DNA of 64,000 nucleotides from Algoriphagus limi (GTDB lineage Bacteria; Bacteroidota; Bacteroidia; Cytophagales; Cyclobacteriaceae). The stretch is from contig NZ_JANWGH010000002.1 in assembly GCF_024919275.1 (NCBI RefSeq), positions 186,001-250,000 of the forward strand, read 5' to 3'. A program made the position numbers and the translations under genes. Below the pieces are notes generated by a model that was not told the origin of the DNA, made no database searches, and worked only from the letters and a program-made list of their open reading frames with translations. Positions 1 through 64,000 of the stretch are shown piece after piece (within the stretch, counting starts at the first letter, position 1; each line of letters opens with the position of its first letter).

Positions 1-1015
1 AATCATCGATATACACCTTTCCACCTTCCTGAACCAATATTTCAAATCGTCTTTTCACACCTCGGAATGAGGCTAGTCCAGCCTTGATTTCAACAGGTGA
101 AAGACCATGATCCAAGGCTACAGCAATAGCTGAAAGCGCATTTTCAACATTATGGAAGCCAGGAATGAACAATTCCAAATTCTTGATTTGAACCTTTCCA
201 TCTTCATAATCGAAGACAAAAGAACCTGGTCTAGCCTGCACATTTTCTGCATGAATACCAGAGGCAGATCGCAGTCCATAAATCTTTACACCTTTTTGTG
301 GAAGGTTTTCCGTTCCGATTTTAGTAGCAGCTTTATCCTGAATCAGGAGTTTTCCTTTTTTCTGCAAAAGCTTGATAAACTCCCTGAAACCTTCCAAAAT
401 AGTTTCCTCATCACCATAGATATCCAAATGGTCAGGGTCAGCGCTAGTGACCACCTCTACATCCGGATGTAGTCTTAAGAAGGACCGATCAAACTCATCA
501 GCCTCCACCACCATGATAGTGGCATCTTTTGTTGTATTTAAAATCAGATTGCTCTGGTAGTTTTGGGTAATCCCTCCCAAAAATGCAGTAACAGGCTTCC
601 CAGCTGACTTGAGCAAATGGGCAATGAGTGAAGAAGTAGTTGTCTTTCCATGCGTGCCTGCTACAGCAATCGTGTAATGATCTGCTGTAATCATTCCCAA
701 AACCTCAGACCTTTTCTTCATCGCAAATCCCCCTGAAGTAAAGAACTGATACAAGACAGAGTCTTTTGGAATAGCTGGAGTCCAAACAACCAGCATATCT
801 TCTTTATCCTGCATGAAATTTTCCGGGATAGCAGAAGTTTGATCTTCAAAACTTATGGCAATTCCCTCATCGAATAATTGATCGGTCAAAGGAGAAGGCG
901 TGCGGTCATATCCGGCTACAGCATAGCCAGCCTGATGGAACCAGCGGGCAAGGGCACTCATGCCAATACCACCGATTCCTAGGAAATAGACGCTATGTAT
1001 GCCTTCCAATTTCAC
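1..1015 (-). CDS. murC: UDP-N-acetylmuramate--L-alanine ligase MurC, 3' end cut off
   Basis: Cytoplasmic ligase that adds L-alanine to UDP-MurNAc, the first amino acid of the peptidoglycan stem. About 338 residues are visible. They start with a Rossmann-like FLGIGGIGMSALARW, followed by the Mur ligase ATP loop GTHGKTT near residue 120 and the EADEFDRS and DHLDIYGD motifs. The family is about 460 residues, so roughly 120 C-terminal residues lie beyond the window edge. The start is a GTG at 1015-1013, overlapping the murG stop (GTGA), which indicates translational coupling as the last visible gene of the mur/fts operon. Confidence 0.95.
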   Translation of the reverse strand, partial: MKLEGIHSVYFLGIGGIGMSALARWFHQAGYAVAGYDRTPSPLTDQLFDEGIAISFEDQTSAIPENFMQDKEDMLVVWTPAIPKDSVLYQFFTSGGFAMKKRSEVLGMITADHYTIAVAGTHGKTTTSSLIAHLLKSAGKPVTAFLGGITQNYQSNLILNTTKDATIMVVEADEFDRSFLRLHPDVEVVTSADPDHLDIYGDEETILEGFREFIKLLQKKGKLLIQDKAATKIGTENLPQKGVKIYGLRSASGIHAENVQARPGSFVFDYEDGKVQIKNLELFIPGFHNVENALSAIAVALDHGLSPVEIKAGLASFRGVKRRFEILVQEGGKVYIDD

Positions 1016-2094
1016 GCTACCAGTTTTTCGATTTCATTTACTATTGTTTCTGTGGCATGTGGTTTTGCCAATTTTTTTATGTTTTCACCTAGACTTTCTA
1101 CCAAGTCAGGATTATTCAAAATCTGATCAATCTCCTTCTTCATATTCCCAATAGCTTCACCATCTTTTAATAAAACCGCTGCATGATGCGTCACATAAGC
1201 CATCGCATTTTTGGTTTGATGGTCTTCAGCCACATTGGGTGATGGAATAAAAATCACTGGCTTCCCAACCAATGAAAGTTCGGATACTGACAAAGCACCA
1301 GCTCGTGAAACAATCACATCAGCAGCAGCATATGCCAAATCCATTTCTCGGATAAATTCCCGTACATGAATATGCTTCAACCCGGACTGCTCGGTTAGCT
1401 CCGCCATCTCTTTGAAATAAAACTTACCGCACTGCCAAAGGACTTGGTATCCATCTTTTTCAAACTGCTCCATATCCTTCAACACCCCTTGATTTAGGGT
1501 TCGAGCTCCTAAGGATCCCCCAAGAACCAAAACAGTTTTGCGATTGCTATCCAGTCCGAAGTGATCCAAAGCCTTTTCTCGCTTTCCTTCTAGATTTAGT
1601 AAATCCTTTCTCACTGGATTTCCAGTATTGACAATTCTGTCAGCTGGAAAAAACTTTTCCATACCCGGATAGGCCACACAGATTTTTCTCGCTTTTTTGG
1701 ATAAAATCTTATTGGTCAATCCTGCATAAGAATTCTGTTCCTGAATCAGCGTTGGTATTTTTTTGCCTTGAGCGGCATAGAGTACCGGACCGCTTGCATA
1801 GCCTCCCACTCCTACTACTACCTGAGGATCAAATTCCTTCACGATTCGCTTAGCTTGAGTTAAGCTTTTCAACAATTTGATCGGGAAACTGAGGTTAGCC
1901 AAAGTCAATTTTCGCTGAAGACCGGCTACTGGAAGTCCAATGATTTTGTAGCCAGCTTCCGGTACTTTTTGCATTTCCATTTTCCCCAAAGCACCCACAA
2001 AAAGCACCTCACTGTCCGGATGTTTTTCCATCCAGGCATTAGCAATGGCGATCGCCGGATAGATATGTCCTCCGGTGCCTCCTCCGCTAATCAT
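1012..2094 (-). CDS. murG: UDP-GlcNAc--lipid I N-acetylglucosaminyltransferase MurG
   Basis: GT28 enzyme that converts lipid I to lipid II on the inner face of the membrane. Visible motifs are GGGTGGHIYPA at the N-terminus, QEQNSYAGLTN, GGSLGA and SRAGALSVSEL. The only ATG (2094) sits inside the first beta strand, so the protein would begin MISGGGTGG. Family members usually carry 8-15 residues before this loop. The codons upstream read ITTTPTYRL in frame and contain no ATG, GTG or TTG before an in-frame stop. Translation may therefore begin at the ATT at 2121. The gene follows ftsW by 29 bases. Confidence 0.95.
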   Translation of the reverse strand: MISGGGTGGHIYPAIAIANAWMEKHPDSEVLFVGALGKMEMQKVPEAGYKIIGLPVAGLQRKLTLANLSFPIKLLKSLTQAKRIVKEFDPQVVVGVGGYASGPVLYAAQGKKIPTLIQEQNSYAGLTNKILSKKARKICVAYPGMEKFFPADRIVNTGNPVRKDLLNLEGKREKALDHFGLDSNRKTVLVLGGSLGARTLNQGVLKDMEQFEKDGYQVLWQCGKFYFKEMAELTEQSGLKHIHVREFIREMDLAYAAADVIVSRAGALSVSELSLVGKPVIFIPSPNVAEDHQTKNAMAYVTHHAAVLLKDGEAIGNMKKEIDQILNNPDLVESLGENIKKLAKPHATETIVNEIEKLVA

Positions 2095-2123
2095 TAGGCG
2101 ATATGTAGGTGTAGTAGTAATGG

Positions 2124-3299
2124 TTAAGCAGTTTTAAGTTTTGGTCTATTCATGGCGCTACCAGTCTGCATTTCATCCTGATGGTCGCCACGGCTTACAG
2201 ATAGAATAATTCCCAAAGAAATCCCTGTAAATACCAAGGAAGTCCCTCCCATACTGAGTAGAGGCAAAGGCAAACCAGTAATAGGTCCTAAGCCCACAGC
2301 AACGGCCATGTTCACCAATGCCTGGATTACCAGTGCAAAGCTTAATCCGGCGGACAATAATCCACCGAAGGCCTTATTGGAATTGGCTACGATCCGCATT
2401 CCCCGATAAAGCAAAGCCAAATAGAGGAAGAGGACGGAAATCCCACCTATCATCCCATATTCTTCTATTATGATCGCATAGATGAAATCGGAATACGGGT
2501 GAGGAAGCGAATTTCTTTGCTCAGAATTTCCAGGACCTTTTCCGGTAATCCCTCCCGTTGCAATGGCGATGTAAGACTGTTCTGCCTGGAATGGGATCTT
2601 GCTTTCATCAGTAGACGATTCTACAAAGTCCTGAATTCGGGACTTAAATGTTTCTCCTCGTTGTCCTAAGAAAATGGCGGATGTCAAACCTAAAATCCCG
2701 ACCATCACAACGATCATAAGGTATTTGAGCGGCACCCGACCGATAAACATGATCAAGAGGCAGGTAGATAGCAACAAGATGGCTGTTGACATATTTGCCA
2801 AACCGATCAAAGCGCATATAATTCCTATCGCAATGATGATGGGCAAAAAGGTACTTTTGAAGTCTGTGATATTATTCTGACGTCTTGCCAACATAGCTGC
2901 CAAAGCAGCAATCAAAGCCAACTTGGCCAAGTCAGAAGGCTGGAAGGCTTGGTTAATAACCGGAATAGTTAACCAGCGATTTGCTTCATTAATATTGGAA
3001 CCAAACAAATACGTAATCAAAAGCAAAGGCATGGACAAGTACATCGCTAGCCTTGCATAAAGGGCATAATTTCTATAAGGCACCTTGTGAGCTAACCACA
3101 TCACTGCCAAGGAGACAAATACCAAAACAGAATGACGAACTAAATACAACTCTGTATTTCCTCCCGCATATTTGTATGCCAAAGAGCCAGTAGCAGAATA
3201 CACTACCAGAATACTGAATAGAGATAGCAGTATCACGATCCCCCAAATGATAGGGTCTCCCTTGAAATGCTCATCGATCCATGACTTAAATTGGCTCAT
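2124..3299 (-). CDS. ftsW: SEDS peptidoglycan glycosyltransferase FtsW
   Basis: Polytopic SEDS-family protein that polymerises lipid II at the septum with FtsI. At 391 residues it has about ten hydrophobic segments and the SEDS signatures FQPSDLAKLALI, PYSDFIYAIIIEEYGMIG, and GLPLPLLSMGGTSL near the C-terminus. Its ATG overlaps the murD stop by four bases (ATGA). Its position between murD and murG is the usual dcw order. RodA is the paralogous alternative, but the cluster context supports FtsW. Confidence 0.96.
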   Translation of the reverse strand: MSQFKSWIDEHFKGDPIIWGIVILLSLFSILVVYSATGSLAYKYAGGNTELYLVRHSVLVFVSLAVMWLAHKVPYRNYALYARLAMYLSMPLLLITYLFGSNINEANRWLTIPVINQAFQPSDLAKLALIAALAAMLARRQNNITDFKSTFLPIIIAIGIICALIGLANMSTAILLLSTCLLIMFIGRVPLKYLMIVVMVGILGLTSAIFLGQRGETFKSRIQDFVESSTDESKIPFQAEQSYIAIATGGITGKGPGNSEQRNSLPHPYSDFIYAIIIEEYGMIGGISVLFLYLALLYRGMRIVANSNKAFGGLLSAGLSFALVIQALVNMAVAVGLGPITGLPLPLLSMGGTSLVFTGISLGIILSVSRGDHQDEMQTGSAMNRPKLKTA

Positions 3300-4645
3300 G
3301 CGCTGATTTTCATTTTAAGGTTCAACACTCCTTCTCTAAACTGATTGCCACGATCCTCATAGTTTCGGAATAAATCGAAACTCGCACAGGCAGGCGAAAG
3401 CAATACCACATCCCCAGGCTGGGATAATTCCCTTCCCCAGTCGATTGCTTCTAGTATATTTTGAGTTTCCCGTATGACAGGAATGACCCCGTTAAATTCT
3501 TTAAGAAGCTTTTCATTGTCCTTACCTAGGCAAACCAAAGCTTTCACTCTCCCTTGGATTAAAGGGAGAATCGTGGAATAATCATTTCCTTTATCCACTC
3601 CTCCGGCTATCCAGATAACACCTGAAGGGTAGCTTTCAAGTGCATAGGCGGTTGCCTCTACATTCGTTCCCTTACTGTCATTCACATAGACTACGCCGTC
3701 CAATTCCGCCACTTTTTCCATTCGGTGAGGGGCATTTTGGAAGGTCTTTATTCCCTTCTCAATTTGCTCTTTACTCAAGCCCACCAATCGGGCTGCAGTA
3801 ATTGCAAACAGGGCATTGAGAATATTATGCTTTCCTTGAATAGGAAGCAGCTTTGTGGCAATCTGAATCGGCTCTTCACCAATTCCTATATGCAGCATTT
3901 CTCCATCTAAAAAGCTGCTTGCATCCTTTTCATTAAGAGAAATGAAAACCTTTTTAGCTCGGATTTTAGAAGAAGCCAATCCCTTTTGGCTAAGTGAATC
4001 TTCACTAAGGAATAATGCATAATCCTGCTTTTTCTGATTGATGAAAAGCCTAAACTTGGAAGCGATGTAATTTTCGATTTTGTACTCATATCTATCCAGA
4101 TGATCTGGAGTGATATTCGTAAGCATGGCTATATGCGGATGGAAAGTCTGAAGACCATCAATCTGGAAACTACTGGTTTCAATCACCCACCAATCTTTAT
4201 CAGACTCTAATAGTTGAGCAGCCCAACTATGACCAACATTCCCTGCCAAACCGACATTTAGCCCTGTTTCTTTCAGCAAATGATAAGTCAATAAGGTAGT
4301 TGTGGTTTTACCATTTGTTCCAGTGATCGCTATTACTTTTCCATTAGAAAAATGATGCGCCAATTCCAATTCATCCACTACTGCCAAGCCCTGATCCAAT
4401 GCTTTTTGAATGATGGGAACTTTGAATGAAATACCTGGACTTTTGATGATCAAATCCACATCAAGAATCCTTTCTTCTGAATGCTGACCCTCTTCAAATT
4501 CAATTCCTGCTTCCAGTAATCGTTGTTTTCTTTCCGAATTAATCTGACCGGCATCACTAACGAAAACCCCATAGCCCATCCGCTGTGCTAGCAATGCTGC
4601 TCCCAGTCCGCTTTCTCCTGCTCCTATGATGGCTACGTTTTTCAA
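3296..4645 (-). CDS. murD: UDP-N-acetylmuramoyl-L-alanine--D-glutamate ligase MurD
   Basis: Cytoplasmic Mur ligase that adds D-glutamate to UDP-MurNAc-L-Ala. The 449-residue length fits the family. The N-terminal Rossmann part reads AIIGAGESGLGAALLA, the ATP loop is GTNGKTTTT near residue 109, then TNITPDHLDRY and the C-terminal NDSKGTN and LSPACASFD motifs typical of MurD. It lies three bases downstream of mraY and overlaps ftsW. Confidence 0.97.
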   Translation of the reverse strand: MKNVAIIGAGESGLGAALLAQRMGYGVFVSDAGQINSERKQRLLEAGIEFEEGQHSEERILDVDLIIKSPGISFKVPIIQKALDQGLAVVDELELAHHFSNGKVIAITGTNGKTTTTLLTYHLLKETGLNVGLAGNVGHSWAAQLLESDKDWWVIETSSFQIDGLQTFHPHIAMLTNITPDHLDRYEYKIENYIASKFRLFINQKKQDYALFLSEDSLSQKGLASSKIRAKKVFISLNEKDASSFLDGEMLHIGIGEEPIQIATKLLPIQGKHNILNALFAITAARLVGLSKEQIEKGIKTFQNAPHRMEKVAELDGVVYVNDSKGTNVEATAYALESYPSGVIWIAGGVDKGNDYSTILPLIQGRVKALVCLGKDNEKLLKEFNGVIPVIRETQNILEAIDWGRELSQPGDVVLLSPACASFDLFRNYEDRGNQFREGVLNLKMKISA

Positions 4646-4648
4646 GGT

Positions 4649-5860
4649 TTATCTCAATTTCAAGGTTGCTAGTGTAATGACTGCCAGTAAAATCCCCACG
4701 ATCCAAAAACGGGTGACGATTTTTGCTTCAGGAATATTTTTCTTTTGATAATGGTGGTGCAAAGGAGACATCAGGAAAATCCGACGCCCTTCCCCATATT
4801 TCTTTTTTGTGTATTTGAAGTAGCTGACTTGAAGAACTACGCTGAGATTTTCGATGACAAAAATCCCGCACATGATAGGAATCAAGAGTTCTTTTCGAAG
4901 TGTCAAGGCCATGACCGCAATCGCCCCTCCCAACATCAAGGATCCTGTATCTCCCATAAAAACTTGGGCCGGATAGGCATTGTACCAAAGAAACCCGATA
5001 CAGGCTCCAATAAAGGCAGATGCAAAAATTACCAGCTCCCCTGAGTTGGGGATATACATGATATTCAGATATTGAGAGAAAATGGCATTACCGCTGAGAT
5101 ATGCGAAAATGGCGATAGTCAGACCAATAATGGCCGAAGTACCGGCCGCAAGCCCATCGATTCCATCAGTAATATTCGCCCCATTTGATACCGCTGTGAT
5201 GATGAAAATCACTACCAAAATGTAGAGAATTGGAGTAACTGACTCACCCAAAAACCCAAGTAATCTTTCGTAATCCAACTCATTGTTTTTAACAAAAGGA
5301 ATTGTGGTTTTCAAGGCCTTCACATCCTGAAATGCTGGAGTTTCAACTACCCCACTTTCTACTGAAACAGGTGTAGAAAACTCACGGATTACCACATCCT
5401 CATGGAAATAAAGTGTAGCCCCTACAATCACACCAATACCGATTTGGCCAACGATTTTGAAGCGACCCTTTAAGCCTTCCTTATTTTTCTTGAAAACCTT
5501 GATATAGTCATCCACAAATCCAATTCCTCCCAACCAAACAGTGGTCACCAGCAGCAGAATTATGTAGATGTTATCTAAATCACCGAAAAGCAATGTTGGA
5601 ATTACAATAGCGGCGATTATCATCAAGCCCCCCATAGTAGGAGTTCCTTTTTTCTGAGCCTGACCTTCCAATCCTAAGTCTCGGACGGTCTCGCCGATTT
5701 GCTTATTTCGGATCCAATTGATGATGTGATTTCCAAAGGTGATCGTGATGATCAGGGAAACTAATGCTGCCATGCCAGCCCGGAAAGAAATATAGCGGAA
5801 CACTCCCGCTCCCGGAAAATCCAATACTTGGTCTAAATATTCAAAAATCGGATATAGCAT
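4649..5860 (-). CDS. mraY: Phospho-N-acetylmuramoyl-pentapeptide-transferase MraY
   Basis: Integral membrane enzyme that makes lipid I from UDP-MurNAc-pentapeptide and undecaprenyl phosphate. Signatures are [11 protein letters not shown] (catalytic Asp pair), [23 protein letters not shown] and the MSPLHHHYQ histidine cluster. The length of 403 residues exceeds the roughly 360 of E. coli. The extra residues form a soluble insertion at about 170-210, a form common in Bacteroidota from general knowledge. It follows murE with a one-base gap. Confidence 0.97.
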
Positions 5861-5861
5861 A

Positions 5862-7325
5862 TCAGTTTTGACTCAATTGATCTAAAATTTCATTTACCAC
5901 TTCAGCATCATCAAAATGATGCTTGACGCCCTGGATTTCCTGATAGTCTTCATGCCCTTTCCCGGCAATCAGAATGATGTCTCCTTTTTGAGAAAGCATG
6001 CAGGCTGTTCGAATTGCTTCTTTTCGATCGACAATGCGAAGTACTTTTCGAAGATCAGATGGACCAACACCCTGCTGCATATCATCCAGAATAGCTTCAG
6101 GATCTTCAAATCGTGGATTATCAGAAGTCAAAATGACTTTGTCACTTTCCTGCACAGCGATTTTTGCCATCATAGGACGCTTAGCTTTATCTCGGTTTCC
6201 TCCACAACCTACTACTGTGATCACCTGCTCTCCTCCTGTCCGTACCCCATTGATGGTTCTCAATACATTTTCAAGCGCATCAGGAGTATGTGCATAATCT
6301 ACGATAGCCGTAATTCCAGCTTTAGAAATGCGATCAAAGCGACCCTTAGCGCCAGGAATAGCAGAAAGATGCTGTAAAACCTCTTCCTCATCTTCTCCCA
6401 AAAGCACTGCAGCCCCAAAAACAGCAAGCAAGTTGTAAGCATTGAATGCACCAATCAGCCTAAACCATACCTGCTTCCCATTCAAGTCTAATTCAAGACC
6501 TTCGATGGTATTGGAAATGATTTTTGCTTTAAAGTCAGCAGCTGATTTTAACGCATAGATTTGATGAGTAGCCTTACAGTTTTGAAGCATAACCAGCCCA
6601 CGCTTATCATCTCCATTGACTAAGGCAAAAGCATCTTTTTGTAAGTCATCAAATAGCTTCTTTTTGGCTTTGATGTATTCATCAAAGGTTTTATGGTAAT
6701 CCAGATGGTCATGACTGATATTGGTGAAAATTGCTCCAGCCAATTGCAACCCTGCAATACGCTCCTGTACTATGGCATGGGAGCTCGCTTCCATAAAACA
6801 ATGGGTACAGCCCTCATCTACCATTTTGCGGAGCAAGGCTTGAATGCTGACCGCATCCGGAGTTGTGTGAGTAGCGGGGATTACTTCCTCATTGATTTTA
6901 TTCTCAACCGTAGAAAGAAGGCCCGTACTATAACCCATAGCCATGAAGAGCTGATGCAGCAAGGTAACCGTGGTAGTTTTACCATTGGTCCCAGTAACGG
7001 CAACTACCTTGATCTTATGGGAAGGATTGTCATAGTAATTGGAAGCCATGATTCCCAAAGCCTTTGCAGAGTCAGTCACCTGAACCCAAGTGACATCTTC
7101 CGCTAAGTTTTCTGGTAATTTTTCGCAGACAACCACTCTAGCTCCCTGCTCAATTGCCTTAGGGATAAAATCATGTCCATCCACTTGAGTCCCAGCGACA
7201 GCAACAAAGGCAGACCCTTTTGATACCTTTCGGCTATCAAAAACCAGATCTTTCACCTTCACTTCCATGTCACCTTGGGTAGTGAGAAGAGATACTTTGT
7301 ATAATATGTCCTTTAAAACTTTCAC
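5862..7325 (-). CDS. murE: UDP-MurNAc-tripeptide synthetase MurE, meso-DAP type
   Basis: Mur ligase that adds the third residue of the stem peptide. At 487 residues it contains the ATP loop [12 protein letters not shown] near residue 112, the carbamylated-lysine region and a clear DNPR motif within SDNPRFEDP. In characterised MurE enzymes DNPR marks specificity for meso-diaminopimelate, so the organism most likely has DAP-type peptidoglycan. It sits directly between ftsI and mraY with no gap. Confidence 0.97.
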
Positions 7326-9431
7326 TTATCCGAGCTCCAGATTTATAGTCGTATTTGGTTCCAATTTGCTACCAGGAATAAGCGACTGACTCTTCACCAA
7401 CCCCTTTCCTTGGTAATTCACTCTAATGCCTTTGTTTTCAAGAATAAATAGTGCATCCCGCAATGGGAGTCCGGAAACATCCGGTACCGTATTCGGGTCA
7501 CTTTCATTGATTCGCCAATCAATCTTATTGTCATTTGCCACCACTTTCACCCATTCTTCAGGTTGTGTGGGCGAAGCTTTAATTCCTAGCTTTTCAAAAA
7601 TCTGATGGATTTCTTCTGCCTTTCCAGCTCGGACATAGGGAAGGGCTGCATTCGGCTGCGCTGAAGCAATTTGAGCTTGTGAGTTTGGATTCAACTCCAA
7701 ATCCAAGGCATAAATTTTATCAGCAATTTCTTTGAAAACTGGTGCTGAAACATCACCTCCATAAGCCGCAAATCCTGAAGGACTATCGATCACGACAATC
7801 ATGGAGTATTTAGGGCGGTCCGCGGGGAAATACCCTGCAAAGCTGGTGTAATACCTCTTCGTATATTGACCATTTTCTAATTTCTGGGCAGTACCCGTCT
7901 TCCCTGCTATGGAATATTCAGCGTCGGAAATATTTTTGGCAGTACCTCTCACGACCACTCCTTCTAAGAGCTCCTGCAGTTGCTTGATGGTTTTCTCAGA
8001 TGCGATTTGCTTTCGGATAATTTCTGTCCCGTACTCTTTTTCAATGGTATTTCCTTTTACAATAGCCTGCACCAAATAGGGTTTGACCATCTTTCCATCA
8101 TTGGCCACGGCATTGTAGAGCGCCAAGGTATGGATTGGATTTAGCTTGCTTTCGTAGCCAATAGAGATCCAAGGCAGTGATGTGCCATACCAATCCTTTT
8201 CTCCGGGCTTTTTGAAAAATGGCTTTCCTTCTCCGGCAAGTTGGAAATCAAATGGTTCGTTTAAGCCAACCTTTTCTAGGTAGCCCATAAATTTGGATGG
8301 ACTTGAGCCAAAATGCTCATCTACTAATTTGGAGATGGCAACATTGGATGATTTCTCGAAAGCTTCCCGAATAGTTAGCGTTCCGTAACCACCGTTTTTA
8401 GCATCACGCATTATTTGATTGTAAAATCGTTGAGCACCATTTCCGGTATCGACTTTTTCATCAAGAGAAATCTTATTTTCCTCCAAAAGGGTGAGCATGG
8501 AAAACAACTTGAAGGTCGAACCCGGCTCAGTATTTCCCTGATCACCAATTGCGAAATTGTAGTTTTCGCCATAACCGCGACCGCTTTTATTTTTTTGCAG
8601 GTTAGCGATAGCTTTGATTTTTCCGGTTTTAACCTCCATGACGATCACCGAACCAAAAGCTGCATCTCGAGCTTCTAGCTGTCGAAGCAAAGCTGTCTCT
8701 GCCACATCCTGAATGTTGACATCCAAGGTGGTGATTACGTCATATCCGTCTTCGGGCTTGATATCTTCTGCATCAAAAACAGGCTTCCAGCTTCCTCCAG
8801 CTAATCGCTGAAATAGAGCTTTCCCGTCTTTACCCTTTAAATAATTATTGAAACTGTATTCAATACCCGCTCCATATTCATCTTCATTGATAAAGCCAAC
8901 CGTTCTGCTAGCCAAAGAATTAAATGGTCGATATCGTTTTTCAACTTTCTCAAAAAGTACTCCTCCCCCGAGTCGACCTTCTCGGAAGATGGGCCACTGA
9001 GACATCTTTTGCATGTCTTGATAGCCAATTTGTCTTCTGTTTAGAACGATGTAGCGCTTTTTATCCAAGCGAGCATCAGTAATCATACGCTTATAAGCTT
9101 TGGCTGATTTGTCTTTATAAAATCCTGAGAGCAATTGAGCCAAAGAATCAATCCCTTCTTCAAAAGTGGAATTTTTGGACATGGTAGGATCCAAGGCTAC
9201 TCTATAAAAAGGTAAACTGGTAGCCAAAAGACTTCCATCCCCCGCGTAAATATTTCCCCGAGTGGCTGGCACTTCCCGATATTGAAAATTGATCGTTTGT
9301 GCTTTTTCCCGCCATTTATCACCCTGCTCAAATTGAATTTTGGCAATACGAAGAGGAATCGCCGTCGTAACGAGCGCTATGAGGATAAATACAATCCTCA
9401 CTCGAAGCACTATGGAACGCTTGATATTCAC
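7326..9431 (-). CDS. ftsI: Septal transpeptidase FtsI (class B PBP) with C-terminal PASTA domain
   Basis: Class B penicillin-binding protein that cross-links septal peptidoglycan with FtsW. It has an N-terminal transmembrane anchor (residues about 8-26), a dimerisation domain, and a transpeptidase domain with SxxK (STFK in EPGSTFKLF), SxN (SSN) and AGKTGTAQ. A PASTA domain follows at about 645-701 (VPDVSGLPLRDALFILENKG). The 701-residue length and PASTA tail resemble SpoVD/PBP2x-type FtsI. It overlaps the ftsL-like gene by four bases. Confidence 0.96.
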   Translation of the reverse strand: MNIKRSIVLRVRIVFILIALVTTAIPLRIAKIQFEQGDKWREKAQTINFQYREVPATRGNIYAGDGSLLATSLPFYRVALDPTMSKNSTFEEGIDSLAQLLSGFYKDKSAKAYKRMITDARLDKKRYIVLNRRQIGYQDMQKMSQWPIFREGRLGGGVLFEKVEKRYRPFNSLASRTVGFINEDEYGAGIEYSFNNYLKGKDGKALFQRLAGGSWKPVFDAEDIKPEDGYDVITTLDVNIQDVAETALLRQLEARDAAFGSVIVMEVKTGKIKAIANLQKNKSGRGYGENYNFAIGDQGNTEPGSTFKLFSMLTLLEENKISLDEKVDTGNGAQRFYNQIMRDAKNGGYGTLTIREAFEKSSNVAISKLVDEHFGSSPSKFMGYLEKVGLNEPFDFQLAGEGKPFFKKPGEKDWYGTSLPWISIGYESKLNPIHTLALYNAVANDGKMVKPYLVQAIVKGNTIEKEYGTEIIRKQIASEKTIKQLQELLEGVVVRGTAKNISDAEYSIAGKTGTAQKLENGQYTKRYYTSFAGYFPADRPKYSMIVVIDSPSGFAAYGGDVSAPVFKEIADKIYALDLELNPNSQAQIASAQPNAALPYVRAGKAEEIHQIFEKLGIKASPTQPEEWVKVVANDNKIDWRINESDPNTVPDVSGLPLRDALFILENKGIRVNYQGKGLVKSQSLIPGSKLEPNTTINLELG

Positions 9432-9814
9432 TCTTCTACTTCTATTTTGACAGGTGGTTCTTTAAGTTCTATGATTCCTTTATTTGCTACTTTTTTTGCC
9501 AATTCAGACTGCATGCTGCTGAGCATGTACTCTGCTTCCAGCGTTGTCACATCAGCGCGAATGTCTTCCACTTCCTGCTGCACTTTCTCAATTTTTCGGA
9601 CCATATTTTCAGCCCGATGATTGCTCCAGATATAGATCAAAGCCAATAAAACAACAAAGCCAACCGGGGGAACCAACTGTACCGGAACTCCTTCACCAAG
9701 AATCCGGGTCACATTCAGTTTTTCCTCCATCCAGGAGAAAATTGTCTTCCCAGAACGGGTCGACTTCGACCTGTTTCCTGATTTCAATTTTTTCCTAAAT
9801 GTGTTTTGACTCAT
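9428..9814 (-). CDS. FtsL-like bitopic division protein
   Basis: A 128-residue protein with a basic cytoplasmic tail, one membrane segment at about 45-63 (VPPVGFVVLLALIYIW) and a coiled-coil stretch after it (about 66-105). This is the FtsL/DivIC-type layout that bridges FtsW-FtsI to FtsQ. Sequence identity in this family is too low to rely on motifs. The call rests on topology and on its place between rsmH and ftsI, where FtsL is normally encoded. It overlaps both neighbours by four bases. Confidence 0.85.
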   Translation of the reverse strand: MSQNTFRKKLKSGNRSKSTRSGKTIFSWMEEKLNVTRILGEGVPVQLVPPVGFVVLLALIYIWSNHRAENMVRKIEKVQQEVEDIRADVTTLEAEYMLSSMQSELAKKVANKGIIELKEPPVKIEVEE

Positions 9815-10722
9815 TTGCCTACTTTCTTTGCTATTCTGAGTTTCGCACTTCTTGCCCGAGGGTTTGCAGCTATTTCTTTCGCGTCAGCGGTAATTGCACC
9901 TCTGCTGACAGGCTCTAGTGGCCGAATAGGGTTGCCGAAAAAATCCTTTTCCAATTCCCCTTGAAACTTCCCTTTTGTAATGAGATTCTTGACCAATCTG
10001 TCTTCCAAACTGTGGTAACTCATCACTACCAATCTCCCCTCAGGCTTCAAAAGATCAACGGCGTTTAGAAGAAATTCTTCCAAAGCACCCAATTCATCAT
10101 TCACTTCAATTCGCAAAGCCTGAAATACCTGCGCGAAATATTTAAACTCTCTCCCTTTCGGAGCATATTTTTTCAAAAAAGCGGTAAAGCCTTCTGTCGT
10201 TTCAAATGGTCTATCCATACGCTCCGACACAATTCCTTGCGCCAGAGTCTTTGCATTTTTGACTTCCCCATACATCCCCAGAATCCGATGAAGCTTTGAT
10301 TCCTCATAAGTATTGAGGATATCTTTAGCACTCAATCCTTGGCTAGGGTTCATCCGCATATCCAACTCCCCTTCAAAGCGCGTAGAAAAACCTCGTGAAG
10401 GTTCATCAATTTGATGAGAAGAAATTCCCAAATCCGCCAAAATCCCATCTACCTCACGGACACCATAAAGTCGAAGAAACTTTTTGATATCCCGGAAATT
10501 GGCAGCCACAAAAGTGAAGCGATCATCATCTATCGCATTTGCCTCTGCATCAGGGTCTTGATCAAATCCATAAAGGTGCCCATTGTCCAAATGCTTGAGA
10601 ATTTCACGGGAATGACCACCTCCACCGAAGGTAACATCGACATATACCCCGTTCGGGTTAATAGCCAAGCCTTCAGTGCATTGGGCGAGCATCACTGGAA
10701 TATGGTACACAGAAGTTGTCAT
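9811..10722 (-). CDS. rsmH: 16S rRNA (cytosine1402-N4)-methyltransferase RsmH
   Basis: SAM-dependent enzyme that methylates C1402 in the decoding centre of 16S rRNA. The 303-residue protein carries motif I VDVTFGGGGHSREIL, FSTRFEGELDMRM and the YHSLEDRLVKN signature of the MraW/RsmH family. It lies three bases after mraZ and overlaps ftsL, the standard order at the head of the dcw cluster. Confidence 0.97.
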   Translation of the reverse strand: MTTSVYHIPVMLAQCTEGLAINPNGVYVDVTFGGGGHSREILKHLDNGHLYGFDQDPDAEANAIDDDRFTFVAANFRDIKKFLRLYGVREVDGILADLGISSHQIDEPSRGFSTRFEGELDMRMNPSQGLSAKDILNTYEESKLHRILGMYGEVKNAKTLAQGIVSERMDRPFETTEGFTAFLKKYAPKGREFKYFAQVFQALRIEVNDELGALEEFLLNAVDLLKPEGRLVVMSYHSLEDRLVKNLITKGKFQGELEKDFFGNPIRPLEPVSRGAITADAKEIAANPRARSAKLRIAKKVGK

Positions 10723-10725
10723 GAC

Positions 10726-11160
10726 TTAGGAGAGATATTTTTCCATCAGTGCCGACAAGTCAGCAGGATCAGGGATGACATGTTTCGCATGATTCTCTGG
10801 ATTCCATATCTCAATGCGTATCCCATTACCAGCGACTACTACTTCTTTTTCTAGACCTGCATAAGCCTGAAATTGCTTTGGGATCAAAACTCGGCCTGCA
10901 CTATCGAGCTCCACATCCACCACCGAGTTGAAAAATGCCCGTTGCAATGCGCGCTGCTCAGGATTGTTGATGTTGAGGGATTTGATTTGATTTTCCAGCT
11001 TCTTGAATTCCACCATCGGATACAAAGCCAGACATCGATCCTCTGCCATACGAAGCATCAAAGTGGATCCATTAGCCTCCGGAATCGCTGCCTTTATCTT
11101 AGAAGGCAGCGCCAGACGACCTTTCGGATCTAGCTTACAATCGTAATGGCTATTAAACAT
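10726..11160 (-). CDS. mraZ: Transcriptional regulator MraZ
   Basis: DNA-binding regulator of the division and cell wall cluster. The 144-residue protein has two AbrB-like SpoVT repeats, beginning DCKLDPKGRLALPSK (about 7-21) and VVDVELDSAGRVLIPKQF (about 77-94), with the expected D-x-x-G-R-L/V-x-I/L-P signatures. The ATG at 11160 is preceded by AAAGGA at very short spacing. Its own upstream region holds the predicted MraZ operator, so autoregulation is likely. Confidence 0.97.
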   Translation of the reverse strand: MFNSHYDCKLDPKGRLALPSKIKAAIPEANGSTLMLRMAEDRCLALYPMVEFKKLENQIKSLNINNPEQRALQRAFFNSVVDVELDSAGRVLIPKQFQAYAGLEKEVVVAGNGIRIEIWNPENHAKHVIPDPADLSALMEKYLS

Positions 11161-11196
11161 TTCCTTTTAGCGCTTTGGACGAGTTTTTAGTAAAAA

Positions 11197-11204
11197 CAAA
11201 AGTA
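11197..11204 (-). promoter_or_regulatory. Predicted -7 box of the mraZ promoter
   Basis: On the minus strand this reads TACTTTTG, an exact match to the Bacteroidota -7 consensus TAnnTTTG, and lies about 37 bases upstream of the mraZ ATG. The region where a -33 TTG would lie overlaps the MraZ repeats, and I see no strong TTG there. Confidence 0.6.
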
Positions 11205-11213
11205 ATAAAATGA

Positions 11214-11253
11214 TTTTCACATTCTACCACTTTCTTCCACTTTTTCCCACTTT
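11214..11253 (-). promoter_or_regulatory. MraZ operator: four 10-bp direct repeats
   Basis: The minus strand reads AAAGTGGGAA, AAAGTGGAAG, AAAGTGGTAG and AATGTGAAAA back to back. Three copies share AAAGTGG exactly and the fourth is degenerate. Known MraZ proteins bind tandem GTGG/TGGGA-type boxes at 10-bp spacing, one helical turn. The array sits immediately upstream of the predicted -7 box, a position suited to blocking or tuning RNA polymerase. Confidence 0.85.
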
Positions 11254-11471
11254 GACTTAAAAGTAGCTAAAAGTTTTATCCATCCCAATATTTTTGAAAA
11301 AAAATCGAGGAATTTTAATTGGTTATCAGTCGGTTATCTCAGAATTGAAATTTTGTTTAAAAAGCTCATTTTTAGGCCAAATTGGCCGATTTTCTAAAAA
11401 TAGGAAATCCCAAACCCTGAAAATTTTTGTAGTACATCCAAAAAAGTGGGAGAATTTCCCAATGAATAAAA
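11254..11471. other. Non-coding stretch upstream of the dcw operon
   Basis: AT-rich DNA with no supportable gene. The only structure I see is a short palindrome at 11447-11461 (TGGGA-GAATT-TCCCA) whose left part, with preceding bases, contains AAAGTGGG. This is one more MraZ-like half site, here on the plus strand. Its role is unknown. Confidence 0.4.
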
Positions 11472-11500
11472 AAAAGCAGTGACTAAGAGCCACTGCTTTT
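11472..11500 (-). terminator. Rho-independent terminator after the M56 peptidase gene
   Basis: Perfect 10-bp inverted repeat (11472-11481 with 11491-11500, core AAAAGCAGTG) with a 9-base loop. On the minus strand it is followed by a run of T residues. Confidence 0.85.
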
Positions 11501-11521
11501 CAATAGGTATCAACACACAAA

Positions 11522-13516
11522 TTAATTGTCTTTTTCTGTTTCTTTTAGTTTTTGCATTTTCTCTTCCATAGCTCGGTGAAACTCCTGAAGTTTAGCTTCG
11601 TTTTCCTTTTTCCACTCCTCCATTTTTCGCTGAAACTCCTCAATCTTTGGAGCTTGGCTTTTCTCCCACTCTTTCAGTTTTTGCTGAAATTCTTCCATTT
11701 TAGGAGCCTGAGTTTCTTTCCATTGTTGTTGCCAAGCTTGCATTTCCTTTTCCCAAGCTTCAAGCTTTGGGGCAATTTGTTTTTCCCACATTTTCAGCTG
11801 TTCTTCCCGCTCTTTTTCATTTTCCTTCCATTGCTTTTCAAACTCCTTTGCGCGCTCCTCCACCATTTTGGACCAGTCTTTTACTCGCTCCTCATATTCC
11901 TTCTGCTTTTCTTCATATTCCTTCATTTTACGCTCGCGATCTTTTTCCCAATTCTTGAGTTCTTCCTTTGTCATTTCGGCAGTATCAGGAAAGAAAAACA
12001 TTTCACCATCAAAATCGAAAATCATAGGCTCACCTGACTCAAAAACAAATGGCTTCATATCCCCGAAAAATTCAAAAGAAAATTCACCTGGAAATTCCGG
12101 CATTGGAGGCATGGCAGGCATAGCTATCATTTCATCCAATTCTAGCTTTGGCATGGATTCAAAATCAAATTCAGGTTCAGGCATTCCCTGAATTATAAAG
12201 ACACTTTTTCCGCCTTTGACAATGGTATCACCGTCTACAATCAAAGTATCTCCCTTGATTTCATACTGGAATTTTTGGTTTCCATTCTTTTGTCGAAAAA
12301 CGTATGTGTCGCCATTTTCATTAGTCCATGATTGCTCTCCTTTTTCAGGGATAACAATCACTTTTTTCTCCTGATCGGTGGTATCCTTAACCGAAATCAT
12401 AATTGGCTCAACTAGTTGATTTTGAGCAATAAAATCCAACTCAGGGTTTTCAATTGAGACTAGAGGAAGTACCTCCCTCTTCTCAGGGGAATCATGCTGA
12501 CTTGCATTAGCAAGGATTCCAGCGGTAAGTAATAAGGTAAATAACATGGGTAGTGAAATAATAGGGTTTTGTGGATAGTTCTGTGCCGGGAAACCCAGCA
12601 TTCTTTTGATTCGATGAAGGGTTGGATTTCTGCGTTTGGATGCTGCCAAAGCCAAATCCGGTACATGCTGTTGAGAATAATTGAGCACCTCGGCGAGAGC
12701 TTTTGCAAGAGTCTGCGGCTCAATTCCAGTAGAGATCGCCAAGTCATCTGTGGCATTTTCCCGAAGCTCTTTCGCTGTTTGATTTATCCACCAGAAGCAA
12801 GGATGGAAAAAGAAGACAACTTCTAAAACAGATTGAATCAGGTTAAGCAGGTAATCATTCCGCTTGATATGTGCTAGTTCGTGCGCAAGGATAGCTTCTA
12901 TTTGCTTGGGTGAAAGTTGAAATATCAAACCAGCAGGGATCAAAATCATCGGTTTGAATATTCCAAAAGCCATGGGAGATAAACCCTCTGAAGAAATTTT
13001 TAAAGATACATTTCTGGAAATATTCAATCGCCTGGACAACTCTTCTAGATATCCATCCAATCTTGAATCAGAAGAAGGCTTACTACTCAAACGCAGACCT
13101 CTGACAGCTGAAAGATTATTAAATAATCGAAAGAGGAATAGAACTGCCCCCAAGAACCAAACATTTACTAGAAATGGAAGCTGAGATTCAATCCAAATTA
13201 CCCAAGTTTCCAACAAACCTACTTCCTGATTTACAGCATTCTGAGATTCAAATGCAGCCCAAACGATATTGGATTGCACACCGGGCTTAGTTAGCATTGA
13301 CCATTCATAAAACAGGGTTGAAAGTGCCACAAGAAGCCCAATTCCCAACGAAGCCATGGAAAGTTTATATTTGAATTGAGGAGATTTTTTGGAAAAAATC
13401 CGCAATGCTCCCCAAAGTAATCCTGCTACTAGAATCCATTGCCAAATGGAATGCACTAAAGTCCAACCCAAAGCCTGTAACAACTGATCTGGAATCCAAT
13501 CATTTAAAAGGTTCAT
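11522..13516 (-). CDS. BlaR1/MecR1-like M56 membrane peptidase with long charged C-terminal coiled coil
   Basis: Integral membrane zinc peptidase of the kind that cleaves a BlaI-type repressor when it senses an envelope signal. Several N-terminal membrane segments precede the M56 zinc motif HELAHIKRND at about 212-221, and a further segment lies at about 325-341. The beta-lactam sensor domain of true BlaR1 is absent. The C-terminal part (about 345-664) instead has a Pro/Met/Phe-rich segment and about 150 residues of Glu/Lys/Trp-rich heptad-like repeats (EEFQRKMEEWKKENEAKLQ and relatives), probably a long coiled coil. It overlaps blaI by four bases. The inducing signal is unknown. Confidence 0.88.
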   Translation of the reverse strand: MNLLNDWIPDQLLQALGWTLVHSIWQWILVAGLLWGALRIFSKKSPQFKYKLSMASLGIGLLVALSTLFYEWSMLTKPGVQSNIVWAAFESQNAVNQEVGLLETWVIWIESQLPFLVNVWFLGAVLFLFRLFNNLSAVRGLRLSSKPSSDSRLDGYLEELSRRLNISRNVSLKISSEGLSPMAFGIFKPMILIPAGLIFQLSPKQIEAILAHELAHIKRNDYLLNLIQSVLEVVFFFHPCFWWINQTAKELRENATDDLAISTGIEPQTLAKALAEVLNYSQQHVPDLALAASKRRNPTLHRIKRMLGFPAQNYPQNPIISLPMLFTLLLTAGILANASQHDSPEKREVLPLVSIENPELDFIAQNQLVEPIMISVKDTTDQEKKVIVIPEKGEQSWTNENGDTYVFRQKNGNQKFQYEIKGDTLIVDGDTIVKGGKSVFIIQGMPEPEFDFESMPKLELDEMIAMPAMPPMPEFPGEFSFEFFGDMKPFVFESGEPMIFDFDGEMFFFPDTAEMTKEELKNWEKDRERKMKEYEEKQKEYEERVKDWSKMVEERAKEFEKQWKENEKEREEQLKMWEKQIAPKLEAWEKEMQAWQQQWKETQAPKMEEFQQKLKEWEKSQAPKIEEFQRKMEEWKKENEAKLQEFHRAMEEKMQKLKETEKDN

Positions 13517-13887
13517 GATTTTTTGTTTTCAAGTTGATCTAAAAATGCCCGAATTTCATCCAGCTCTTCTTTGCTGGGTTCCTCTTGACCAAGTGCTTGC
13601 ATCACGAGCGATTTGGCAGAACCTCCAAAAGCAGAATTCATCAAATTTTTCAACAAGGACTTTTGCGTGTCTCCTTGTTTGATCGCAGCTCTGTAAATGT
13701 GCGTCCGACTTTTTTCATCGCGCGTCACCATCCCTTTTGCATGCATGATCTGCATGATTTTTAAAGTAGTGGTGTAGCCAGTCTCCTTGGTTTCCGATAG
13801 TCGCTCGTGAATCTGACGAACACTGGCTTCTTTCATTTCCCAAAGCAGGGAAAGAATCTCAAGTTCTGCTTCTGTAGGTTTACTCAT
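13513..13887 (-). CDS. BlaI/MecI/CopY-family transcriptional repressor
   Basis: A 124-residue winged-helix repressor. It starts MSKPTEAELEILSLLWEMKEASVRQIHERL, with TTLKIMQIMHAKGMVTRDE as the recognition and wing region, followed by a dimerisation tail. Members are inactivated by cleavage through the partner M56 peptidase, encoded here with a four-base overlap. Three matching dyads in its promoter strongly suggest that it represses its own operon. Confidence 0.95.
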   Translation of the reverse strand: MSKPTEAELEILSLLWEMKEASVRQIHERLSETKETGYTTTLKIMQIMHAKGMVTRDEKSRTHIYRAAIKQGDTQKSLLKNLMNSAFGGSAKSLVMQALGQEEPSKEELDEIRAFLDQLENKKS

Positions 13888-13896
13888 GGCGAATTA

Positions 13897-13965
13897 TACG
13901 ATAGCTTTCGTACAAAGTTATACGAAAGGAATCGTAATATCCAAAAAAGTACGACAATAGTCGTA
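13897..13965. promoter_or_regulatory. Three perfect BlaI-family operator dyads
   Basis: Three 16-bp sites share TACGA-N6-TCGTA exactly: 13897-13912 (spacer TAGCTT), 13921-13936 (AAGGAA) and 13950-13965 (CAATAG). Centres are 24 and 29 bp apart. They cover the whole predicted promoter of blaI, with the first site 10 bp before the start codon. BlaI/MecI operators are usually TACA-N-TGTA-type dyads, so this is a variant half site. Confidence 0.88.
13913..13944 (-). promoter_or_regulatory. Predicted promoter of the blaI-M56 operon
   Basis: The minus strand has TTG at 13944-13942 and TAACTTTG at 13920-13913, matching the Bacteroidota TTG / TAnnTTTG pattern with a 21-base spacer. The -7 box sits exactly between operator sites 1 and 2, and site 2 fills most of the spacer, so repressor binding would block polymerase. 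Confidence 0.7.
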
Positions 13966-13998
13966 TTAAAAAGTGTTAAACCACCGGATATCAGGGAT

Positions 13999-14802
13999 TT
14001 ATTTTAATCTTTTGATAGTCTCTTTTCCTTTTTTCTCCAATCCTTTTCTAAAAACCTCTGCTAAAGAAGGCCATGCACCGGCAATTTTTGCGAGAAACCC
14101 TCGATTCTCTGGAATACAGACCAATAGTTTTGGTTTCTTCATCAAGTTGAGGATTGACTGAGTAAGATCTTCAGGTTGAAGAATCTTTTTCGGGCCACTA
14201 AAAGTTAATACGGCTTCCTCCGGATAATCCAGCTGCAGGTCCAGCATGGGCGTATTGACCAAATCGGGACAAACTACCGAAACCTGAACCCCGAATTTTT
14301 TCAATTCAGCAGCTACTGCCAAAGAAAAACCACGTATTGCAAACTTTGATGCAGTGTAAAGACTCAAACCCGAAACTGGCGCTAAGCCAGCTAATGAGGA
14401 AATATTGATAATATGACCAAAGCCTTGCTGTTTCATCAACCTTCCAATCAAGGTAGTTCCCAAAATACTTCCTTTGGTATTCACATCGAGGTGAAAATCG
14501 ATATCCGAAATCTCAAAATCAGTTACAAACCCAGGGCGAATCACTCCCGCACTATTTATTAGATGAGAAATAGAACTGGATTCGTTCCGAGAGAGGCCAA
14601 TCACTTCTTCCCAAACTTTCTTTTGAGAAACGTCACCTACTACCAATTTCACTCGATCCGAAGGTTTAAAATTCCCAAGAAGCGCTTCCTTATTGAAGTC
14701 AACCAATACCAATCTTTCTCCCTGTTCTTTAAGGGTTTGAGCGAGATTTAAGCCAATTCCGCTGGCAGCACCAGTGATTATTATAAATTTTTTTTCACCC
14801 AT
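13999..14802 (-). CDS. Short-chain dehydrogenase/reductase
   Basis: A 267-residue classical SDR. It has the NAD(P)-binding TGAASGIGLNLA motif at about 10-21, a VDFNKE segment after beta-2 that is acidic and hints at NAD rather than NADP, the NSAG motif, catalytic Ser in INISSLAG, and YTASK (Tyr and Lys of the active site) near residue 157. The substrate cannot be read from sequence. It stands alone, divergent from the subtilase gene and upstream of the blaI regulatory region. Confidence 0.88.
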   Translation of the reverse strand: MGEKKFIIITGAASGIGLNLAQTLKEQGERLVLVDFNKEALLGNFKPSDRVKLVVGDVSQKKVWEEVIGLSRNESSSISHLINSAGVIRPGFVTDFEISDIDFHLDVNTKGSILGTTLIGRLMKQQGFGHIINISSLAGLAPVSGLSLYTASKFAIRGFSLAVAAELKKFGVQVSVVCPDLVNTPMLDLQLDYPEEAVLTFSGPKKILQPEDLTQSILNLMKKPKLLVCIPENRGFLAKIAGAWPSLAEVFRKGLEKKGKETIKRLK

Positions 14803-14968
14803 TTATTTATTCCAAATACAAGTTTCAAAACACAAAATACTATTTTTTCGGGATAAAATTCTGTTTGATTTTGACATATAGGTATTAAACAAAATTTTAT
14901 GTTTTAGTTATTGTTATTTTCAAAATATTTTTTGCTATTTAGTCTCCTAACCATCAATACATCAAGCT

Positions 14969-16480
14969 ATGTTTTCATCAATCAAATCATATCTAAAACC
15001 CAGTGGTGGATTCCTTTTGGGTTTGATTTTGATCCTAGGTGCCTGCTCTGAAATAGAGCAGGAAGTTCAACTTACTGCCCTGGACGAAGTTGCGCAAACA
15101 GGTGAGCCGGAATTTATTCCCGGAAAATACATTGTGGTACTCAATGATCAAACGGTCCGGTTCAGAAGAACTGATGATTATGAATCTGTTCAGGCCGGTA
15201 TGCGAGTAGTTGCTAACTCTATCGCGGCTCGACACAATATCCAAGAGGAAAAAATTGAACGCGTGTATGGAAATCTTCTTCCAGGCTTTTCGGCAGAATT
15301 AACTCTTGCCCAACTTTCAGACCTTGAGAATGACCCTTCAGTGCGTTATGTAGAGCCAGACGGCTATGTGTACACCACCACTACGCAATCTAATGCTACT
15401 TGGGGAATTGATCGGATTGATCAAGCTTCTCTTCCACTTGATGGAACTTATACTTATGACTACTCAGGACAGGGTGTAACTGCATACATACTTGACACAG
15501 GCATTCGTACTGACCATGCTGAATTTGGAGGAAGAGCTTCTCAGGGGTTTGATGCCTTTGGAGGAGACTCCGAAGATTGTCATGGCCATGGAACGCACGT
15601 AGCAGGAACTGTTGGTGGCTCTATCTATGGTGTGGCCAAAAATGTATCATTGGTTGCCGTTAGAGTCTTAGATTGCGGCGGTTCCGGATCTTGGAGTGGC
15701 GTTATAGCCGGTATGGATTGGGTAGCAGCTAATGCTTCTGGACCTTCGGTAGCAAATATGTCACTGGGAGGTGGAAAAAGTAATTCCATTAATGATGCCG
15801 TGAACAGAATGTATAATGCTGGTGTAGCAGTAATGGTGGCTGCCGGAAATAGTAATGCCAATGCCTGCAATTATTCCCCAGCCAGTGCTCCCAATGCATA
15901 CACTGTAGGAGCAACCACAAGCAGTGACACTCGATCCTCATTTTCTAATTATGGAGATTGTGTGGATATTTTTGCTCCAGGTTCTTCTATCCGGGCAGCC
16001 TATTACTCTAGTAGCACTGCAACAGCAACTATGAGTGGTACCTCAATGGCATCACCTCATGTAGCAGGTGCTGCAGCCTTGTATTTGGAATCTAGTCCTA
16101 GTGCCTCTGCACAAGAAGTCTATGATTACCTTTCAAGCACTGCAGCAAAATCTGTTGTTTCAAATTCCCTAAGTGTCAATAACGACTTGGTTTACACCTT
16201 GGGAACACCTGATAACGGTGGAGGAGGCGATCCTAGTGATCCTACTGGCATCGTGCTTTCAGCAGAAGGCTTTAAAGTGAAAGGTAGAAAAGGAGTCAAT
16301 CTAAGTTGGTCAGGAAATACCGGTTCAGTTGATATTTATAGAGATGGAAATTTGATTGCCTCGAATATTTCCGGATCTAGCTATACCTATCAAACTGACG
16401 AACGCGGTGGCGGAAGCATGACGTTTAAAGTCTGCGATGCTGAAGGCGCTTGCTCTGCAGATGTCACAGTAAGTTTCTAA
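14969..16480 (+). CDS. Secreted S8 subtilisin-like protease (proteinase K/aqualysin type), lipoprotein
   Basis: 503-residue exported serine protease. A signal peptide ends in the lipobox LGAC (Cys26), then an I9 inhibitor-type propeptide (about 50-130, beginning PGKYIVVLND). The catalytic domain has Asp176 (YILDTGIRTDH), His207 (HGHGTHVAGT) and Ser359 (MSGTSMASPHVAG), so all three catalytic residues are present. After a Gly-rich linker (about 414-424) comes an Ig/fibronectin-like beta domain of about 75 residues ending in a conserved Cys pair (KVCDAEGACSAD). No type IX sorting domain is evident. The probable role is extracellular protein degradation. A strong terminator follows. Confidence 0.93.
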   Translation: MFSSIKSYLKPSGGFLLGLILILGACSEIEQEVQLTALDEVAQTGEPEFIPGKYIVVLNDQTVRFRRTDDYESVQAGMRVVANSIAARHNIQEEKIERVYGNLLPGFSAELTLAQLSDLENDPSVRYVEPDGYVYTTTTQSNATWGIDRIDQASLPLDGTYTYDYSGQGVTAYILDTGIRTDHAEFGGRASQGFDAFGGDSEDCHGHGTHVAGTVGGSIYGVAKNVSLVAVRVLDCGGSGSWSGVIAGMDWVAANASGPSVANMSLGGGKSNSINDAVNRMYNAGVAVMVAAGNSNANACNYSPASAPNAYTVGATTSSDTRSSFSNYGDCVDIFAPGSSIRAAYYSSSTATATMSGTSMASPHVAGAAALYLESSPSASAQEVYDYLSSTAAKSVVSNSLSVNNDLVYTLGTPDNGGGGDPSDPTGIVLSAEGFKVKGRKGVNLSWSGNTGSVDIYRDGNLIASNISGSSYTYQTDERGGGSMTFKVCDAEGACSADVTVSF

Positions 16481-16502
16481 TATTCCTTTTCCCAATTTTT
16501 TT

Positions 16503-16535
16503 AGACCGCTTTTCCATAAAAGCGGTCTTTTTTTT
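16503..16535 (+). terminator. Rho-independent terminator after the subtilase gene
   Basis: 11-bp perfect stem AGACCGCTTTT (16503-16513) with 16518-16528, a 4-base loop CCAT, then a run of T residues. Confidence 0.93.
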
Positions 16536-16582
16536 GAACCTGCTACAGCTCAAGCTAGTTGAAGCATTATACTCAAAAATCC

Positions 16583-17338
16583 ATGTGCTTAGTAGCATTT
16601 TCCTGGAAGCAACATATTGATTTCCCTCTAATCATTTCTGCTAATCGAGATGAGTTTTTCGATCGGCCAACTGCTCCCCTACATCAATGGGAAAGTGGAA
16701 TTTTAGCAGGAAAAGATCTACGAAGTGGCGGTACTTGGATGGGTTTTAATCCGAATGGTAGATGGTCTCTTTTGACGAATTATCGGGATTTCCGAAACAT
16801 GGGTCAGAGTCAAATCAGCCGTGGAAAACTAGTTCTGGACTTTCTGGAAAACAGCATTTCTCCTAAAGATTACCTTCAGGAAATCCAAAAAGATCAAGAC
16901 CGCTATGAAGGGTTTAATCTATTGGTTTCAGATGGGAATTCGCTTTTTTACTTGAGTAACTATGGAAAAGGAATTCAGGAAATTGAACCGGGAATCCATG
17001 GGCTGAGCAATGGTTTAATCAATGAACCTTGGCCAAAAGTAGAATTAGCAAAAAGACAGTTAGAGGAAACGATAAATGAAAAAATCGAGCATGACAATTT
17101 GCTCCAAATCCTCAAATCAATAGAAACCTACCCTATCGAAAAACTCCCAGATACGGGAGCACCGCAAAGCCTAGAAAAAGCACTTTCGGCTCAATTAATT
17201 CGAACGGAAGGAAATTATGGAACCATTTCTTCTAGCGCAGTCATTCAAAACCAAAAAGGTCAGATTGAAATCCAAGAGCGTCGCTTTGAATGGGATTATG
17301 CTAATTTTACAGATACAAAAGCGCTTCTTCAAACCTAA
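16583..17338 (+). CDS. NRDE/TANGO2-family protein
   Basis: 251 residues starting MCLVAFSWK with the name-giving NRDE motif in SANRDEFFDRPTAP. The family typically begins Met-Cys, and the Cys is proposed to be an N-terminal nucleophile. I therefore start at the ATG at 16583 rather than the upstream in-frame TTG at 16559. The human homologue TANGO2 has been linked to haem and lipid metabolism, but the bacterial reaction is not established. A YpdA gene follows 17 bases later. Confidence 0.85.
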   Translation: MCLVAFSWKQHIDFPLIISANRDEFFDRPTAPLHQWESGILAGKDLRSGGTWMGFNPNGRWSLLTNYRDFRNMGQSQISRGKLVLDFLENSISPKDYLQEIQKDQDRYEGFNLLVSDGNSLFYLSNYGKGIQEIEPGIHGLSNGLINEPWPKVELAKRQLEETINEKIEHDNLLQILKSIETYPIEKLPDTGAPQSLEKALSAQLIRTEGNYGTISSSAVIQNQKGQIEIQERRFEWDYANFTDTKALLQT

Positions 17339-17355
17339 TTAAACATCAAACTTTT

Positions 17356-18327
17356 ATGAATCACCTATTCGACGTCATCATTGTAGGAGGAGGACCAATT
17401 GGCTTGGCTTGTGGGGTCGAAGCACAGAAAAATGGCTTGGACTACCTGATTCTCGAAAAGGGAGCCCTGACCAATTCCATTTACAATTACCCTGTCAACA
17501 TGACTTTTTTCTCGACATCCGATCGATTGGAGATGGCGGGAATCCCATTTATGTCCATTGGTAATAAGCCTACCCGAACGGAGGCCTTGGAATATTATAG
17601 ACGGATTTATTTCCACTTCAAGCTCAAAGTCAACCTATATGAGGCTGTACAAACCTTAGAGAAGGAAGAGGAACATTTTAAAATTACTACTTCCAAGGCG
17701 GTTTATCACACCCGAAAAATCGTATTAGCAACCGGCTTCTACGATTTACCAAACTTGATGAATGTACCAGGCGAAGAACTTCCCAAAGTCATGCACTATT
17801 ACAAAGAGCCTTGGCCATTTGTCGCTCAAAAAGTACTTGTAGTAGGCGGAGCCAACTCTGCGGTGGATGCAGCTTTGGAATGCTGGAGAAAAGGAGCCGA
17901 AGTCAGCATGGTATTACTCGGTGATGAAGTGGATGAAAATGTGAAATATTGGGTTAGACCCGATATCATGAACCGAATCAAAGAAGGCTCCATCAAGGCA
18001 TTCACCCGATCCAAAGTCAAGGAGATTCGAGAGCATGAAGTAGTGATCTCCACCCCTGATGGTGAAGTCATTATTGAAAATGACTTCGTGTTAGCCATGA
18101 CAGGATACAAACCCAATTTTGCTCTTTTGGATCAGTTGGGAGTGGAATTATCACTCGATGAAAAGCGCCAACCTTGCTACGATCAAGCCAATCAGGAATC
18201 CAATGTACCGGGCGTTTATCTTGCAGGAGTCGTATGTGGTGGATTAAATACCCGGGAGTTTTTTATCGAAAACTCAATCGTGCACGCCGAATCGATTATG
18301 AAGGATATCAAGGGAAACCTTTCTTAA
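17356..18327 (+). CDS. ypdA: YpdA-type putative bacillithiol disulfide reductase
   Basis: 323-residue FAD/NAD(P)H flavoprotein with the dinucleotide-binding motif IIVGGGPIGLACG at the N-terminus and a second one, VLVVGGANSAVDAALE, near residue 160. The segment NYPVNMTFFSTSDRLEMAG is characteristic of YpdA/Bdr, which recycles bacillithiol disulfide. It lacks the CxxC pair of thioredoxin reductases, as expected. Bacillithiol use by Bacteroidota fits, but function here is inferred from family resemblance. Confidence 0.85.
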   Translation: MNHLFDVIIVGGGPIGLACGVEAQKNGLDYLILEKGALTNSIYNYPVNMTFFSTSDRLEMAGIPFMSIGNKPTRTEALEYYRRIYFHFKLKVNLYEAVQTLEKEEEHFKITTSKAVYHTRKIVLATGFYDLPNLMNVPGEELPKVMHYYKEPWPFVAQKVLVVGGANSAVDAALECWRKGAEVSMVLLGDEVDENVKYWVRPDIMNRIKEGSIKAFTRSKVKEIREHEVVISTPDGEVIIENDFVLAMTGYKPNFALLDQLGVELSLDEKRQPCYDQANQESNVPGVYLAGVVCGGLNTREFFIENSIVHAESIMKDIKGNLS

Positions 18328-18363
18328 ACAAGCTCATTTATATTGGCTACCTTTGCAAAACTT

Positions 18364-19098
18364 ATGAAAAAGAAGCCTTTCAACGTCGTTTACGAAGACA
18401 ATCACTTACTTGTAGTCAATAAGGCTGCAGGAATTCTCGTTCAAGGTGACAAAACCGGGGACAAGACCCTCACCGACTACTGCAAGGAGTACATTGCCGA
18501 AAAATACAACAAGCCAGGAGCAGTCTTTTTGCATCCTGTGCACCGATTGGATAGACCTGTGAGCGGATTGGTGGTTTTTGCACGTACCAGCAAGGGTTTG
18601 GAACGCATGATGGAGCTCTTCCGAAAGCGGGATATTCACAAAGTTTATTGGGCTGTAGTGAAAAAACGTCCAAGGGAAGAAGCAGGCAAACTAACCCATT
18701 GGCTGACCAAGGATGAGAAAAAAAATATTGTAACAGCCCATGAGCGGGAAGTTCCTGGTTCGCAAAAAGCCGAACTCAACTACAAAACACTTGGCAAACT
18801 TAATGATCATTGGCTACTCGAAGTCCGTCCTGTTTCCGGTCGCCCTCATCAGATTCGTGTACAATTGGCTTCTATGGGTTGCCCGATTCGGGGAGATTTG
18901 AAGTATGGTTTCCCCAAGCCTAACCCGGATGCGAGCATCAATCTTCATGCATTTCATTTGGTGTTTGTTCACCCGATCAAAAAGGAAAAACTATATCTAC
19001 GAGCTGCCCTTCCTGAAACTGAATTTTGGGAGCAGTTTTATGAATTTGAAGCTGTAAAGGCCAAGGATCAGCATATTGATAATTCCTTCTCAGGGTAA
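18364..19098 (+). CDS. RluA-family pseudouridine synthase
   Basis: 244 residues starting MKKKPFNVVYEDNHLLVVNKAAG. The catalytic motif HRLDRPVSGL contains the invariant Asp, and VSGRPHQIRVQLAS is the second RluA signature. No N-terminal S4 domain is present. The ATG at 18364 is preferred to an in-frame TTG at 18343 because family members begin close to the VVYED strand. The target uridine (rRNA or tRNA) cannot be told from sequence. Confidence 0.9.
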   Translation: MKKKPFNVVYEDNHLLVVNKAAGILVQGDKTGDKTLTDYCKEYIAEKYNKPGAVFLHPVHRLDRPVSGLVVFARTSKGLERMMELFRKRDIHKVYWAVVKKRPREEAGKLTHWLTKDEKKNIVTAHEREVPGSQKAELNYKTLGKLNDHWLLEVRPVSGRPHQIRVQLASMGCPIRGDLKYGFPKPNPDASINLHAFHLVFVHPIKKEKLYLRAALPETEFWEQFYEFEAVKAKDQHIDNSFSG

Positions 19099-19130
19099 TT
19101 AAATCTCCCGACAAGTAGGAAAGAAGGAAA

Positions 19131-19475
19131 TTGAAATACGGTTGAAATACAATTGAAATAAGCCCTCCTTCGTCGAGCGAAATATCTTACCGAAGGCATA
19201 TTTCATCGAACGAAGTGAGATGTATTTCGGCATAGTCCTATTTCACTAAGCGTAGCGAAGTATATTTCCTGCCACGGCAGGCAGGCACGAACAAAGTGAG
19301 GTATATTTCGTAAGGCACAGCCGAACATATTTCGCCGAAGGCCTATTTCCATTATATTTCGGCGAAGCCATATTTCAGCCGAGGAACGAGGCTATATCTT
19401 GCCGAAGGCTTATCTAACCGAACGAAGTGAGGTATTTCTTTGCCGAAGGCATATCTTATAAAGCATATCTTTTGA
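19131..19475 (+). repeat. Mosaic of complementary words and short hairpins filling a 381-bp intergenic gap
   Basis: No gene is supportable between 19099 and 19479. The stretch opens with a 31-base leader (19131-19161) containing TTGAAATA three times at 11-bp spacing. It continues with at least ten TATTTC words (starting 19199, 19223, 19239, 19263, 19304, 19328, 19344, 19355, 19371, 19433) plus ATATCTT variants. Between them lie short hairpins such as GCCGAAGGC (seen several times), GGCGAAGCC and variants of GAACGAAGTGAG. TATTTC is the reverse complement of the leader word GAAATA. A 28/31-identical leader recurs at 44308. Confidence 0.75.
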
Positions 19476-19479
19476 AACC

Positions 19480-19980
19480 ATGAAAAATCTACTCACCCTT
19501 TTCATTCTTGTCTTAATTTTCTTTTCCTGCACCTCCCAAAATTCCCCCAAAACAATCTTCATCGTACGGCATGCCGAGAAGCAACTCGTGGATAATCCTG
19601 ATCCTGATTTGGCGCAAGTGGGACAGGTTCGGGCAAAAAAGCTTGCACAGATTCTTGAGGATCAAGAAATCAAACACATTTTCAGCTCTGACTATAAGAG
19701 AACCCGTCAAACAGCCCAGCCAACAGCTGAGCAATTTGGATTAAGTATCCAATCCTACGATCCAAGAAATCAAGATGCGCTTGTAGAGCAGCTACGGAGC
19801 TTAGAAGGAAATATTCTAGTTGTAGGTCACAGCAATACAGTTAGTCAATTGGCAAATTATTTTGTGGGTGATGGAGAAAAATTCAAAGATTTAGAAGATA
19901 TCGAATATGACTTTATTTACGAGGTCAGCTTAGAGAAAAATGGGAGTTCTGTCACACGGAAGCTCTATAAGGATTATTAA
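19480..19980 (+). CDS. SixA-like histidine phosphatase, predicted lipoprotein
   Basis: 166 residues. A signal peptide ends in the lipobox FFSC (Cys about 17), then the histidine phosphatase motif IVRHAEK (RHG-type phospho-accepting His), DYKRTRQTAQPTAE and the second catalytic His in VVGHSN. The small size fits the SixA-like branch rather than phosphoglycerate mutase. Predicted to sit on a membrane facing the periplasm. The substrate is unknown. Confidence 0.87.
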   Translation: MKNLLTLFILVLIFFSCTSQNSPKTIFIVRHAEKQLVDNPDPDLAQVGQVRAKKLAQILEDQEIKHIFSSDYKRTRQTAQPTAEQFGLSIQSYDPRNQDALVEQLRSLEGNILVVGHSNTVSQLANYFVGDGEKFKDLEDIEYDFIYEVSLEKNGSSVTRKLYKDY

Positions 19981-20002
19981 TTCAGAAATAAAACCTCTTC
20001 AG

Positions 20003-20042
20003 AAGCGGTTATTCTTTTAGTAGAATAATCGCTTTGTTTTTT
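20003..20042 (+). terminator. Terminator between the phosphatase gene and glpD
   Basis: Stem of 13 bases (20003-20015 with 20022-20034), with one G-T pair breaking 5 and 7 paired bases, loop of 6, then a T-rich tract. Confidence 0.8.
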
Positions 20043-20076
20043 TCCCTTCCGTCCAATTCCCCTATTTTTAAATACT

Positions 20077-21642
20077 ATGAATAGGGAAGAAAACATCAAA
20101 CAAATCTCCGATTCTTCCAAAACTTGGGATATCGCTGTAATAGGTGGAGGTTCTTCAGGATTGGGAGTAGCCTTGGATGCAATTTCTCGGGGACTTTCCG
20201 TAGTACTTTTAGAGAAGGCGGATTTCGCAAAAGGGACTTCGAGCCGTAGTACCAAATTGGTTCATGGTGGGGTCCGGTATTTGGCCCAAGGTGATATTGG
20301 ATTGGTATTGGAAGCCTTAAAGGAAAGAGGAAAACTTTTACAAAACGCCCCACATCTAACCTCCAATCAGCCATTTATTATCCCCATTTATTCTTGGTTT
20401 GACCGCATTCAATATAGCGCAGGACTCAAAGTCTATGATTGGATGGCTGGAAAACTTCGAATCGGGAAAAGTCGATTTATCTCTAAAGATGAAACGCTCA
20501 ATAGGCTTCCCGGGATCAAATCCAAAGAATTATTAGGAGGTGTGGTTTACTACGACGGACAATTTGACGATGCACGGCTAGCCTTGGCAATTGCAATGAC
20601 AGCAGATGATGCCGGTGCTTGCATCCTCAATTATGCCTCAGTCCGTGGCTTAATTAAAGATGAAAACGGCAAACTCATTGGCTTAAAAGTTCGGGATGAA
20701 CTGGACAAGACGAAATACACGCTAAAAGCCAAAATGATTGTAAATGCTACGGGAGTTTTTGCCGATAAAATTCTCCAAATGGATAACCCCAATGCGGAAA
20801 AAATGATCCAACCGAGCCAGGGAATTCATCTAGTGATGGATTTGGATTTTTTAGGTGGAAAAGATGCATTACTAATTCCAAAAACAAAAGATGGAAGAGT
20901 TCTCTTCGCTGTGCCATGGCATGGAAAACTAGTTGTAGGGACCACTGATACGCTCCGCGAAAAAGCCAAACTGGAACCTCAAGCTCTTCAAAAGGAAATC
21001 GACTTTGTCCTTGAAACAGCCGATGGCTACTTGACAAAAGCTCCCACTCGAGCGGATGTCAAATCTGTATTTGCAGGCCTTCGCCCTTTAGCCCGTCCAA
21101 AAGAGGAAGGGGCAAAAACCAAGGAAATTTCCCGATCACATAAAGTCATTATTTCAGAAAGCAATCTGGTCACCCTGACAGGAGGAAAATGGACGACCTT
21201 TCGAAAAATGGGTGAAGATACCGTGGATCATTATCAAGAAATCACAAAAGAATTATTGGCTCCGAGTGAATCCTTTGAAATGAAACTTCATGGATACACC
21301 AATAAAATTCCCGGTGGACATTGGACAGTTTATGGTTCAGATGCGGCCTATATTCAAAAACTGTCAAAAGAGCATCCCGAACTCACTGAAAGGGTTCATC
21401 CCGACTTCCCCAATATTTTGGCTGAAGTAGTTTGGTCTGTTCGGGAAGAAATGGCCGTCAAAGTCGAAGATATTCTATCAAGGCGAATTCGAATGCTGAT
21501 TCTTAATGCTCAAGCTGCATTGGATTCGGCTGAAAAAGTAGCCAAACTAATGGCCAAGGAAATGCAAAAGGATGAGAATTGGATAGAACGGGAACTGGAA
21601 GATTTTAGAAAAGTGGCTGAAAAGTATTTAATTAAAGCCTGA
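20077..21642 (+). CDS. glpD: FAD-dependent glycerol-3-phosphate dehydrogenase GlpD
   Basis: Membrane-associated flavoenzyme that oxidises glycerol 3-phosphate to DHAP and feeds electrons to the quinone pool. 521 residues. It has the FAD motif IAVIGGGSSGLGVALDA (about 19-35), the family signature RGLSVVLLEKADFAKGTSSR, then STKLVHGGVRYL and a C-terminal helical DAO_C domain. It heads a glpD-glpK-glpF operon, with 47 bases to glpK. Confidence 0.95.
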   Translation: MNREENIKQISDSSKTWDIAVIGGGSSGLGVALDAISRGLSVVLLEKADFAKGTSSRSTKLVHGGVRYLAQGDIGLVLEALKERGKLLQNAPHLTSNQPFIIPIYSWFDRIQYSAGLKVYDWMAGKLRIGKSRFISKDETLNRLPGIKSKELLGGVVYYDGQFDDARLALAIAMTADDAGACILNYASVRGLIKDENGKLIGLKVRDELDKTKYTLKAKMIVNATGVFADKILQMDNPNAEKMIQPSQGIHLVMDLDFLGGKDALLIPKTKDGRVLFAVPWHGKLVVGTTDTLREKAKLEPQALQKEIDFVLETADGYLTKAPTRADVKSVFAGLRPLARPKEEGAKTKEISRSHKVIISESNLVTLTGGKWTTFRKMGEDTVDHYQEITKELLAPSESFEMKLHGYTNKIPGGHWTVYGSDAAYIQKLSKEHPELTERVHPDFPNILAEVVWSVREEMAVKVEDILSRRIRMLILNAQAALDSAEKVAKLMAKEMQKDENWIERELEDFRKVAEKYLIKA

Positions 21643-21689
21643 CAATAACCCTAATTCTTTTCATAAAGGATAAATCGAAATAACCCAAA

Positions 21690-23189
21690 ATGACCCAAAC
21701 AAAACCCTATATCATGGCCTTGGACCAAGGAACCACTAGTTCGAGAGCCATCATTTTTGACAAGCAAGGGCAAATCATTTCTGTCGCCCAAAAAGAATTC
21801 AAGCAGTATTTTCCCAAACAAGGCTGGGTAGAACATGACCCGGAGGAGATTTGGACTTCCCAATCTTCGGTGATGATCGAAGTCTTGGTCAATCAGGGAA
21901 TAGCTGTGGATGATATCGCGGGAATCGGAATTACCAATCAGAGGGAAACTACCCTTGTTTGGGATCGAAAAACCGGAAAAGCAATTTATAAAGCTATTGT
22001 ATGGCAAGACCGGAGAACAGCTGCCTTTTGTTACGAATTGAAAGAAAAAGGTCATTCTGAGCTTGTTGCTTCCAAGACCGGCTTGATCATCGATGCCTAT
22101 TTTTCAGCCACCAAAATCCGCTGGATTCTAGACAATGTAGAAGGAGCTCGAGAAAAAGCCGAGGCTGGAGAATTGGCTTTTGGAACGGTGGATTCTTGGC
22201 TTGTTTGGAAATTGACAAAGGGTCAGCATCATTTGACAGACATCACCAATGCCAGCCGTACCATGTTGTTCAATATTCACACTCAGCAATGGGATGAAGA
22301 ATTACTTTCCCTTTTTGGGATACCCAAAACCATGCTTCCAGAAGTCAAAAGTTGCTCCGAAGTGTACTGCGAAACAGCCGGCGATGTTTTGCGAAGCAAG
22401 ATCCCTATTGCAGGAATCGCAGGAGATCAGCAAGCTGCCCTTTTCGGTCAACTTTGCACCGAACCAGGCATGGCCAAAACAACCTACGGAACAGGATGCT
22501 TCCTGGTCATGAATACCGGAAAAGAGGCTGTTCAATCCAAAAATCAATTGCTAACTACCGTAGCCTGGAAAATCGGGAATGAGATAAATTATGCCTTGGA
22601 AGGCTCTGTCTTTATTGGCGGGGCTGCCATCCAATGGCTACGTGATGGTTTGGAATTATTTAAGCACGCCAAAGAATCTGAAAAACTAGCTACGAGCTTA
22701 GAAGATAATGAAGGTGTCTATTTTGTTCCGGCATTAGCGGGACTGGGAGCTCCTCATTGGGATCAAAATGCAAGAGGCGCATTTTTTGGGATTACACGAG
22801 GAACGACTACTGCACATTTTACTCGAGCCGCTTTGGAGGCTATTGCCTATCAAGTCTATGATGTCATCAAGGCCATGGAAAAAGATGCCGGTGAAAAGAC
22901 AAAAGAACTTCGAGTTGATGGAGGTGCTACGGCCAATAATTTCCTAATGCAGTTTCAGTCTGACCTATTGGATTGTGAAATTAAACGGCCTCAAATCATT
23001 GAAACCACAGCCATTGGAGCAGCATTCTTGGCCGGATTGGCGGTTGGATTTTGGAAGGACCAATCCGAAATTCAAGCACTTTGGCAGGCAGATAAAAGCT
23101 TCCAACCTGAAATGGGAAAAGAGAAGCAGGAAAATTTATTGCACTTTTGGCACAAAGCAGTCGAACGATCTAAAAACTGGGTAGAATAA
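21690..23189 (+). CDS. glpK: Glycerol kinase GlpK
   Basis: 499-residue FGGY-family kinase that phosphorylates glycerol. Motifs are [14 protein letters not shown] at the N-terminus, [25 protein letters not shown] and the C-terminal [20 protein letters not shown] signature. The upstream glpD and downstream glpF support glycerol as the substrate. The gap to glpF is a single base. Confidence 0.97.
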
Positions 23190-23190
23190 C

Positions 23191-23925
23191 ATGAATCCAT
23201 ACATCGCAGAAATTATAGGAACCGGGCTCTTGCTTCTTTTAGGTTCAGGGGTGGTCGCCAATGTGGTCTTACCACAAACCAAAGGAAATAATTCAGGCTG
23301 GCTAGTGATTACAACAGCATGGGCTTTGGCCGTATTTGTCGGAGTGGTGGTGGCAGGGCCTTACAGCGGAGCTCATCTAAATCCGGCTGTAACTATTGGA
23401 TTGGCATTGGCTGGAAAATTCGAGTGGGGAATGGTTCCCGGCTACATCGGAGCCCAAGTCGTCGGTGCTTCCTTGGGCGCATTTTTATCTTATATAGTTC
23501 ATATTGACCATTTTAAAGTTACCCAGGACCCTGGAGAAATAGCGGCGCCATTCGGGACAAGTCCAGCAATACGAAATTTGAAAAATAATTTTATCTCAGA
23601 AGTCATTGGGACTTTTGTCTTGATTTTTGTGATTCTATATATCAAAGGGGCAAAGATCGAAGACAGTAATCAAACGCCTATCGGCCTTGGATCTGTAGGA
23701 GCCTTGCCTGTAGCTTTTTTGGTGTGGGTCATCGGTATGGCTTTGGGAGGAACAACAGGATATGCCATCAATCCAGCCCGAGATTTGGGGCCAAGAATCG
23801 TTCATCAATTATTACCTATTAGCGGAAAAGGAAGTTCTGATTGGGCCTATGCCTGGATCCCGATTTTCGGGCCAATTGCCGGAGCAGCATTGGCAGCTGG
23901 TTTGTATTTTTTGGTAGGAAGCTAA
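23191..23925 (+). CDS. glpF: Glycerol uptake facilitator GlpF (MIP family)
   Basis: 244-residue aquaglyceroporin with six predicted membrane segments and both pore half-helices, NPAVT in SGAHLNPAVTIGLAL and NPARD in AINPARDLGPR. The Asp after NPAR is typical of glycerol facilitators rather than water-only aquaporins. It supplies glycerol to the kinase encoded just upstream. Confidence 0.95.
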   Translation: MNPYIAEIIGTGLLLLLGSGVVANVVLPQTKGNNSGWLVITTAWALAVFVGVVVAGPYSGAHLNPAVTIGLALAGKFEWGMVPGYIGAQVVGASLGAFLSYIVHIDHFKVTQDPGEIAAPFGTSPAIRNLKNNFISEVIGTFVLIFVILYIKGAKIEDSNQTPIGLGSVGALPVAFLVWVIGMALGGTTGYAINPARDLGPRIVHQLLPISGKGSSDWAYAWIPIFGPIAGAALAAGLYFLVGS

Positions 23926-23940
23926 AATTCCTTTCAATGA

Positions 23941-23980
23941 AAAAAAATGGAGCATGTGAAATTACAAGCTCCATTTTTTT
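23941..23980. terminator. Bidirectional terminator between glpF and the M20 gene
   Basis: 13-bp perfect inverted repeat (23941-23953 with 23968-23980, core AAAAAAATGGAGC) with A and T runs on both outer sides, between two convergent genes. Confidence 0.9.
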
Positions 23981-24007
23981 TATACTCTTCTTCAAACTGT
24001 TCACCGC

Positions 24008-25294
24008 CTACTCCACACTTTCCATAAAATCTACTGTAAAGTAACTTAAGGCCTTTACCCCTAGGATAAATCCGCTTTCATCGATAAAAAAGTCCGGGGT
24101 ATGGTGGGAAGGCGTAGTCAAAGGGTCTCCTCCTTTTTTCATTCCTCCGAGGAAAATAAAGAAGCCCGGTTTCTCCCGTTGGAAAAAGCTGAAATCCTCT
24201 GCTCCAGTAACCGGAGGCATCGCAATTACATTTCCTTTTCCAGCGGCAGCTTCCATGGAAGGCATCATCTGAGCGGTAAGCTCAGGCGGGTTAACCGTGG
24301 ATGGATAGAGTTTCCCGATGTTGACATCTGCTTTTGCCCCAGCACTTTCCGCAATATTGGTGATGATTTCGGTAATCCGCTTATGAACCAAAGCTTGCTG
24401 CTCATCTCCAAAAGTTCGGATAGTCCCGATCATCTCCACCTTTTCTGGAATGATATTATGACGAATACCACCATGAATAGCACCCACCGTGACTACAGCA
24501 GGATTCTCGGTGATATTGACATTTCGGGAAAGGATAGTTTGTAATCCCATAATCGCCTGAGCCGAAGTTACAATGGGATCCACACTGGACCAAGGAGCAG
24601 CTCCATGGGCCTGTGTACCTGTGATGGTCACTTCCAAATTATCCACCGCAGCCAAAAAAGGGCCTGATCGATAGCCGATTTTACCAGCCTCAATTTGTGA
24701 CCAAATATGCAAGCCAAAAATAGCATCCACATCTTCCATCACTCCTTCTTTAACCATTAGCTCAGCACCGGCGATATCCACATCATAAACCCCTTCTTCC
24801 GCAGGTTGGAAAATAAACTTCACAGAACCTTTCAATTGGTCCTTCATCCCAGCCAATACTTCCGCTACCCCCATCAAAATAGCCACATGAGAATCGTGAC
24901 CACAAGCATGCATGACTCCCGTTTCTTGACCATTGTACACAGCAGTATTGACCGATTTGAAAGGCAGATCATTTCGCTCGGTTACTGGCAAAGCATCCAT
25001 ATCTGCCCGAAGAGCTACCATAGGACCTGGCTTTCCTCCTTTCAAAACTCCAACGACACCAGTCACTGCGACCTCTTCTGTAACTTCCATTCCAAGAGAA
25101 CGAAGATGATCCGCAATGATCTTTGCCGTTCGGAATTCTTGATTTCCGAGTTCGGGATACTTGTGAAAATCCCTTCTCCATTCGATCACTTGAGATTCAA
25201 CTTCTGCTGCCTTTTGATCGATTTGGGAGCGAAGCGGAGACTGGGCATAAGCCATCGTCCCGATAAATAGAAAGGGTATTAGAAACTTGTTCAT
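24008..25294 (-). CDS. Exported M20D amidohydrolase (hippurate/N-acyl-amino-acid hydrolase type)
   Basis: 428 residues with a signal peptide (MNKFLIPFLFIGTMAYAQ). The M20D core follows: RRDFHKYPELGNQEFRTA, metal-binding HACGHDSHVAIL, QPAEEGVYD, the lid-domain HGAAPWSSVDPI and a final AEDFSFF. Such enzymes hydrolyse N-acyl amino acids or related amides. The export signal places it outside the cytoplasm. It probably forms an operon with the DUF885 gene 24 bases upstream. Confidence 0.9.
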   Translation of the reverse strand: MNKFLIPFLFIGTMAYAQSPLRSQIDQKAAEVESQVIEWRRDFHKYPELGNQEFRTAKIIADHLRSLGMEVTEEVAVTGVVGVLKGGKPGPMVALRADMDALPVTERNDLPFKSVNTAVYNGQETGVMHACGHDSHVAILMGVAEVLAGMKDQLKGSVKFIFQPAEEGVYDVDIAGAELMVKEGVMEDVDAIFGLHIWSQIEAGKIGYRSGPFLAAVDNLEVTITGTQAHGAAPWSSVDPIVTSAQAIMGLQTILSRNVNITENPAVVTVGAIHGGIRHNIIPEKVEMIGTIRTFGDEQQALVHKRITEIITNIAESAGAKADVNIGKLYPSTVNPPELTAQMMPSMEAAAGKGNVIAMPPVTGAEDFSFFQREKPGFFIFLGGMKKGGDPLTTPSHHTPDFFIDESGFILGVKALSYFTVDFMESVE

Positions 25295-25318
25295 TTGTCA
25301 ATAATTTTAGAGTTCAAT

Positions 25319-27004
25319 TTAATCCAAAAATCGCCAGCTTGCCCGGTGATTTTTATCCAAAGTATTTCCGGTCACCTTTGCTCGAAGAATTTCTACCGGC
25401 ATGGTGTTTTGTTGCATGATTAAGTCATGAAAGGCTTTCTCCTCCATTTTACCTGAATCGACCATTTCCTGACGCAAAGAGTAAAATTCCAAAGCCCCAA
25501 TCATATAGGCAATTTGATAAAGCGGACCATACCGTCCCTCAAAAGATCGACGAACTTCCGCCTCTGCATTGGCATATTCATGCCCCACTCGATCGACCAA
25601 CAAATCAATGCATTCTTGCGGCGTCATTTTCTCCAAATGATAGTTTAGGGAGAAAATAATTCGGGCACAGCGATGCATTCTCCAGAAAAGCATTCCGATT
25701 TTGTCTTTGGCATCTCTAGGGAAATCCCGATCCCAAAGTACAAACTCCCAATACAAAGCCCATCCTTCTGTCCAGAAAGGGGTGCGGAACAATCGGCGAT
25801 GGGTCATGTAGCGCTGATTCATAAACTGCTGCAAGTGATGCCCGGGAATCAATTCATGCTGAACAGTTGCTCGGGAAAAATGAGGATTATTTCCCCGCAT
25901 GGACATCATTTTTTCTTCATGACTCATTTCAGAAGTGGGATAGGAAATCTGTATTACCTCCCCTCCCAAAAAGAATGGACTTACCCGCTGCCGCTCTGCA
26001 GAAATCATACTGGTTCGCCAAGTTTCCTTTGCTAATTCCGGTACAGTAATCCAGTCATTTTTCTCCATAATCTCAATCGCCTCATTCCCCAATCGAACCA
26101 CCTCTTCCGGCCAAGCGCCTGCAGGCAAATAGGTTTCCTTTACCATTTCCAAAGCCGCTTTCCAATCATCCCCAAAACCCAATTCATTGGACGCTTTAAG
26201 CATTTCTTTTTCACACCATTCAAACTGACGCTCAGCTTCTGCAATCAATTCTTCAGGGCTGTAGGCGATCATTTCAAAAGCCAATTGATTCAGAAGAGCT
26301 TCTCTTCCTATGGGTTTGCCAATAATTCCGCTTCCATCATCCTTGACCGAATTCGTGTAGTGCTCACGAAGTGCTTTGGCATAAGCACTTAAACTTGAAT
26401 TTAGTTTTTCCCATGGCTCGGGCATCCACCAGGTAAATTCCGGATCGTAATCAAAATAAAAATCATAAGCCTCTTTGACGGTCCGTTGAAGGCTTTCTAC
26501 AGCAGAAGCTGCCAAATCTGCCTTTTGCCAAGAATTATACTTAGGCTTGGAAGGAAGTTCCGCCAATTGACTATCAACTTCCTTGGCTACCTGATTCCAT
26601 TCCGCCGCCAAATCCTTTGATCGAGGTTGCTTAGCTCGCCTTCTGCCAACCACAAAATCATGCAAGGGTCCCCCAAAAGCAACTACCGATTTGACTTCGT
26701 CAAAAGCTCTTCGCTCTAGATTCAATTCCGCTAATTCCTTCTCTAAGTAATTTCGGAAAAGCACATAATCGATCTTGCCATCTTCGGAAAAAGAATCATA
26801 ATTGAAGCTTTCAAGAGTTTGCAAATACTCTTTGTTGAATGCTTCCATTCGATTGAAGTATTCGTCAGAAAGCGGATTGGTATACAAGCGGCTTAAAGCT
26901 CCACGATCCGCTTGATAGGTTTGAATCATGTTAGCAAGCTCTGTGGCCTTTGCTTGAAAGCAAATAATAATAACTAGGATTGAAAATAGGAGATTTTTAA
27001 GCAT
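25319..27004 (-). CDS. DUF885-family exported metalloprotease-like protein
   Basis: 561 residues with a short signal peptide (ends near residue 20). The DUF885 signature is HELIPGHHLQQFMNQRY (HExxPGHH, a likely zinc site), followed by TEGWALYWEF, the probable third metal ligand region. Members are thought to be carboxypeptidase-like, but the function is poorly defined. With the M20D gene downstream it may form a peptide or amide scavenging pair. Confidence 0.82.
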   Translation of the reverse strand: MLKNLLFSILVIIICFQAKATELANMIQTYQADRGALSRLYTNPLSDEYFNRMEAFNKEYLQTLESFNYDSFSEDGKIDYVLFRNYLEKELAELNLERRAFDEVKSVVAFGGPLHDFVVGRRRAKQPRSKDLAAEWNQVAKEVDSQLAELPSKPKYNSWQKADLAASAVESLQRTVKEAYDFYFDYDPEFTWWMPEPWEKLNSSLSAYAKALREHYTNSVKDDGSGIIGKPIGREALLNQLAFEMIAYSPEELIAEAERQFEWCEKEMLKASNELGFGDDWKAALEMVKETYLPAGAWPEEVVRLGNEAIEIMEKNDWITVPELAKETWRTSMISAERQRVSPFFLGGEVIQISYPTSEMSHEEKMMSMRGNNPHFSRATVQHELIPGHHLQQFMNQRYMTHRRLFRTPFWTEGWALYWEFVLWDRDFPRDAKDKIGMLFWRMHRCARIIFSLNYHLEKMTPQECIDLLVDRVGHEYANAEAEVRRSFEGRYGPLYQIAYMIGALEFYSLRQEMVDSGKMEEKAFHDLIMQQNTMPVEILRAKVTGNTLDKNHRASWRFLD

Positions 27005-27165
27005 AGCATTTTAATAAAGAAGATCGATAATTTACTTGAAATCTAAGAATTTCAAATTACCATTGATCACCCTTTATTATTTAAAAGAACATAATCGAAA
27101 AATAAGATTCTGAAAATTAGTGGTTTACCGGAAACGCTTATGAATAATGATCATTTTATTGTTGA

Positions 27166-27403
27166 ACCACATAGTCTCATAGAATACATAGAGAAACGCT
27201 ATTGTAAGGAAGGTATTTAGAATTTGGTTTTCATTTACCAAACATCTTGAAAACACATGGGAGTTTTAAATAAACTTCAATGTTTTAAATCTCTTTCATC
27301 AGGGTCAAAAAACCTTCGTTTTCGATATTAAGGAGAATTATTCAGAGCAAAAGGAAAGTATCCTTTTTTCCAAAAAACTATGTTCTCTATGATTCTATGT
27401 GGT
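27166..27403. repeat. Inverted-repeat element in a 458-bp intergenic gap
   Basis: The gap 27005-27462 holds no supportable gene. Imperfect 26-base arms face each other: 27166-27191 begins ACCACATAG-TCT-CATAGA, and the reverse complement of 27378-27403 begins ACCACATAG-AAT-CATAGA. The whole unit is about 240 bp. A small hairpin (AAAGGA/TCCTTT) lies near the right arm. It could be a non-autonomous mobile element or a palindromic repeat remnant; I see no clear target-site duplication. Confidence 0.5.
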
Positions 27404-27462
27404 AAATAATTTTATTGAATCTGTCTAAAAAGACTATTCTTAGTTTTAAACAAATAAAATAT

Positions 27463-28686
27463 TCAATACTTGAATAAATAAAAACCAGAATCTAGAAGAG
27501 CATTTTCAAACAATTCACTTTCAAGCCCTTTTGATTTCAAATATTCCTCCCAGCCTTCCGGGTTTTTCAAGCTGATTTTCAAATCCACCAACTTTTCTCC
27601 AGAAAAGGAATTCATTCCCCGAAGTCCATCAACCAGCCCAAGGTAAGAATTGGAGGATAGTTTATATATTTTCGCCCAACCTTGATCAGCACTAAGCCGG
27701 AGTCCGAGCTTTTCCTCCACAAATTGCTGAGCAGGGAGCATATCTTTGTAATACAGCCAGGTAATTGAACCTTTGAAAGAAAGTGGTTCCCCCAGACTTG
27801 TAGCCTCCTCCGCTAATTGATACAATTCTGGAATCAATCGCTCATTTTCAGGATGCTGGTAAAAAGTCTCAAATTCCAATAAATAACCCTCCGTATCAAC
27901 CGCTACAAATCCATCGTGTGGACCACCTGGATTCCTCTTGAGGGAGTATTTCACAGGTATGCTCTCCTTTTGAATGTGGGAATACCAAGCATCCAAATCA
28001 TCTGACAGTAAGGCCAAGGCAACAGACTTTGGTTCAGCACCATTATAGCCCGAGCTTTTCAAATCATGAAGAACCAATCGTGAATCGCCTGCGATTTGAA
28101 AGGTCACCTCACTTTCTGTCTCATTCAAAAGTGTTAGCCCAAGCTTATCTTGGTAAAATGCTTTTGCCTTTGGCAAATCACGATAGTACCAGTTCAGCTC
28201 CTGCCCCTGAATTCCAAAATCCTCCAAATCCCTGAAATTTGAATTAGCTTCTAGGAGTTCGTTGATTTTCCATACCGGATAGCCCAAAAGCCGCCCAAAC
28301 CTCCTACTCAACTCCTGCAATTCCTCAGTTTTTGCGGATTCTATTTCATTTTTCAAATCTTGATATGCCTGTATATAAATTGAATCCTGATAGAGAATAA
28401 GCACTTCTTTCCCTTCACTTGCCTCAGTAGGAAAAAGATGGGTTTTTAATAAGTCCGATTCTCTATAAAGCTGAATTCCATATTTTTCCGCCAATCGTTC
28501 TGCCTCAGGCATAAAAAGATCAAGCTCCGCGGAGGTCATAGGAGGCACTAAAGCGATTGGTTTGACCCCGGTAGCTACCATTTCAGCAAAGGATTCAACT
28601 TGGCCGGATTCCTTTTCAAAACTTTTGGATTGACAGGCAACAACAAGCCATCCTAAAACAAAAAGAACCTGAATTTTAAATCTCAT
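27463..28686 (-). CDS. VOC/glyoxalase-fold lipoprotein
   Basis: 407 residues with a signal peptide and lipobox VVAC (Cys about 18). After a charged region of about 130 residues comes a VOC-type module (about 163-275: NWYYRDLPKAKAFYQDKLGLTLLNE and VAVDTEGYLLEFETFY). A second, more diverged copy begins at about 305 (ITWLYYKDMLPAQQFVEEKLGLRL). Tandem VOC modules bind metals or small ligands. No catalytic residue set can be assigned. Function unknown. Confidence 0.7.
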   Translation of the reverse strand: MRFKIQVLFVLGWLVVACQSKSFEKESGQVESFAEMVATGVKPIALVPPMTSAELDLFMPEAERLAEKYGIQLYRESDLLKTHLFPTEASEGKEVLILYQDSIYIQAYQDLKNEIESAKTEELQELSRRFGRLLGYPVWKINELLEANSNFRDLEDFGIQGQELNWYYRDLPKAKAFYQDKLGLTLLNETESEVTFQIAGDSRLVLHDLKSSGYNGAEPKSVALALLSDDLDAWYSHIQKESIPVKYSLKRNPGGPHDGFVAVDTEGYLLEFETFYQHPENERLIPELYQLAEEATSLGEPLSFKGSITWLYYKDMLPAQQFVEEKLGLRLSADQGWAKIYKLSSNSYLGLVDGLRGMNSFSGEKLVDLKISLKNPEGWEEYLKSKGLESELFENALLDSGFYLFKY

Positions 28687-28890
28687 GAAATATTGAGCTT
28701 TTGAAATTGAAGATACCGAATTAAAGATTTTTCCTGAAGTCTAAGCAGCCATTCATCCAAATTATGCATCTCTTTGACAGCTGATTCAAATTTTAATTTT
28801 TCTAAGTTCCGAAAAATCAAATCGTTATATTGAGCTAGCTTACTTTATTAATCTAAATTTTATCACATAGCCTTCCTTAACAAATTTTCT

Positions 28891-29778
28891 ATGGAACTCA
28901 TCATTAACAACCTTTCCAAAACGTATCCCAATGGTGTCAAAGCATTAAATGGGGTTTCACTTACCATTCCCCAAGGCATGTTTGGTTTATTAGGGCCAAA
29001 CGGAGCCGGAAAATCTACTCTCATGCGGACAATCGCCACGCTTCAAGAAGCAGATTCTGGCAGTATTCAATTAGATGGAATTGACGTACTCCATGATAAA
29101 CAGGCAGTTCGGGAAAGATTGGGCTACTTGCCTCAGGATTTTGGACTTTATCCTCGAATCAATGCAGAGACCATGCTCGATCATATCGCTCAAATGAAAG
29201 GGATCGGCAATAAGTCAGAACGAAAGGAGGTTGTTGCTTCTCTTTTGAATCGAGTAAACCTATTTAAAGACAGAAAAAAAGCACTAGGGACTTATTCCGG
29301 AGGAATGAGACAACGTTTTGGAATCGCTCAAGCATTGGTGGGAAATCCTAGTTTAATTATTGTGGATGAGCCTACGGCAGGACTTGACCCATCGGAAAGA
29401 AATCGTTTTTACAACTTACTTTCTGAAATCGGTGAAAACACCATCGTTATCCTTTCGACACATATTGTAGAAGATGTTAATACCCTTTGTTCCAATATGG
29501 CCATTATCTGCACAGGCGAGGTTTTGATGCAGGGAACACCAAAAGAGGGCTTGGCACTAGTAAATGGAAAAATCTATCAAAAGACCATTGAAAAATCAGA
29601 ATTGGATCATTATCGAAAAGACTTTCATGTCATTTCCACCAAATTGATTTCTGGAAAATTAAGCCTACGAATTGAAAGTGAATCTGATCCAGGCAATGGA
29701 TTTGAACCTGCTGTAGCAGATTTGGAAGATGTGTACTTCAGCTTTATTTCGAAGAAAGTAGATCCGATCACTATTTAA
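28891..29778 (+). CDS. ABC transporter ATP-binding protein
   Basis: 295 residues. Walker A is GPNGAGKST, the Q-loop LPQDFGLYP, the signature YSGGMRQRFG, Walker B LIIVDEPTAGLD, and the H-loop His in LSTHIVED. This is the CcmA/DrrA-like type that pairs with ABC-2 permeases. The partner gene follows 9 bases later and encodes an unusual permease/aminopeptidase fusion. Confidence 0.95.
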   Translation: MELIINNLSKTYPNGVKALNGVSLTIPQGMFGLLGPNGAGKSTLMRTIATLQEADSGSIQLDGIDVLHDKQAVRERLGYLPQDFGLYPRINAETMLDHIAQMKGIGNKSERKEVVASLLNRVNLFKDRKKALGTYSGGMRQRFGIAQALVGNPSLIIVDEPTAGLDPSERNRFYNLLSEIGENTIVILSTHIVEDVNTLCSNMAIICTGEVLMQGTPKEGLALVNGKIYQKTIEKSELDHYRKDFHVISTKLISGKLSLRIESESDPGNGFEPAVADLEDVYFSFISKKVDPITI

Positions 29779-29787
29779 TCGCTGGCT

Positions 29788-32700
29788 ATGTTTAAAGACA
29801 TCTTTTTATTCGAACTCAAATACCGATTCAGTCGGCCGGCTACCTGGATTTATTTCTTTCTCTTGCTATTAGTAGCCTTATTGTTGATTGGTTTTGGTAA
29901 TACTCCGGCATCTGAAAAAGTCTTTCACAATGCCCCAATTGTCATTGCCAACCTGCTTTTGTTGATTTCCATTTTTGGAATCTTGATCGCCTCCGCTGTT
30001 ATGGGAGTGCCGTTATATCGTGATTTAGAGCATAAAACTGGAACCTTTCTTTTCAGCTATCCCATCACCAAATTCGGGTATTTTATGGGAAGGTTTTGGG
30101 GTTCTTTCGTCACCTTACTCTTCATTTCCCTTGGAGCACTCTTGGGGATTTATCTAGGAAGTTTGCTTGGTCCAGCTTTTGGAACGGAAGCCGAGCGGTA
30201 TGGCCCCAATTTATTGGTCAACTATTTCCAGCCTTGGTTTACACTTCTGCTTCCCAACCTTTGGCTAGCAAGCGCCTTGTTTTTTGCACTCATCATCTTC
30301 ACTAGAAATATTCGCTCCATTTATTCGGGAGGTATTGTGGTATTTATCATCTACCTACTTGCCAATTTCCTTTCCCAGGATATTGAAAACAAAGACTTGG
30401 TTCAGCTGATAGATCCCTTTGGATTAAACTCCTTCAGCTTCCAAACCCGATATCTCACTCCTTATGAGCAAAATAGTTTTTTCCTTCCTTTGGAGGGAAA
30501 TTTATTACTCAATCGAGTCCTTTGGGTAAGCGTTGGACTGGTTCTTTTTATCGCCTCTTATTTCCGCTTTAGCTTTAGTTATTTCTTCCAAACTGCCCAG
30601 AAAAAGAGCAAAGCTAAGCAAGAAGAGTCCACGGGAATCGTTCAAAAAGTGATTTCAGTAATTCCAGATTTCTCAAAGAAATATCAATGGAATAGCCTGA
30701 AGACTTTGACTCGGATCGAAGTTCAAAATATCACCAAAGATGTCTATTTCCGCTCCATCCTATTGGGTGGTTTGATATTCCTTGTTTTGGATTTCTGGAT
30801 TGGGATGACGCTCTACAGCGTACCCAACTATCCATCCACTTCCTTTTTGATGGAATACAAAACCTTTGACTATAACCTTTTTGTATTCATCATTATCGTG
30901 TTTTTCACAGGAGAGGCACTTCATCGAGATCAGTCCACAGGATATTCAGTCATTAATGATACCTTCCCGGTAAAGGACAGCGTGATCATCGCGTCCAAGT
31001 TTTTGGGAATGGCCTTCATTTGTTTGGTCTTGACTACTGTTCCGATTTTCGTTGGGATTCTTATTCAAAGTCTCAAAGGCTATTTCAATTTTGACCTTCC
31101 AGTTTACCTTATTGACAGCTACCTGATTTCCTTACCGGATTACCTTCAAATGGTAATGCTGGTATTTGCAGTGCATGTAGTGGTGAATAACAAATTTGCC
31201 GGTCACGCGACTGCCATTGCCATCTGGTTGGTGATGTTGATTTTGAGAAATTTTGCCGACTATAACTTCAATCTCTTCTTCTACAGCTACAAGCCGGGAT
31301 ATACTTGGAGTGACATGAATGGGTTGGGACATTTCGGTGAACCTCTATTTTGGTTCAATCTCTATTGGACGGCATGGGGAATATTTTTGGTGCTTTTCTT
31401 CAGTATTTTCTTCAGTAGAGGAACCGAAAGTTCCTGGAAAAGCCGTTGGCAAGTTGCCAAATCCCGACTCTCAAAGCCCGCACCAAGACTTTCCTTCCTG
31501 TTCTTGTTGGTTGCCTTGATTTCAGGAGGATACATTTTCAACAATGTGGTCTATAAGAATAATTATCGCACTCCGGATGAGGGCACACTACGAATGGTAG
31601 CATATGAAAAGCAACTGAAAAAATATGAAGGCATTCCTCAACCGAAATACACAAAGGTGAACATTCAAGCAGACCTCTATCCCAAGGAGCGTCAGGCTTA
31701 TTTCGAAGCCGAAGTTGAGATGGTCAATAAAACGGACAGTCCAATTGACTCCATTCACTTTAACTCCACCGATTTAAGTGATTTCAAAGTCGTATTGAAT
31801 GGAGATACCTTGAGCCATCGATTCCCGTTAGTTTATGAACCGAGCAAATTCCAAATTTTTGGAAAGAAAGCCGAGCGAGAATGGTACAAAATCACAGCAC
31901 TTCCGGAAACCATGATGCCGGGAGACACACTACATTTCACTATCATCAGTGAAGCAGGTTATAATGGTTTCCCAAATTCAGGATTTGGAAGACAAATCGT
32001 TTACAACGGAACCTTCTTTTCTGGAGGAATTCCAGAAATAGGGTATAGTGCCCAAGCGGAAATTTCTTCGGATGAGGATAGACGAAAATATGATCTTCCG
32101 GAAAAACCCGAAGACCTTCCTCCACATGATGACCCAAAAGGAAAAAGCACACTTCTCTTTGTAGATGACGCAGATTTCATTCAATTCGAAGCAGTGGTAA
32201 GTACAGTTCCTTCTCAGATTGCAGTTGCTCCGGGCTACTTGCAGCGAGAATGGGAAGAAAATGGAAGACGTTATTTCCATTACATACAGGATACGCCTAT
32301 TCAGTCCTTCTTCACCTTTGTTTCGGCTGATTATGAAGTTCTACGCGATGAAGCAACCCTTCCGGATGGGCAAAAAGTTAACATCGAAATCTTTTACGAT
32401 GAGCAGCATCCTTACAACTTGGATCGGTTCTTACAGGCTTACAAGGATGGTTTGACCTATTTCTCAGAAACCTACGGAAACTTCCAATTTAGACAAATGC
32501 GGCTCCTTGAGTTTCCACGTTATGCTGGTTTTGCACAGTCTTTCCCGAATACGGTTCCTTTCTCAGAAAGCTTCGGTTGGGTAGCCAAATTCAGCGATCC
32601 AAATGATTTTGACTATGTGTATTATGTGACGGCCCATGAGCTGGCACATCAGTGGTGGGGCCATCAGATTACACCGAATTATACCCGTGGGTCCAATTTG

Positions 32701-33432
32701 ATTTCGGAAGCCTTGGCAGAATTTTCCGCCCTGATTTTGACCGAAAGAAGGTACGGAAAAGACAATATGAAGCGCTTCCTAAAAGATGAATTGGATGATT
32801 ATCTGAGAGGCAGATCCAATGAAAGTAAAAAGGAAAATGTCTTTATCAATTGTAACCGTCCTTATCAGTGGTACAATAAGGGAAGTTTGATTTTATATGG
32901 CCTTCGGGATTTGATAGGAGCTCATGCCATGGACTCAGCCCTCTATTCCTTTAATCAGGAATTTGGCCTGCGAGAAAGTCCTCCTTTCCCTGGAAGCTCT
33001 GATCTCTATCGACATCTTCAAGCAGTTACCCCTGATAGCATTCAGTATTATTTGGATGATACTTGGAACAAAATCACACTCTATGACAACAGAGCTGAGG
33101 AGGTTACCGCTACAAAAGTTTCTGATGATGAATATGAAATCACGCTAAACATCCGGTCTCAAAAACTTTATGCTGACGAAACGGGTAGAGAATCTGAAGC
33201 TCAGTATGAGGGAGATTATATCGACATTGGAGTATTTGCCGAAGAGGATACAGACGAAAATGGTCGAACCCGGGTGAATCCTTTGTACATCCAAAAACAC
33301 AAGATCAAACCGGGTCAAAGCACCATCACCGTAAGGGTGAAAGGTGAGCCCGTTATGGCTGGAATTGACCCATATAATAAGCTGATCGACCGTATCCCGG
33401 ATGACAATACGATGGATGTGGAAATAGAATAA
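29788..33432 (+). CDS. ABC-2 permease fused to M1-family aminopeptidase
   Basis: 1214 residues. The N-terminal half (about 1-590) has two blocks of hydrophobic segments resembling ABC-2 permease domains, starting MFKDIFLFELKYRFSRP. The C-terminal half is a gluzincin peptidase with HELAHQWWGHQ (His950, Glu951, His954) and a later Glu974 in SEALAEFSAL. The second Glu is 19 residues after the HExxH, one more than the classical M1 spacing. The usual GAMEN exopeptidase loop is replaced by FPRYAGFAQSFPN. With the ATPase upstream this is probably an envelope complex that couples transport and peptide cleavage; the substrate is unknown. Confidence 0.88.
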   Translation: MFKDIFLFELKYRFSRPATWIYFFLLLLVALLLIGFGNTPASEKVFHNAPIVIANLLLLISIFGILIASAVMGVPLYRDLEHKTGTFLFSYPITKFGYFMGRFWGSFVTLLFISLGALLGIYLGSLLGPAFGTEAERYGPNLLVNYFQPWFTLLLPNLWLASALFFALIIFTRNIRSIYSGGIVVFIIYLLANFLSQDIENKDLVQLIDPFGLNSFSFQTRYLTPYEQNSFFLPLEGNLLLNRVLWVSVGLVLFIASYFRFSFSYFFQTAQKKSKAKQEESTGIVQKVISVIPDFSKKYQWNSLKTLTRIEVQNITKDVYFRSILLGGLIFLVLDFWIGMTLYSVPNYPSTSFLMEYKTFDYNLFVFIIIVFFTGEALHRDQSTGYSVINDTFPVKDSVIIASKFLGMAFICLVLTTVPIFVGILIQSLKGYFNFDLPVYLIDSYLISLPDYLQMVMLVFAVHVVVNNKFAGHATAIAIWLVMLILRNFADYNFNLFFYSYKPGYTWSDMNGLGHFGEPLFWFNLYWTAWGIFLVLFFSIFFSRGTESSWKSRWQVAKSRLSKPAPRLSFLFLLVALISGGYIFNNVVYKNNYRTPDEGTLRMVAYEKQLKKYEGIPQPKYTKVNIQADLYPKERQAYFEAEVEMVNKTDSPIDSIHFNSTDLSDFKVVLNGDTLSHRFPLVYEPSKFQIFGKKAEREWYKITALPETMMPGDTLHFTIISEAGYNGFPNSGFGRQIVYNGTFFSGGIPEIGYSAQAEISSDEDRRKYDLPEKPEDLPPHDDPKGKSTLLFVDDADFIQFEAVVSTVPSQIAVAPGYLQREWEENGRRYFHYIQDTPIQSFFTFVSADYEVLRDEATLPDGQKVNIEIFYDEQHPYNLDRFLQAYKDGLTYFSETYGNFQFRQMRLLEFPRYAGFAQSFPNTVPFSESFGWVAKFSDPNDFDYVYYVTAHELAHQWWGHQITPNYTRGSNLISEALAEFSALILTERRYGKDNMKRFLKDELDDYLRGRSNESKKENVFINCNRPYQWYNKGSLILYGLRDLIGAHAMDSALYSFNQEFGLRESPPFPGSSDLYRHLQAVTPDSIQYYLDDTWNKITLYDNRAEEVTATKVSDDEYEITLNIRSQKLYADETGRESEAQYEGDYIDIGVFAEEDTDENGRTRVNPLYIQKHKIKPGQSTITVRVKGEPVMAGIDPYNKLIDRIPDDNTMDVEIE

Positions 33433-33439
33433 TATAAAC

Positions 33440-33472
33440 TGGCCCTGCTCCAATGGACAGGGCCATTTTTTT
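33440..33472 (+). terminator. Terminator after the permease/peptidase gene
   Basis: 8-bp stem TGGCCCTG (33440-33447) with CAGGGCCA (33458-33465), 10-base loop, then seven T residues. Confidence 0.92.
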
Positions 33473-33590
33473 GAAAAGCTGATTTTACAATAAAGCAGGA
33501 ATCAGCGCCGTTCAAAAATTAAAATTTGGCTCAATTACCCCCATTTCTTAACTTCAAGTGTCACCCTGAAAAAGTACGATTCTATTTCTC

Positions 33591-34313
33591 ATGAAGAAAC
33601 CCACCCTATTCTTCGTAATTCTTTTTATTACACTCTTCTCATTAGGCACCCTTGCTATGGTCACTTACCCGACCACACTTAAAGCGCAACTCACCGAAAC
33701 CTATACCAGTCTTTTGGGTGATTCGAGTTCCGACAATGAGTCGCAACCCGTAGAGATACCCGAACCGGAGGAAATTTTCATCATACCTGACTTAAAGGAT
33801 TACAAAACCAAACTACGAAAAGACTCCTATTCCAATCACCTTTCTGCTGCAGAATTAAGCGGTGCACTTATCTTGGACGAAAAGCAGCTTTTCCAACTCG
33901 TGGAAAATGGAGCATTAGTGGAAATCAATTCGGGAATCGGCTATCAGGTCGAAAAACTCACCCATAGCCATCCTTATCTCACGCCTGAGTCAAAAAAAGT
34001 TCTGGAGGAGCTAGGTCTGACTTTTCAGAACTTGGTCGGAGGCGAAAGCTTTTTTACAGTCACCTCAGGTACACGCACCATCGAGCAGCAAGAGAAACTG
34101 ACCCGTAGAAATCGAAATGCAACTAAAGGAACTAGTTCTCACTCCTATGGACTTTCCTTCGATATTTCCTACATCCGATTCAATGGTAAAAAGGCTTTCA
34201 ACTGGAAGATGCAAAAGCAATTGGAGAAAGTGCTCAGTCACTTCCAAGAAGAAAATAAAATTTTCGTGATCAAGGAACGAAAGCAGAATTGCTTTCACAT
34301 CACCGTTCGCTGA
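33591..34313 (+). CDS. DUF5715-type M15-like exported protein
   Basis: 240 residues with an N-terminal signal or anchor segment (about 5-25). The C-terminal half resembles M15 DD-peptidases and YcbK: SGTRTIEQQEKL, then SSHSYGLSFDISY (His and Asp zinc ligands of the SxHxxGxxxD motif) and a final His in NCFHITVR. It may act on peptidoglycan peptides or be a non-catalytic relative. I could not identify the catalytic Glu with confidence. Confidence 0.65.
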   Translation: MKKPTLFFVILFITLFSLGTLAMVTYPTTLKAQLTETYTSLLGDSSSDNESQPVEIPEPEEIFIIPDLKDYKTKLRKDSYSNHLSAAELSGALILDEKQLFQLVENGALVEINSGIGYQVEKLTHSHPYLTPESKKVLEELGLTFQNLVGGESFFTVTSGTRTIEQQEKLTRRNRNATKGTSSHSYGLSFDISYIRFNGKKAFNWKMQKQLEKVLSHFQEENKIFVIKERKQNCFHITVR

Positions 34314-34421
34314 AAATCATTTTTTAACCTTAGCCTGATTTAAATCAATCATACTGAACCTATTGTCAAATCTTTTTTGATTACTTTCATATGTTAGATT
34401 TTCCTAGCAAAACCATCTACT

Positions 34422-35849
34422 ATGAAGAAATTAATTTTTGCTATACTCATCGCTCTTGTAGTGATTGTAACTATTTTATTGATCAACACCTTTCGATTAA
34501 GCTCCAAGCAAGTTGATCCCGAACCCATTGAAAGAGTAGCCATTTCCGATGAGGTTTATCAAAAACTTTCCAAGGCTATCCAATACAAAACCATTTCATT
34601 CAATGAGGATGCAATTCCTGATTCGGCGGAGTTTTTTGGATTCCACCGATTTTTGGAAGAAACATTTCCTCTACTCCATGCAAACCTCAGTTTAGAAAAA
34701 ATCAACACCTACAGTCTCTTGTACAAATGGCAAGGGGCCGATGAATCTCTAAAACCCATCATTCTCATGTCTCATCAGGATGTGGTTCCTGTAGACGAAC
34801 CTACCTTAGAGCAATGGGAAGCAGGCCCTTTTGAAGGGAAAATCACCGATACGCATATCATCGGAAGAGGGACAATGGATGATAAAAGCACCTTGATTGC
34901 AGTGATGGAAGCGATCGAAAAACTCCTGGAGGAAAATTATCAGCCTGCCAGAACGATCTACATTGCTTCAGGTCATGATGAAGAAGTGGGTGGTCCTAAA
35001 GGTGCTGCCAAAATTGCGGAATACCTCAAGTCACAGGGCGTTCAGGCTGCGATGACCATAGACGAGGGCGGTTATATTGCGGAGGGAATGGTTCCCGGTG
35101 TGGAAGCCCCTGTTGCCATGATTAATCTGGGAGAAAAGGGTTTTGCATCCTTCCGATTAATTGTGCGCACCAATGGAGGTCACAGTTCTGCACCTCCCAA
35201 GGAGAACACCATCGGTATCCTTGCAAAAGCCATAGTGGATCTGGAAAACAACCAATTACCCTATAAGCTAATTCCTCCAATTGATTCGCAATTGGAATAC
35301 CTCGGTCCCGAACTTCCCTTCCTGACCAGAGTAGCTTTTGCAAACCCTTGGCTTTTCAAAAAACAACTCTTGGAGGGACTAAATGCACACACCACTACTG
35401 CCCCAACTATCATAGAAGGAGGAGTTAAAAACAATGTAATTCCTACCGTAGCTGAAGCAACCATCAACTTCCGAATCCTTCCGGGAGAAAGCATAGAGAC
35501 CGTTCAAGCTCATATTGAAAGCATTGTGTCAAACAAAGTACAGGTTGAGCCTGTTGGATTTTTGACAAATCCTCCAGCTGTATCTAGTGCTGATTCGGAG
35601 TCTTACAAGATTCTTGAAAAAACCATCCGAAGCATGTTTCCTGAGACAGTTGTCGTACCGGGACTGTTGGGAGGTGCTACTGATTCGCGCTATTTCATCG
35701 ATATTTCTGAGGATGTTTACCGCTTCTATCCTGTTCGACTCGACCCGAAATCCATGGAGCGATTCCATGGGATTGATGAAAAAATCAGCAAGGAGAATTA
35801 CAAGGAGATCATTCAGTTTTCCTATCAATTGATCAAGAACTTCAATTAA
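34422..35849 (+). CDS. M20-family carboxypeptidase (PM20D1/CPS-like), membrane anchored
   Basis: 475 residues with an N-terminal hydrophobic segment (about 4-25). The M20 zinc core is visible: MSHQDVVPVD (first His/Asp), GRGTMDDKSTLIA (bridging Asp), SGHDEEVGGPKGA (general base Glu pair), NGGHSSAPPKENTIG in the lid domain, and the last His in ERFHGIDEKI. This layout resembles PM20D1 and yeast carboxypeptidase S, which cleave or form N-acyl amino acids and small peptides. It probably acts in the periplasm. Confidence 0.88.
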   Translation: MKKLIFAILIALVVIVTILLINTFRLSSKQVDPEPIERVAISDEVYQKLSKAIQYKTISFNEDAIPDSAEFFGFHRFLEETFPLLHANLSLEKINTYSLLYKWQGADESLKPIILMSHQDVVPVDEPTLEQWEAGPFEGKITDTHIIGRGTMDDKSTLIAVMEAIEKLLEENYQPARTIYIASGHDEEVGGPKGAAKIAEYLKSQGVQAAMTIDEGGYIAEGMVPGVEAPVAMINLGEKGFASFRLIVRTNGGHSSAPPKENTIGILAKAIVDLENNQLPYKLIPPIDSQLEYLGPELPFLTRVAFANPWLFKKQLLEGLNAHTTTAPTIIEGGVKNNVIPTVAEATINFRILPGESIETVQAHIESIVSNKVQVEPVGFLTNPPAVSSADSESYKILEKTIRSMFPETVVVPGLLGGATDSRYFIDISEDVYRFYPVRLDPKSMERFHGIDEKISKENYKEIIQFSYQLIKNFN

Positions 35850-35990
35850 TCCACGGAAGCTTATAATCTTTATTTCTCTCTTTTAATCGAATTCATTTAG
35901 TAGGAGCTAATAATTAAAGAATTTTCAGCTTTAAAATACAGCAATCATAAATCTCTTCTTTAGCTCCTTCCACCATTCTTTAATTTTTGA

Positions 35991-36021
35991 ATAGGGGTAA
36001 AAGCGATTTCATTTGTCCTAT
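35991..36021 (+). promoter_or_regulatory. Predicted ECF promoter of the sigma/anti-sigma operon
   Basis: ATAGGGGT (35991-35998), 14-base spacer, TTGTCCTAT (36013-36021). The same two boxes at the identical spacing occur upstream of the outer-membrane repeat gene at 39333-39363 (TTGTCATAT there). An 8-bp inverted repeat, AATAGGGG at 35990-35997 and CCCCTATT at 36030-36037, brackets the region here only. Autoregulation by the adjacent sigma factor is inferred. Confidence 0.7.
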
Positions 36022-36066
36022 CAATAAATCCCCTATTGTGTTAACTTGAAGGAACAATTCATTTCC

Positions 36067-36648
36067 ATGCAGAACATAGATCAGGAGATTTTTAATTCTA
36101 TCAAACTTGGTGACGAGAAAGTTCTGGAAATGTTGTTTCATGAATATTACCAACCACTTTGCCAATATGCTTTCTCCATTCTAAACGATCGGGAGGAGGC
36201 AGAAGAAGTAGTTCAGAATTCCTTTGTTCGAATATGGGAAAAGCGGAAAGATATCTCAATTCAGACTTCTGCCAAAGCCTATTTATATCGTGTAGTTCGA
36301 AATTCCTGTTTGAATGAAATCAAACACCAAAAGGTCAAAATTCAACATCAGGAATGGAGTAAAATGGACAGCGACAGATTGGAATTGGCCTCTGACACTA
36401 TGGCTATTCGAGGTGAACTTGAACAGAAAATCAAAGAAGCCATGCAGAAATTGCCTGAGCAGTGTCGATTGATTTTTTCTTTGAGTCGATTTGAAGAATT
36501 GAAATACAAGGAAATCGCTGATCAACTGAATATTTCCATCAAAACTGTAGAGAATCAAATGGGCAAGGCCCTGAAAATAATGCGTGAAGAACTCAAAGAA
36601 TACCTTCCGCTAATCCTTTTGCTATTGAAAAATTTTCTTGATCCATGA
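36067..36648 (+). CDS. ECF sigma factor, FecI-like (Bacteroidota sigma-70 family)
   Basis: 193 residues. Region 2 is visible in EYYQPLCQYAFSILNDREEAEEVVQNSFVRIWE (about 29-66 overall) and region 4 in LPEQCRLIFSLSRFEELKYKEIADQLNISIKTVENQMGKAL (about 133-180). The ATG at 36067 is chosen over the in-frame TTG at 36046. The predicted ECF promoter ends at 36021, which leaves a plausible leader of about 40 bases. It overlaps the FecR-type gene by four bases (ATGA), the standard sigma/anti-sigma arrangement. Confidence 0.93.
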   Translation: MQNIDQEIFNSIKLGDEKVLEMLFHEYYQPLCQYAFSILNDREEAEEVVQNSFVRIWEKRKDISIQTSAKAYLYRVVRNSCLNEIKHQKVKIQHQEWSKMDSDRLELASDTMAIRGELEQKIKEAMQKLPEQCRLIFSLSRFEELKYKEIADQLNISIKTVENQMGKALKIMREELKEYLPLILLLLKNFLDP

Positions 36649-37619
36649 GCGAAAAAGAAGAATTTGACATAGAGACCCTAATCGCAAAATTCATTACGGA
36701 AGAATGCAATCAGGCTGAAATTGAGCAGCTTGAAAATTGGCGTTCTCAATCCGAAGAAAATGAAAAATATGTGGCAGACGCATTGAAAATTTTTGAGCGT
36801 GCAAAATTTGCTGTTGATGAAAAGTTTGACTCCACGGAAGCTTGGAAAAAAGTCTCAGCAAGAATAGATACCAAACCAAAGGGAGGAACTGCATTCATCG
36901 GCTTCTGGAAAGCAGCAGCAGGTTTAATCCTGATAGCAGCCCTTTCTTATCTTTTCTTTCAGAGTTTGGGCTTAAAAGAAGAATTCAACTTTACGAGTGA
37001 ATCAGAAGTACAAATCCATACCCTACCTGATCAAACCACAATCGCTTTAAACCGTGAATCGGTATCAAAAGTAACGTACAACGAACGAAAGAATACCGGA
37101 ACAATCGAACTAAGTGGTGAGGCTTTGATATCTATTCCTGAGGACAAAAAAGTAATCTGGCAAGTCAAAGTAGAAGAACTTGTCATTGAAGATATTGGAA
37201 CAGAATTCAATGTAAAAGCTTATCCTCAAAGCGACGAAGTGGAAGTTTCTGTTCTTTCCGGAGAAGTTCACATCTACAAGCTTGGCACGGAAGGGATTAA
37301 CATCTCGGCAGGGGAAAAAGCTAGTTTTAATAAGACTACCGGAGAATTTCAGGTCGATGAGGCAGACCGAAATGTCGCTGCCTATCAATCAAAAGTTTTC
37401 TCTTATGAGAATCAGCCCCTTGAGAAAATAGTCACTCAACTAAGCGAGGTCTATCAAATCCCTATTTTTCTTGATGGGGATATCGGCAATTGCACATTGA
37501 CCGTGAATTTTGAAAATGAGGAATTGGAGGAAGTTATTTCCATCATTGCCGAAACTTTGGGATTGGAAATAAGGCAAACGGAAGAGGGAATCACACTTTC
37601 AGGTGAGGGATGCTTTTAG
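36645..37619 (+). CDS. FecR-type anti-sigma factor with DUF4974-like C-terminus
   Basis: 324 residues. The cytoplasmic N-terminal part (1-85) would hold the sigma factor. A membrane segment follows at about 87-108, then a periplasmic FecR domain (about 118-215, LPDQTTIALNRESVSKVTYNE), and a C-terminal STN/DUF4974-like domain (about 245-320, YENQPLEKIVTQLSEVYQIPIFLD). In the known FecIRA scheme the periplasmic part contacts an STN domain of an outer-membrane transducer. Here the next gene, 10 bases on, encodes an STN domain. Confidence 0.92.
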   Translation: MSEKEEFDIETLIAKFITEECNQAEIEQLENWRSQSEENEKYVADALKIFERAKFAVDEKFDSTEAWKKVSARIDTKPKGGTAFIGFWKAAAGLILIAALSYLFFQSLGLKEEFNFTSESEVQIHTLPDQTTIALNRESVSKVTYNERKNTGTIELSGEALISIPEDKKVIWQVKVEELVIEDIGTEFNVKAYPQSDEVEVSVLSGEVHIYKLGTEGINISAGEKASFNKTTGEFQVDEADRNVAAYQSKVFSYENQPLEKIVTQLSEVYQIPIFLDGDIGNCTLTVNFENEELEEVISIIAETLGLEIRQTEEGITLSGEGCF

Positions 37620-37629
37620 ACTTTGATCA

Positions 37630-39285
37630 ATGAGAAAAACCCTTTTTTATATCTCCACTTTTCTCCTTTTCAGCTTTGTCATTCATTCTGAAGAAAATCG
37701 TCTACTGGAAAAGGAAGTAAGTATTCATGTAGAAAATGAACGGTTAGATGACTTTCTAAACAGGCTTTCCCAGGAGGTCGGAGGGATTTTTTCCTACAGC
37801 CCTTCTGCCATTGATATAAGCCAAAGAATTACTGGAGAATTTACCAATAAATCCTGCAGAGAGATTCTTGAAGCAGTCTTCCAGGGAAGAATTAAATACA
37901 AGCAAAAAGGGAATTATATCATTCTTTCGCCCGCCCCTGCTCCTGAAAAAGAAATTACGATTAGCGGATACCTCGTTGATGAAAGTTCAGGAGAAAGAAT
38001 ACGAAACGCTACAGTTTATGACCCCATCACGCTCAAATCCTCTACGACTGATGAGTTTGGGTTCTTCGAAATTGCTTTAAAAAATCCCACAGGCGAAGAT
38101 TTTGAATTGATCATCAATCAGGAGAGATATACTGATACACTTCTGGTGGATCAAAAACGGTCTTCATTTAAACGGATTTTTCTGAGGAAAGAGACTGCCG
38201 AGACGCTTACCAAACCAATGAAGGATTTTCTCCTATGGGCTAAAGAATCGATCGGAGTCAAAAACAGTAAAAACGTAAGGGACACACTTACACGTAAATT
38301 CCAGTTTTCAATAGTGCCTTTTGTGGGCACCAATCAAAAACTTTCCGGAAGTGTGGTAAATGACTATTCCATCAATCTGTTTGGAGGCTATTCCGCTGGA
38401 ACCAATAAACTCGAGCTTGGAGGTTTGTTTAATTTAGATCGGGGTCAGGTCAGTGGAATCCAAATAGCAGGGCTCATAAATCAGGTGGGTGGATCAGTAA
38501 AAGGTTTTCAAATTGCCGGATTAGCAAATGTAAACTTAGATTCATTATCGGGATTTCAGGGTGCAGGTCTTACCAATTTTACGCTTCGAGATGTCAAGGG
38601 AGTTCAAGCTTCGCCATTATTGAATATTTCCGGAGGAAGTATAAATGGCTTTCAGGCCTCTGTTTTAGCAAACTATACCCACAAACATGTCAAAGGAGTT
38701 CAGGCTGGCATCCTAGGAAATATAGCAGGAGGATATGTGGAAGGATTTCAATTTGGCCTTTTCAATTATGCTGATAGTGTCAAGGGAGCTTCCATTGGTT
38801 TATTGAGTTTTGTAAGAAAAGGATACCATACCATAGAAATTGGCGCTGATGAAATTTATCCATTGAACATTGGTCTGCGAACGGGAACGAGAGGGTTTTA
38901 TAATATCCTTTCTGCAGGCATCCGCCCCGAAAAGGCTGATTCTACAACATGGTCATTTGGATATGGAATAGGTACCTCCCCAAGGCTAGGGAAAAAGACC
39001 TATCTCAATTTTGAATTGAACACATCCCAAATGAATAAAGGGAAAGTGCTCGCTACGAATCTAATCAACCGCATATATCTAGGATTTGACTATCAGGTAG
39101 CCAAAGGAGTAGCCTTATATGGAGGACCTTCTTTCAACATTCGGATTTTTGATACCAGTTTTGATGATCACCCAGAAACATTTGCTTATTCTGCTCCAAG
39201 AGTTTTTGGTAGAAAAAGCATTGAAAACCTGAATCTGGGACAGGAAATTTGGTGGGGATTCAGGGCAGGAATTCGCTTTTTTTAG
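37630..39285 (+). CDS. STN-domain outer-membrane protein with 16-residue repeats (LA_2272-like), no TonB receptor barrel
   Basis: 551 residues. A signal peptide (about 1-20) is followed by an STN domain (about 28-104, VSIHVENERLDDFLNRLSQ) and a CarboxypepD_reg-like beta domain (about 108-178, ITISGYLVDESSGERIRNAT). After a linker comes a region with about eight 16-residue repeats of the form AGLxNxxxxxVxGxQx (about 255-385). The C-terminus looks like outer-membrane beta strands and ends in Phe (GIRFF). STN plus a CarboxypepD_reg-like domain normally precede a TonB-dependent receptor plug and barrel; neither is present. By position it is the expected signal partner of the FecR-type protein. 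Confidence 0.75.
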   Translation: MRKTLFYISTFLLFSFVIHSEENRLLEKEVSIHVENERLDDFLNRLSQEVGGIFSYSPSAIDISQRITGEFTNKSCREILEAVFQGRIKYKQKGNYIILSPAPAPEKEITISGYLVDESSGERIRNATVYDPITLKSSTTDEFGFFEIALKNPTGEDFELIINQERYTDTLLVDQKRSSFKRIFLRKETAETLTKPMKDFLLWAKESIGVKNSKNVRDTLTRKFQFSIVPFVGTNQKLSGSVVNDYSINLFGGYSAGTNKLELGGLFNLDRGQVSGIQIAGLINQVGGSVKGFQIAGLANVNLDSLSGFQGAGLTNFTLRDVKGVQASPLLNISGGSINGFQASVLANYTHKHVKGVQAGILGNIAGGYVEGFQFGLFNYADSVKGASIGLLSFVRKGYHTIEIGADEIYPLNIGLRTGTRGFYNILSAGIRPEKADSTTWSFGYGIGTSPRLGKKTYLNFELNTSQMNKGKVLATNLINRIYLGFDYQVAKGVALYGGPSFNIRIFDTSFDDHPETFAYSAPRVFGRKSIENLNLGQEIWWGFRAGIRFF

Positions 39286-39332
39286 GCTTCAGGGAAGGAT
39301 TTTACATTTTTTCAAAAAATTTTGAATCTCTC

Positions 39333-39363
39333 ATAGGGGTTAGGGCTTCTTCGCTTGTCATAT
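39333..39363 (+). promoter_or_regulatory. Second predicted ECF promoter, upstream of the repeat-protein paralogue
   Basis: ATAGGGGT (39333-39340), 14-base spacer, TTGTCATAT (39355-39363). Boxes and spacing match the site at 35991-36021. The following ATG at 39385 leaves a leader of about 15 bases. Confidence 0.7.
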
Positions 39364-39384
39364 AGGCGAAACAAACCTAAACCA

Positions 39385-40524
39385 ATGAAAAATTTAAAAT
39401 TGATTATTGCTGTAATCTTCCTTTTTGCCTTGAATCCCCTCCAAGCTCAAACAGAAAAGGAAGAAAATTCTAAGGTGTATTTCCACCAAGATTTCCAGAT
39501 TTCATTTGTCCCTTTTGTCGGTACCAATGGAATCAACTCAGGGATTACCATCAATGACTACTCTATCAATGTATTAGGAGGATTTTCTGCCGGTGCCAAC
39601 AAGTTGGAATTGGCTGGATTATTCAATATCAATCGGAGCGATGTGAGTTATGCCCAGTTTGCAGGTGTTTTTAACCAAGTAAATGGCAAGGTGAAAGGAG
39701 CTCAATTCGCAGGAGTAATCAACTCAAACTTGGATTCCGTTGATGGCTTTCAAGCAGCAGGTGTAACAAATTTCACGACCGGGTCGGTAAAGGGAGCTCA
39801 ACTTGCAGGGGTTATCAATTTAACCACAAAAAGTGTAGAAGGGTTTCAAGGAGCTGGAGTGATGAACTTTGCCGTTGGAAGCTTGAAAGGAACTCAACTT
39901 GCTGGAGTTAGTAACTTTTCTATCGGCGATGTAAATGGCACACAGGTCAGTGGCGTCCTCAATTTTGCCAGAAAGGTAAACGGAGCGCAAATTGCCCTTT
40001 TTAACTATGCTGACAGTATCGCTGGAGTTCCCATCGGGTTGATAAGCGTAGTGAAATCAGGTTACCATACGCTGGAGCTTAGCACAAATGAAGTTATGCC
40101 TTTCAATATGGCATGGCGAACAGGTGTCAGACCTTTCTACAATATTCTCTATGCGGGTATACGACCAGAAATTGATGACGAGGTTACTTGGTCCTTTGGA
40201 TATGGTATCGGTACCTCACCAAGGCTAGGGAACAAGATTTTCTTGAATATAGAAGCAACCTCAGAGCAAGTAAGCAAGGGAGAGGTGGTCGACCTAAACT
40301 TGATCAATAGAATTTATCTAGGCTTTGAATATCAAATCAGTTCTAAAATTGCTGTTTTCGGTGGACCTACTATGAACTTCCGAGTATTTGAAACAGGTAT
40401 TGAAAACCATCCCAAGCTCTTTGCTTATGGAGATCCAAAAATCCGTCATGAACGAACTTATGATAATGGAAATATTGGCAGTCAATTCTGGTATGGAATG
40501 AAAGCCGGTATCCGATTCTTTTAA
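39385..40524 (+). CDS. Outer-membrane 16-residue-repeat protein (LA_2272-like), paralogue without STN domain
   Basis: 379 residues with a signal peptide cleaved after about LQAQ. The mature part matches the C-terminal half of the STN protein upstream: FVPFVGTNGINSG, then 8-9 repeats of AGVxNxxxxxVxGxQx, TWSFGYGIGTSPRLGNK and a Phe-ending strand GIRFF. I take the ATG at 39385. An in-frame TTG at 39355 lies inside the predicted -10 box and cannot be the start if that promoter is real. Function unknown; probably a surface protein induced by the sigma factor. Confidence 0.75.
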   Translation: MKNLKLIIAVIFLFALNPLQAQTEKEENSKVYFHQDFQISFVPFVGTNGINSGITINDYSINVLGGFSAGANKLELAGLFNINRSDVSYAQFAGVFNQVNGKVKGAQFAGVINSNLDSVDGFQAAGVTNFTTGSVKGAQLAGVINLTTKSVEGFQGAGVMNFAVGSLKGTQLAGVSNFSIGDVNGTQVSGVLNFARKVNGAQIALFNYADSIAGVPIGLISVVKSGYHTLELSTNEVMPFNMAWRTGVRPFYNILYAGIRPEIDDEVTWSFGYGIGTSPRLGNKIFLNIEATSEQVSKGEVVDLNLINRIYLGFEYQISSKIAVFGGPTMNFRVFETGIENHPKLFAYGDPKIRHERTYDNGNIGSQFWYGMKAGIRFF

Positions 40525-40544
40525 AAAACTAAACCCCAAAAACT

Positions 40545-41198
40545 ATGAAAAACTACATCTTTAAAACCAGTCTTTTCCTCATCGGCTTTTCCATGCTAAT
40601 GGGCTGCGATTTGACCAATGATTTCTTAGGTTCTGAGGATCTCGTCACTATCGAAAGAGATCTCAATTCTTTCCAAAATATTATCGCAGGAGAAAACATA
40701 ACAGTGAAAATCACACAGGGTCCAATTCAGCAGATTTTGGCGACTACCAATACAAATATGACTGAGAACCTAATCACAAAAGTAGAAGACAATACGCTTA
40801 AAATCTCCCTGAAGAATGGTTCTTACAAAAACTCCACCTTCATCTTGGATATTCAGATTCCAGATTTAAAAAAGCTCAAGTTCAAAGATGCTGCGGAAGG
40901 GGAATTATTTATGATCTCCGATATGCTATCAATAGAAATGCAGGATGCGAGCAAACTTAATTTGAATGGCAATTCCAGTATCCTCAATATCGAACTTTCA
41001 GATGCAAGTAAACTATTTGGCTTCGGCTTCCTTGCGAACACAGCCAATGTTAGCTTAAAAGATGCTTCCAAGCTTGAAATTGAAGTCTTGGATATTCTGC
41101 AGGGAAAAGCTTCAGATGCAGCCAAAATTATTTATAAGGGAAATCCTATAATTGATATTAATACCAAAGACGCCGCCAAAGTGATCAAGGAAAACTAG
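40545..41198 (+). CDS. DUF2807 (GIN-domain) lipoprotein
   Basis: 217 residues. The lipobox is LMGC (Cys about 21). The body is a repetitive beta domain with recurring Asp-Ala-Ser-Lys (MQDASKLNL, SDASKLFGF, KDASKLEIE) and related KDAAE/DAAK turns, typical of the DUF2807 putative auto-transporter adhesin-like head domain. Twenty bases after the repeat-protein gene, so probably co-transcribed from the second ECF promoter. Role unknown. Confidence 0.85.
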   Translation: MKNYIFKTSLFLIGFSMLMGCDLTNDFLGSEDLVTIERDLNSFQNIIAGENITVKITQGPIQQILATTNTNMTENLITKVEDNTLKISLKNGSYKNSTFILDIQIPDLKKLKFKDAAEGELFMISDMLSIEMQDASKLNLNGNSSILNIELSDASKLFGFGFLANTANVSLKDASKLEIEVLDILQGKASDAAKIIYKGNPIIDINTKDAAKVIKEN

Positions 41199-41224
41199 GC
41201 TACCTTCTGGGAAAAGTAAACTTT

Positions 41225-41256
41225 AAAGGCGTGGGTTTTTCCACGCCTTTCTGCTT
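41225..41256 (+). terminator. Terminator closing the ECF-regulated locus
   Basis: 10-bp perfect stem AAAGGCGTGG (41225-41234) with CCACGCCTTT (41241-41250) and a 6-base loop. The following tract is only partly T-rich. Confidence 0.82.
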
Positions 41257-41326
41257 TTTCATTACCTCTTTTGTTGTTGAAAAATAGAATGAAAGTATAT
41301 TGTCCTTTCCTAAACTTTCCAGCCTT

Positions 41327-42370
41327 ATGAAGAAAATCGCCCTATTTGTACTAATCCTGATAGTAGGATTGATAGCATTTATCTTTCACACTTTTTCTTC
41401 CACAGGGTATTTTCGAGATATTGAACCCAAACATGATTTTGGGGAAATATTCCAAACCATTAATCTTCCGGGAGTGGAGGATATGGCATTGGCAAGAAAG
41501 GACAGCTTTCTGATTTTGTCAGTAGATGACCGAGCAAAAAGAAGAGCTGGAGAAGAAGGTTTGCATGGGCTTTATTGGTTGGATTTGAGGCAAACTCCCT
41601 TTGAAACAAAAGCAATCCCACTTCCGACTAATTTGACACTCTTTCCTCATGGAATCAGTCTTTTTGAAATAGGCCCAAATCAATATCAACTGGCAGTTAT
41701 CAACCATGTGGAAGGGAAGCATTCCATTGAACTTTTCACTATTCAGGATAGCGAAGTACTATACGATCGAACACTTCGGGATCCACTACTCATCTCTCCC
41801 AATGATTTGGTTTTGGTAGGCAAAGACAAATTCTATTATTCCAATGATCATGGAAATACATCAAAATTGGGGGTATTTGCCGAAAACTATTTGGGTGTGG
41901 CTGCTGCCAATGTGGGTTATTTTGATGGAGAAAATTTCCGAATTGTAGCGGAAGATTTAGCCTATCCCAATGGACTTGTTCCTGACCAATCCGGAGAAAA
42001 ATTATTTGTAGCCTCCTCTCGAGGATTCCTGATTCGGGCGTATGACATTCAGAGAAATGGGGATTTGACGAGGTCAGAGGATATTTCAGTTGATACGGGC
42101 GTAGACAATTTAGAAATCGATGATTCGGGCACTATATGGACTGGCGCACATCCTGATTTGATGACCTTTTCAGCCTATGCAGCAGGCAAAAAAGAATTTG
42201 CTCCTTCTGAGATTTTGAAAATTTCATATAACGAGGGCCAATCAAAAATTGAATCCGTTTGGCTCGATGATGGGAAAACACTTTCTGCTACTTCTGTCGC
42301 CATTCCTTTTGGAGACTATTTGTTTTTGGGAAATGTCATGGACTCAAAGTTTTTGGTCCTGAAAAAGTAA
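41327..42370 (+). CDS. Paraoxonase-like (PON/SMP-30 type) beta-propeller esterase or lactonase
   Basis: 347 residues with an N-terminal membrane or signal segment (about 2-20). The six-bladed propeller shows the calcium-ligand patterns of PON1: GVEDMAL (Glu-Asp), SPNDLVLVGKDKFYYSNDHG (Asn-Asp), YPNGLVPD (Asn) and TGVDNLEID (Asp-Asn). PON relatives hydrolyse lactones and aryl esters. The ATG at 41327 is preferred over an in-frame TTG at 41300 because it gives a clean signal segment. Convergent with the AraC gene, one base apart. Confidence 0.75.
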   Translation: MKKIALFVLILIVGLIAFIFHTFSSTGYFRDIEPKHDFGEIFQTINLPGVEDMALARKDSFLILSVDDRAKRRAGEEGLHGLYWLDLRQTPFETKAIPLPTNLTLFPHGISLFEIGPNQYQLAVINHVEGKHSIELFTIQDSEVLYDRTLRDPLLISPNDLVLVGKDKFYYSNDHGNTSKLGVFAENYLGVAAANVGYFDGENFRIVAEDLAYPNGLVPDQSGEKLFVASSRGFLIRAYDIQRNGDLTRSEDISVDTGVDNLEIDDSGTIWTGAHPDLMTFSAYAAGKKEFAPSEILKISYNEGQSKIESVWLDDGKTLSATSVAIPFGDYLFLGNVMDSKFLVLKK

Positions 42371-42371
42371 G

Positions 42372-43238
42372 CTAGGAATTGAGCTTTCTCCATTCTTTGG
42401 GCGTGAGTCCGGTAATTTTCTTAAAACCCCGATTGAAATAAGAAAGGTTTTCAAATCCGACCTGATAGGCGATCTCAGCAATTCCCAAATCGGTTTCTCG
42501 AAGGAGCTTTTGAGCCTCATTGATTCGGAGTTCCAAGAGATATTGGGTAAAGGTCTTTCGGGTTCGGAGTTTAAAAAATCGACAAAAAGCCTCTTTGGAC
42601 AAATTAGCAACTGCGGCAGCTTCCTCTAAGGCGATTTTTTCAAAACGTTTTTCCAATAAAAACTGCATTACCTGATTCATCCTAGAGCCATCCCGTTCGG
42701 TAAATCCCCGACTCAAAACCGACCGATTTAAAGAAACCATTTCCTCTCCCGACTGATCAAGAATTGCCAAGAGTCGAAAGGCCGATTGAAAGCGATCAAG
42801 TCCTTTTAGTCTGTCAAATCGCTCCATCTCTTGCTTAATTTCCTCCTGTGTCTCCCCTTTAATCTGAAAGCAACCTCCAGAGAAATCCCGGAAGTGATTC
42901 AAGCCCTCCAAATCCTCCAATTCCCCCAATACTTGAATCGCTTCAAAGTCAAAAAAAATCGTATTTCCAGCTACTCGAAGAGAACTTCCAACATCAAAAT
43001 ATTCCGAATCACTTCGAAACACATGAGGTGCATTTTCTCCTAAAAAAAACACATCTCCAGGCTGAAAGCGACCTACATAATCCCCACTTAGGAATTGACC
43101 TTTCCCTTCCAAAATAACTGTTAATTGCAATTGAGGGTGCTGATGCAGTTTATCATAGAAATATTTTCCCCTATCCTCCTGATAGCGGACAAACTCCTTT
43201 TTCGACTTGGGAACCTGAAATGAAATTACTTTAGCCAT
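42372..43238 (-). CDS. AraC-family transcriptional regulator, probably of the hydroxyproline operon
   Basis: 288 residues. The N-terminal cupin-type sensor (LHQHPQLQLTVILEGKGQFLSG, FQPGDVFFLGENAPHVF) precedes two C-terminal helix-turn-helix motifs (IALEEAAAVANLSKEAFCRFFK, and GIAEIAYQVGFENLSYFNRGFKK followed by GLTPKEWRKL). It is divergent from the four-gene hydroxyproline operon and shares its control region, so control of that operon is inferred from position. Confidence 0.9.
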   Translation of the reverse strand: MAKVISFQVPKSKKEFVRYQEDRGKYFYDKLHQHPQLQLTVILEGKGQFLSGDYVGRFQPGDVFFLGENAPHVFRSDSEYFDVGSSLRVAGNTIFFDFEAIQVLGELEDLEGLNHFRDFSGGCFQIKGETQEEIKQEMERFDRLKGLDRFQSAFRLLAILDQSGEEMVSLNRSVLSRGFTERDGSRMNQVMQFLLEKRFEKIALEEAAAVANLSKEAFCRFFKLRTRKTFTQYLLELRINEAQKLLRETDLGIAEIAYQVGFENLSYFNRGFKKITGLTPKEWRKLNS

Positions 43239-43258
43239 TTGATAAAAATGGTATCAAA
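43238..43258. promoter_or_regulatory. Palindrome at the start codon of the AraC gene
   Basis: TTTGATA-AAAATGG-TATCAAA, perfect 7-bp arms separated by 7 bases, next to the AraC start codon. A likely operator for autoregulation. Related TATCAAA words also lie near 43292. Confidence 0.5.
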
Positions 43259-43269
43259 TTACATCAATT

Positions 43270-43298
43270 CAAAGCTATACCTTTTACTTATTATCAAA
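43270..43298 (-). promoter_or_regulatory. Predicted promoter of the AraC gene
   Basis: The minus strand has TTTG at 43298-43295 and TAGCTTTG at 43277-43270, matching the Bacteroidota TAnnTTTG box with a 17-base spacer. Confidence 0.6.
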
Positions 43299-43349
43299 AT
43301 AGTACCATAAAGTATTAATTCTGTAAAAGATTCGAGAACCGGTAAAAGG

Positions 43350-43357
43350 TACCTTTG
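43350..43357 (+). promoter_or_regulatory. Predicted -7 box of the hydroxyproline operon
   Basis: TACCTTTG matches TAnnTTTG and lies 57 bases before the first start codon. I see no good TTG element about 20 bases upstream, which fits a promoter that needs the divergently encoded AraC activator. Confidence 0.55.
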
Positions 43358-43414
43358 ATGGAAATTATTTATTCATCCAACTCACAGAACCTTCTGTGTT
43401 AAAAACGAAAAACC

Positions 43415-44305
43415 ATGAATTGGAAAGGCGTATTCCCGGCTGTCACAACCAAATTTCACGCAGATGGAAGTTTGGATATGGACTTATTCTTCAAAAATCT
43501 TGACTTTCAACTAGAGTCCGGAGTCCATGGAATTATTTTGGGTGGTACTTTGGGAGAAAGCTCTGTTTTATCGCAGGAAGAGAAAATCACCCTAACTCGC
43601 GAGACAGTCAAACATATCAACGGAAAAGTTCCTGTAATCCTCAATATCGCAGAAGGAGCTACTCAAGATGCGCTGTTTTGGGCAAAAAAAGCAGAGGAAT
43701 TGGGAGCTTCCGGCTTGATGATTTTGCCTCCTATGCGCTACGCAGCGGATGCCCGGGAAGTGGTGACTTACTTTAAGGCTGTAGCAAATTCCACGAGCCT
43801 ACCCATGATGATTTACAATAATCCGGTAGACTACAAGACTTTGGTAACCATAGACATGTTTGCCGAATTGGCGGAATGCCCAAATATCCAAGCCATCAAA
43901 GAATCTACACGGGATATTTCCAATGTCACCCGCATGATCAACCGATTTGGGGATCGATTCCAAATTCTCTGTGGAGTAGACACTTTGGCCATGGAAGAAT
44001 TACTGATGGGGGCTGTTGGTTGGGTCGCAGGTTTGGTCTGTGCATTTCCAAAGGAAACTGTAGCCATCTATAATTTAGTCCAAGAAGGTAAAATCGAAGA
44101 AGCTCGGGAAATCTACCGATGGTTTTTACCACTTTTGGAATTGGACATTCATCCAAAATTGGTTCAGTATATTAAACTGGCTGAACATCACTGTGGAATC
44201 GGGTCAGAATATGTCCGCGCCCCGAGATTGACTTTAATTGGGGAAGAGCGGGAAAGAATTGAGAAAATCATTTTGGATGGGATCCAAAATCGGCCGTTAT
44301 TATAA
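43415..44305 (+). CDS. DapA-superfamily lyase, probable 1-pyrroline-4-hydroxy-2-carboxylate deaminase
   Basis: 296 residues with the TIM-barrel DHDPS/NAL fold. GGTLGESSVLSQEEK replaces the GTTGE loop, MIYNNPVDY holds the conserved Tyr, and AIKESTRD has the Schiff-base Lys. Operon partners (epimerase, D-amino-acid dehydrogenase, aldehyde dehydrogenase) point to the hydroxyproline pathway. There this family deaminates 1-pyrroline-4-hydroxy-2-carboxylate to alpha-ketoglutarate semialdehyde. Lysine biosynthesis is less likely here. Confidence 0.82.
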   Translation: MNWKGVFPAVTTKFHADGSLDMDLFFKNLDFQLESGVHGIILGGTLGESSVLSQEEKITLTRETVKHINGKVPVILNIAEGATQDALFWAKKAEELGASGLMILPPMRYAADAREVVTYFKAVANSTSLPMMIYNNPVDYKTLVTIDMFAELAECPNIQAIKESTRDISNVTRMINRFGDRFQILCGVDTLAMEELLMGAVGWVAGLVCAFPKETVAIYNLVQEGKIEEAREIYRWFLPLLELDIHPKLVQYIKLAEHHCGIGSEYVRAPRLTLIGEERERIEKIILDGIQNRPLL

Positions 44306-44307
44306 GA

Positions 44308-44413
44308 TTGAAATACAGTGGAAATCCAATTGAAATAAATCCCGCAAGCGGGATGAAATATTTCTCTGAGCGTAGCGAAAAGTATTTCCATGTATTTCTA
44401 TAGTATTTCCAAA
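44308..44413 (+). repeat. Second copy of the GAAATA/TATTTC hairpin element
   Basis: A 31-base leader at 44308-44338 matches the leader at 19131-19161 at 28 of 31 positions. It is followed by a perfect hairpin ATCCCGC-AA-GCGGGAT (44339-44354) and four TATTTC words (from 44359, 44383, 44393, 44404). It fills the gap between the first two genes of the hydroxyproline operon. Confidence 0.75.
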
Positions 44414-44425
44414 AATTAATAAACC

Positions 44426-45871
44426 ATGAACCTAGACAACCTTTTCAACGCCGCACAAGAAGCTTTTCTTTTCTATAAAAATGTCTCAGGACAGGAAAAG
44501 GGAGCCTTTTTGGAAAAGCTTGCAGATACACTTGAATCAAACCGCGATGAAATCGTATCTCTCGCTGTCATAGAATCCAATTTGCCGGAAGGCAGAATCA
44601 ACGGGGAATTAGGACGGACAGTCGGACAAATCCGTCTTTTTGCGAAAGTGGTCAAGGAAGGTTCTTGGATAGAAGCCACCATCGACCCTGCTATTCCGGA
44701 TAGAACTCCTCTGCCGCGGGCCGATATCCGACGAATGCTTACTCCGCTTGGGCCCGTAGTTGTTTTTGGTGCGAGTAATTTCCCTTTGGCATTTTCCACT
44801 GCTGGCGGGGATACCATTTCGGCTTTAGCCGCAGGTTGTCCGGTCATTTACAAGGCTCACCCTGCTCACCCCAAGACCTCTCAAAAAGTTGCCGAGTGCA
44901 TCCATGAAGCGATTTTGAAAACCAATATGCCTTCAGCCCTTTTCACCCATGTGGAAGGAGGAATACCCGAAGGTCAAGCCTTGGTGAAGCATCCTTTGGC
45001 AAAAGCAGTAGCCTTCACCGGTTCCCATGCAGGCGGAAAGGCATTGTTTGACCTAGCCAATCAGCGGGAAGAGCCTATTCCAGTCTATGCAGAGATGGGT
45101 TCTGTTAATCCGATATTCTGCTTTTCTAAAAAGCTTCAAAAAGAAAACGATGCTCTTGCAAAAGCTTTCGTGGCTTCCCTGACTTTAGGAGTGGGACAGT
45201 TTTGTACCAATCCGGGATTAATCTTTGTGCCCAAATCTCAGGCTAAGGACTTTGAAAAAGCAATTTCCGACGAATTGAATGATATTGCTTCGGCTCCCAT
45301 GCTGCATCCTGGAATCGCAGAAGCCTATTACAATTCCATTCAATATCTCCAATCTCGCGAGGAATTACGATGGTTAAAAGTTGCGGATGCCCAGCATCTC
45401 ATCAACGGAAGTACCGCTTTGGCGGAGATTAAAGCAAGCGATTGGTTGCAGGATACGGTGTTCCAAAAAGAAGTTTTCGGAGCCTTTGCTATGATGGTCG
45501 TGTATGAAAATGGGGATGAATTGATCGAAATTGCCAAGCATCTTCATGGACAGCTGACAGTGACGATTTGGGCTGAACAGGAGGAACTTCAAGATCAATT
45601 ATTCCTTTTGAATCTCCTCGAAGAGAAATGCGGGAGACTTCTATTCAAGGGAGTTCCTACCGGAGTGGAAGTGGGTTATGCCATGCAGCACGGAGGTCCT
45701 TATCCATCTACCACTAACGCTAGAAGTACTTCTGTGGGAGTATATGCCATCAAGCGCTTTGCCCGCCCGATCGCTTTCCAAGACATGCCACAAGAATTAC
45801 TTCCTGATGCCTTGAAAGACGGAAATCCTTTGGGGATTTGGAGAATGGTGGATGGGGAATTTAAAAAGTAA
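44426..45871 (+). CDS. Aldehyde dehydrogenase, probable alpha-ketoglutarate semialdehyde dehydrogenase
   Basis: 481 residues of the NAD(P)-dependent ALDH superfamily. VVVFGASNFPLAFS and AFTGSHAGGKALFD are in the cofactor domain, the catalytic Glu in YAEMGSVNPIF and the catalytic Cys in GVGQFCTNPG. The operon suggests oxidation of alpha-ketoglutarate semialdehyde to alpha-ketoglutarate, the last step of hydroxyproline degradation. The substrate is inferred from neighbours. Confidence 0.87.
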   Translation: MNLDNLFNAAQEAFLFYKNVSGQEKGAFLEKLADTLESNRDEIVSLAVIESNLPEGRINGELGRTVGQIRLFAKVVKEGSWIEATIDPAIPDRTPLPRADIRRMLTPLGPVVVFGASNFPLAFSTAGGDTISALAAGCPVIYKAHPAHPKTSQKVAECIHEAILKTNMPSALFTHVEGGIPEGQALVKHPLAKAVAFTGSHAGGKALFDLANQREEPIPVYAEMGSVNPIFCFSKKLQKENDALAKAFVASLTLGVGQFCTNPGLIFVPKSQAKDFEKAISDELNDIASAPMLHPGIAEAYYNSIQYLQSREELRWLKVADAQHLINGSTALAEIKASDWLQDTVFQKEVFGAFAMMVVYENGDELIEIAKHLHGQLTVTIWAEQEELQDQLFLLNLLEEKCGRLLFKGVPTGVEVGYAMQHGGPYPSTTNARSTSVGVYAIKRFARPIAFQDMPQELLPDALKDGNPLGIWRMVDGEFKK

Positions 45872-45990
45872 GATATTCATAAAGATATGCTTCGCAAGAT
45901 ATGGCTGAAAAACTCGGCCTAGATAGCATCCAATCTCAATGCTATCTTGTCTGCTTCAGCAGACATATCTTACATATCTGCGTAGCTATC
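45870..45990 (+). repeat. AAGATAT/ATATCTT word-and-hairpin element
   Basis: Three AAGATAT words (45870, 45882, 45896) precede two clean hairpins, GATAGCAT/ATGCTATC (45922-45946) and GTCTGC-TTCA-GCAGAC (45949-45964). Then come the complementary ATATCTT (45965-45971) and further TATCTT words. Same design as the TATTTC elements but with a different word. The rest of the gap to 46055 shows nothing recognisable. Confidence 0.65.
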
Positions 45991-46055
45991 TTCTTGATTA
46001 AAAAACTTGATCTCAACTTTATTTTATCAAACATAAAATCCCCAAACCTTCCATA

Positions 46056-47060
46056 ATGCCATCACGTCACACCTTCTCTTGCATCGATGCACATACCTGT
46101 GGTAATCCTGTCCGGGTGGTTTCCGGAGGAGTCCCCTTTCTGAAGGGGAAAAATATGCTCGAAAAACGACAGTATTTTCTGGAGCATTATGACTGGATTC
46201 GTACCGGGCTGATGTTCGAACCTCGAGGTCATGATATGATGTCGGGTTCCATGCTTTTCCCTCCACACGATCCGGAAAATGATTTCGCCATTCTATTTAT
46301 TGAGACTTCAGGCTGCCTTCCAATGTGTGGACATGGCACGATCGGTACAATCACGATTGCCATTGAGGAAGGTTTGATCTACGCAAAAACACCGGGATTC
46401 CTGCGAATGGAAGCTCCTGCAGGATTGGTATTGGTGGAATATAAACAGGAAGGAAAAAAGGTCAAATCTGTCAAACTGACCAATGTCAAAAGTTATTTGG
46501 CAGCTGAAAATCTGGAAATCGAGATCGAGGAACTTGGAAAACTCACCGTAGATGTCGCTTATGGCGGTAACTTCTATTGCATAGTGGATCCACAGGAAAA
46601 CTTCCCGGGATTAGAGCATTTTAAAGCTGAGCAATTGATCAGCATGGCTAGAAACCTTCGGAGCAAAATGAATGAAATCTACGATTTTGTTCATCCAGAA
46701 TATGAAAAAATCCGAGGTCTCTCCCATGTGATGTGGACTGGAAAACCCTTGGATGAAAACAGCACAGCCAGGAATGCAGTATTCTACGGAGACAAGGCTA
46801 TTGATAGATCACCCTGTGGCACCGGAACATCGGCCCGCATGGCGCAGTGGTATGCCAAAGGCTGGCTGAAGCCCGGAGATGAATTTATCCATGAAAGCTT
46901 TATAGGTTCAAAATTTATCGGAAGAATTGAAGAAGTCACGGAAATTGCAGGAAAGCCAGCTATCATTCCAAGTATTGAAGGCTGGGCAAAAATCTATGGC
47001 TACAACACCATCATCTTGGACGATGATGACCCATATGTACACGGATTTCAAGTTATTTAA
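46056..47060 (+). CDS. 4-hydroxyproline 2-epimerase (proline racemase family)
   Basis: 334 residues. Both catalytic cysteines are present: the first in LPMCGHGTIG (about residue 90) and the second in DRSPCGTGTSARMA (about residue 252). A Cys/Cys pair marks racemases and epimerases, whereas trans-3-hydroxyproline dehydratases carry Thr at the second site. It begins RHTFSCIDAHTCGNPVRVV, typical of hydroxyproline epimerases. It converts trans-4-hydroxy-L-proline to cis-4-hydroxy-D-proline for the dehydrogenase encoded next. Confidence 0.88.
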   Translation: MPSRHTFSCIDAHTCGNPVRVVSGGVPFLKGKNMLEKRQYFLEHYDWIRTGLMFEPRGHDMMSGSMLFPPHDPENDFAILFIETSGCLPMCGHGTIGTITIAIEEGLIYAKTPGFLRMEAPAGLVLVEYKQEGKKVKSVKLTNVKSYLAAENLEIEIEELGKLTVDVAYGGNFYCIVDPQENFPGLEHFKAEQLISMARNLRSKMNEIYDFVHPEYEKIRGLSHVMWTGKPLDENSTARNAVFYGDKAIDRSPCGTGTSARMAQWYAKGWLKPGDEFIHESFIGSKFIGRIEEVTEIAGKPAIIPSIEGWAKIYGYNTIILDDDDPYVHGFQVI

Positions 47061-47062
47061 TT

Positions 47063-47138
47063 GTACAAAGTAAAAAGTACCAAGTACAAAGACCTTTAAG
47101 GTTTAGCTTCTTGGTACTTTGTACCTAGTACTTAGTAC
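47063..47138 (+). repeat. GTACAAAG/CTTTGTAC inverted-word element
   Basis: AAAGTACCAAG (47074-47084) pairs perfectly with CTTGGTACTTT (47110-47120), GTACAAAG (47063-47070) with CTTTGTAC (47117-47124), and a small ACCTT-T-AAGGT hairpin (47092-47102) sits between. Extra copies of AGTAC follow. It fills the gap before the D-amino-acid dehydrogenase gene. Confidence 0.65.
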
Positions 47139-47145
47139 AAATTAT

Positions 47146-48393
47146 ATGAAACCAACCATCATCATCGGCGGAGGCATCGTCGGATTGTTTTCTGCCTATT
47201 TCCTTCTAAAAGAAGGAATCGAAGTTGTTGTTGTAGATCGGACAGATTTAAAAGACAATTGCTCCACAGGCAATGCGGGTATGATTGTCCCATCACATAT
47301 CATTCCACTTGCCGCTCCGGGAATGGTTGCCAAAGGGATTTCTTGGATGTTTTCTTCTAAAAGCCCCTTTTACATTCATCCTCGATTTGACTATAAATTA
47401 TTGCAATGGAGTCTGCTTTTTTTCAAATCTGCCAATCAGAAGCAGGTAGAAAAAGCCATCCCTTATCTCAAAACCATCAGTCTGCTTTCCAAATCCCTTT
47501 ACCTACAATTTCGCGATGAACATACAGAAGCAAGGCTAGCCTTTCAGGAAAAAGGGCTCATGATGCTGTATCAAACGGAAGCGGTGGAAAAGGAGGAAGT
47601 GGAATTTGCGCATTTGGCGAGAAAGTATGGTTTGGAGGCAGAAATCCTAAGCCCTACCGATATCCAAAAAGTGGAACCCAACTTAGAGGTTAAGGCAAGA
47701 GGAGCAGTACTTTTTCCGGGTGATGCCCATTTGGATCCAGGTGCGCTTTATAGCTTTTTGAAAAGTTATTTGGAAGAAAAAGGCGTTCAATTCCTTACTG
47801 AAACACAGGTTTTGGGTTTTGAGAAAAAGAACGAGAAAATAGAGGTCGTACTGACTGACAAAGGAAAGTTGGAGGCAGAAAAGGTCCTACTATGCGGAGG
47901 TTCTTGGTCGGGAGAATTGGCAAAAATGCTCGGATTCTCTCTACCCATGATGGGTGGAAAAGGCTACTCTTTTTTACAGGAAAATAGGCCCGAAATCAAA
48001 CAAGCTACCATTTTGACGGAGCGAAAAGTCGCCGTCAGTCCCTATGGAAATCAGATTCGATTTGGAGGTACCCTGGAAATTGCAGGCACCAACCAAAAAA
48101 TCGATATGAAGCGTGTGCAGGGGATTTTTGAATCCATCAATCGCTACTACCCTACTTTCCAAGCCAAATTCCCCAAGCAGGAAGACATTTGGAAAGGATT
48201 GCGTCCCTGCTCGCCTGATGGACTTCCCTACATCGGCTACGCTCCCGGCTATTCCAATGTCTTAGTGGGAAGCGGCCATTCCATGATGGGAATTTCAATG
48301 GCCCCTGCCACAGGTAAACTTTTATCAGAACTTCATCAGCAAAAAGAAACAGCGATGGAATTGGCTGGATTTGAAGTAGGAAGGTTTAATTGA
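47146..48393 (+). CDS. FAD-dependent D-amino-acid dehydrogenase, probable D-hydroxyproline dehydrogenase
   Basis: 415 residues of the DadA/DAO family, starting MKPTIIIGGGIVGLFSAYFL (FAD-binding GxGxxG), with a second signature KGLRPCSPDGLPYIGYAP and GSGHSMMGISMAPATGKL at the C-terminus. The ATG at 47146 is used because the in-frame upstream TTG at 47119 lies within the repeat element. In the pathway it would oxidise cis-4-hydroxy-D-proline to 1-pyrroline-4-hydroxy-2-carboxylate, the substrate of the first gene product. Confidence 0.88.
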   Translation: MKPTIIIGGGIVGLFSAYFLLKEGIEVVVVDRTDLKDNCSTGNAGMIVPSHIIPLAAPGMVAKGISWMFSSKSPFYIHPRFDYKLLQWSLLFFKSANQKQVEKAIPYLKTISLLSKSLYLQFRDEHTEARLAFQEKGLMMLYQTEAVEKEEVEFAHLARKYGLEAEILSPTDIQKVEPNLEVKARGAVLFPGDAHLDPGALYSFLKSYLEEKGVQFLTETQVLGFEKKNEKIEVVLTDKGKLEAEKVLLCGGSWSGELAKMLGFSLPMMGGKGYSFLQENRPEIKQATILTERKVAVSPYGNQIRFGGTLEIAGTNQKIDMKRVQGIFESINRYYPTFQAKFPKQEDIWKGLRPCSPDGLPYIGYAPGYSNVLVGSGHSMMGISMAPATGKLLSELHQQKETAMELAGFEVGRFN

Positions 48394-48420
48394 TAAAGTC
48401 CTTATTTTTCATGAACAGAA

Positions 48421-48462
48421 ACAGATATGAGTTTATTTGTGACTTTTTATGAGTATATCTGT
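48421..48462. repeat. Small inverted repeat downstream of the hydroxyproline operon
   Basis: ACAGATAT (48421-48428) and ATATCTGT (48455-48462) form 8-bp arms around 26 bases. It may close the operon or be a small relative of the word elements. There is no T run, so it is not a classical terminator. Confidence 0.4.
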
Positions 48463-48594
48463 GTGAAAACAAGTCAAAACAAAAAAGGCTTAAACCAATC
48501 ATCCTAAGTAATTTCAAGCCAATAAAATTTAACTTCTGTCTTTGGACACTCGTTCTATTTTTGAATTACTCAACCAACTAACCCTTTTAATCTT

Positions 48595-48993
48595 ATGCGT
48601 GAAACCATTGAAAAAAGCCTCGTCTTATTAATTATTCGCCTAGGTGCAGGAGCTATGATAATGACTCACGGCATCCCAAAAATTGGTCGCCTAATGGCGG
48701 ATGAAGTGAAATTTGCTGATCCCTTTGGTCTAGGCCCTACCGTTTCCTTGGCTTTAGCCACCTTTGCCGAAGTAGTTTGTGCGGTGTTGGTCATCATTGG
48801 ATTTAAGGTGCGCTTAGCTACTATCCCCTTGATGATTACCATGCTGACTGCTGCTTTCTATGCGCATTGGGATGACCCTTTTTCAAGAAAAGAACTTCCC
48901 CTCATGTTTTTCCTCACCTTCTTAGGCTTGGCAGTATTTGGAGGCGGAAAGTTTTCGATTGATGGGGCGATTTCCTCAAGAAGAACGATTTAA
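48595..48993 (+). CDS. DoxX-family membrane protein
   Basis: 132 residues with four predicted membrane segments. It shows the DoxX pattern LLIIRLGAGAMIMTHGIPKI at the N-terminus and EVVCAVLVIIGFKVRLAT in the second half. Function in this family is poorly defined (respiration- or redox-linked). It converges on the methyltransferase-HIT gene, overlapping its 3' end by four bases. Confidence 0.88.
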   Translation: MRETIEKSLVLLIIRLGAGAMIMTHGIPKIGRLMADEVKFADPFGLGPTVSLALATFAEVVCAVLVIIGFKVRLATIPLMITMLTAAFYAHWDDPFSRKELPLMFFLTFLGLAVFGGGKFSIDGAISSRRTI

Positions 48994-49847
48994 TAATCCT
49001 TTTTATCTGGGATTACGCCTCTAATCCCACCTCTAGGATTTTCTACATCTCCAGAATATCGGGGAATTAGATGGATATGCACGTGAGGAACTGTTTGTCC
49101 AGCTTTTTCCCCAATATTGATCCCTACATTATATCCATCAGGTTTAAAGCGTTTTTGAAGGTTCTTTTTCACCTCATTGAGCATAAAGATGCAAGAAGAT
49201 TGCTCTTTAAAACTCAAGTCAAAATAATTGGAAACGTGTCTTTTGGGAATAATCAAAACATGCCCTGGGCTGACTGGGTACTTATCAAAAATTGAAAAGG
49301 CTTGTGCAGATTCAAGGATTAATTCCAACTCTGAACTTGGATTACAAAAAGGACAATCGGAATCTTTGTTTTTTACTTGATTGAAATGCTGGTATTCGTA
49401 AATCTCACAATTATCATTTTTGAAGATTGATTTGAAAGGAAGAATAACCTTTGTTTGGTAAGTAGGCTTTTGGTGGATTTTGTGGGTTCGAAATCCCTCA
49501 TAAACCAAATCTCGACGAACTGCAAAGTATGCTTTTCCAGAAGGCTTAAGTAATGCCGAAATCTCCATTAAAACCAAGGATTGTTCTTCAGGCATCAAGA
49601 CATTCAACACATAAAAGCAGATAATTGTATCAAATCGCTTTTCAGGATAGTTAGGTTGATAATGTTTATCATATCCTTCAATTAAATAGCCTTGGTTTGA
49701 AAGAATTTCAACGTCTTTCCCAAAACCGCATCCAAAATCCAAAATTTCACCCTTTAGTAAACCTCTTTCCTTTACTATTCTGGCTGGAAATGACAGCGAT
49801 GTCCGTTCTTTCGCTGTGAGGTGAGAAAAACTATTTAAGGCTCCCAT
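48990..49847 (-). CDS. Fusion of class I SAM methyltransferase and HIT-family hydrolase
   Basis: 285 residues in two domains. The N-terminal part (about 1-125) has SAM motif I ILDFGCGFGKDVEIL and a FYVLNVLMPEEQ post-motif. That pattern resembles, from memory, methyltransferases associated with DNA phosphorothioation loci. The C-terminal part (about 143-285) is a HIT domain with CPFC near its start, SPGHVLIIPKRHV, and the histidine triad HVHIHLIPRY. HIT proteins hydrolyse or transfer nucleotidyl groups. Its first 13 bases overlap the 3' end of the HNH gene, so the two are very likely co-translated. Confidence 0.82.
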   Translation of the reverse strand: MGALNSFSHLTAKERTSLSFPARIVKERGLLKGEILDFGCGFGKDVEILSNQGYLIEGYDKHYQPNYPEKRFDTIICFYVLNVLMPEEQSLVLMEISALLKPSGKAYFAVRRDLVYEGFRTHKIHQKPTYQTKVILPFKSIFKNDNCEIYEYQHFNQVKNKDSDCPFCNPSSELELILESAQAFSIFDKYPVSPGHVLIIPKRHVSNYFDLSFKEQSSCIFMLNEVKKNLQKRFKPDGYNVGINIGEKAGQTVPHVHIHLIPRYSGDVENPRGGIRGVIPDKKDY

Positions 49848-50947
49848 GGATCAAACCCTCTTTGTTCAATTAAAAATCGGCAAGACTCCTTCATTTGATT
49901 GATTGCCAATTTTCTCCACATGGTACTTTGTTCATTTCCAAGGAGACTTATTTTCAATTCCTTTTGAAACCTCAAATGATGTTTTTCATCCAAAATATCC
50001 CAATAATGAAGAATTAAATCTTTTTGATTTTCAATTAATCTAGGAGTTGGAATTTTATCTCTCTTAGAATTATTAACACTTGGAACTGCAGGAAGTAAAT
50101 TCCAAAGATCATTATTCTTCCAAATAGCAAAGGGAATTATGTGGTCAACTTCAATTCTATTTGTCATCCTTCCAGTCCAAACACAAGCTGTTTCCCCATG
50201 CTCTTTTAATAAAGTTTGAAAAAGAGTCTTTGAATTATTCACGTCTCTTTCAGATACAGGTGACTCCATCAGATTCCCAAGAACTCTTTCAATCGGCAGT
50301 TCATTTCCAGATGCACTGACAGAAAATTCAGCCCATTTTATCAAAATTGAATCTTGCCCCCCAATAAAACTTCCCAAGATTTGAAAAGCATCATAATATT
50401 CCTTAGGAATGGAAAATGTACCATAATTAGACACCAAAAATTCACTGTCTATTCTTTCTCCTCTAGATACATTTTTAGGTTTTTCTGGCCTGTAAATAGA
50501 ATGATAATCGGAAGAAATAGATCTACCGATATAGTGCATAGGCATTCTAATCAAAGTAGAGTGCAGTTTATTTGCAAGACTTTTTATCGTTGGAGCCAAC
50601 TCCTGAGGGATCCCATTTCTTTTCAAGTCATTGTAAAACCCAGATAACCTATTTTTCTTTTTATAGTAGTTGACTACTTTGATTAGTAAAGTTTCAAAAG
50701 CAAGGTTAGCGACTCCGTTTATTTGGGGAATTCGGTGAAGGGAATCAAAAATAGGAAAATAATAAACCATCCATTTCTCGATCAATAGTCCAGTTGGAAA
50801 GTGTACTCGACCATCCTTAAATTCTAAAAAAGGGCTATTCTCCTGAATCAAGTCTATTGTACCTCTCAAGAGCGCGAACTTATAGGTAGTACTTTTACTA
50901 TCCCGTTCAATGATCTTACTGATATTTGAAAAAATCTCTTTATTCAT
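49835..50947 (-). CDS. HNH endonuclease domain protein
   Basis: 370 residues. The first 230 or so are mostly helical with no domain I recognise. The HNH fold follows: ACVWTGRMTNR, then IEVDHIIPFAIWKNNDLWNLLPAV (the DH pair is the metal and base centre) and VNNSKRDKIP, in which an Asn completes the motif. No transposase, integrase or restriction-modification subunit other than the methyltransferase-HIT gene lies beside it. The gene is AT-rich by eye. Probable DNA or RNA nuclease; its role is unknown. Confidence 0.8.
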   Translation of the reverse strand: MNKEIFSNISKIIERDSKSTTYKFALLRGTIDLIQENSPFLEFKDGRVHFPTGLLIEKWMVYYFPIFDSLHRIPQINGVANLAFETLLIKVVNYYKKKNRLSGFYNDLKRNGIPQELAPTIKSLANKLHSTLIRMPMHYIGRSISSDYHSIYRPEKPKNVSRGERIDSEFLVSNYGTFSIPKEYYDAFQILGSFIGGQDSILIKWAEFSVSASGNELPIERVLGNLMESPVSERDVNNSKTLFQTLLKEHGETACVWTGRMTNRIEVDHIIPFAIWKNNDLWNLLPAVPSVNNSKRDKIPTPRLIENQKDLILHYWDILDEKHHLRFQKELKISLLGNEQSTMWRKLAINQMKESCRFLIEQRGFDPWEP

Positions 50948-51000
50948 AAAAAGAATATAATTGAACTAAAATAACTCAAGATTTCAAAAAGGCAAAACAA

Positions 51001-51029
51001 AAAACCACAGCCTTTAGAGCTGTGGTTTT
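51001..51029 (-). terminator. Terminator at the end of the atp operon
   Basis: 11-bp perfect stem AAAACCACAGC (51001-51011) with 51019-51029 and a 7-base loop. On the minus strand a T-rich tract follows. It separates atpG from the HNH gene. Confidence 0.9.
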
Positions 51030-51049
51030 GAATATGGGTTGATTGATAA

Positions 51050-51925
51050 TTAACTTCCTTCGAGAGCGTTTGCACCAGCAACAATCTCCAAGATTTCGTT
51101 GGTGATCGCCGCCTGACGTGTACGGTTGTACATCAAACGCAATTCTTTCAACAATTCTCCCGCGTTTTCAGTCGCCTTATCCATCGCTGTCATACGAGCA
51201 CCATGCTCAGAAGCATTGCTTTCCAAGACTGCCTTGTAGAACTGAATCTTCAAGGAAGTAGGCACCAATTCTTCGATGATGTAGCTACGGGATGGTTCTA
51301 GGATATAATCAGTTTCAGTAGCTTTTTCCTCCTGCGCATTTTCCTCTTTTGCCATCGGCAAAAACTGCTCAGTTCGGATAATTTGGGTAGCTACGTTTTT
51401 GAATTCGTTGTACACCAACACTACCTGATCATACTCTCCTGCAGCAAATCCATTCATGGCAAATTCAGCAGCTTCTCGAACGGTATCAAAAGAAAGATCA
51501 GAGAATACTCCGAAAAACTGATCTATAATTGGGAATTCCCGCTTTTTGAAGGTTTCAAAAGCTTTCTTTCCCAATGGAAGAATGGTGATTTCTTTCCCGG
51601 CAAATTGCTCACGGATGGCCGCATTCGTAGCCTTTACAATGTTGGAGTTGAATGCGCCACAAAGCCCCTTATCAGAAGTCACAGGTACAATCAAGACCTT
51701 GTTTACTTCTCGCTTTTGGGCATAAATGATATCCGCAGCTCCGTCAGAAGCGGCAGATACATTGGTTAGGATATTGGTCAGCTTTTGGGAATATGGACGC
51801 ATTTGCACAATGCGGTCCTGTGCTCTACGCAGTTTCGCAGCGGACACCATTTTCATCGCTTTGGTGATCTGCTGGGTAGAAACTACCGAGTTGATTCGCT
51901 GCTTTACTTCCTTCAGGTTAGCCAT
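51050..51925 (-). CDS. atpG: ATP synthase F1 subunit gamma
   Basis: Central stalk subunit that rotates inside the alpha-beta hexamer. 291 residues with the conserved N-terminal helix MANLKEVKQRINSV...ITKAMKMVSAAKLRRAQ and the C-terminal helix MTAMDKATENAGELLKELRLMYNRTRQAAITNEILEIV. Last gene of the operon; a hairpin separates it from atpA. Confidence 0.97.
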   Translation of the reverse strand: MANLKEVKQRINSVVSTQQITKAMKMVSAAKLRRAQDRIVQMRPYSQKLTNILTNVSAASDGAADIIYAQKREVNKVLIVPVTSDKGLCGAFNSNIVKATNAAIREQFAGKEITILPLGKKAFETFKKREFPIIDQFFGVFSDLSFDTVREAAEFAMNGFAAGEYDQVVLVYNEFKNVATQIIRTEQFLPMAKEENAQEEKATETDYILEPSRSYIIEELVPTSLKIQFYKAVLESNASEHGARMTAMDKATENAGELLKELRLMYNRTRQAAITNEILEIVAGANALEGS

Positions 51926-51955
51926 CCTTGCGTTTTTCTACTACGTGGTATAATC

Positions 51956-51977
51956 TCCGGAGGCTTTCACCTCCGGA
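51956..51977 (-). other. Intercistronic hairpin between atpA and atpG
   Basis: Perfect 8-bp stem TCCGGAGG (51956-51963) with CCTCCGGA (51970-51977) and a 6-base loop, with no T run on the minus strand. It could stabilise upstream mRNA or lower gamma expression relative to alpha, since the complex needs three alpha per gamma. The role is inferred. Confidence 0.6.
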
Positions 51978-51990
51978 ATAGATTCAAATA

Positions 51991-53568
51991 TTACTTTGCA
52001 AATTTAGGAGCCAATTCAGCGGCTGCTTTTTTCAACACTTCACCTGCACCGTCGATGTCTCCTTTCAAGATGAATTCCAAAGCCTCAGGATAAGAAGTAT
52101 CCAACAAGGTGTAGAATTCCTTCTCGAATGCACGAGCTTTCTCTACAGGAACAGAATCCATCAAACCTCTAGTAGAAGCGTAGATGATGGCAACCTGATG
52201 CGCCACAGAAACAGGAGCGTATTGAGGCTGCTTAAGGATTTCCTGGTTACGACGACCTCTTTCGATAGTACGCTTGGTAGTAGCATCCAAGTCAGATCCG
52301 AATTTTGCGAAAGCTTCCAATTCGCGGAACTGCGCTTGATCCAATTTCAAAGTACCAGCTACTTTCTTCATGGATTTGATCTGTGCGTTACCACCTACTC
52401 GGGATACGGAGATACCTACGTTGATCGCAGGACGGATACCGGAGTTGAATAGGTTGGTCTCCAAGAAGATCTGACCATCAGTAATGGAAATTACGTTAGT
52501 CGGGATATAGGCAGAAACGTCACCTGCCTGAGTTTCGATGATTGGAAGAGCGGTCAAAGATCCTCCACCTTTCACCAAAGGCTTGATAGACTCAGGAAGA
52601 TCGTTCATTTGCTGTGCGATCTCATCAGACTTGTTGATTTTTGCAGCTCTTTCCAGCAATCTTGAGTGTAGGTAGAATACGTCACCAGGATATGCTTCAC
52701 GTCCCGGAGGTCTTCTCAACAATAGAGAAACTTCACGGTAAGCGACGGCTTGCTTAGACAAGTCATCATAAACCACCAAAGCAGGACGTCCTGTGTCACG
52801 GAAGAATTCTCCGATCGCCGCACCGGTAAACGGAGCAAAGAACTGCATTGGAGCAGGGTCAGAAGCAGCTGCAGAAACAACTACTGTATATGGAAGAGCG
52901 CCACCTTTTTCCAAAGCTGCTACCACACCGGCAACAGTGGATGCTTTCTGACCTACTGCCACGTAGATACAGAATACAGGCTCGCCTCTGTCATAAAATT
53001 CTTTTTGATTTAGGATGGTATCGATTACTACCGCAGTCTTACCAGTCTGACGGTCACCGATTACCAATTCCCGCTGTCCTCTACCGATTGGAATCATGGC
53101 ATCGATAGACTTGATACCAGTTTGAAGAGGCTCAGTTACAGGCTGACGATAGATTACCCCAGGTGCTTTACGCTCCAAAGGCATTTCGTACAAATCACCT
53201 GTGATAGGACCTTTACCGTCGATAGGGTTACCCAAAGTATCTACTACACGTCCCAACATACCTTCACCTACTTGGATGGAGGCAATCTTCTTGGTACGCT
53301 TTACAGTATCACCTTCTTTGATTGCTTTGGAGTCACCAAACAATACCGCACCGACATTGTCCTCTTCAAGGTTCAGCACCATTGCTTTCAGACCATTGTC
53401 GAATTCCAGCAATTCACCGGCCTGAGCCTTAGAAAGTCCATAGATACGGGCTACACCGTCCCCTACTTGAAGGACTGTACCCACTTCTTCGAGTTCGGCC
53501 TCTGTTCTGGCACCTGCGAGTTGCTCTCTTAGGATTGCCGAAACTTCATCTGGTCTTACTTCTGCCAT
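51991..53568 (-). CDS. atpA: ATP synthase F1 subunit alpha
   Basis: 525 residues. Starts with the alpha-type [13 protein letters not shown], with the Walker A variant GDRQTGKTA near residue 170, [31 protein letters not shown], and the arginine-finger region [14 protein letters not shown]. The non-catalytic nucleotide-binding subunit. Placed between delta and gamma as usual. Confidence 0.98.
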
Positions 53569-53594
53569 GATATCGATTGATTAATGCTTTTTGA

Positions 53595-54155
53595 TTAGAT
53601 TTTACTTTCGTAATGGTTTTGCAAGAATTCTGACTTTAGAATTCTCAATTTGCTGCTCAATGATTCATCAAGCTGCCGGTCATTGACCTTCAATATAAAT
53701 CCGCCGATAAGGTTCGGATTAACTTTCTCTTCAAGAATTACAGTCTTCAAACCGGAAATCTCCTTGACGATTTTCACAAATTCCTCACGAAGTTTTGCAT
53801 CGATCGGGAAAGTGGTCGTCAACTGAGCGACTTGAATAGACTTATGCTTGTTGTACTGATTTTCAAACTCCCGGGCTACATCAAGCAAAATTTCCTCCCT
53901 ATTTTTTCGGGAAATAATCTCAAAAAAGCTCATCGTCATTTTTTGAGCACTATCAGCAAACAAAGCCTTCAAGACTTTCAACTTTTTGTCAGAAGTCACC
54001 ACAGGATTCTTCAACAAAAAGCCCAATTCTTTATTAGCCTTCTCGATAGCTGAAAGCTTCTGAAAATCTGCATGTACTTCCTCCAGATTACCCTTTTCAA
54101 GGGCCAGTTCCAAAATGGACTTGGCATAGCGGGAGGCTACTCGATGGTTTGACAT
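53595..54155 (-). CDS. atpH: ATP synthase F1 subunit delta
   Basis: 186 residues of the OSCP/delta family that links F1 to the peripheral stalk. It starts with RVASRYAKSILELALEKGNLEEV and ends with LKTVILEEKVNPNLIGGFILKVNDRQLDESLSSKL, the family's C-terminal signature. Sits between atpF and atpA. Confidence 0.96.
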   Translation of the reverse strand: MSNHRVASRYAKSILELALEKGNLEEVHADFQKLSAIEKANKELGFLLKNPVVTSDKKLKVLKALFADSAQKMTMSFFEIISRKNREEILLDVAREFENQYNKHKSIQVAQLTTTFPIDAKLREEFVKIVKEISGLKTVILEEKVNPNLIGGFILKVNDRQLDESLSSKLRILKSEFLQNHYESKI

Positions 54156-54165
54156 GGAGGTCGGG

Positions 54166-54660
54166 TTAGTTAAGCTTCAAATCTTTTACAAACTCATCCA
54201 CCAATGCTTTCTGAGAAGCATCATCAGACAAGTTTTTCTTCAATAATTTCTCTGTTACTTCAAGGGTCAAAGCAGCCACTTGGTTCTTGACATCAGCAAG
54301 AGCAGCTTTTTTCTCAGTTTCAATTACCGCTTTCGCATTTTCGATCAACTGAGCTCCTTGTTTCTGAGCTTCGGTTTTAGCTTCTTCAATCATCTTGTTA
54401 GAAGCTTCCTGAGCTTTCTTCAGGATGGTATCTCTTTCCAAACGAGCTTCAGCTAAAAGCTTTTCGTTCTCAGCCTTTAGGTTAGCCATTTCGTTTCGAG
54501 CGATTTCAGCTGACTTCAATGCATTTTCAATGCTGCTTTCACGCTCTTCCAAGGCTGCCAACATAGGCTTCCAAGCAAATTTGATCAGAATGAAAAGCAA
54601 TCCCAGGAAGCCAAAAAGCTGCCAGAAAATAAGACCGGAACCAGGGGTTATCAAATCCAT
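54166..54660 (-). CDS. atpF: ATP synthase Fo subunit b
   Basis: 164 residues. One N-terminal membrane segment (about 9-27, LIFWQLFGFLGLLFILIKF) is followed by a long charged amphipathic helix (about 35-150). This is the layout of the peripheral stalk dimer. Spaced 10 bases from atpH. Confidence 0.96.
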   Translation of the reverse strand: MDLITPGSGLIFWQLFGFLGLLFILIKFAWKPMLAALEERESSIENALKSAEIARNEMANLKAENEKLLAEARLERDTILKKAQEASNKMIEEAKTEAQKQGAQLIENAKAVIETEKKAALADVKNQVAALTLEVTEKLLKKNLSDDASQKALVDEFVKDLKLN

Positions 54661-54738
54661 GATGTATGATTTAATTCAGTTTGTTCAATAGAGAGAAAGA
54701 AAGGGGAAAGGCCTAACGCCATTCCCCAATCAGATTTT

Positions 54739-54996
54739 TTAGCTGATGCCTGCGATATTCAAAGCAATCAACAAACAGATTACCGCTGCGAACAGGGAAA
54801 CCACCTCGATCAAGGCTGCGATGATCAACATAGCACCTTGGATCTTACCAGCAGCTTCAGGCTGACGAGCAATAGATTCCATTGCCTGACCACCGATACG
54901 ACCGATACCAAGTCCTGCGCCAATCGCAACAATACCCGCACCGATACCAGCTCCCATAAGAGCGTAACCAGCAGTCAACAAGATAGACATTAACAT
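54739..54996 (-). CDS. atpE: ATP synthase Fo subunit c
   Basis: 85 residues forming a two-helix hairpin. TM1 is Gly/Ala rich (GAGIGAGIVAIGAGLGIGRIGG), the polar loop is ARQPEA and TM2 carries the ion-carrying Glu in ALIEVVSLFAAV. The Gln and Glu-Ser ligands typical of Na+-binding c rings are not evident, so proton coupling is more likely. Confidence 0.96.
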   Translation of the reverse strand: MLMSILLTAGYALMGAGIGAGIVAIGAGLGIGRIGGQAMESIARQPEAAGKIQGAMLIIAALIEVVSLFAAVICLLIALNIAGIS

Positions 54997-55034
54997 AGTA
55001 GTTGTATTTATAAATTGAACAAAGAAATTCCTAA

Positions 55035-56063
55035 TTAATGATGATCATCATGTGCATGTTCAGCAACTGCACTTCCGATGTACATCGCTGTAAACAGCGT
55101 AAATACATAGGCTTGAATAGTCGCAACAAGCAATTCGATGATATTGATAAAGGTCACCATCAAGGTACTTACTACCCCGATCGTGTATGATTCAAAGATG
55201 AATGCCAAGGCAATGAAACCAAGGATTACAATGTGACCTGCCGTGATCGCCACAAACAATCGGACCATCAAGGCAAAAGGCTTCGTAAACAAACCAATGA
55301 TTTCAACCGGAACGATGATCAGCAACATTGGAATCGGAACTCCAGGCGTTGCAAACACGTGCTTCCAGTAATCCTTATTTCCATTTACATTGGTAATGAT
55401 GAATGTCAACACCGCCAACGTCATGGTAACAGCTATGTTACCAGTCATGTTAGCTGCACCTGGAAGTAGACCTAGCAGGTTACCAAACCAGATGAACAAG
55501 AATAAAGTCAGGAGATAAGGAACGAATTTTTTGTATTTCGGACCGATGGATTTTTGAGCGATCTCGTCGCGAACGAAAATCACAATTGGCTCGATGATCG
55601 CCGCGGCACCCTTTGGAGCAACAGCACCGTTCTTTTTGTAATGATTAGCAGCAGACAAAGCCACCCAAGCCAAAAGAATCATCACGATAAACATCATGAC
55701 CACGTTTTTGGTGATGGAAAGCTCGATAAAGCTTGCACCATCCACTCTTCCCAAATGATCATGCTCATCAATGTAATAGCCTTCGTGCGCATACTCTTTT
55801 CCAAAAGCATGAGTCTCGTGATTTTGGAAATCAGTTGAACTGAAAAATTCCAATCCACGGTCTGAAGAATAGACAATTACAGGAAGTGGAAGGGTTACGT
55901 GAGTATGTCCAAAAGTCGCAATATGCCACTCATGCGAATCCTTCACGTGATGCATGATGAAGCTTGTTTTATCTTCCTCAGAACCTGCTGCGAAGGACTG
56001 AGGGGCATTGAACAGCAAAAAAGCTGAAAATAAAAGACTTAGGACCAGAAATTTGCGCGTCAT
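55035..56063 (-). CDS. atpB: ATP synthase Fo subunit a
   Basis: 342 residues. I start at the ATG at 56063 (MTRKFLVLSLLFSAFLLFN), which gives a signal peptide and avoids overlap with the upstream gene. A longer in-frame start at 56129 would add 22 residues and overlap it. A His-rich extramembrane domain (about 25-110) precedes the subunit a core, with the essential Arg in MVRLFVAITAGH and the ELLVATIQAYVFTLF signature, and a His/Asp-rich tail. The N-terminal extension is common in Bacteroidota from general knowledge. Confidence 0.94.
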   Translation of the reverse strand: MTRKFLVLSLLFSAFLLFNAPQSFAAGSEEDKTSFIMHHVKDSHEWHIATFGHTHVTLPLPVIVYSSDRGLEFFSSTDFQNHETHAFGKEYAHEGYYIDEHDHLGRVDGASFIELSITKNVVMMFIVMILLAWVALSAANHYKKNGAVAPKGAAAIIEPIVIFVRDEIAQKSIGPKYKKFVPYLLTLFLFIWFGNLLGLLPGAANMTGNIAVTMTLAVLTFIITNVNGNKDYWKHVFATPGVPIPMLLIIVPVEIIGLFTKPFALMVRLFVAITAGHIVILGFIALAFIFESYTIGVVSTLMVTFINIIELLVATIQAYVFTLFTAMYIGSAVAEHAHDDHH

Positions 56064-56082
56064 CAACTCTTCTTTTTGAGGG

Positions 56083-56466
56083 CTACTTCGAAATCGGGCG
56101 CAAGTTAGATAGAAAGGCGTATATATCAAATATTAAGTAGAACAAAAAAATCACAAAGAAATCCGCGATAAACAAAATAATATTTTCCATTCCGGGCCAA
56201 ACTTCCACTCCAATGAAAACCAAAGAGGCAATCAACCTTAGTATCATAGCCAAAACTGAAATTTGAAAGAAATTTTCAGAAAGTGCTTTAAGTAGTGCTC
56301 CATGGAGTAATCCTATTAAAAATGAGAGAATTAAGAGGAAAAAATAGATATCCCAGATGCGTTCATGAATGATTGCGGGGAAGATTACTTGGAGCCCCAA
56401 AATCAAAAGTGCAAGAACTGCTGATAACAAAAAGAATTTGAACTGTAAATTGTTGAGAATCTTCAT
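56083..56466 (-). CDS. Small polytopic membrane protein of the atp operon
   Basis: 127 residues with about four hydrophobic segments and no motif I recognise. The ATG at 56466 (MKILNNLQFKFFLL) is preferred over a TTG at 56505. It sits between the AtpZ-like gene and atpB, where many genomes encode AtpI-type assembly factors or a small hypothetical protein. An assembly or Mg2+-related role is only inferred from position. Confidence 0.7.
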   Translation of the reverse strand: MKILNNLQFKFFLLSAVLALLILGLQVIFPAIIHERIWDIYFFLLILSFLIGLLHGALLKALSENFFQISVLAMILRLIASLVFIGVEVWPGMENIILFIADFFVIFLFYLIFDIYAFLSNLRPISK

Positions 56467-56506
56467 GAAGGTGAATTTTGGGCAAAGGTAGCCCATTTCT
56501 CTCAAA

Positions 56507-56752
56507 CTATCGGTCCTGCTTCATAGATAGCCAAAGTTGATAAAAGGCTACAAAAACCGATAAAAAGCTAAACAGAAGCAGCCAAACAGGGAACTTCATG
56601 TCTGATTTCTGCTGAACCCACCAACCAAACCAAGTGCCTGCCCCGATGATGGCAAAAAGTTGAAAAGAGAGTCCGATGTACTTCACGAAAGTCGGAGGAT
56701 TTGGAACAGGCTTCTTTTCTTTTGTATCCGAAGACTTTTGGGAGGGATTCAT
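56507..56752 (-). CDS. AtpZ/AtpI-like protein
   Basis: 81 residues with two membrane segments (about 24-44 and 53-73) around FGWWVQQKSDMKFPVW. This is the size and layout of AtpZ, which with AtpI helps assemble the c ring. It is the first gene of the atp operon, divergent from sprE across 128 bases that should hold both promoters. Confidence 0.8.
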   Translation of the reverse strand: MNPSQKSSDTKEKKPVPNPPTFVKYIGLSFQLFAIIGAGTWFGWWVQQKSDMKFPVWLLLFSFLSVFVAFYQLWLSMKQDR

Positions 56753-56880
56753 TCTCTTAAATTAGGTAAAAAATTTTCCCATCAGAAAGGTGTGGCCTTT
56801 GTTTTGAAATAAATAGAAATCCCGAATCGTTCCTCTTTTGTCCAAAAAGACTATTTTGCTAATCAATTCTGAAAGTCTGC

Positions 56881-59496
56881 ATGCGTTTTTTAAATAGAGT
56901 TCTTTTCCTTTTCCTCCTACTCTTGGCGGCTTGCTCATCCGAGCGGGACACCTTCACCAATCGGGCTTTCCACAATCTCACTTCTCACTATAATGCTTAT
57001 TACTTGGCAGATGTGAAAATTGAGGAGGTTTTGGACGAAAACAGGTCAGATTACAAAGAAGACTACACGCAGATACTACCGGTTTTTATTCCAATTGATT
57101 CCGGCGTCATTCAGGCAAATCAGGAGAAGTTGGAATCAGCCCGTGAACTAGCATCCAAAGCCATCGAATGGCATCGCATCTCCAAATGGGTAGACGACAG
57201 CTATTTTCTTTTGGGAAAAATAGATTATCTGCAAGCTGACTTTGATGACGCTAAAAACACGCTGAAGTATGTCAATGTAGAAAGTAAGGATCGGGACCTT
57301 CGCCATCAGGCTCTCATTGGGCTGCTTCGCATTTATGTGGATTTGGGAGAAATCGAAAACGCCAATTTCACCATTGACTACCTTTCCAAGGAGCAAAAGA
57401 TCTCGGAAGACAATCGCTTCGAGCTATACAAAACCTTAGCCTATTATTACGAAAAGCGAAATGATCAAAATGGGGTCATCGGTGCTTTGGACCGGGCTGT
57501 AGAATATTCCAAAAACAAAAAAGAAGCGTCCCGCATTTACTTCATCTTAGCACAACGCTATCAGCGTGAAGGCTTGGATAATTTGGCTTATGATTTTTAC
57601 AAAAAGACATTGGAAGGGAATCCACCTTACGAGCGGGCATTTTTCGCACAGCTTTTTGCGCAGCAAGTAGCTGAACTCAATGCCACGAAGGACTTGCGAA
57701 AAGTTCGCAACTATTATGAAGCTCTCTACAAAGACCCTAAAAACAAGGATCTAAAGGATGTGGTGGTATATGAAAGAGCACTGTTCGAAGAGAAGCAAGG
57801 AGACCTTCCTTTAACAGTGGACTTACTGCATCAGGCGGCGAAAGAGCCGGGAAGCAATCCCAGATTGAAAGGCTACATCTATCAAAAGTTGGCTGATATT
57901 TATCTTGAAGAATACAGCGACTACCGAGCAACCAAATACTATTTGGACTCAGCGCTCACATTTATTAGAGAAACAGACCCCGTAGCTGCTCAGATTGCTG
58001 ACCAAAAGGAAGTTTTGGATCAATATGTATTTCATGTAGAGCGAATTCAAAGCAATGACAGCTTGGTACGATTGAGCGGACTCAGTGAAGAAGAGCAGCG
58101 GTTAATTGCAGAACAATTCATCAAAAAGGAAGAAGAGCGGCTATTGGCAGAGGCAAGGGAGAAAGAGCAACCTAAGAATACCAGCATTTTTGATAACCTA
58201 CTTGCCTTTTCAGATCGCGGTACCGGCTCAACTTTCTACTTCGACAATGCTGTAGCTATGCAGCAGGGAGCGATTGATTTCCGACGAGTTTGGGGAAATC
58301 GTCCACTTCAAGACAATTGGCGGAGAAGCGCAGCAATCTTTCAAAGCAATACAACTACCGCTCCAGAATCCGAGCAAGATTCCTTGAGTAACAGTGAAGA
58401 GAACCCACTCAGCCAATTACCCGATATCGAAAGCCTTTTGGCTCAAATCCCACAAAGCGAAGAAGAGATCGCAACCTTGAATGATGAATTAGAGGAATCT
58501 TATTTTGAATTGGGTAAACTCCTCTATTTTGATTTGGAAGAGGATGAGGCAAGTATCGACAATTTGGAGATTTTGGTTCGAGAATATCCAAGTAGCAGCC
58601 GAAAACCCGAAGCTTATTACTTGCTTTACCTAGCACAAAAAGATCGAGGGGGGAATTTTCAACAATATGTCAGTCGCCTTAATCGGGAATTCCCGGAATC
58701 TCAATACACTTTCTCAGTAAATAATCCGGATGCTGCTTCGGGCAATCTTGCCTACATGGCTTCCTCCAAAAATTACGAGCAAGCTTATGATATGTATTAC
58801 GCTGGACAATACAGACAGGCTAGACAATTGATTCAGCGGACATTAGAAGAATATCCACTTACCCGAAATACCGAACGCCTTTTGTTACTTGACATTATGG
58901 TGACGGGAAAAATTGAGAGTAAGGCAAGGTTTAGGGAACGATTGGAAGCCTACATCGAAAATTCCCAAGATGAACAATTGGTGGAATTGGCAAGGAATAT
59001 GCTAAAACCCTTGCTGTCGGCAGAAGAATTGGCTGCATTGAATCCAGTTGATTCCACAGCCTTGGATTCAACCAATCAAGTGCTTGCAGAAGCAGATTCT
59101 ACAACCACGAAACCAAATCTGATTGATTCGCCTTTTAAACTCAATGAAAGTCAGACTCATATCATGGTTTTGGTGATGAATCCGGAAGAAGCTGAGCAAT
59201 TCCAGGGAGTCATCGGAGACTTGGAAAATTTCCATGCTAAAAACTTCTCCAATGCGAGACTACGGACTGGAAACATGAACATGAATAGGGAAAATGCCAT
59301 TTTCATCATTAGCCCATTCAACAATGCAGAAAAAGCAAAAGAGTATTACCAGAAATTCATGGAAGATTTCGAGTCGCCAAATATTACTGACAAGATCAAG
59401 GAAAATGCCTTCTTCATTTCTATTGAAAACTTCCAGACATTAAACCGAACAAAAAATATCGAAGAGTATCGAACCTTCTTTAAGGTCGCCTATTAA
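56881..59496 (+). CDS. sprE: SprE/PorW-type gliding and type IX secretion lipoprotein
   Basis: 871 residues with a lipobox (LAAC, Cys about 19) followed by SERDTFTNRAFHNLTSHYNAYY, a hallmark of SprE/PorW. Many tetratricopeptide-like helical repeats follow, a low-complexity acidic and Ser-rich linker (about 495-520), and a C-terminal region with repeated MNPEEAEQF/IISPFNNAEKAKEYYQ segments. SprE/PorW is a periplasmic lipoprotein needed for type IX secretion and gliding in Flavobacterium and Porphyromonas. The PBP1A gene follows 4 bases later. Confidence 0.88.
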   Translation: MRFLNRVLFLFLLLLAACSSERDTFTNRAFHNLTSHYNAYYLADVKIEEVLDENRSDYKEDYTQILPVFIPIDSGVIQANQEKLESARELASKAIEWHRISKWVDDSYFLLGKIDYLQADFDDAKNTLKYVNVESKDRDLRHQALIGLLRIYVDLGEIENANFTIDYLSKEQKISEDNRFELYKTLAYYYEKRNDQNGVIGALDRAVEYSKNKKEASRIYFILAQRYQREGLDNLAYDFYKKTLEGNPPYERAFFAQLFAQQVAELNATKDLRKVRNYYEALYKDPKNKDLKDVVVYERALFEEKQGDLPLTVDLLHQAAKEPGSNPRLKGYIYQKLADIYLEEYSDYRATKYYLDSALTFIRETDPVAAQIADQKEVLDQYVFHVERIQSNDSLVRLSGLSEEEQRLIAEQFIKKEEERLLAEAREKEQPKNTSIFDNLLAFSDRGTGSTFYFDNAVAMQQGAIDFRRVWGNRPLQDNWRRSAAIFQSNTTTAPESEQDSLSNSEENPLSQLPDIESLLAQIPQSEEEIATLNDELEESYFELGKLLYFDLEEDEASIDNLEILVREYPSSSRKPEAYYLLYLAQKDRGGNFQQYVSRLNREFPESQYTFSVNNPDAASGNLAYMASSKNYEQAYDMYYAGQYRQARQLIQRTLEEYPLTRNTERLLLLDIMVTGKIESKARFRERLEAYIENSQDEQLVELARNMLKPLLSAEELAALNPVDSTALDSTNQVLAEADSTTTKPNLIDSPFKLNESQTHIMVLVMNPEEAEQFQGVIGDLENFHAKNFSNARLRTGNMNMNRENAIFIISPFNNAEKAKEYYQKFMEDFESPNITDKIKENAFFISIENFQTLNRTKNIEEYRTFFKVAY

Positions 59497-59500
59497 TCAT

Positions 59501-61804
59501 ATGAGTAAGTCTAAAAAACCAACTACCCCAACTTGGGTCAATAAAACCATCAAATTTCTATGGATTGCCTTCGCCGCCGGCGTTTTGGGATTCATCGTTT
59601 TTGTGTGGATGGTCAGTGTGAATTTCTTGGGGCTGTTTGGTCCCCTACCCGATTTCAAAGCCCTCGAAAATCCTGATACTGAAGTAGCTTCTGAGCTGTA
59701 CTCAGCTGATGGGGTATTGCTAGGGACCTACTATCGGGAAAACCGAAGTCCGGTTACCTTTAATGAACTCTCTCCCAATCTAGTGAATGCCTTGATTGCT
59801 ACAGAGGACGTTCGATTTGAAGACCATTCCGGGATAGACCTGAAAGCAATGATTCGTGTATTTGTCAAATCCATCTTATTGGGACAAGATGCTGGTGGTG
59901 GTTCTACCTTGAGTCAGCAGACAGCTAAAAACCTATTTAAAACTCGAACGGATGCCAATCAGGGACTTTTGAGTTCGGTGCCTGGGCTGAGAATGCTCAT
60001 CATCAAAACCAAAGAATGGATTGTAGCCACTCAACTGGAAAAGGCATATACCAAAAAGGAAATCCTAACATTATACTTAAACACTTCCGAATTCGGATCA
60101 AATGCCTATGGTATTAAAACTGCGGCTGAGACTTTTTTCAACAAAGAACCTTCCGAGCTAAATGTTCAGGAAGCTGCAGTTTTGGTGGGCTTGTTCAAAG
60201 CGCCAACTTATTACTCCCCGGTTTATAATCCGGATAATTCTTTGCGCAGAAGGAATACCGTTTTGAGCCAAATGGTGAAAAATGACGTATTGACTGAGGC
60301 TGAATATGATTCTCTAGCGCAATTACCCATTGATTTGGATTACAATGTCGCCAACCATAACAAAGGTTTAGCTACCTATTTCCGGGAAATCCTAAAAGCT
60401 GATTTATTGAAATGGAGTAAAGAAAACCTGAAGCCTGACGGAAGCTCTTATGACTTGTTTGGAGATGGGTTAAAGATCTATACCACTATTGATAGTCGCA
60501 TGCAACGCTACGCAGAGGAAGCGGTAGCTGAGCATATGAAGGAACTTCAAAAAGCATTTTATAAGGAAATGAACGGGAGAGATCCTTGGGTGGATAGTGA
60601 AAACCGGGTGATCCCAAATTTCATAGAAAATGCCGTCAAGCGGACGGAAGCTTATCGATTGCTAAAGCTTCGCTACAAAAGCGATGAGGACTCCATCAAT
60701 ATTAAGCTCAATGAGAAAAAGCCGATGAAGGTCTTTTCTTGGGAAGGAGAAATCGACACGCTGATGAGCACGATGGATTCTCTGCGCTATTACAAGAAGT
60801 TTCTTCAAGCAGGCTTTATGAGTATGGATCCACACACCGGCCATATCAAAGCTTGGGTTGGTGGAATCGATCATAAGTACTTCAAATTTGATCATGTGAA
60901 GCAGGGTAAACGTCAGCCGGGTTCTACCTTCAAGCCTTTTGTTTATGCTGCAGCTATCGAGAATGGATACAGCCCATGCTATTCTGTGATCGATCAGCCT
61001 GTAGAAGTTTTCATTCCTGGCCAACCTGCATGGAGTCCTTCCAATGCGAATGGGGAGTTTACCTACGAAAAAATGACCATCCGAAAGGCTATGGCTCAAT
61101 CAGTCAATTCGGTAACTGCTTATATGATGAAAAAGCTTAGCCCAAAAGTGGTGGTGGAAACTGCCAGGAGAATTGGGGTTACCAGTGATTTGGAAGAAGT
61201 TCCTGCCTTGGCTTTGGGTGTGAATGATGTTTCCATTTTCGAAATGGTAGGAGCTTTTGGCACCTTTGTGAACAAAGGAGAATACACTACACCATTTTAT
61301 ATTGATCGGATCGAGGACAAAAACGGAAATGTAATTCAGCAGTTCACACCCAAGAAACGACCTGCCATGAGTGAAGAGCATGCCTATCTCATGACTTACA
61401 TGCTTCGAGGAGGATTTGAAGAGGAATCGGGAACTAGTCAAGGTGTACCATGGAGTCTTCGCGAAGGCAATGAGCTTGGTGGAAAAACCGGTACTACTCA
61501 AAATGCATCCGATGGATGGTATATGGGAATCAGCAAGGATTTGGTTTCTGGGGTTTGGGTAGGAGGAGATGACCGAGCTATTCACTTCAGAAGTTGGATA
61601 GCAGGTCAAGGTAGCAGAACAGCGAGACCTGTTTGGGTAAAATACATGGAGAAAGTTTATGCAGATAAAGACCTTGGCTACACCAAAGGACCTTTCCCTA
61701 GACCTGAACGGCCATTGAGTATTGAAATTGACTGTGACGTTTATGAGCAAGAAAGTCAGCGATTCGTAGATTTTGATTACGATGCCAAAAAGAATGACTT
61801 TTAA
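59501..61804 (+). CDS. Class A penicillin-binding protein 1A
   Basis: 767 residues. One membrane anchor (about 14-42), a GT51 glycosyltransferase domain with EDVRFEDHSGID (catalytic Glu) and GGGSTLSQQTAKNLF, then a transpeptidase domain with SxxK (STFK in QPGSTFKPF), SVN and GGKTGTTQNASDGW. It polymerises and cross-links peptidoglycan. The immediate link to sprE suggests co-transcription. Confidence 0.95.
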   Translation: MSKSKKPTTPTWVNKTIKFLWIAFAAGVLGFIVFVWMVSVNFLGLFGPLPDFKALENPDTEVASELYSADGVLLGTYYRENRSPVTFNELSPNLVNALIATEDVRFEDHSGIDLKAMIRVFVKSILLGQDAGGGSTLSQQTAKNLFKTRTDANQGLLSSVPGLRMLIIKTKEWIVATQLEKAYTKKEILTLYLNTSEFGSNAYGIKTAAETFFNKEPSELNVQEAAVLVGLFKAPTYYSPVYNPDNSLRRRNTVLSQMVKNDVLTEAEYDSLAQLPIDLDYNVANHNKGLATYFREILKADLLKWSKENLKPDGSSYDLFGDGLKIYTTIDSRMQRYAEEAVAEHMKELQKAFYKEMNGRDPWVDSENRVIPNFIENAVKRTEAYRLLKLRYKSDEDSINIKLNEKKPMKVFSWEGEIDTLMSTMDSLRYYKKFLQAGFMSMDPHTGHIKAWVGGIDHKYFKFDHVKQGKRQPGSTFKPFVYAAAIENGYSPCYSVIDQPVEVFIPGQPAWSPSNANGEFTYEKMTIRKAMAQSVNSVTAYMMKKLSPKVVVETARRIGVTSDLEEVPALALGVNDVSIFEMVGAFGTFVNKGEYTTPFYIDRIEDKNGNVIQQFTPKKRPAMSEEHAYLMTYMLRGGFEEESGTSQGVPWSLREGNELGGKTGTTQNASDGWYMGISKDLVSGVWVGGDDRAIHFRSWIAGQGSRTARPVWVKYMEKVYADKDLGYTKGPFPRPERPLSIEIDCDVYEQESQRFVDFDYDAKKNDF

Positions 61805-61826
61805 ATCAATATAACCACTCACTCCT

Positions 61827-61861
61827 AAAAACAGCTTTCCATCAAAGCTGTTTTTTTAATT
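61827..61861 (+). terminator. Terminator between the PBP1A gene and uvrC
   Basis: 11-bp perfect stem AAAACAGCTTT (61827-61837) with 61844-61854, 6-base loop, followed by T residues. Confidence 0.9.
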
Positions 61862-61868
61862 TAGCCCT

Positions 61869-63677
61869 ATGGAATCCTCTTCATATAGCCCCAACGAGTA
61901 CAACTTACTACCAGACCATCCTGGCGTGTATAAGTATTTCAATGCTACTGGGGAATTAATTTATGTAGGAAAAGCCAAAAGCCTGAAAAAGCGTGTCAGT
62001 AGTTATTTCAACAAAAACACAGGGGTAAATCTCAAAACCCGACGCATGGTTCGGGAAATTGAACGGATTGAAATCACCCTAGTCAATTCGGAGTTTGACG
62101 CTCTGCTCCTCGAAAACAACCTGATCAAAAAATCTCAACCGAAGTACAATATTCTTCTTCGGGATGATAAGACCTATCCTTATTTATTGGTAACTCAGGA
62201 ACCCTTTCCCCGCATTTTTCAAACACGAAAAATGATCCCGGGAAGAGGCACCTATTATGGTCCTTTTGCAAGTGTGAAGGCCATGAATAACGTATTGGAT
62301 TTGATTCGTTCGCTATTTACCATCCGAACCTGTAAGCTGGATCTTTCACCCTATAAAATCCAAGAAGGAAAATATAAGGTTTGTCTTGAATACCATATTG
62401 GCAATTGTCAAGGGCCTTGCGTCGGTCTGCAAAAAGAATCCGACTATCTCAAAGACTTGGATCAGGCGAAGCATATTCTAAAAGGAAATCTGGGTTTACC
62501 CAAATCCTATTTCAAGCAGGAGATGCAGAAATTTGCAGAAAACCTGGAATTTGAAAAAGCCCAGCGAGCAAAGGAAAAACTTGACTTACTAGAGAAATAT
62601 CAAGCCAAATCCTTGGTCGCAAACCCTACTATTCACAATCATGACATCTGTACTTTGGTTGCTGATGAAAAGTATGCTTATGTCAATTACATGCGAGTTA
62701 AAAATGGAGCTCTGATTGTCTCGAAAAACGTAGAACTGAAAAAGAAACTCGACGAAACGGATGAAGAGCTTCTTTTGACGGCTTTAATTCGCCTACAGGA
62801 CCAATTCCAAAGTGATGCTGAAGAAGTATTGGTTCCCTTTGAAATCGAAAATCCAATCGAAGGTTTGAATCTTGTAAATCCAAAAATCGGGGATAAAAAG
62901 AAACTGATTGAGCTATCCTTGAAAAATGCACGATTCTACAAACAAGAGAAAGCATTGCTTCAGGGATTAAATAAGGATAAAAAAGATCGGGTTATCCGAC
63001 AATTACAGGAGGACTTGAGTTTGCCCGAAATTCCAGACCATATCGAATGCTTTGATAACTCAAATATTCAAGGCACAAGTCCAGTAGCCAGTATGGTTTG
63101 CTTTCTGAATGGGAAGCCGGCCGTAAAGGAATATCGACACTTTCATATCAAAACCGTCAAAGGGGCTAACGATTTCGCAAGTATGAAGGAGATCGTAGGA
63201 AGGCGCTACAAGCGCTTATTGGAAGAAGGAAAAAGCCTGCCAAAACTCATTGTGATCGATGGAGGAAAAGGTCAGCTTTCGGCTGCTGTAGAAGCTTTAC
63301 AAGAATTAGGTATCTATGGCAAAATGCCCATTATAGGTATTGCGAAACGTCTAGAGGAAATTTATTTCCCCGGTGACATGTACCCTATTCATATCGATAA
63401 AAAATCGGAAAGTCTCAGACTTTTACAAAGGATTCGGGATGAAGCTCACCGCTTTGCCATTACTTTTCACCGAAAAGTTAGAAGTAAAAATGCTTTCGGA
63501 ACCCAGCTGACAGCTATTCCCGGAATTGGAGAATCCACGGCTAATAAGTTATTAAAGCATTTCAAATCTGTGAAAAAAATCAAAGAAGCTTCAGAACAGG
63601 AGATTGAGGAAGTAATTGGAAAAAGCCGAGCGAAGGATTTATTAGAATGGATGGAAAAAAATAAAGGGAGCAATTAA
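61869..63677 (+). CDS. uvrC: Excinuclease ABC subunit C
   Basis: 602 residues. The GIY-YIG nuclease domain (about 13-95) begins LPDHPGVYKYFNATGELIYVGKAKSLKKRV. A UVR domain lies at about 200-235, then the RNase H-like nuclease core with HIECFDNSNIQGTSPVASMV and IVIDGGKGQLSAA, and a C-terminal helix-hairpin-helix pair (LTAIPGIGESTANKLLKHF). It makes both incisions in nucleotide excision repair. The stop codon lies in the loop of the following terminator. Confidence 0.98.
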   Translation: MESSSYSPNEYNLLPDHPGVYKYFNATGELIYVGKAKSLKKRVSSYFNKNTGVNLKTRRMVREIERIEITLVNSEFDALLLENNLIKKSQPKYNILLRDDKTYPYLLVTQEPFPRIFQTRKMIPGRGTYYGPFASVKAMNNVLDLIRSLFTIRTCKLDLSPYKIQEGKYKVCLEYHIGNCQGPCVGLQKESDYLKDLDQAKHILKGNLGLPKSYFKQEMQKFAENLEFEKAQRAKEKLDLLEKYQAKSLVANPTIHNHDICTLVADEKYAYVNYMRVKNGALIVSKNVELKKKLDETDEELLLTALIRLQDQFQSDAEEVLVPFEIENPIEGLNLVNPKIGDKKKLIELSLKNARFYKQEKALLQGLNKDKKDRVIRQLQEDLSLPEIPDHIECFDNSNIQGTSPVASMVCFLNGKPAVKEYRHFHIKTVKGANDFASMKEIVGRRYKRLLEEGKSLPKLIVIDGGKGQLSAAVEALQELGIYGKMPIIGIAKRLEEIYFPGDMYPIHIDKKSESLRLLQRIRDEAHRFAITFHRKVRSKNAFGTQLTAIPGIGESTANKLLKHFKSVKKIKEASEQEIEEVIGKSRAKDLLEWMEKNKGSN

Positions 63678-63690
63678 GCTCCCTTTTTTA
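63663..63690. terminator. Bidirectional terminator overlapping the uvrC stop codon
   Basis: 9-bp stem AAAGGGAGC (63663-63671) with GCTCCCTTT (63678-63686), loop AATTAA holding the uvrC stop, T run after. It separates convergent genes. Confidence 0.88.
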
Positions 63691-63692
63691 TT

Positions 63693-64000
63693 ACCATTCC
63701 CAGAGGGAATTTTCAAATTCTAGTAGTTTGTACTCAAAGGCCAAAGCATCTAAGTATGCCTGCATTTCTGGATTCGGATGTTCTGGATTGACCATATCAG
63801 CAATCAAAGCTTCATCAGGGTTGGTAAATTCACGAACCACAGATCTAAATAGACGGGTATCGAAAGCCTGATCATAAGTTAAGCTTTTAGATAGATTTTG
63901 GAAGTTAATCCAACGTGCTTCAGGATGGTCCTTGAAGTAATTGTAGAAATCCTTGTATCGGATGTAACCAATGGTCTTTTCACCCGCATTGGAATTCGTT
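63693..64000 (-). CDS. C-terminal part of a GldN/PorN-like gliding motility protein
   Basis: About 102 residues are visible and the 5' end lies beyond the window. The reading frame is open and ends at TAA (63695-63693). Segments such as IGYIRYKDFYNYFKDHPEA, DTRLFRSVVREFTNPDE and the final LLEFENSLWEW recall, from memory, the C-terminus of GldN/PorN, a type IX secretion ring component. A SprE/PorW gene lies nearby, but this identity needs a search. Confidence 0.5.

Follow-up and report, generated by a model that had tools for sequence, protein, structure and literature searches.

In textbook FecI/FecR signalling, gene control is tied to a transporter, and the transducer of the FecI/FecR/FecA system is itself a TonB-dependent receptor. 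The FecI/FecR/FecA, Fox and Pup systems each have an ECF sigma factor, a FecR protein with an STN-like tail and a Gly-Thr site, and a partner with an N-terminal STN domain (PMC11637429, PMC9249621), and the locus analysed here resembles them in all these respects. In the PUMA3 system (VreA/VreI/VreR) of Pseudomonas aeruginosa, the STN domain belongs to a partner other than a TonB-dependent receptor: VreA is a barrel-less, mostly soluble protein with a TolA/TonB-like end (PMC2729926). In the Dma factors, an outer-membrane (OM) barrel domain takes part in ECF-factor control within a single polypeptide that extends from the cytosol to the OM (PMC13088901).

Here, we analysed a FecI/FecR-type cluster within a window of 64,000 nucleotides from Algoriphagus limi, a close relative of the marine A. 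kandeliae, in which the gene order is the same. The locus is a new variant in FecI/FecR signalling, and no published description of its STN-repeat-barrel architecture was found in a search of titles and the starts of abstracts, with subscription journals and preprints mostly outside its scope. Our main reading, to which we assign a probability of about 0.72, is that a non-TonB-dependent transducer, composed of STN, transthyretin-like (TTR) and repeat-barrel parts, senses the state of the OM or a surface ligand and signals through FecR to switch on the sigma factor at TAGGGGTAA-N13-TTGTC promoters.

Results

Gene content of the locus

The locus contains five genes, all on the + strand at positions 35992–41250 of the window, encoding an ECF sigma factor, a FecR-type anti-sigma factor, a 551-residue protein, an STN-less paralogue of that protein and a DUF2807 lipoprotein. 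The features are as follows.

35992..36017, + strand: predicted ECF-type promoter TAGGGGTA-N13-TTGTC, 75 nt 5' of the sigma-gene ATG; conserved before the ECF genes of relatives
36067..36648, + strand: ECF sigma factor, 193 aa from ATG (Sigma70_r2, Sigma70_r4_2, TIGR02985)
36645..37619, + strand: FecR-type anti-sigma factor, with cytoplasmic part, membrane segment, FecR domain with Gly185-Thr186, and STN-like FecR_C tail
37630..39285, + strand: 551-aa STN-TTR-repeat-barrel protein, predicted OM transducer (profile matches, alignment, structure model)
37714..37932, + strand: STN signalling domain, residues 29–101 of the model (profile, model, Foldseek match)
37951..38184, + strand: transthyretin-like (CarboxypepD_reg-like) domain, residues 108–185
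38413..38769, + strand: repeat region, about residues 262–380, with a 16-residue period and conserved GxQ and N
38815..39282, + strand: C-terminal predicted 8-strand OM barrel, residues 396–551
39334..39359, + strand: further copy of the predicted promoter, 51 nt 5' of the paralogue ATG
39385..40524, + strand: STN-less paralogue, 379 aa, with predicted signal peptide, repeats and barrel
40545..41198, + strand: DUF2807/GIN (Toastrack) protein with a lipobox-like MLMGC
41225..41250, + strand: terminator-like hairpin closing the unit, the sole such site found in 35800–41400

The sigma-gene product matched Sigma70_r2, Sigma70_r4_2 and TIGR02985, the last scoring 177 bits (cut-off 126). The ATG at 36067 (193 aa) is a likelier start than the TTG at 36046 (200 aa), many orthologues being 192–193 aa long. 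For the FecR-type protein, PF04773 and PF16344 (FecR_C, formerly DUF4974) both scored above cut-off, the membrane segment spans about residues 90–108, and the Gly-Thr pair was GT in 77/77 aligned rows. Only one FecR-domain (PF04773) match was found in the genome, namely the gene at this locus. The lipoprotein is a clear member of PF10988 (DUF2807; 76.1 bits against a cut-off of 24.2). These profile matches, together with the fold, bear out the five-gene content given in a preliminary description of this DNA, including an ECF sigma factor and a FecR-type anti-sigma factor with a membrane segment, FecR domain and DUF4974-like tail; the start given there, 35991, lies one base 5' of the promoter motif.

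The paralogue is 53–59% identical to the 551-aa protein, and its AlphaFold model is poor (pLDDT 67, with models that disagree). A typical iron or SusCD system was rejected, as no such gene was present among the five scanned. A sigma-70 promoter scan of the locus gave no more matches than expected by chance, and the terminator-like hairpin is weak on its own because shuffles give a mean of 5.0.

The 551-aa transducer

For the 551-aa protein, STN (PF07660) scored 33.0 bits against a cut-off of 28.4, and Foldseek aligned the STN domain of the model with 2a02, the signalling domain of PupA, at probability 1.00 and E 0.07; no Foldseek match reached E≤0.001. CarbopepD_reg_2 reached 25.0 bits, under its cut-off of 32.2, and the domain is supported by the fold, so that both the STN and the CarboxypepD_reg-like domains named earlier are retained. 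Neither the Plug (PF07715) nor the TonB barrel (PF00593) profile matched the protein at E≤1, in line with what had been proposed, and the same library detected both above cut-off in the genome's 918-aa STN receptor, which served as a positive control. A degenerate TonB-dependent receptor was rejected on these grounds.

Seven 16-residue repeats follow the STN and transthyretin-like part and are succeeded by the predicted 8-strand barrel. In alignment A1 (67 rows out of the best 120 of 699 homologues; alignment A2 was without the paralogue of L008), the repeat Q recurs at a spacing of exactly 16 residues, without exception at residues 278, 294, 326, 358 and 374 and with a conservation of 90% or more at residues 310 and 342, which confirms the repeat period that had been read from the sequence. 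The final residue is F, and residues 396–551 matched 8-strand OM barrels in fold comparison of the model, in agreement with the Phe-ended, barrel-like C-terminus first described. The LA_2272 model (NF047436) scored 19.3 bits, under its curated cut-off of 25; membership of that family was rejected. A PDB sequence search using the profile returned 0 matches. The repeats need not be surface-exposed, since the predicted model sets them before the barrel, and we infer that sensing may proceed through the repeat domain.

Conserved linkage to the sigma and anti-sigma genes

Among 79 distinct loci, taken from the best 80 of 95 confirmed stretches, 75 have ECF and FecR genes immediately upstream in the same orientation, and the remaining four are cut near a contig end; the linkage thus holds in 75/75 loci having upstream DNA, and the architecture is conservedly linked to sigma and FecR genes elsewhere, as was claimed at the outset. 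In a second set of 20 loci, STN was present in 19/20, FecR in 19/20 and ECF in 18/20, with L200 (Flexibacter) lacking both STN and FecR and encoding a Dma-like protein that carries the same repeat barrel. A search in all six frames of 7–10 kb at 18 STN-less repeat-barrel loci, from genomes of other Bacteroidota, found neither an ECF nor a FecR gene (0/18). The second-set loci and the STN-less stretches (18 of 20 used) were picked by eye on open-frame length and coverage. Since the STN-less repeat barrels show no such linkage, the linkage follows STN; an explanation in which it comes with the barrel itself was rejected. Within the genus, a further subfamily (L183–L186) has the same core genes without the promoter motif.

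The promoter motif and the candidate regulon

Both the sigma gene and the paralogue are preceded by the conserved ECF-type motif TAGGGGTAA-N13-TTGTC. In the window's own genome, the exact pattern TAGGGGT-N14-TTGTC has two copies, both at this locus, and one mismatch adds two further matches, both inside ORFs; at ≤1 mismatch, the only two intergenic copies are those before the sigma gene and the paralogue. With two mismatches, 72 matches were found against 177 for the reversed control, i.e. no commoner than chance, and weaker targets are possible among the 68 matches that have exactly two mismatches. The predicted regulon in this genome is likely to consist of two units, sigma-fecR-stn and paralogue-DUF2807. 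Because both intergenic copies precede the sigma gene and the paralogue, the earlier guess that the locus controls the downstream paralogue and DUF2807 lipoprotein gains support at the level of sequence.

In upstream regions of relatives, the motif was the best dyad in 43 of 57 non-redundant regions, compared with at most 10 in 10 shuffles. Across the 79 loci (1.28 Mb), 126 matches were found, all on the operon strand, and 123 of them precede genes of the system by no more than 350 nt: ECF genes (55 matches), the paralogue (28), the receptor (18), PagL-like genes (12) and GIN genes (10). The 55 ECF matches are not independent, as the pattern was derived from the regions upstream of ECF genes. 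With the pattern used, 20/75 ECF genes had no assigned match, and for six of those the motif stands before an upstream GIN gene. In the L007 genome, the exact pattern occurs inside ORFs only, and its promoters fit a relaxed pattern.

The motif-led genes in relatives encode STN-less TonB-dependent receptors, PagL/OmpW-like proteins, predicted OM proteins of ~220 aa, GIN or LiaG-like (DUF4097) proteins and PAP2 phosphatases, and 17/75 motif instances precede no reference family. This survey covers 75 of 76 motif matches, the match before the G001 receptor being left out; the family references were partly drawn from motif matches, and minus 8 self-matches, 50/67 instances precede a reference family. 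The PAP2 count is 5, one of which (L178) is AraC-like according to Pfam. A search of the window's own genome for the ~220-aa family, run without a positive control, was empty.

These gene families bear on what may be sensed. One reading, for which we hold slightly less than even odds, is that the barrel is a sentinel, and that OM misassembly or damage would turn on a protective regulon of Toastrack lipoproteins, a lipid A/undecaprenyl phosphatase-like PAP2 protein and a PagL-like barrel, in the way that Dma anti-sigma factors couple OM barrels to ECF factors. The motif-led GIN/DUF2807, DUF4097/LiaG-like and PAP2 proteins are consistent with this, as is the existence of the Dma-like protein with the same repeat barrel. 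Toastrack, a family that takes in both DUF2807 and DUF4097, partners the phage-shock membrane-stress systems (PMC11237479). However, of the three proteins scanned with the PagL profile, one was just above cut-off and two were under it, the weak LpxE similarity of one PAP2 protein lies far under the LpxE cut-off, and a dedicated receptor gene would be unexpected in a pure stress response. Within our best explanation, envelope stress is the favoured sensing branch.

TonB-dependent receptors and remaining alternatives

In 37/79 loci, the flanks analysed include a same-strand TonB-dependent receptor (one BLAST cluster, ~781 aa), and the three members scanned have TTR, a weak Plug match and no STN. 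In 18 cases across the 79 loci, the motif directly precedes a receptor gene or fragment (two are fragments). Receptor homologues far from the STN locus are also motif-led in four genomes (five genes: G001, G003, G005 and, twice, G006), and the best receptor homologues of G002, G004, G007 and G008 lack an exact motif directly upstream (17 of 20 chosen genomes were surveyed). A second receptor family is motif-led as well (L148, L152 and L169). The ~781-aa receptor is absent from the window's own genome (best match 29% identity); in the window's clade it is gone, yet the sensor, paralogue and DUF2807 gene are intact.

Because the motif in relatives also precedes STN-less TonB-dependent receptors, sensing and transport are likely divided between two proteins, with the window strain keeping the sensor without the receptor. 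The preliminary description had the locus working without transport, which may hold for the transducer, no recognisable TonB-dependent receptor, but not for the whole system, given the receptor near 37/79 loci and its motif in 18; its non-receptor STN partner and linkage are supported, and the shared motif fits the proposed control.

The same observations fit a nutrient-uptake reading that we regard as rather unlikely: the signalling half of a TonB-dependent uptake system would have become detached as the STN protein, which, perhaps in complex with the STN-less receptor, would sense that receptor's substrate, and the window strain would be a remnant after loss of its receptor. The nearby receptors, their motifs at the locus and at a distance, the missing STN domain of those scanned and the second motif-led family would all be accounted for. 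Nevertheless, the cluster persists intact without the receptor in the window's clade, and the other motif-led genes encode GIN/LiaG, PAP2 and small predicted OM proteins, with no uptake enzyme noticed among them.

It is improbable that some other regulator binds the motif while the ECF factor acts elsewhere. The promoter role of the motif is predicted from sequence, which leaves room for such a regulator, but the motif has two blocks 13 nt apart, mostly ~50–90 nt before start codons, and it travels with the system. In the same genus, the exact motif gave 41 matches in 16 genomes with the protein and 3 in 32 without it, being nearly absent from the latter, whereas the reversed pattern gave 20 and 31, respectively. 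These counts represent 48 of 78 genomes, the other 30 belonging to different families of the order, and two G334 matches share coordinates with G012 matches inside ORFs.

The one true STN receptor of the window's own genome, of 918 aa, has TTR, Plug and barrel above cut-off in the part scanned, an STN match under cut-off and no adjoining FecR gene, and it might also talk to the genome's only FecR. That this receptor is the true partner of the only FecR, with the 551-aa protein a competitor or decoy, is very improbable in view of its sub-threshold STN match and the linkage of the 551-aa type to FecR in all 75 loci with upstream DNA.

Discussion

In the signalling that we propose for the STN-repeat-barrel transducer, the STN domain of the 551-aa protein would contact the STN-like tail of the FecR-type protein, by analogy with Fox and Pup, and a change in the repeat-barrel part would alter this contact. 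The FecR-type protein may then be cut, its Gly-Thr pair being invariant, and the freed sigma factor would act on the common motif before the sigma-fecR-stn and paralogue-DUF2807 units. We read the system as split cell-surface signalling, with a repeat-barrel sensor and with transport, where kept, on another protein. We tentatively extend this to a view in which the 16-residue-repeat barrel of Bacteroidota is a modular OM sensor, coupled to ECF factors either through STN and FecR (two proteins) or through fusion to a single-pass inner-membrane anti-sigma factor in one Dma-like protein (Flexibacter); it would sense the OM itself and command an envelope regulon, with the STN-less receptor as an optional target and signalling uncoupled from transport.

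The sigma/anti-sigma pair is tied to a protein with no transporter sign in 75/75 relatives with the needed DNA. Small and open to experiment, the locus could help to show how Bacteroidota monitor the outer membrane, a question that also concerns the newly described Dma factors, and it points to a role for LA_2272-like repeats and for GIN/DUF2807, both orphan families. For the latter, the adhesin PGN_1547 (PMC10949514) is of the same GIN/DUF2807 (Toastrack) family as the lipoprotein of this locus. The LA_2272 surface repeat proteins and the VC2662 family have a similar repeat, but their matches to the 551-aa protein are weak, lie under both curated cut-offs and leave out its STN-TTR half.

In contrast to FecI/FecR/FecA, no plug or barrel of a TonB-dependent receptor was found in the transducer, and the receptor, where present, is separate and without STN. 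Unlike VreA, the transducer is a predicted OM barrel with repeats; the gene order also differs from that of PUMA3, and the motif here suggests autoregulation. The one-polypeptide Dma-type layout is seen in outline only at L200, whereas the present locus has separate genes for the anti-sigma factor and the OM protein, whose products would be joined through STN.

Gene organization

The cluster on the forward strand comprises the following features.

36067-36648, +, ECF sigma gene
36645-37619, +, FecR-type gene
37630-39285, +, gene for the 551-aa protein (STN, transthyretin-like (TTR) domain, repeats, predicted outer-membrane (OM) barrel)
39385-40524, +, STN-less paralogue of the 551-aa gene
40545-41198, +, DUF2807 lipoprotein gene
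41225-41250, terminator-like hairpin after the DUF2807 lipoprotein gene

The ends of the ECF, FecR-type, and 551-aa genes overlap or almost touch, suggesting a single transcript. The genome is close to that of Algoriphagus kandeliae, whose 551-aa protein is 95% identical.

Linkage to ECF and FecR genes

A genome scan with the 551-aa protein alignment, in which sigma or FecR genes were not required, yielded 79 loci, mostly from Cytophagales. ECF and FecR genes were both immediately upstream in 75 of these; three of the four loci without the full pair begin at a contig end, and the FecR gene of L079 is cut off at such an end. The STN gene was broken into two open frames in L031, L072, L076, L079, and L082, reflecting either genuine mutation or assembly error. 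Among a further set of 20 loci picked by hand, many of them from other families, STN was present in 19, FecR in 19, and ECF in 18.

The sole FecR-less locus of this set, L200 (Flexibacter flexilis), is also without STN. In its repeat-barrel protein (P0121, L200:4241-6190), the barrel follows a predicted inner-membrane helix and long tether, and the gene overlaps an ECF gene, the same layout as described for the Dma anti-sigma factors. ECF and FecR genes were absent from all 18 hand-picked STN-less repeat-barrel loci of other Bacteroidota (six-frame search, 7–10 kb). These results indicate that the linkage to sigma control tracks STN, or a Dma-like fusion, rather than the barrel.

Among other repeat-barrel relatives, the N-terminus of P0122 and P0158 is likewise a predicted single-pass inner-membrane segment, joined to the barrel with a long tether, and P0169 and P0234 have a listed match to the caspase-type peptidase domain PF00656.

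A second same-genus subfamily (L183–L186) keeps the repeat protein, ECF, FecR, and STN protein, with a LiaG-like gene on the opposite strand in three of four loci; the TAGGGGT motif is not present there.

A predicted promoter motif

The dyad GGGG-N16-TGTC precedes the sigma gene in 43 of 57 non-redundant upstream regions, compared to at most 10 regions for any dyad in 10 shuffles; the full form is TAGGGGTAA-N13-TTGTC. Across the 79 loci, a relaxed pattern gave 126 matches, all on the operon strand, of which 123 were within 350 nt upstream of system genes: ECF (55), paralogue (28, out of 30 loci that have one), TonB-dependent receptor (18, including two fragments), PagL-like (12), and GIN/DUF2807 (10; 6 upstream and 4 downstream type). 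Because the pattern was derived from ECF upstream regions, only the 68 non-ECF matches are independent support. No match was assigned to 20 of the 75 ECF genes; immediately before six of these lies a GIN gene that is motif-led.

In the window's genome, the exact motif occurs twice, at 35992 before the sigma gene and at 39334 before the paralogue. One mismatch adds two matches, both within ORFs, and up to two mismatches give 72 (68 at two mismatches), versus 177 for the reversed control. Among 48 same-genus genomes, including the window's own, the 16 with a full-length 551-aa-type protein (E<1e-200) held 41 exact matches (reversed control, 20); the 32 without it, seven of which hold the second subfamily, held 3 (reversed control, 31), with 2 of the 16 and 11 of the 32 genomes being less than 90% complete.

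Likely regulon in relatives

In 17 genomes, 76 exact matches were found, versus 18 for the reversed control. Using partly self-derived reference families, 58 of 75 distinct instances lay within 260 nt upstream of a family member and 17 did not. The families were ECF (13), receptor (11; 8 of the cluster's family and 3 of a second), GIN (10), a 220-aa predicted OM protein (10), STN-less repeat protein (6), PAP2 (5), LiaG-like (2), and PagL-like (1).

A motif-led family of ~212–231 aa with signal-peptide-like starts (L118, L136–L139, L150, L168, L170, L173, L175) gave one weak OMP_b-brl match. Motif-led PAP2 phosphatases occur in L134, L149, L154, and L155; that of L149 shows weak LpxE similarity and a short N-terminal receptor-like TTR piece. 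In L161 and L165, from two genomes, a gene 196–197 nt after an exact motif appears FAD monooxygenase-like by eye.

In 37 of 79 loci, the fetched flanks include the STN-less TonB-dependent receptor (~781 aa) in the same orientation. In three members scanned, TTR was present, Plug matched weakly, and STN was absent. In four genomes (G001, G003, G005, G006) the receptor is not beside the STN gene, and distant homologues encoded at other sites (36–42% identity, five genes) are exact-motif-led; in G002, G004, G007, and G008, no exact motif precedes the best homologue. In L006, the closest relative with the receptor, its gene lies between the paralogue and the DUF2807 gene. An orthologue is absent from the window's genome (29% identity at best) and from those of L004 and L007 (27% at best). 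We read this distribution as probable loss in the window's clade; gain in L006 is possible.

Toastrack proteins, here GIN and LiaG-like, are described as partners of phage-shock membrane-stress systems (PMC11237479). We lean towards envelope upkeep as the function to which the motif-led Toastrack (GIN, LiaG-like), PAP2, and PagL/OmpW-like genes point; given the optional receptor, a nutrient signal is also conceivable.

Proposed signalling and relation to known systems

By analogy with Fox and Pup (PMC11637429), the 551-aa protein would use its STN to bind the FecR-type protein at the STN-like tail, and an altered OM protein would lay the anti-sigma factor open to proteolysis. The FecR self-cleavage Gly-Thr pair is present in all 77 aligned rows. 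Since one FecR-domain gene was found in the window's genome, its partner is either the adjacent 551-aa protein or the sole other STN match, a 918-aa TonB-dependent receptor (G000:C3:447481, L182) with Plug and barrel over the cut-off in 601 residues scanned. The latter is an orphan with no FecR adjoining, and is the less likely partner. The paralogue, which is motif-led and shares the repeats and barrel of the 551-aa protein without STN, is likely an effector, or provides feedback by competing with that protein for a common ligand or OM partner.

A literature search of titles and abstract openings returned no description of a repeat-barrel protein that carries an STN domain and is separate from the receptor. 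VreA is a known STN partner without a receptor barrel (PMC2729926), a feature that the 551-aa protein would share, and Dma are known anti-sigma factors with an OM barrel (PMC13088901). The predicted architecture is a new form of FecI/FecR signalling, found across several Bacteroidota families.
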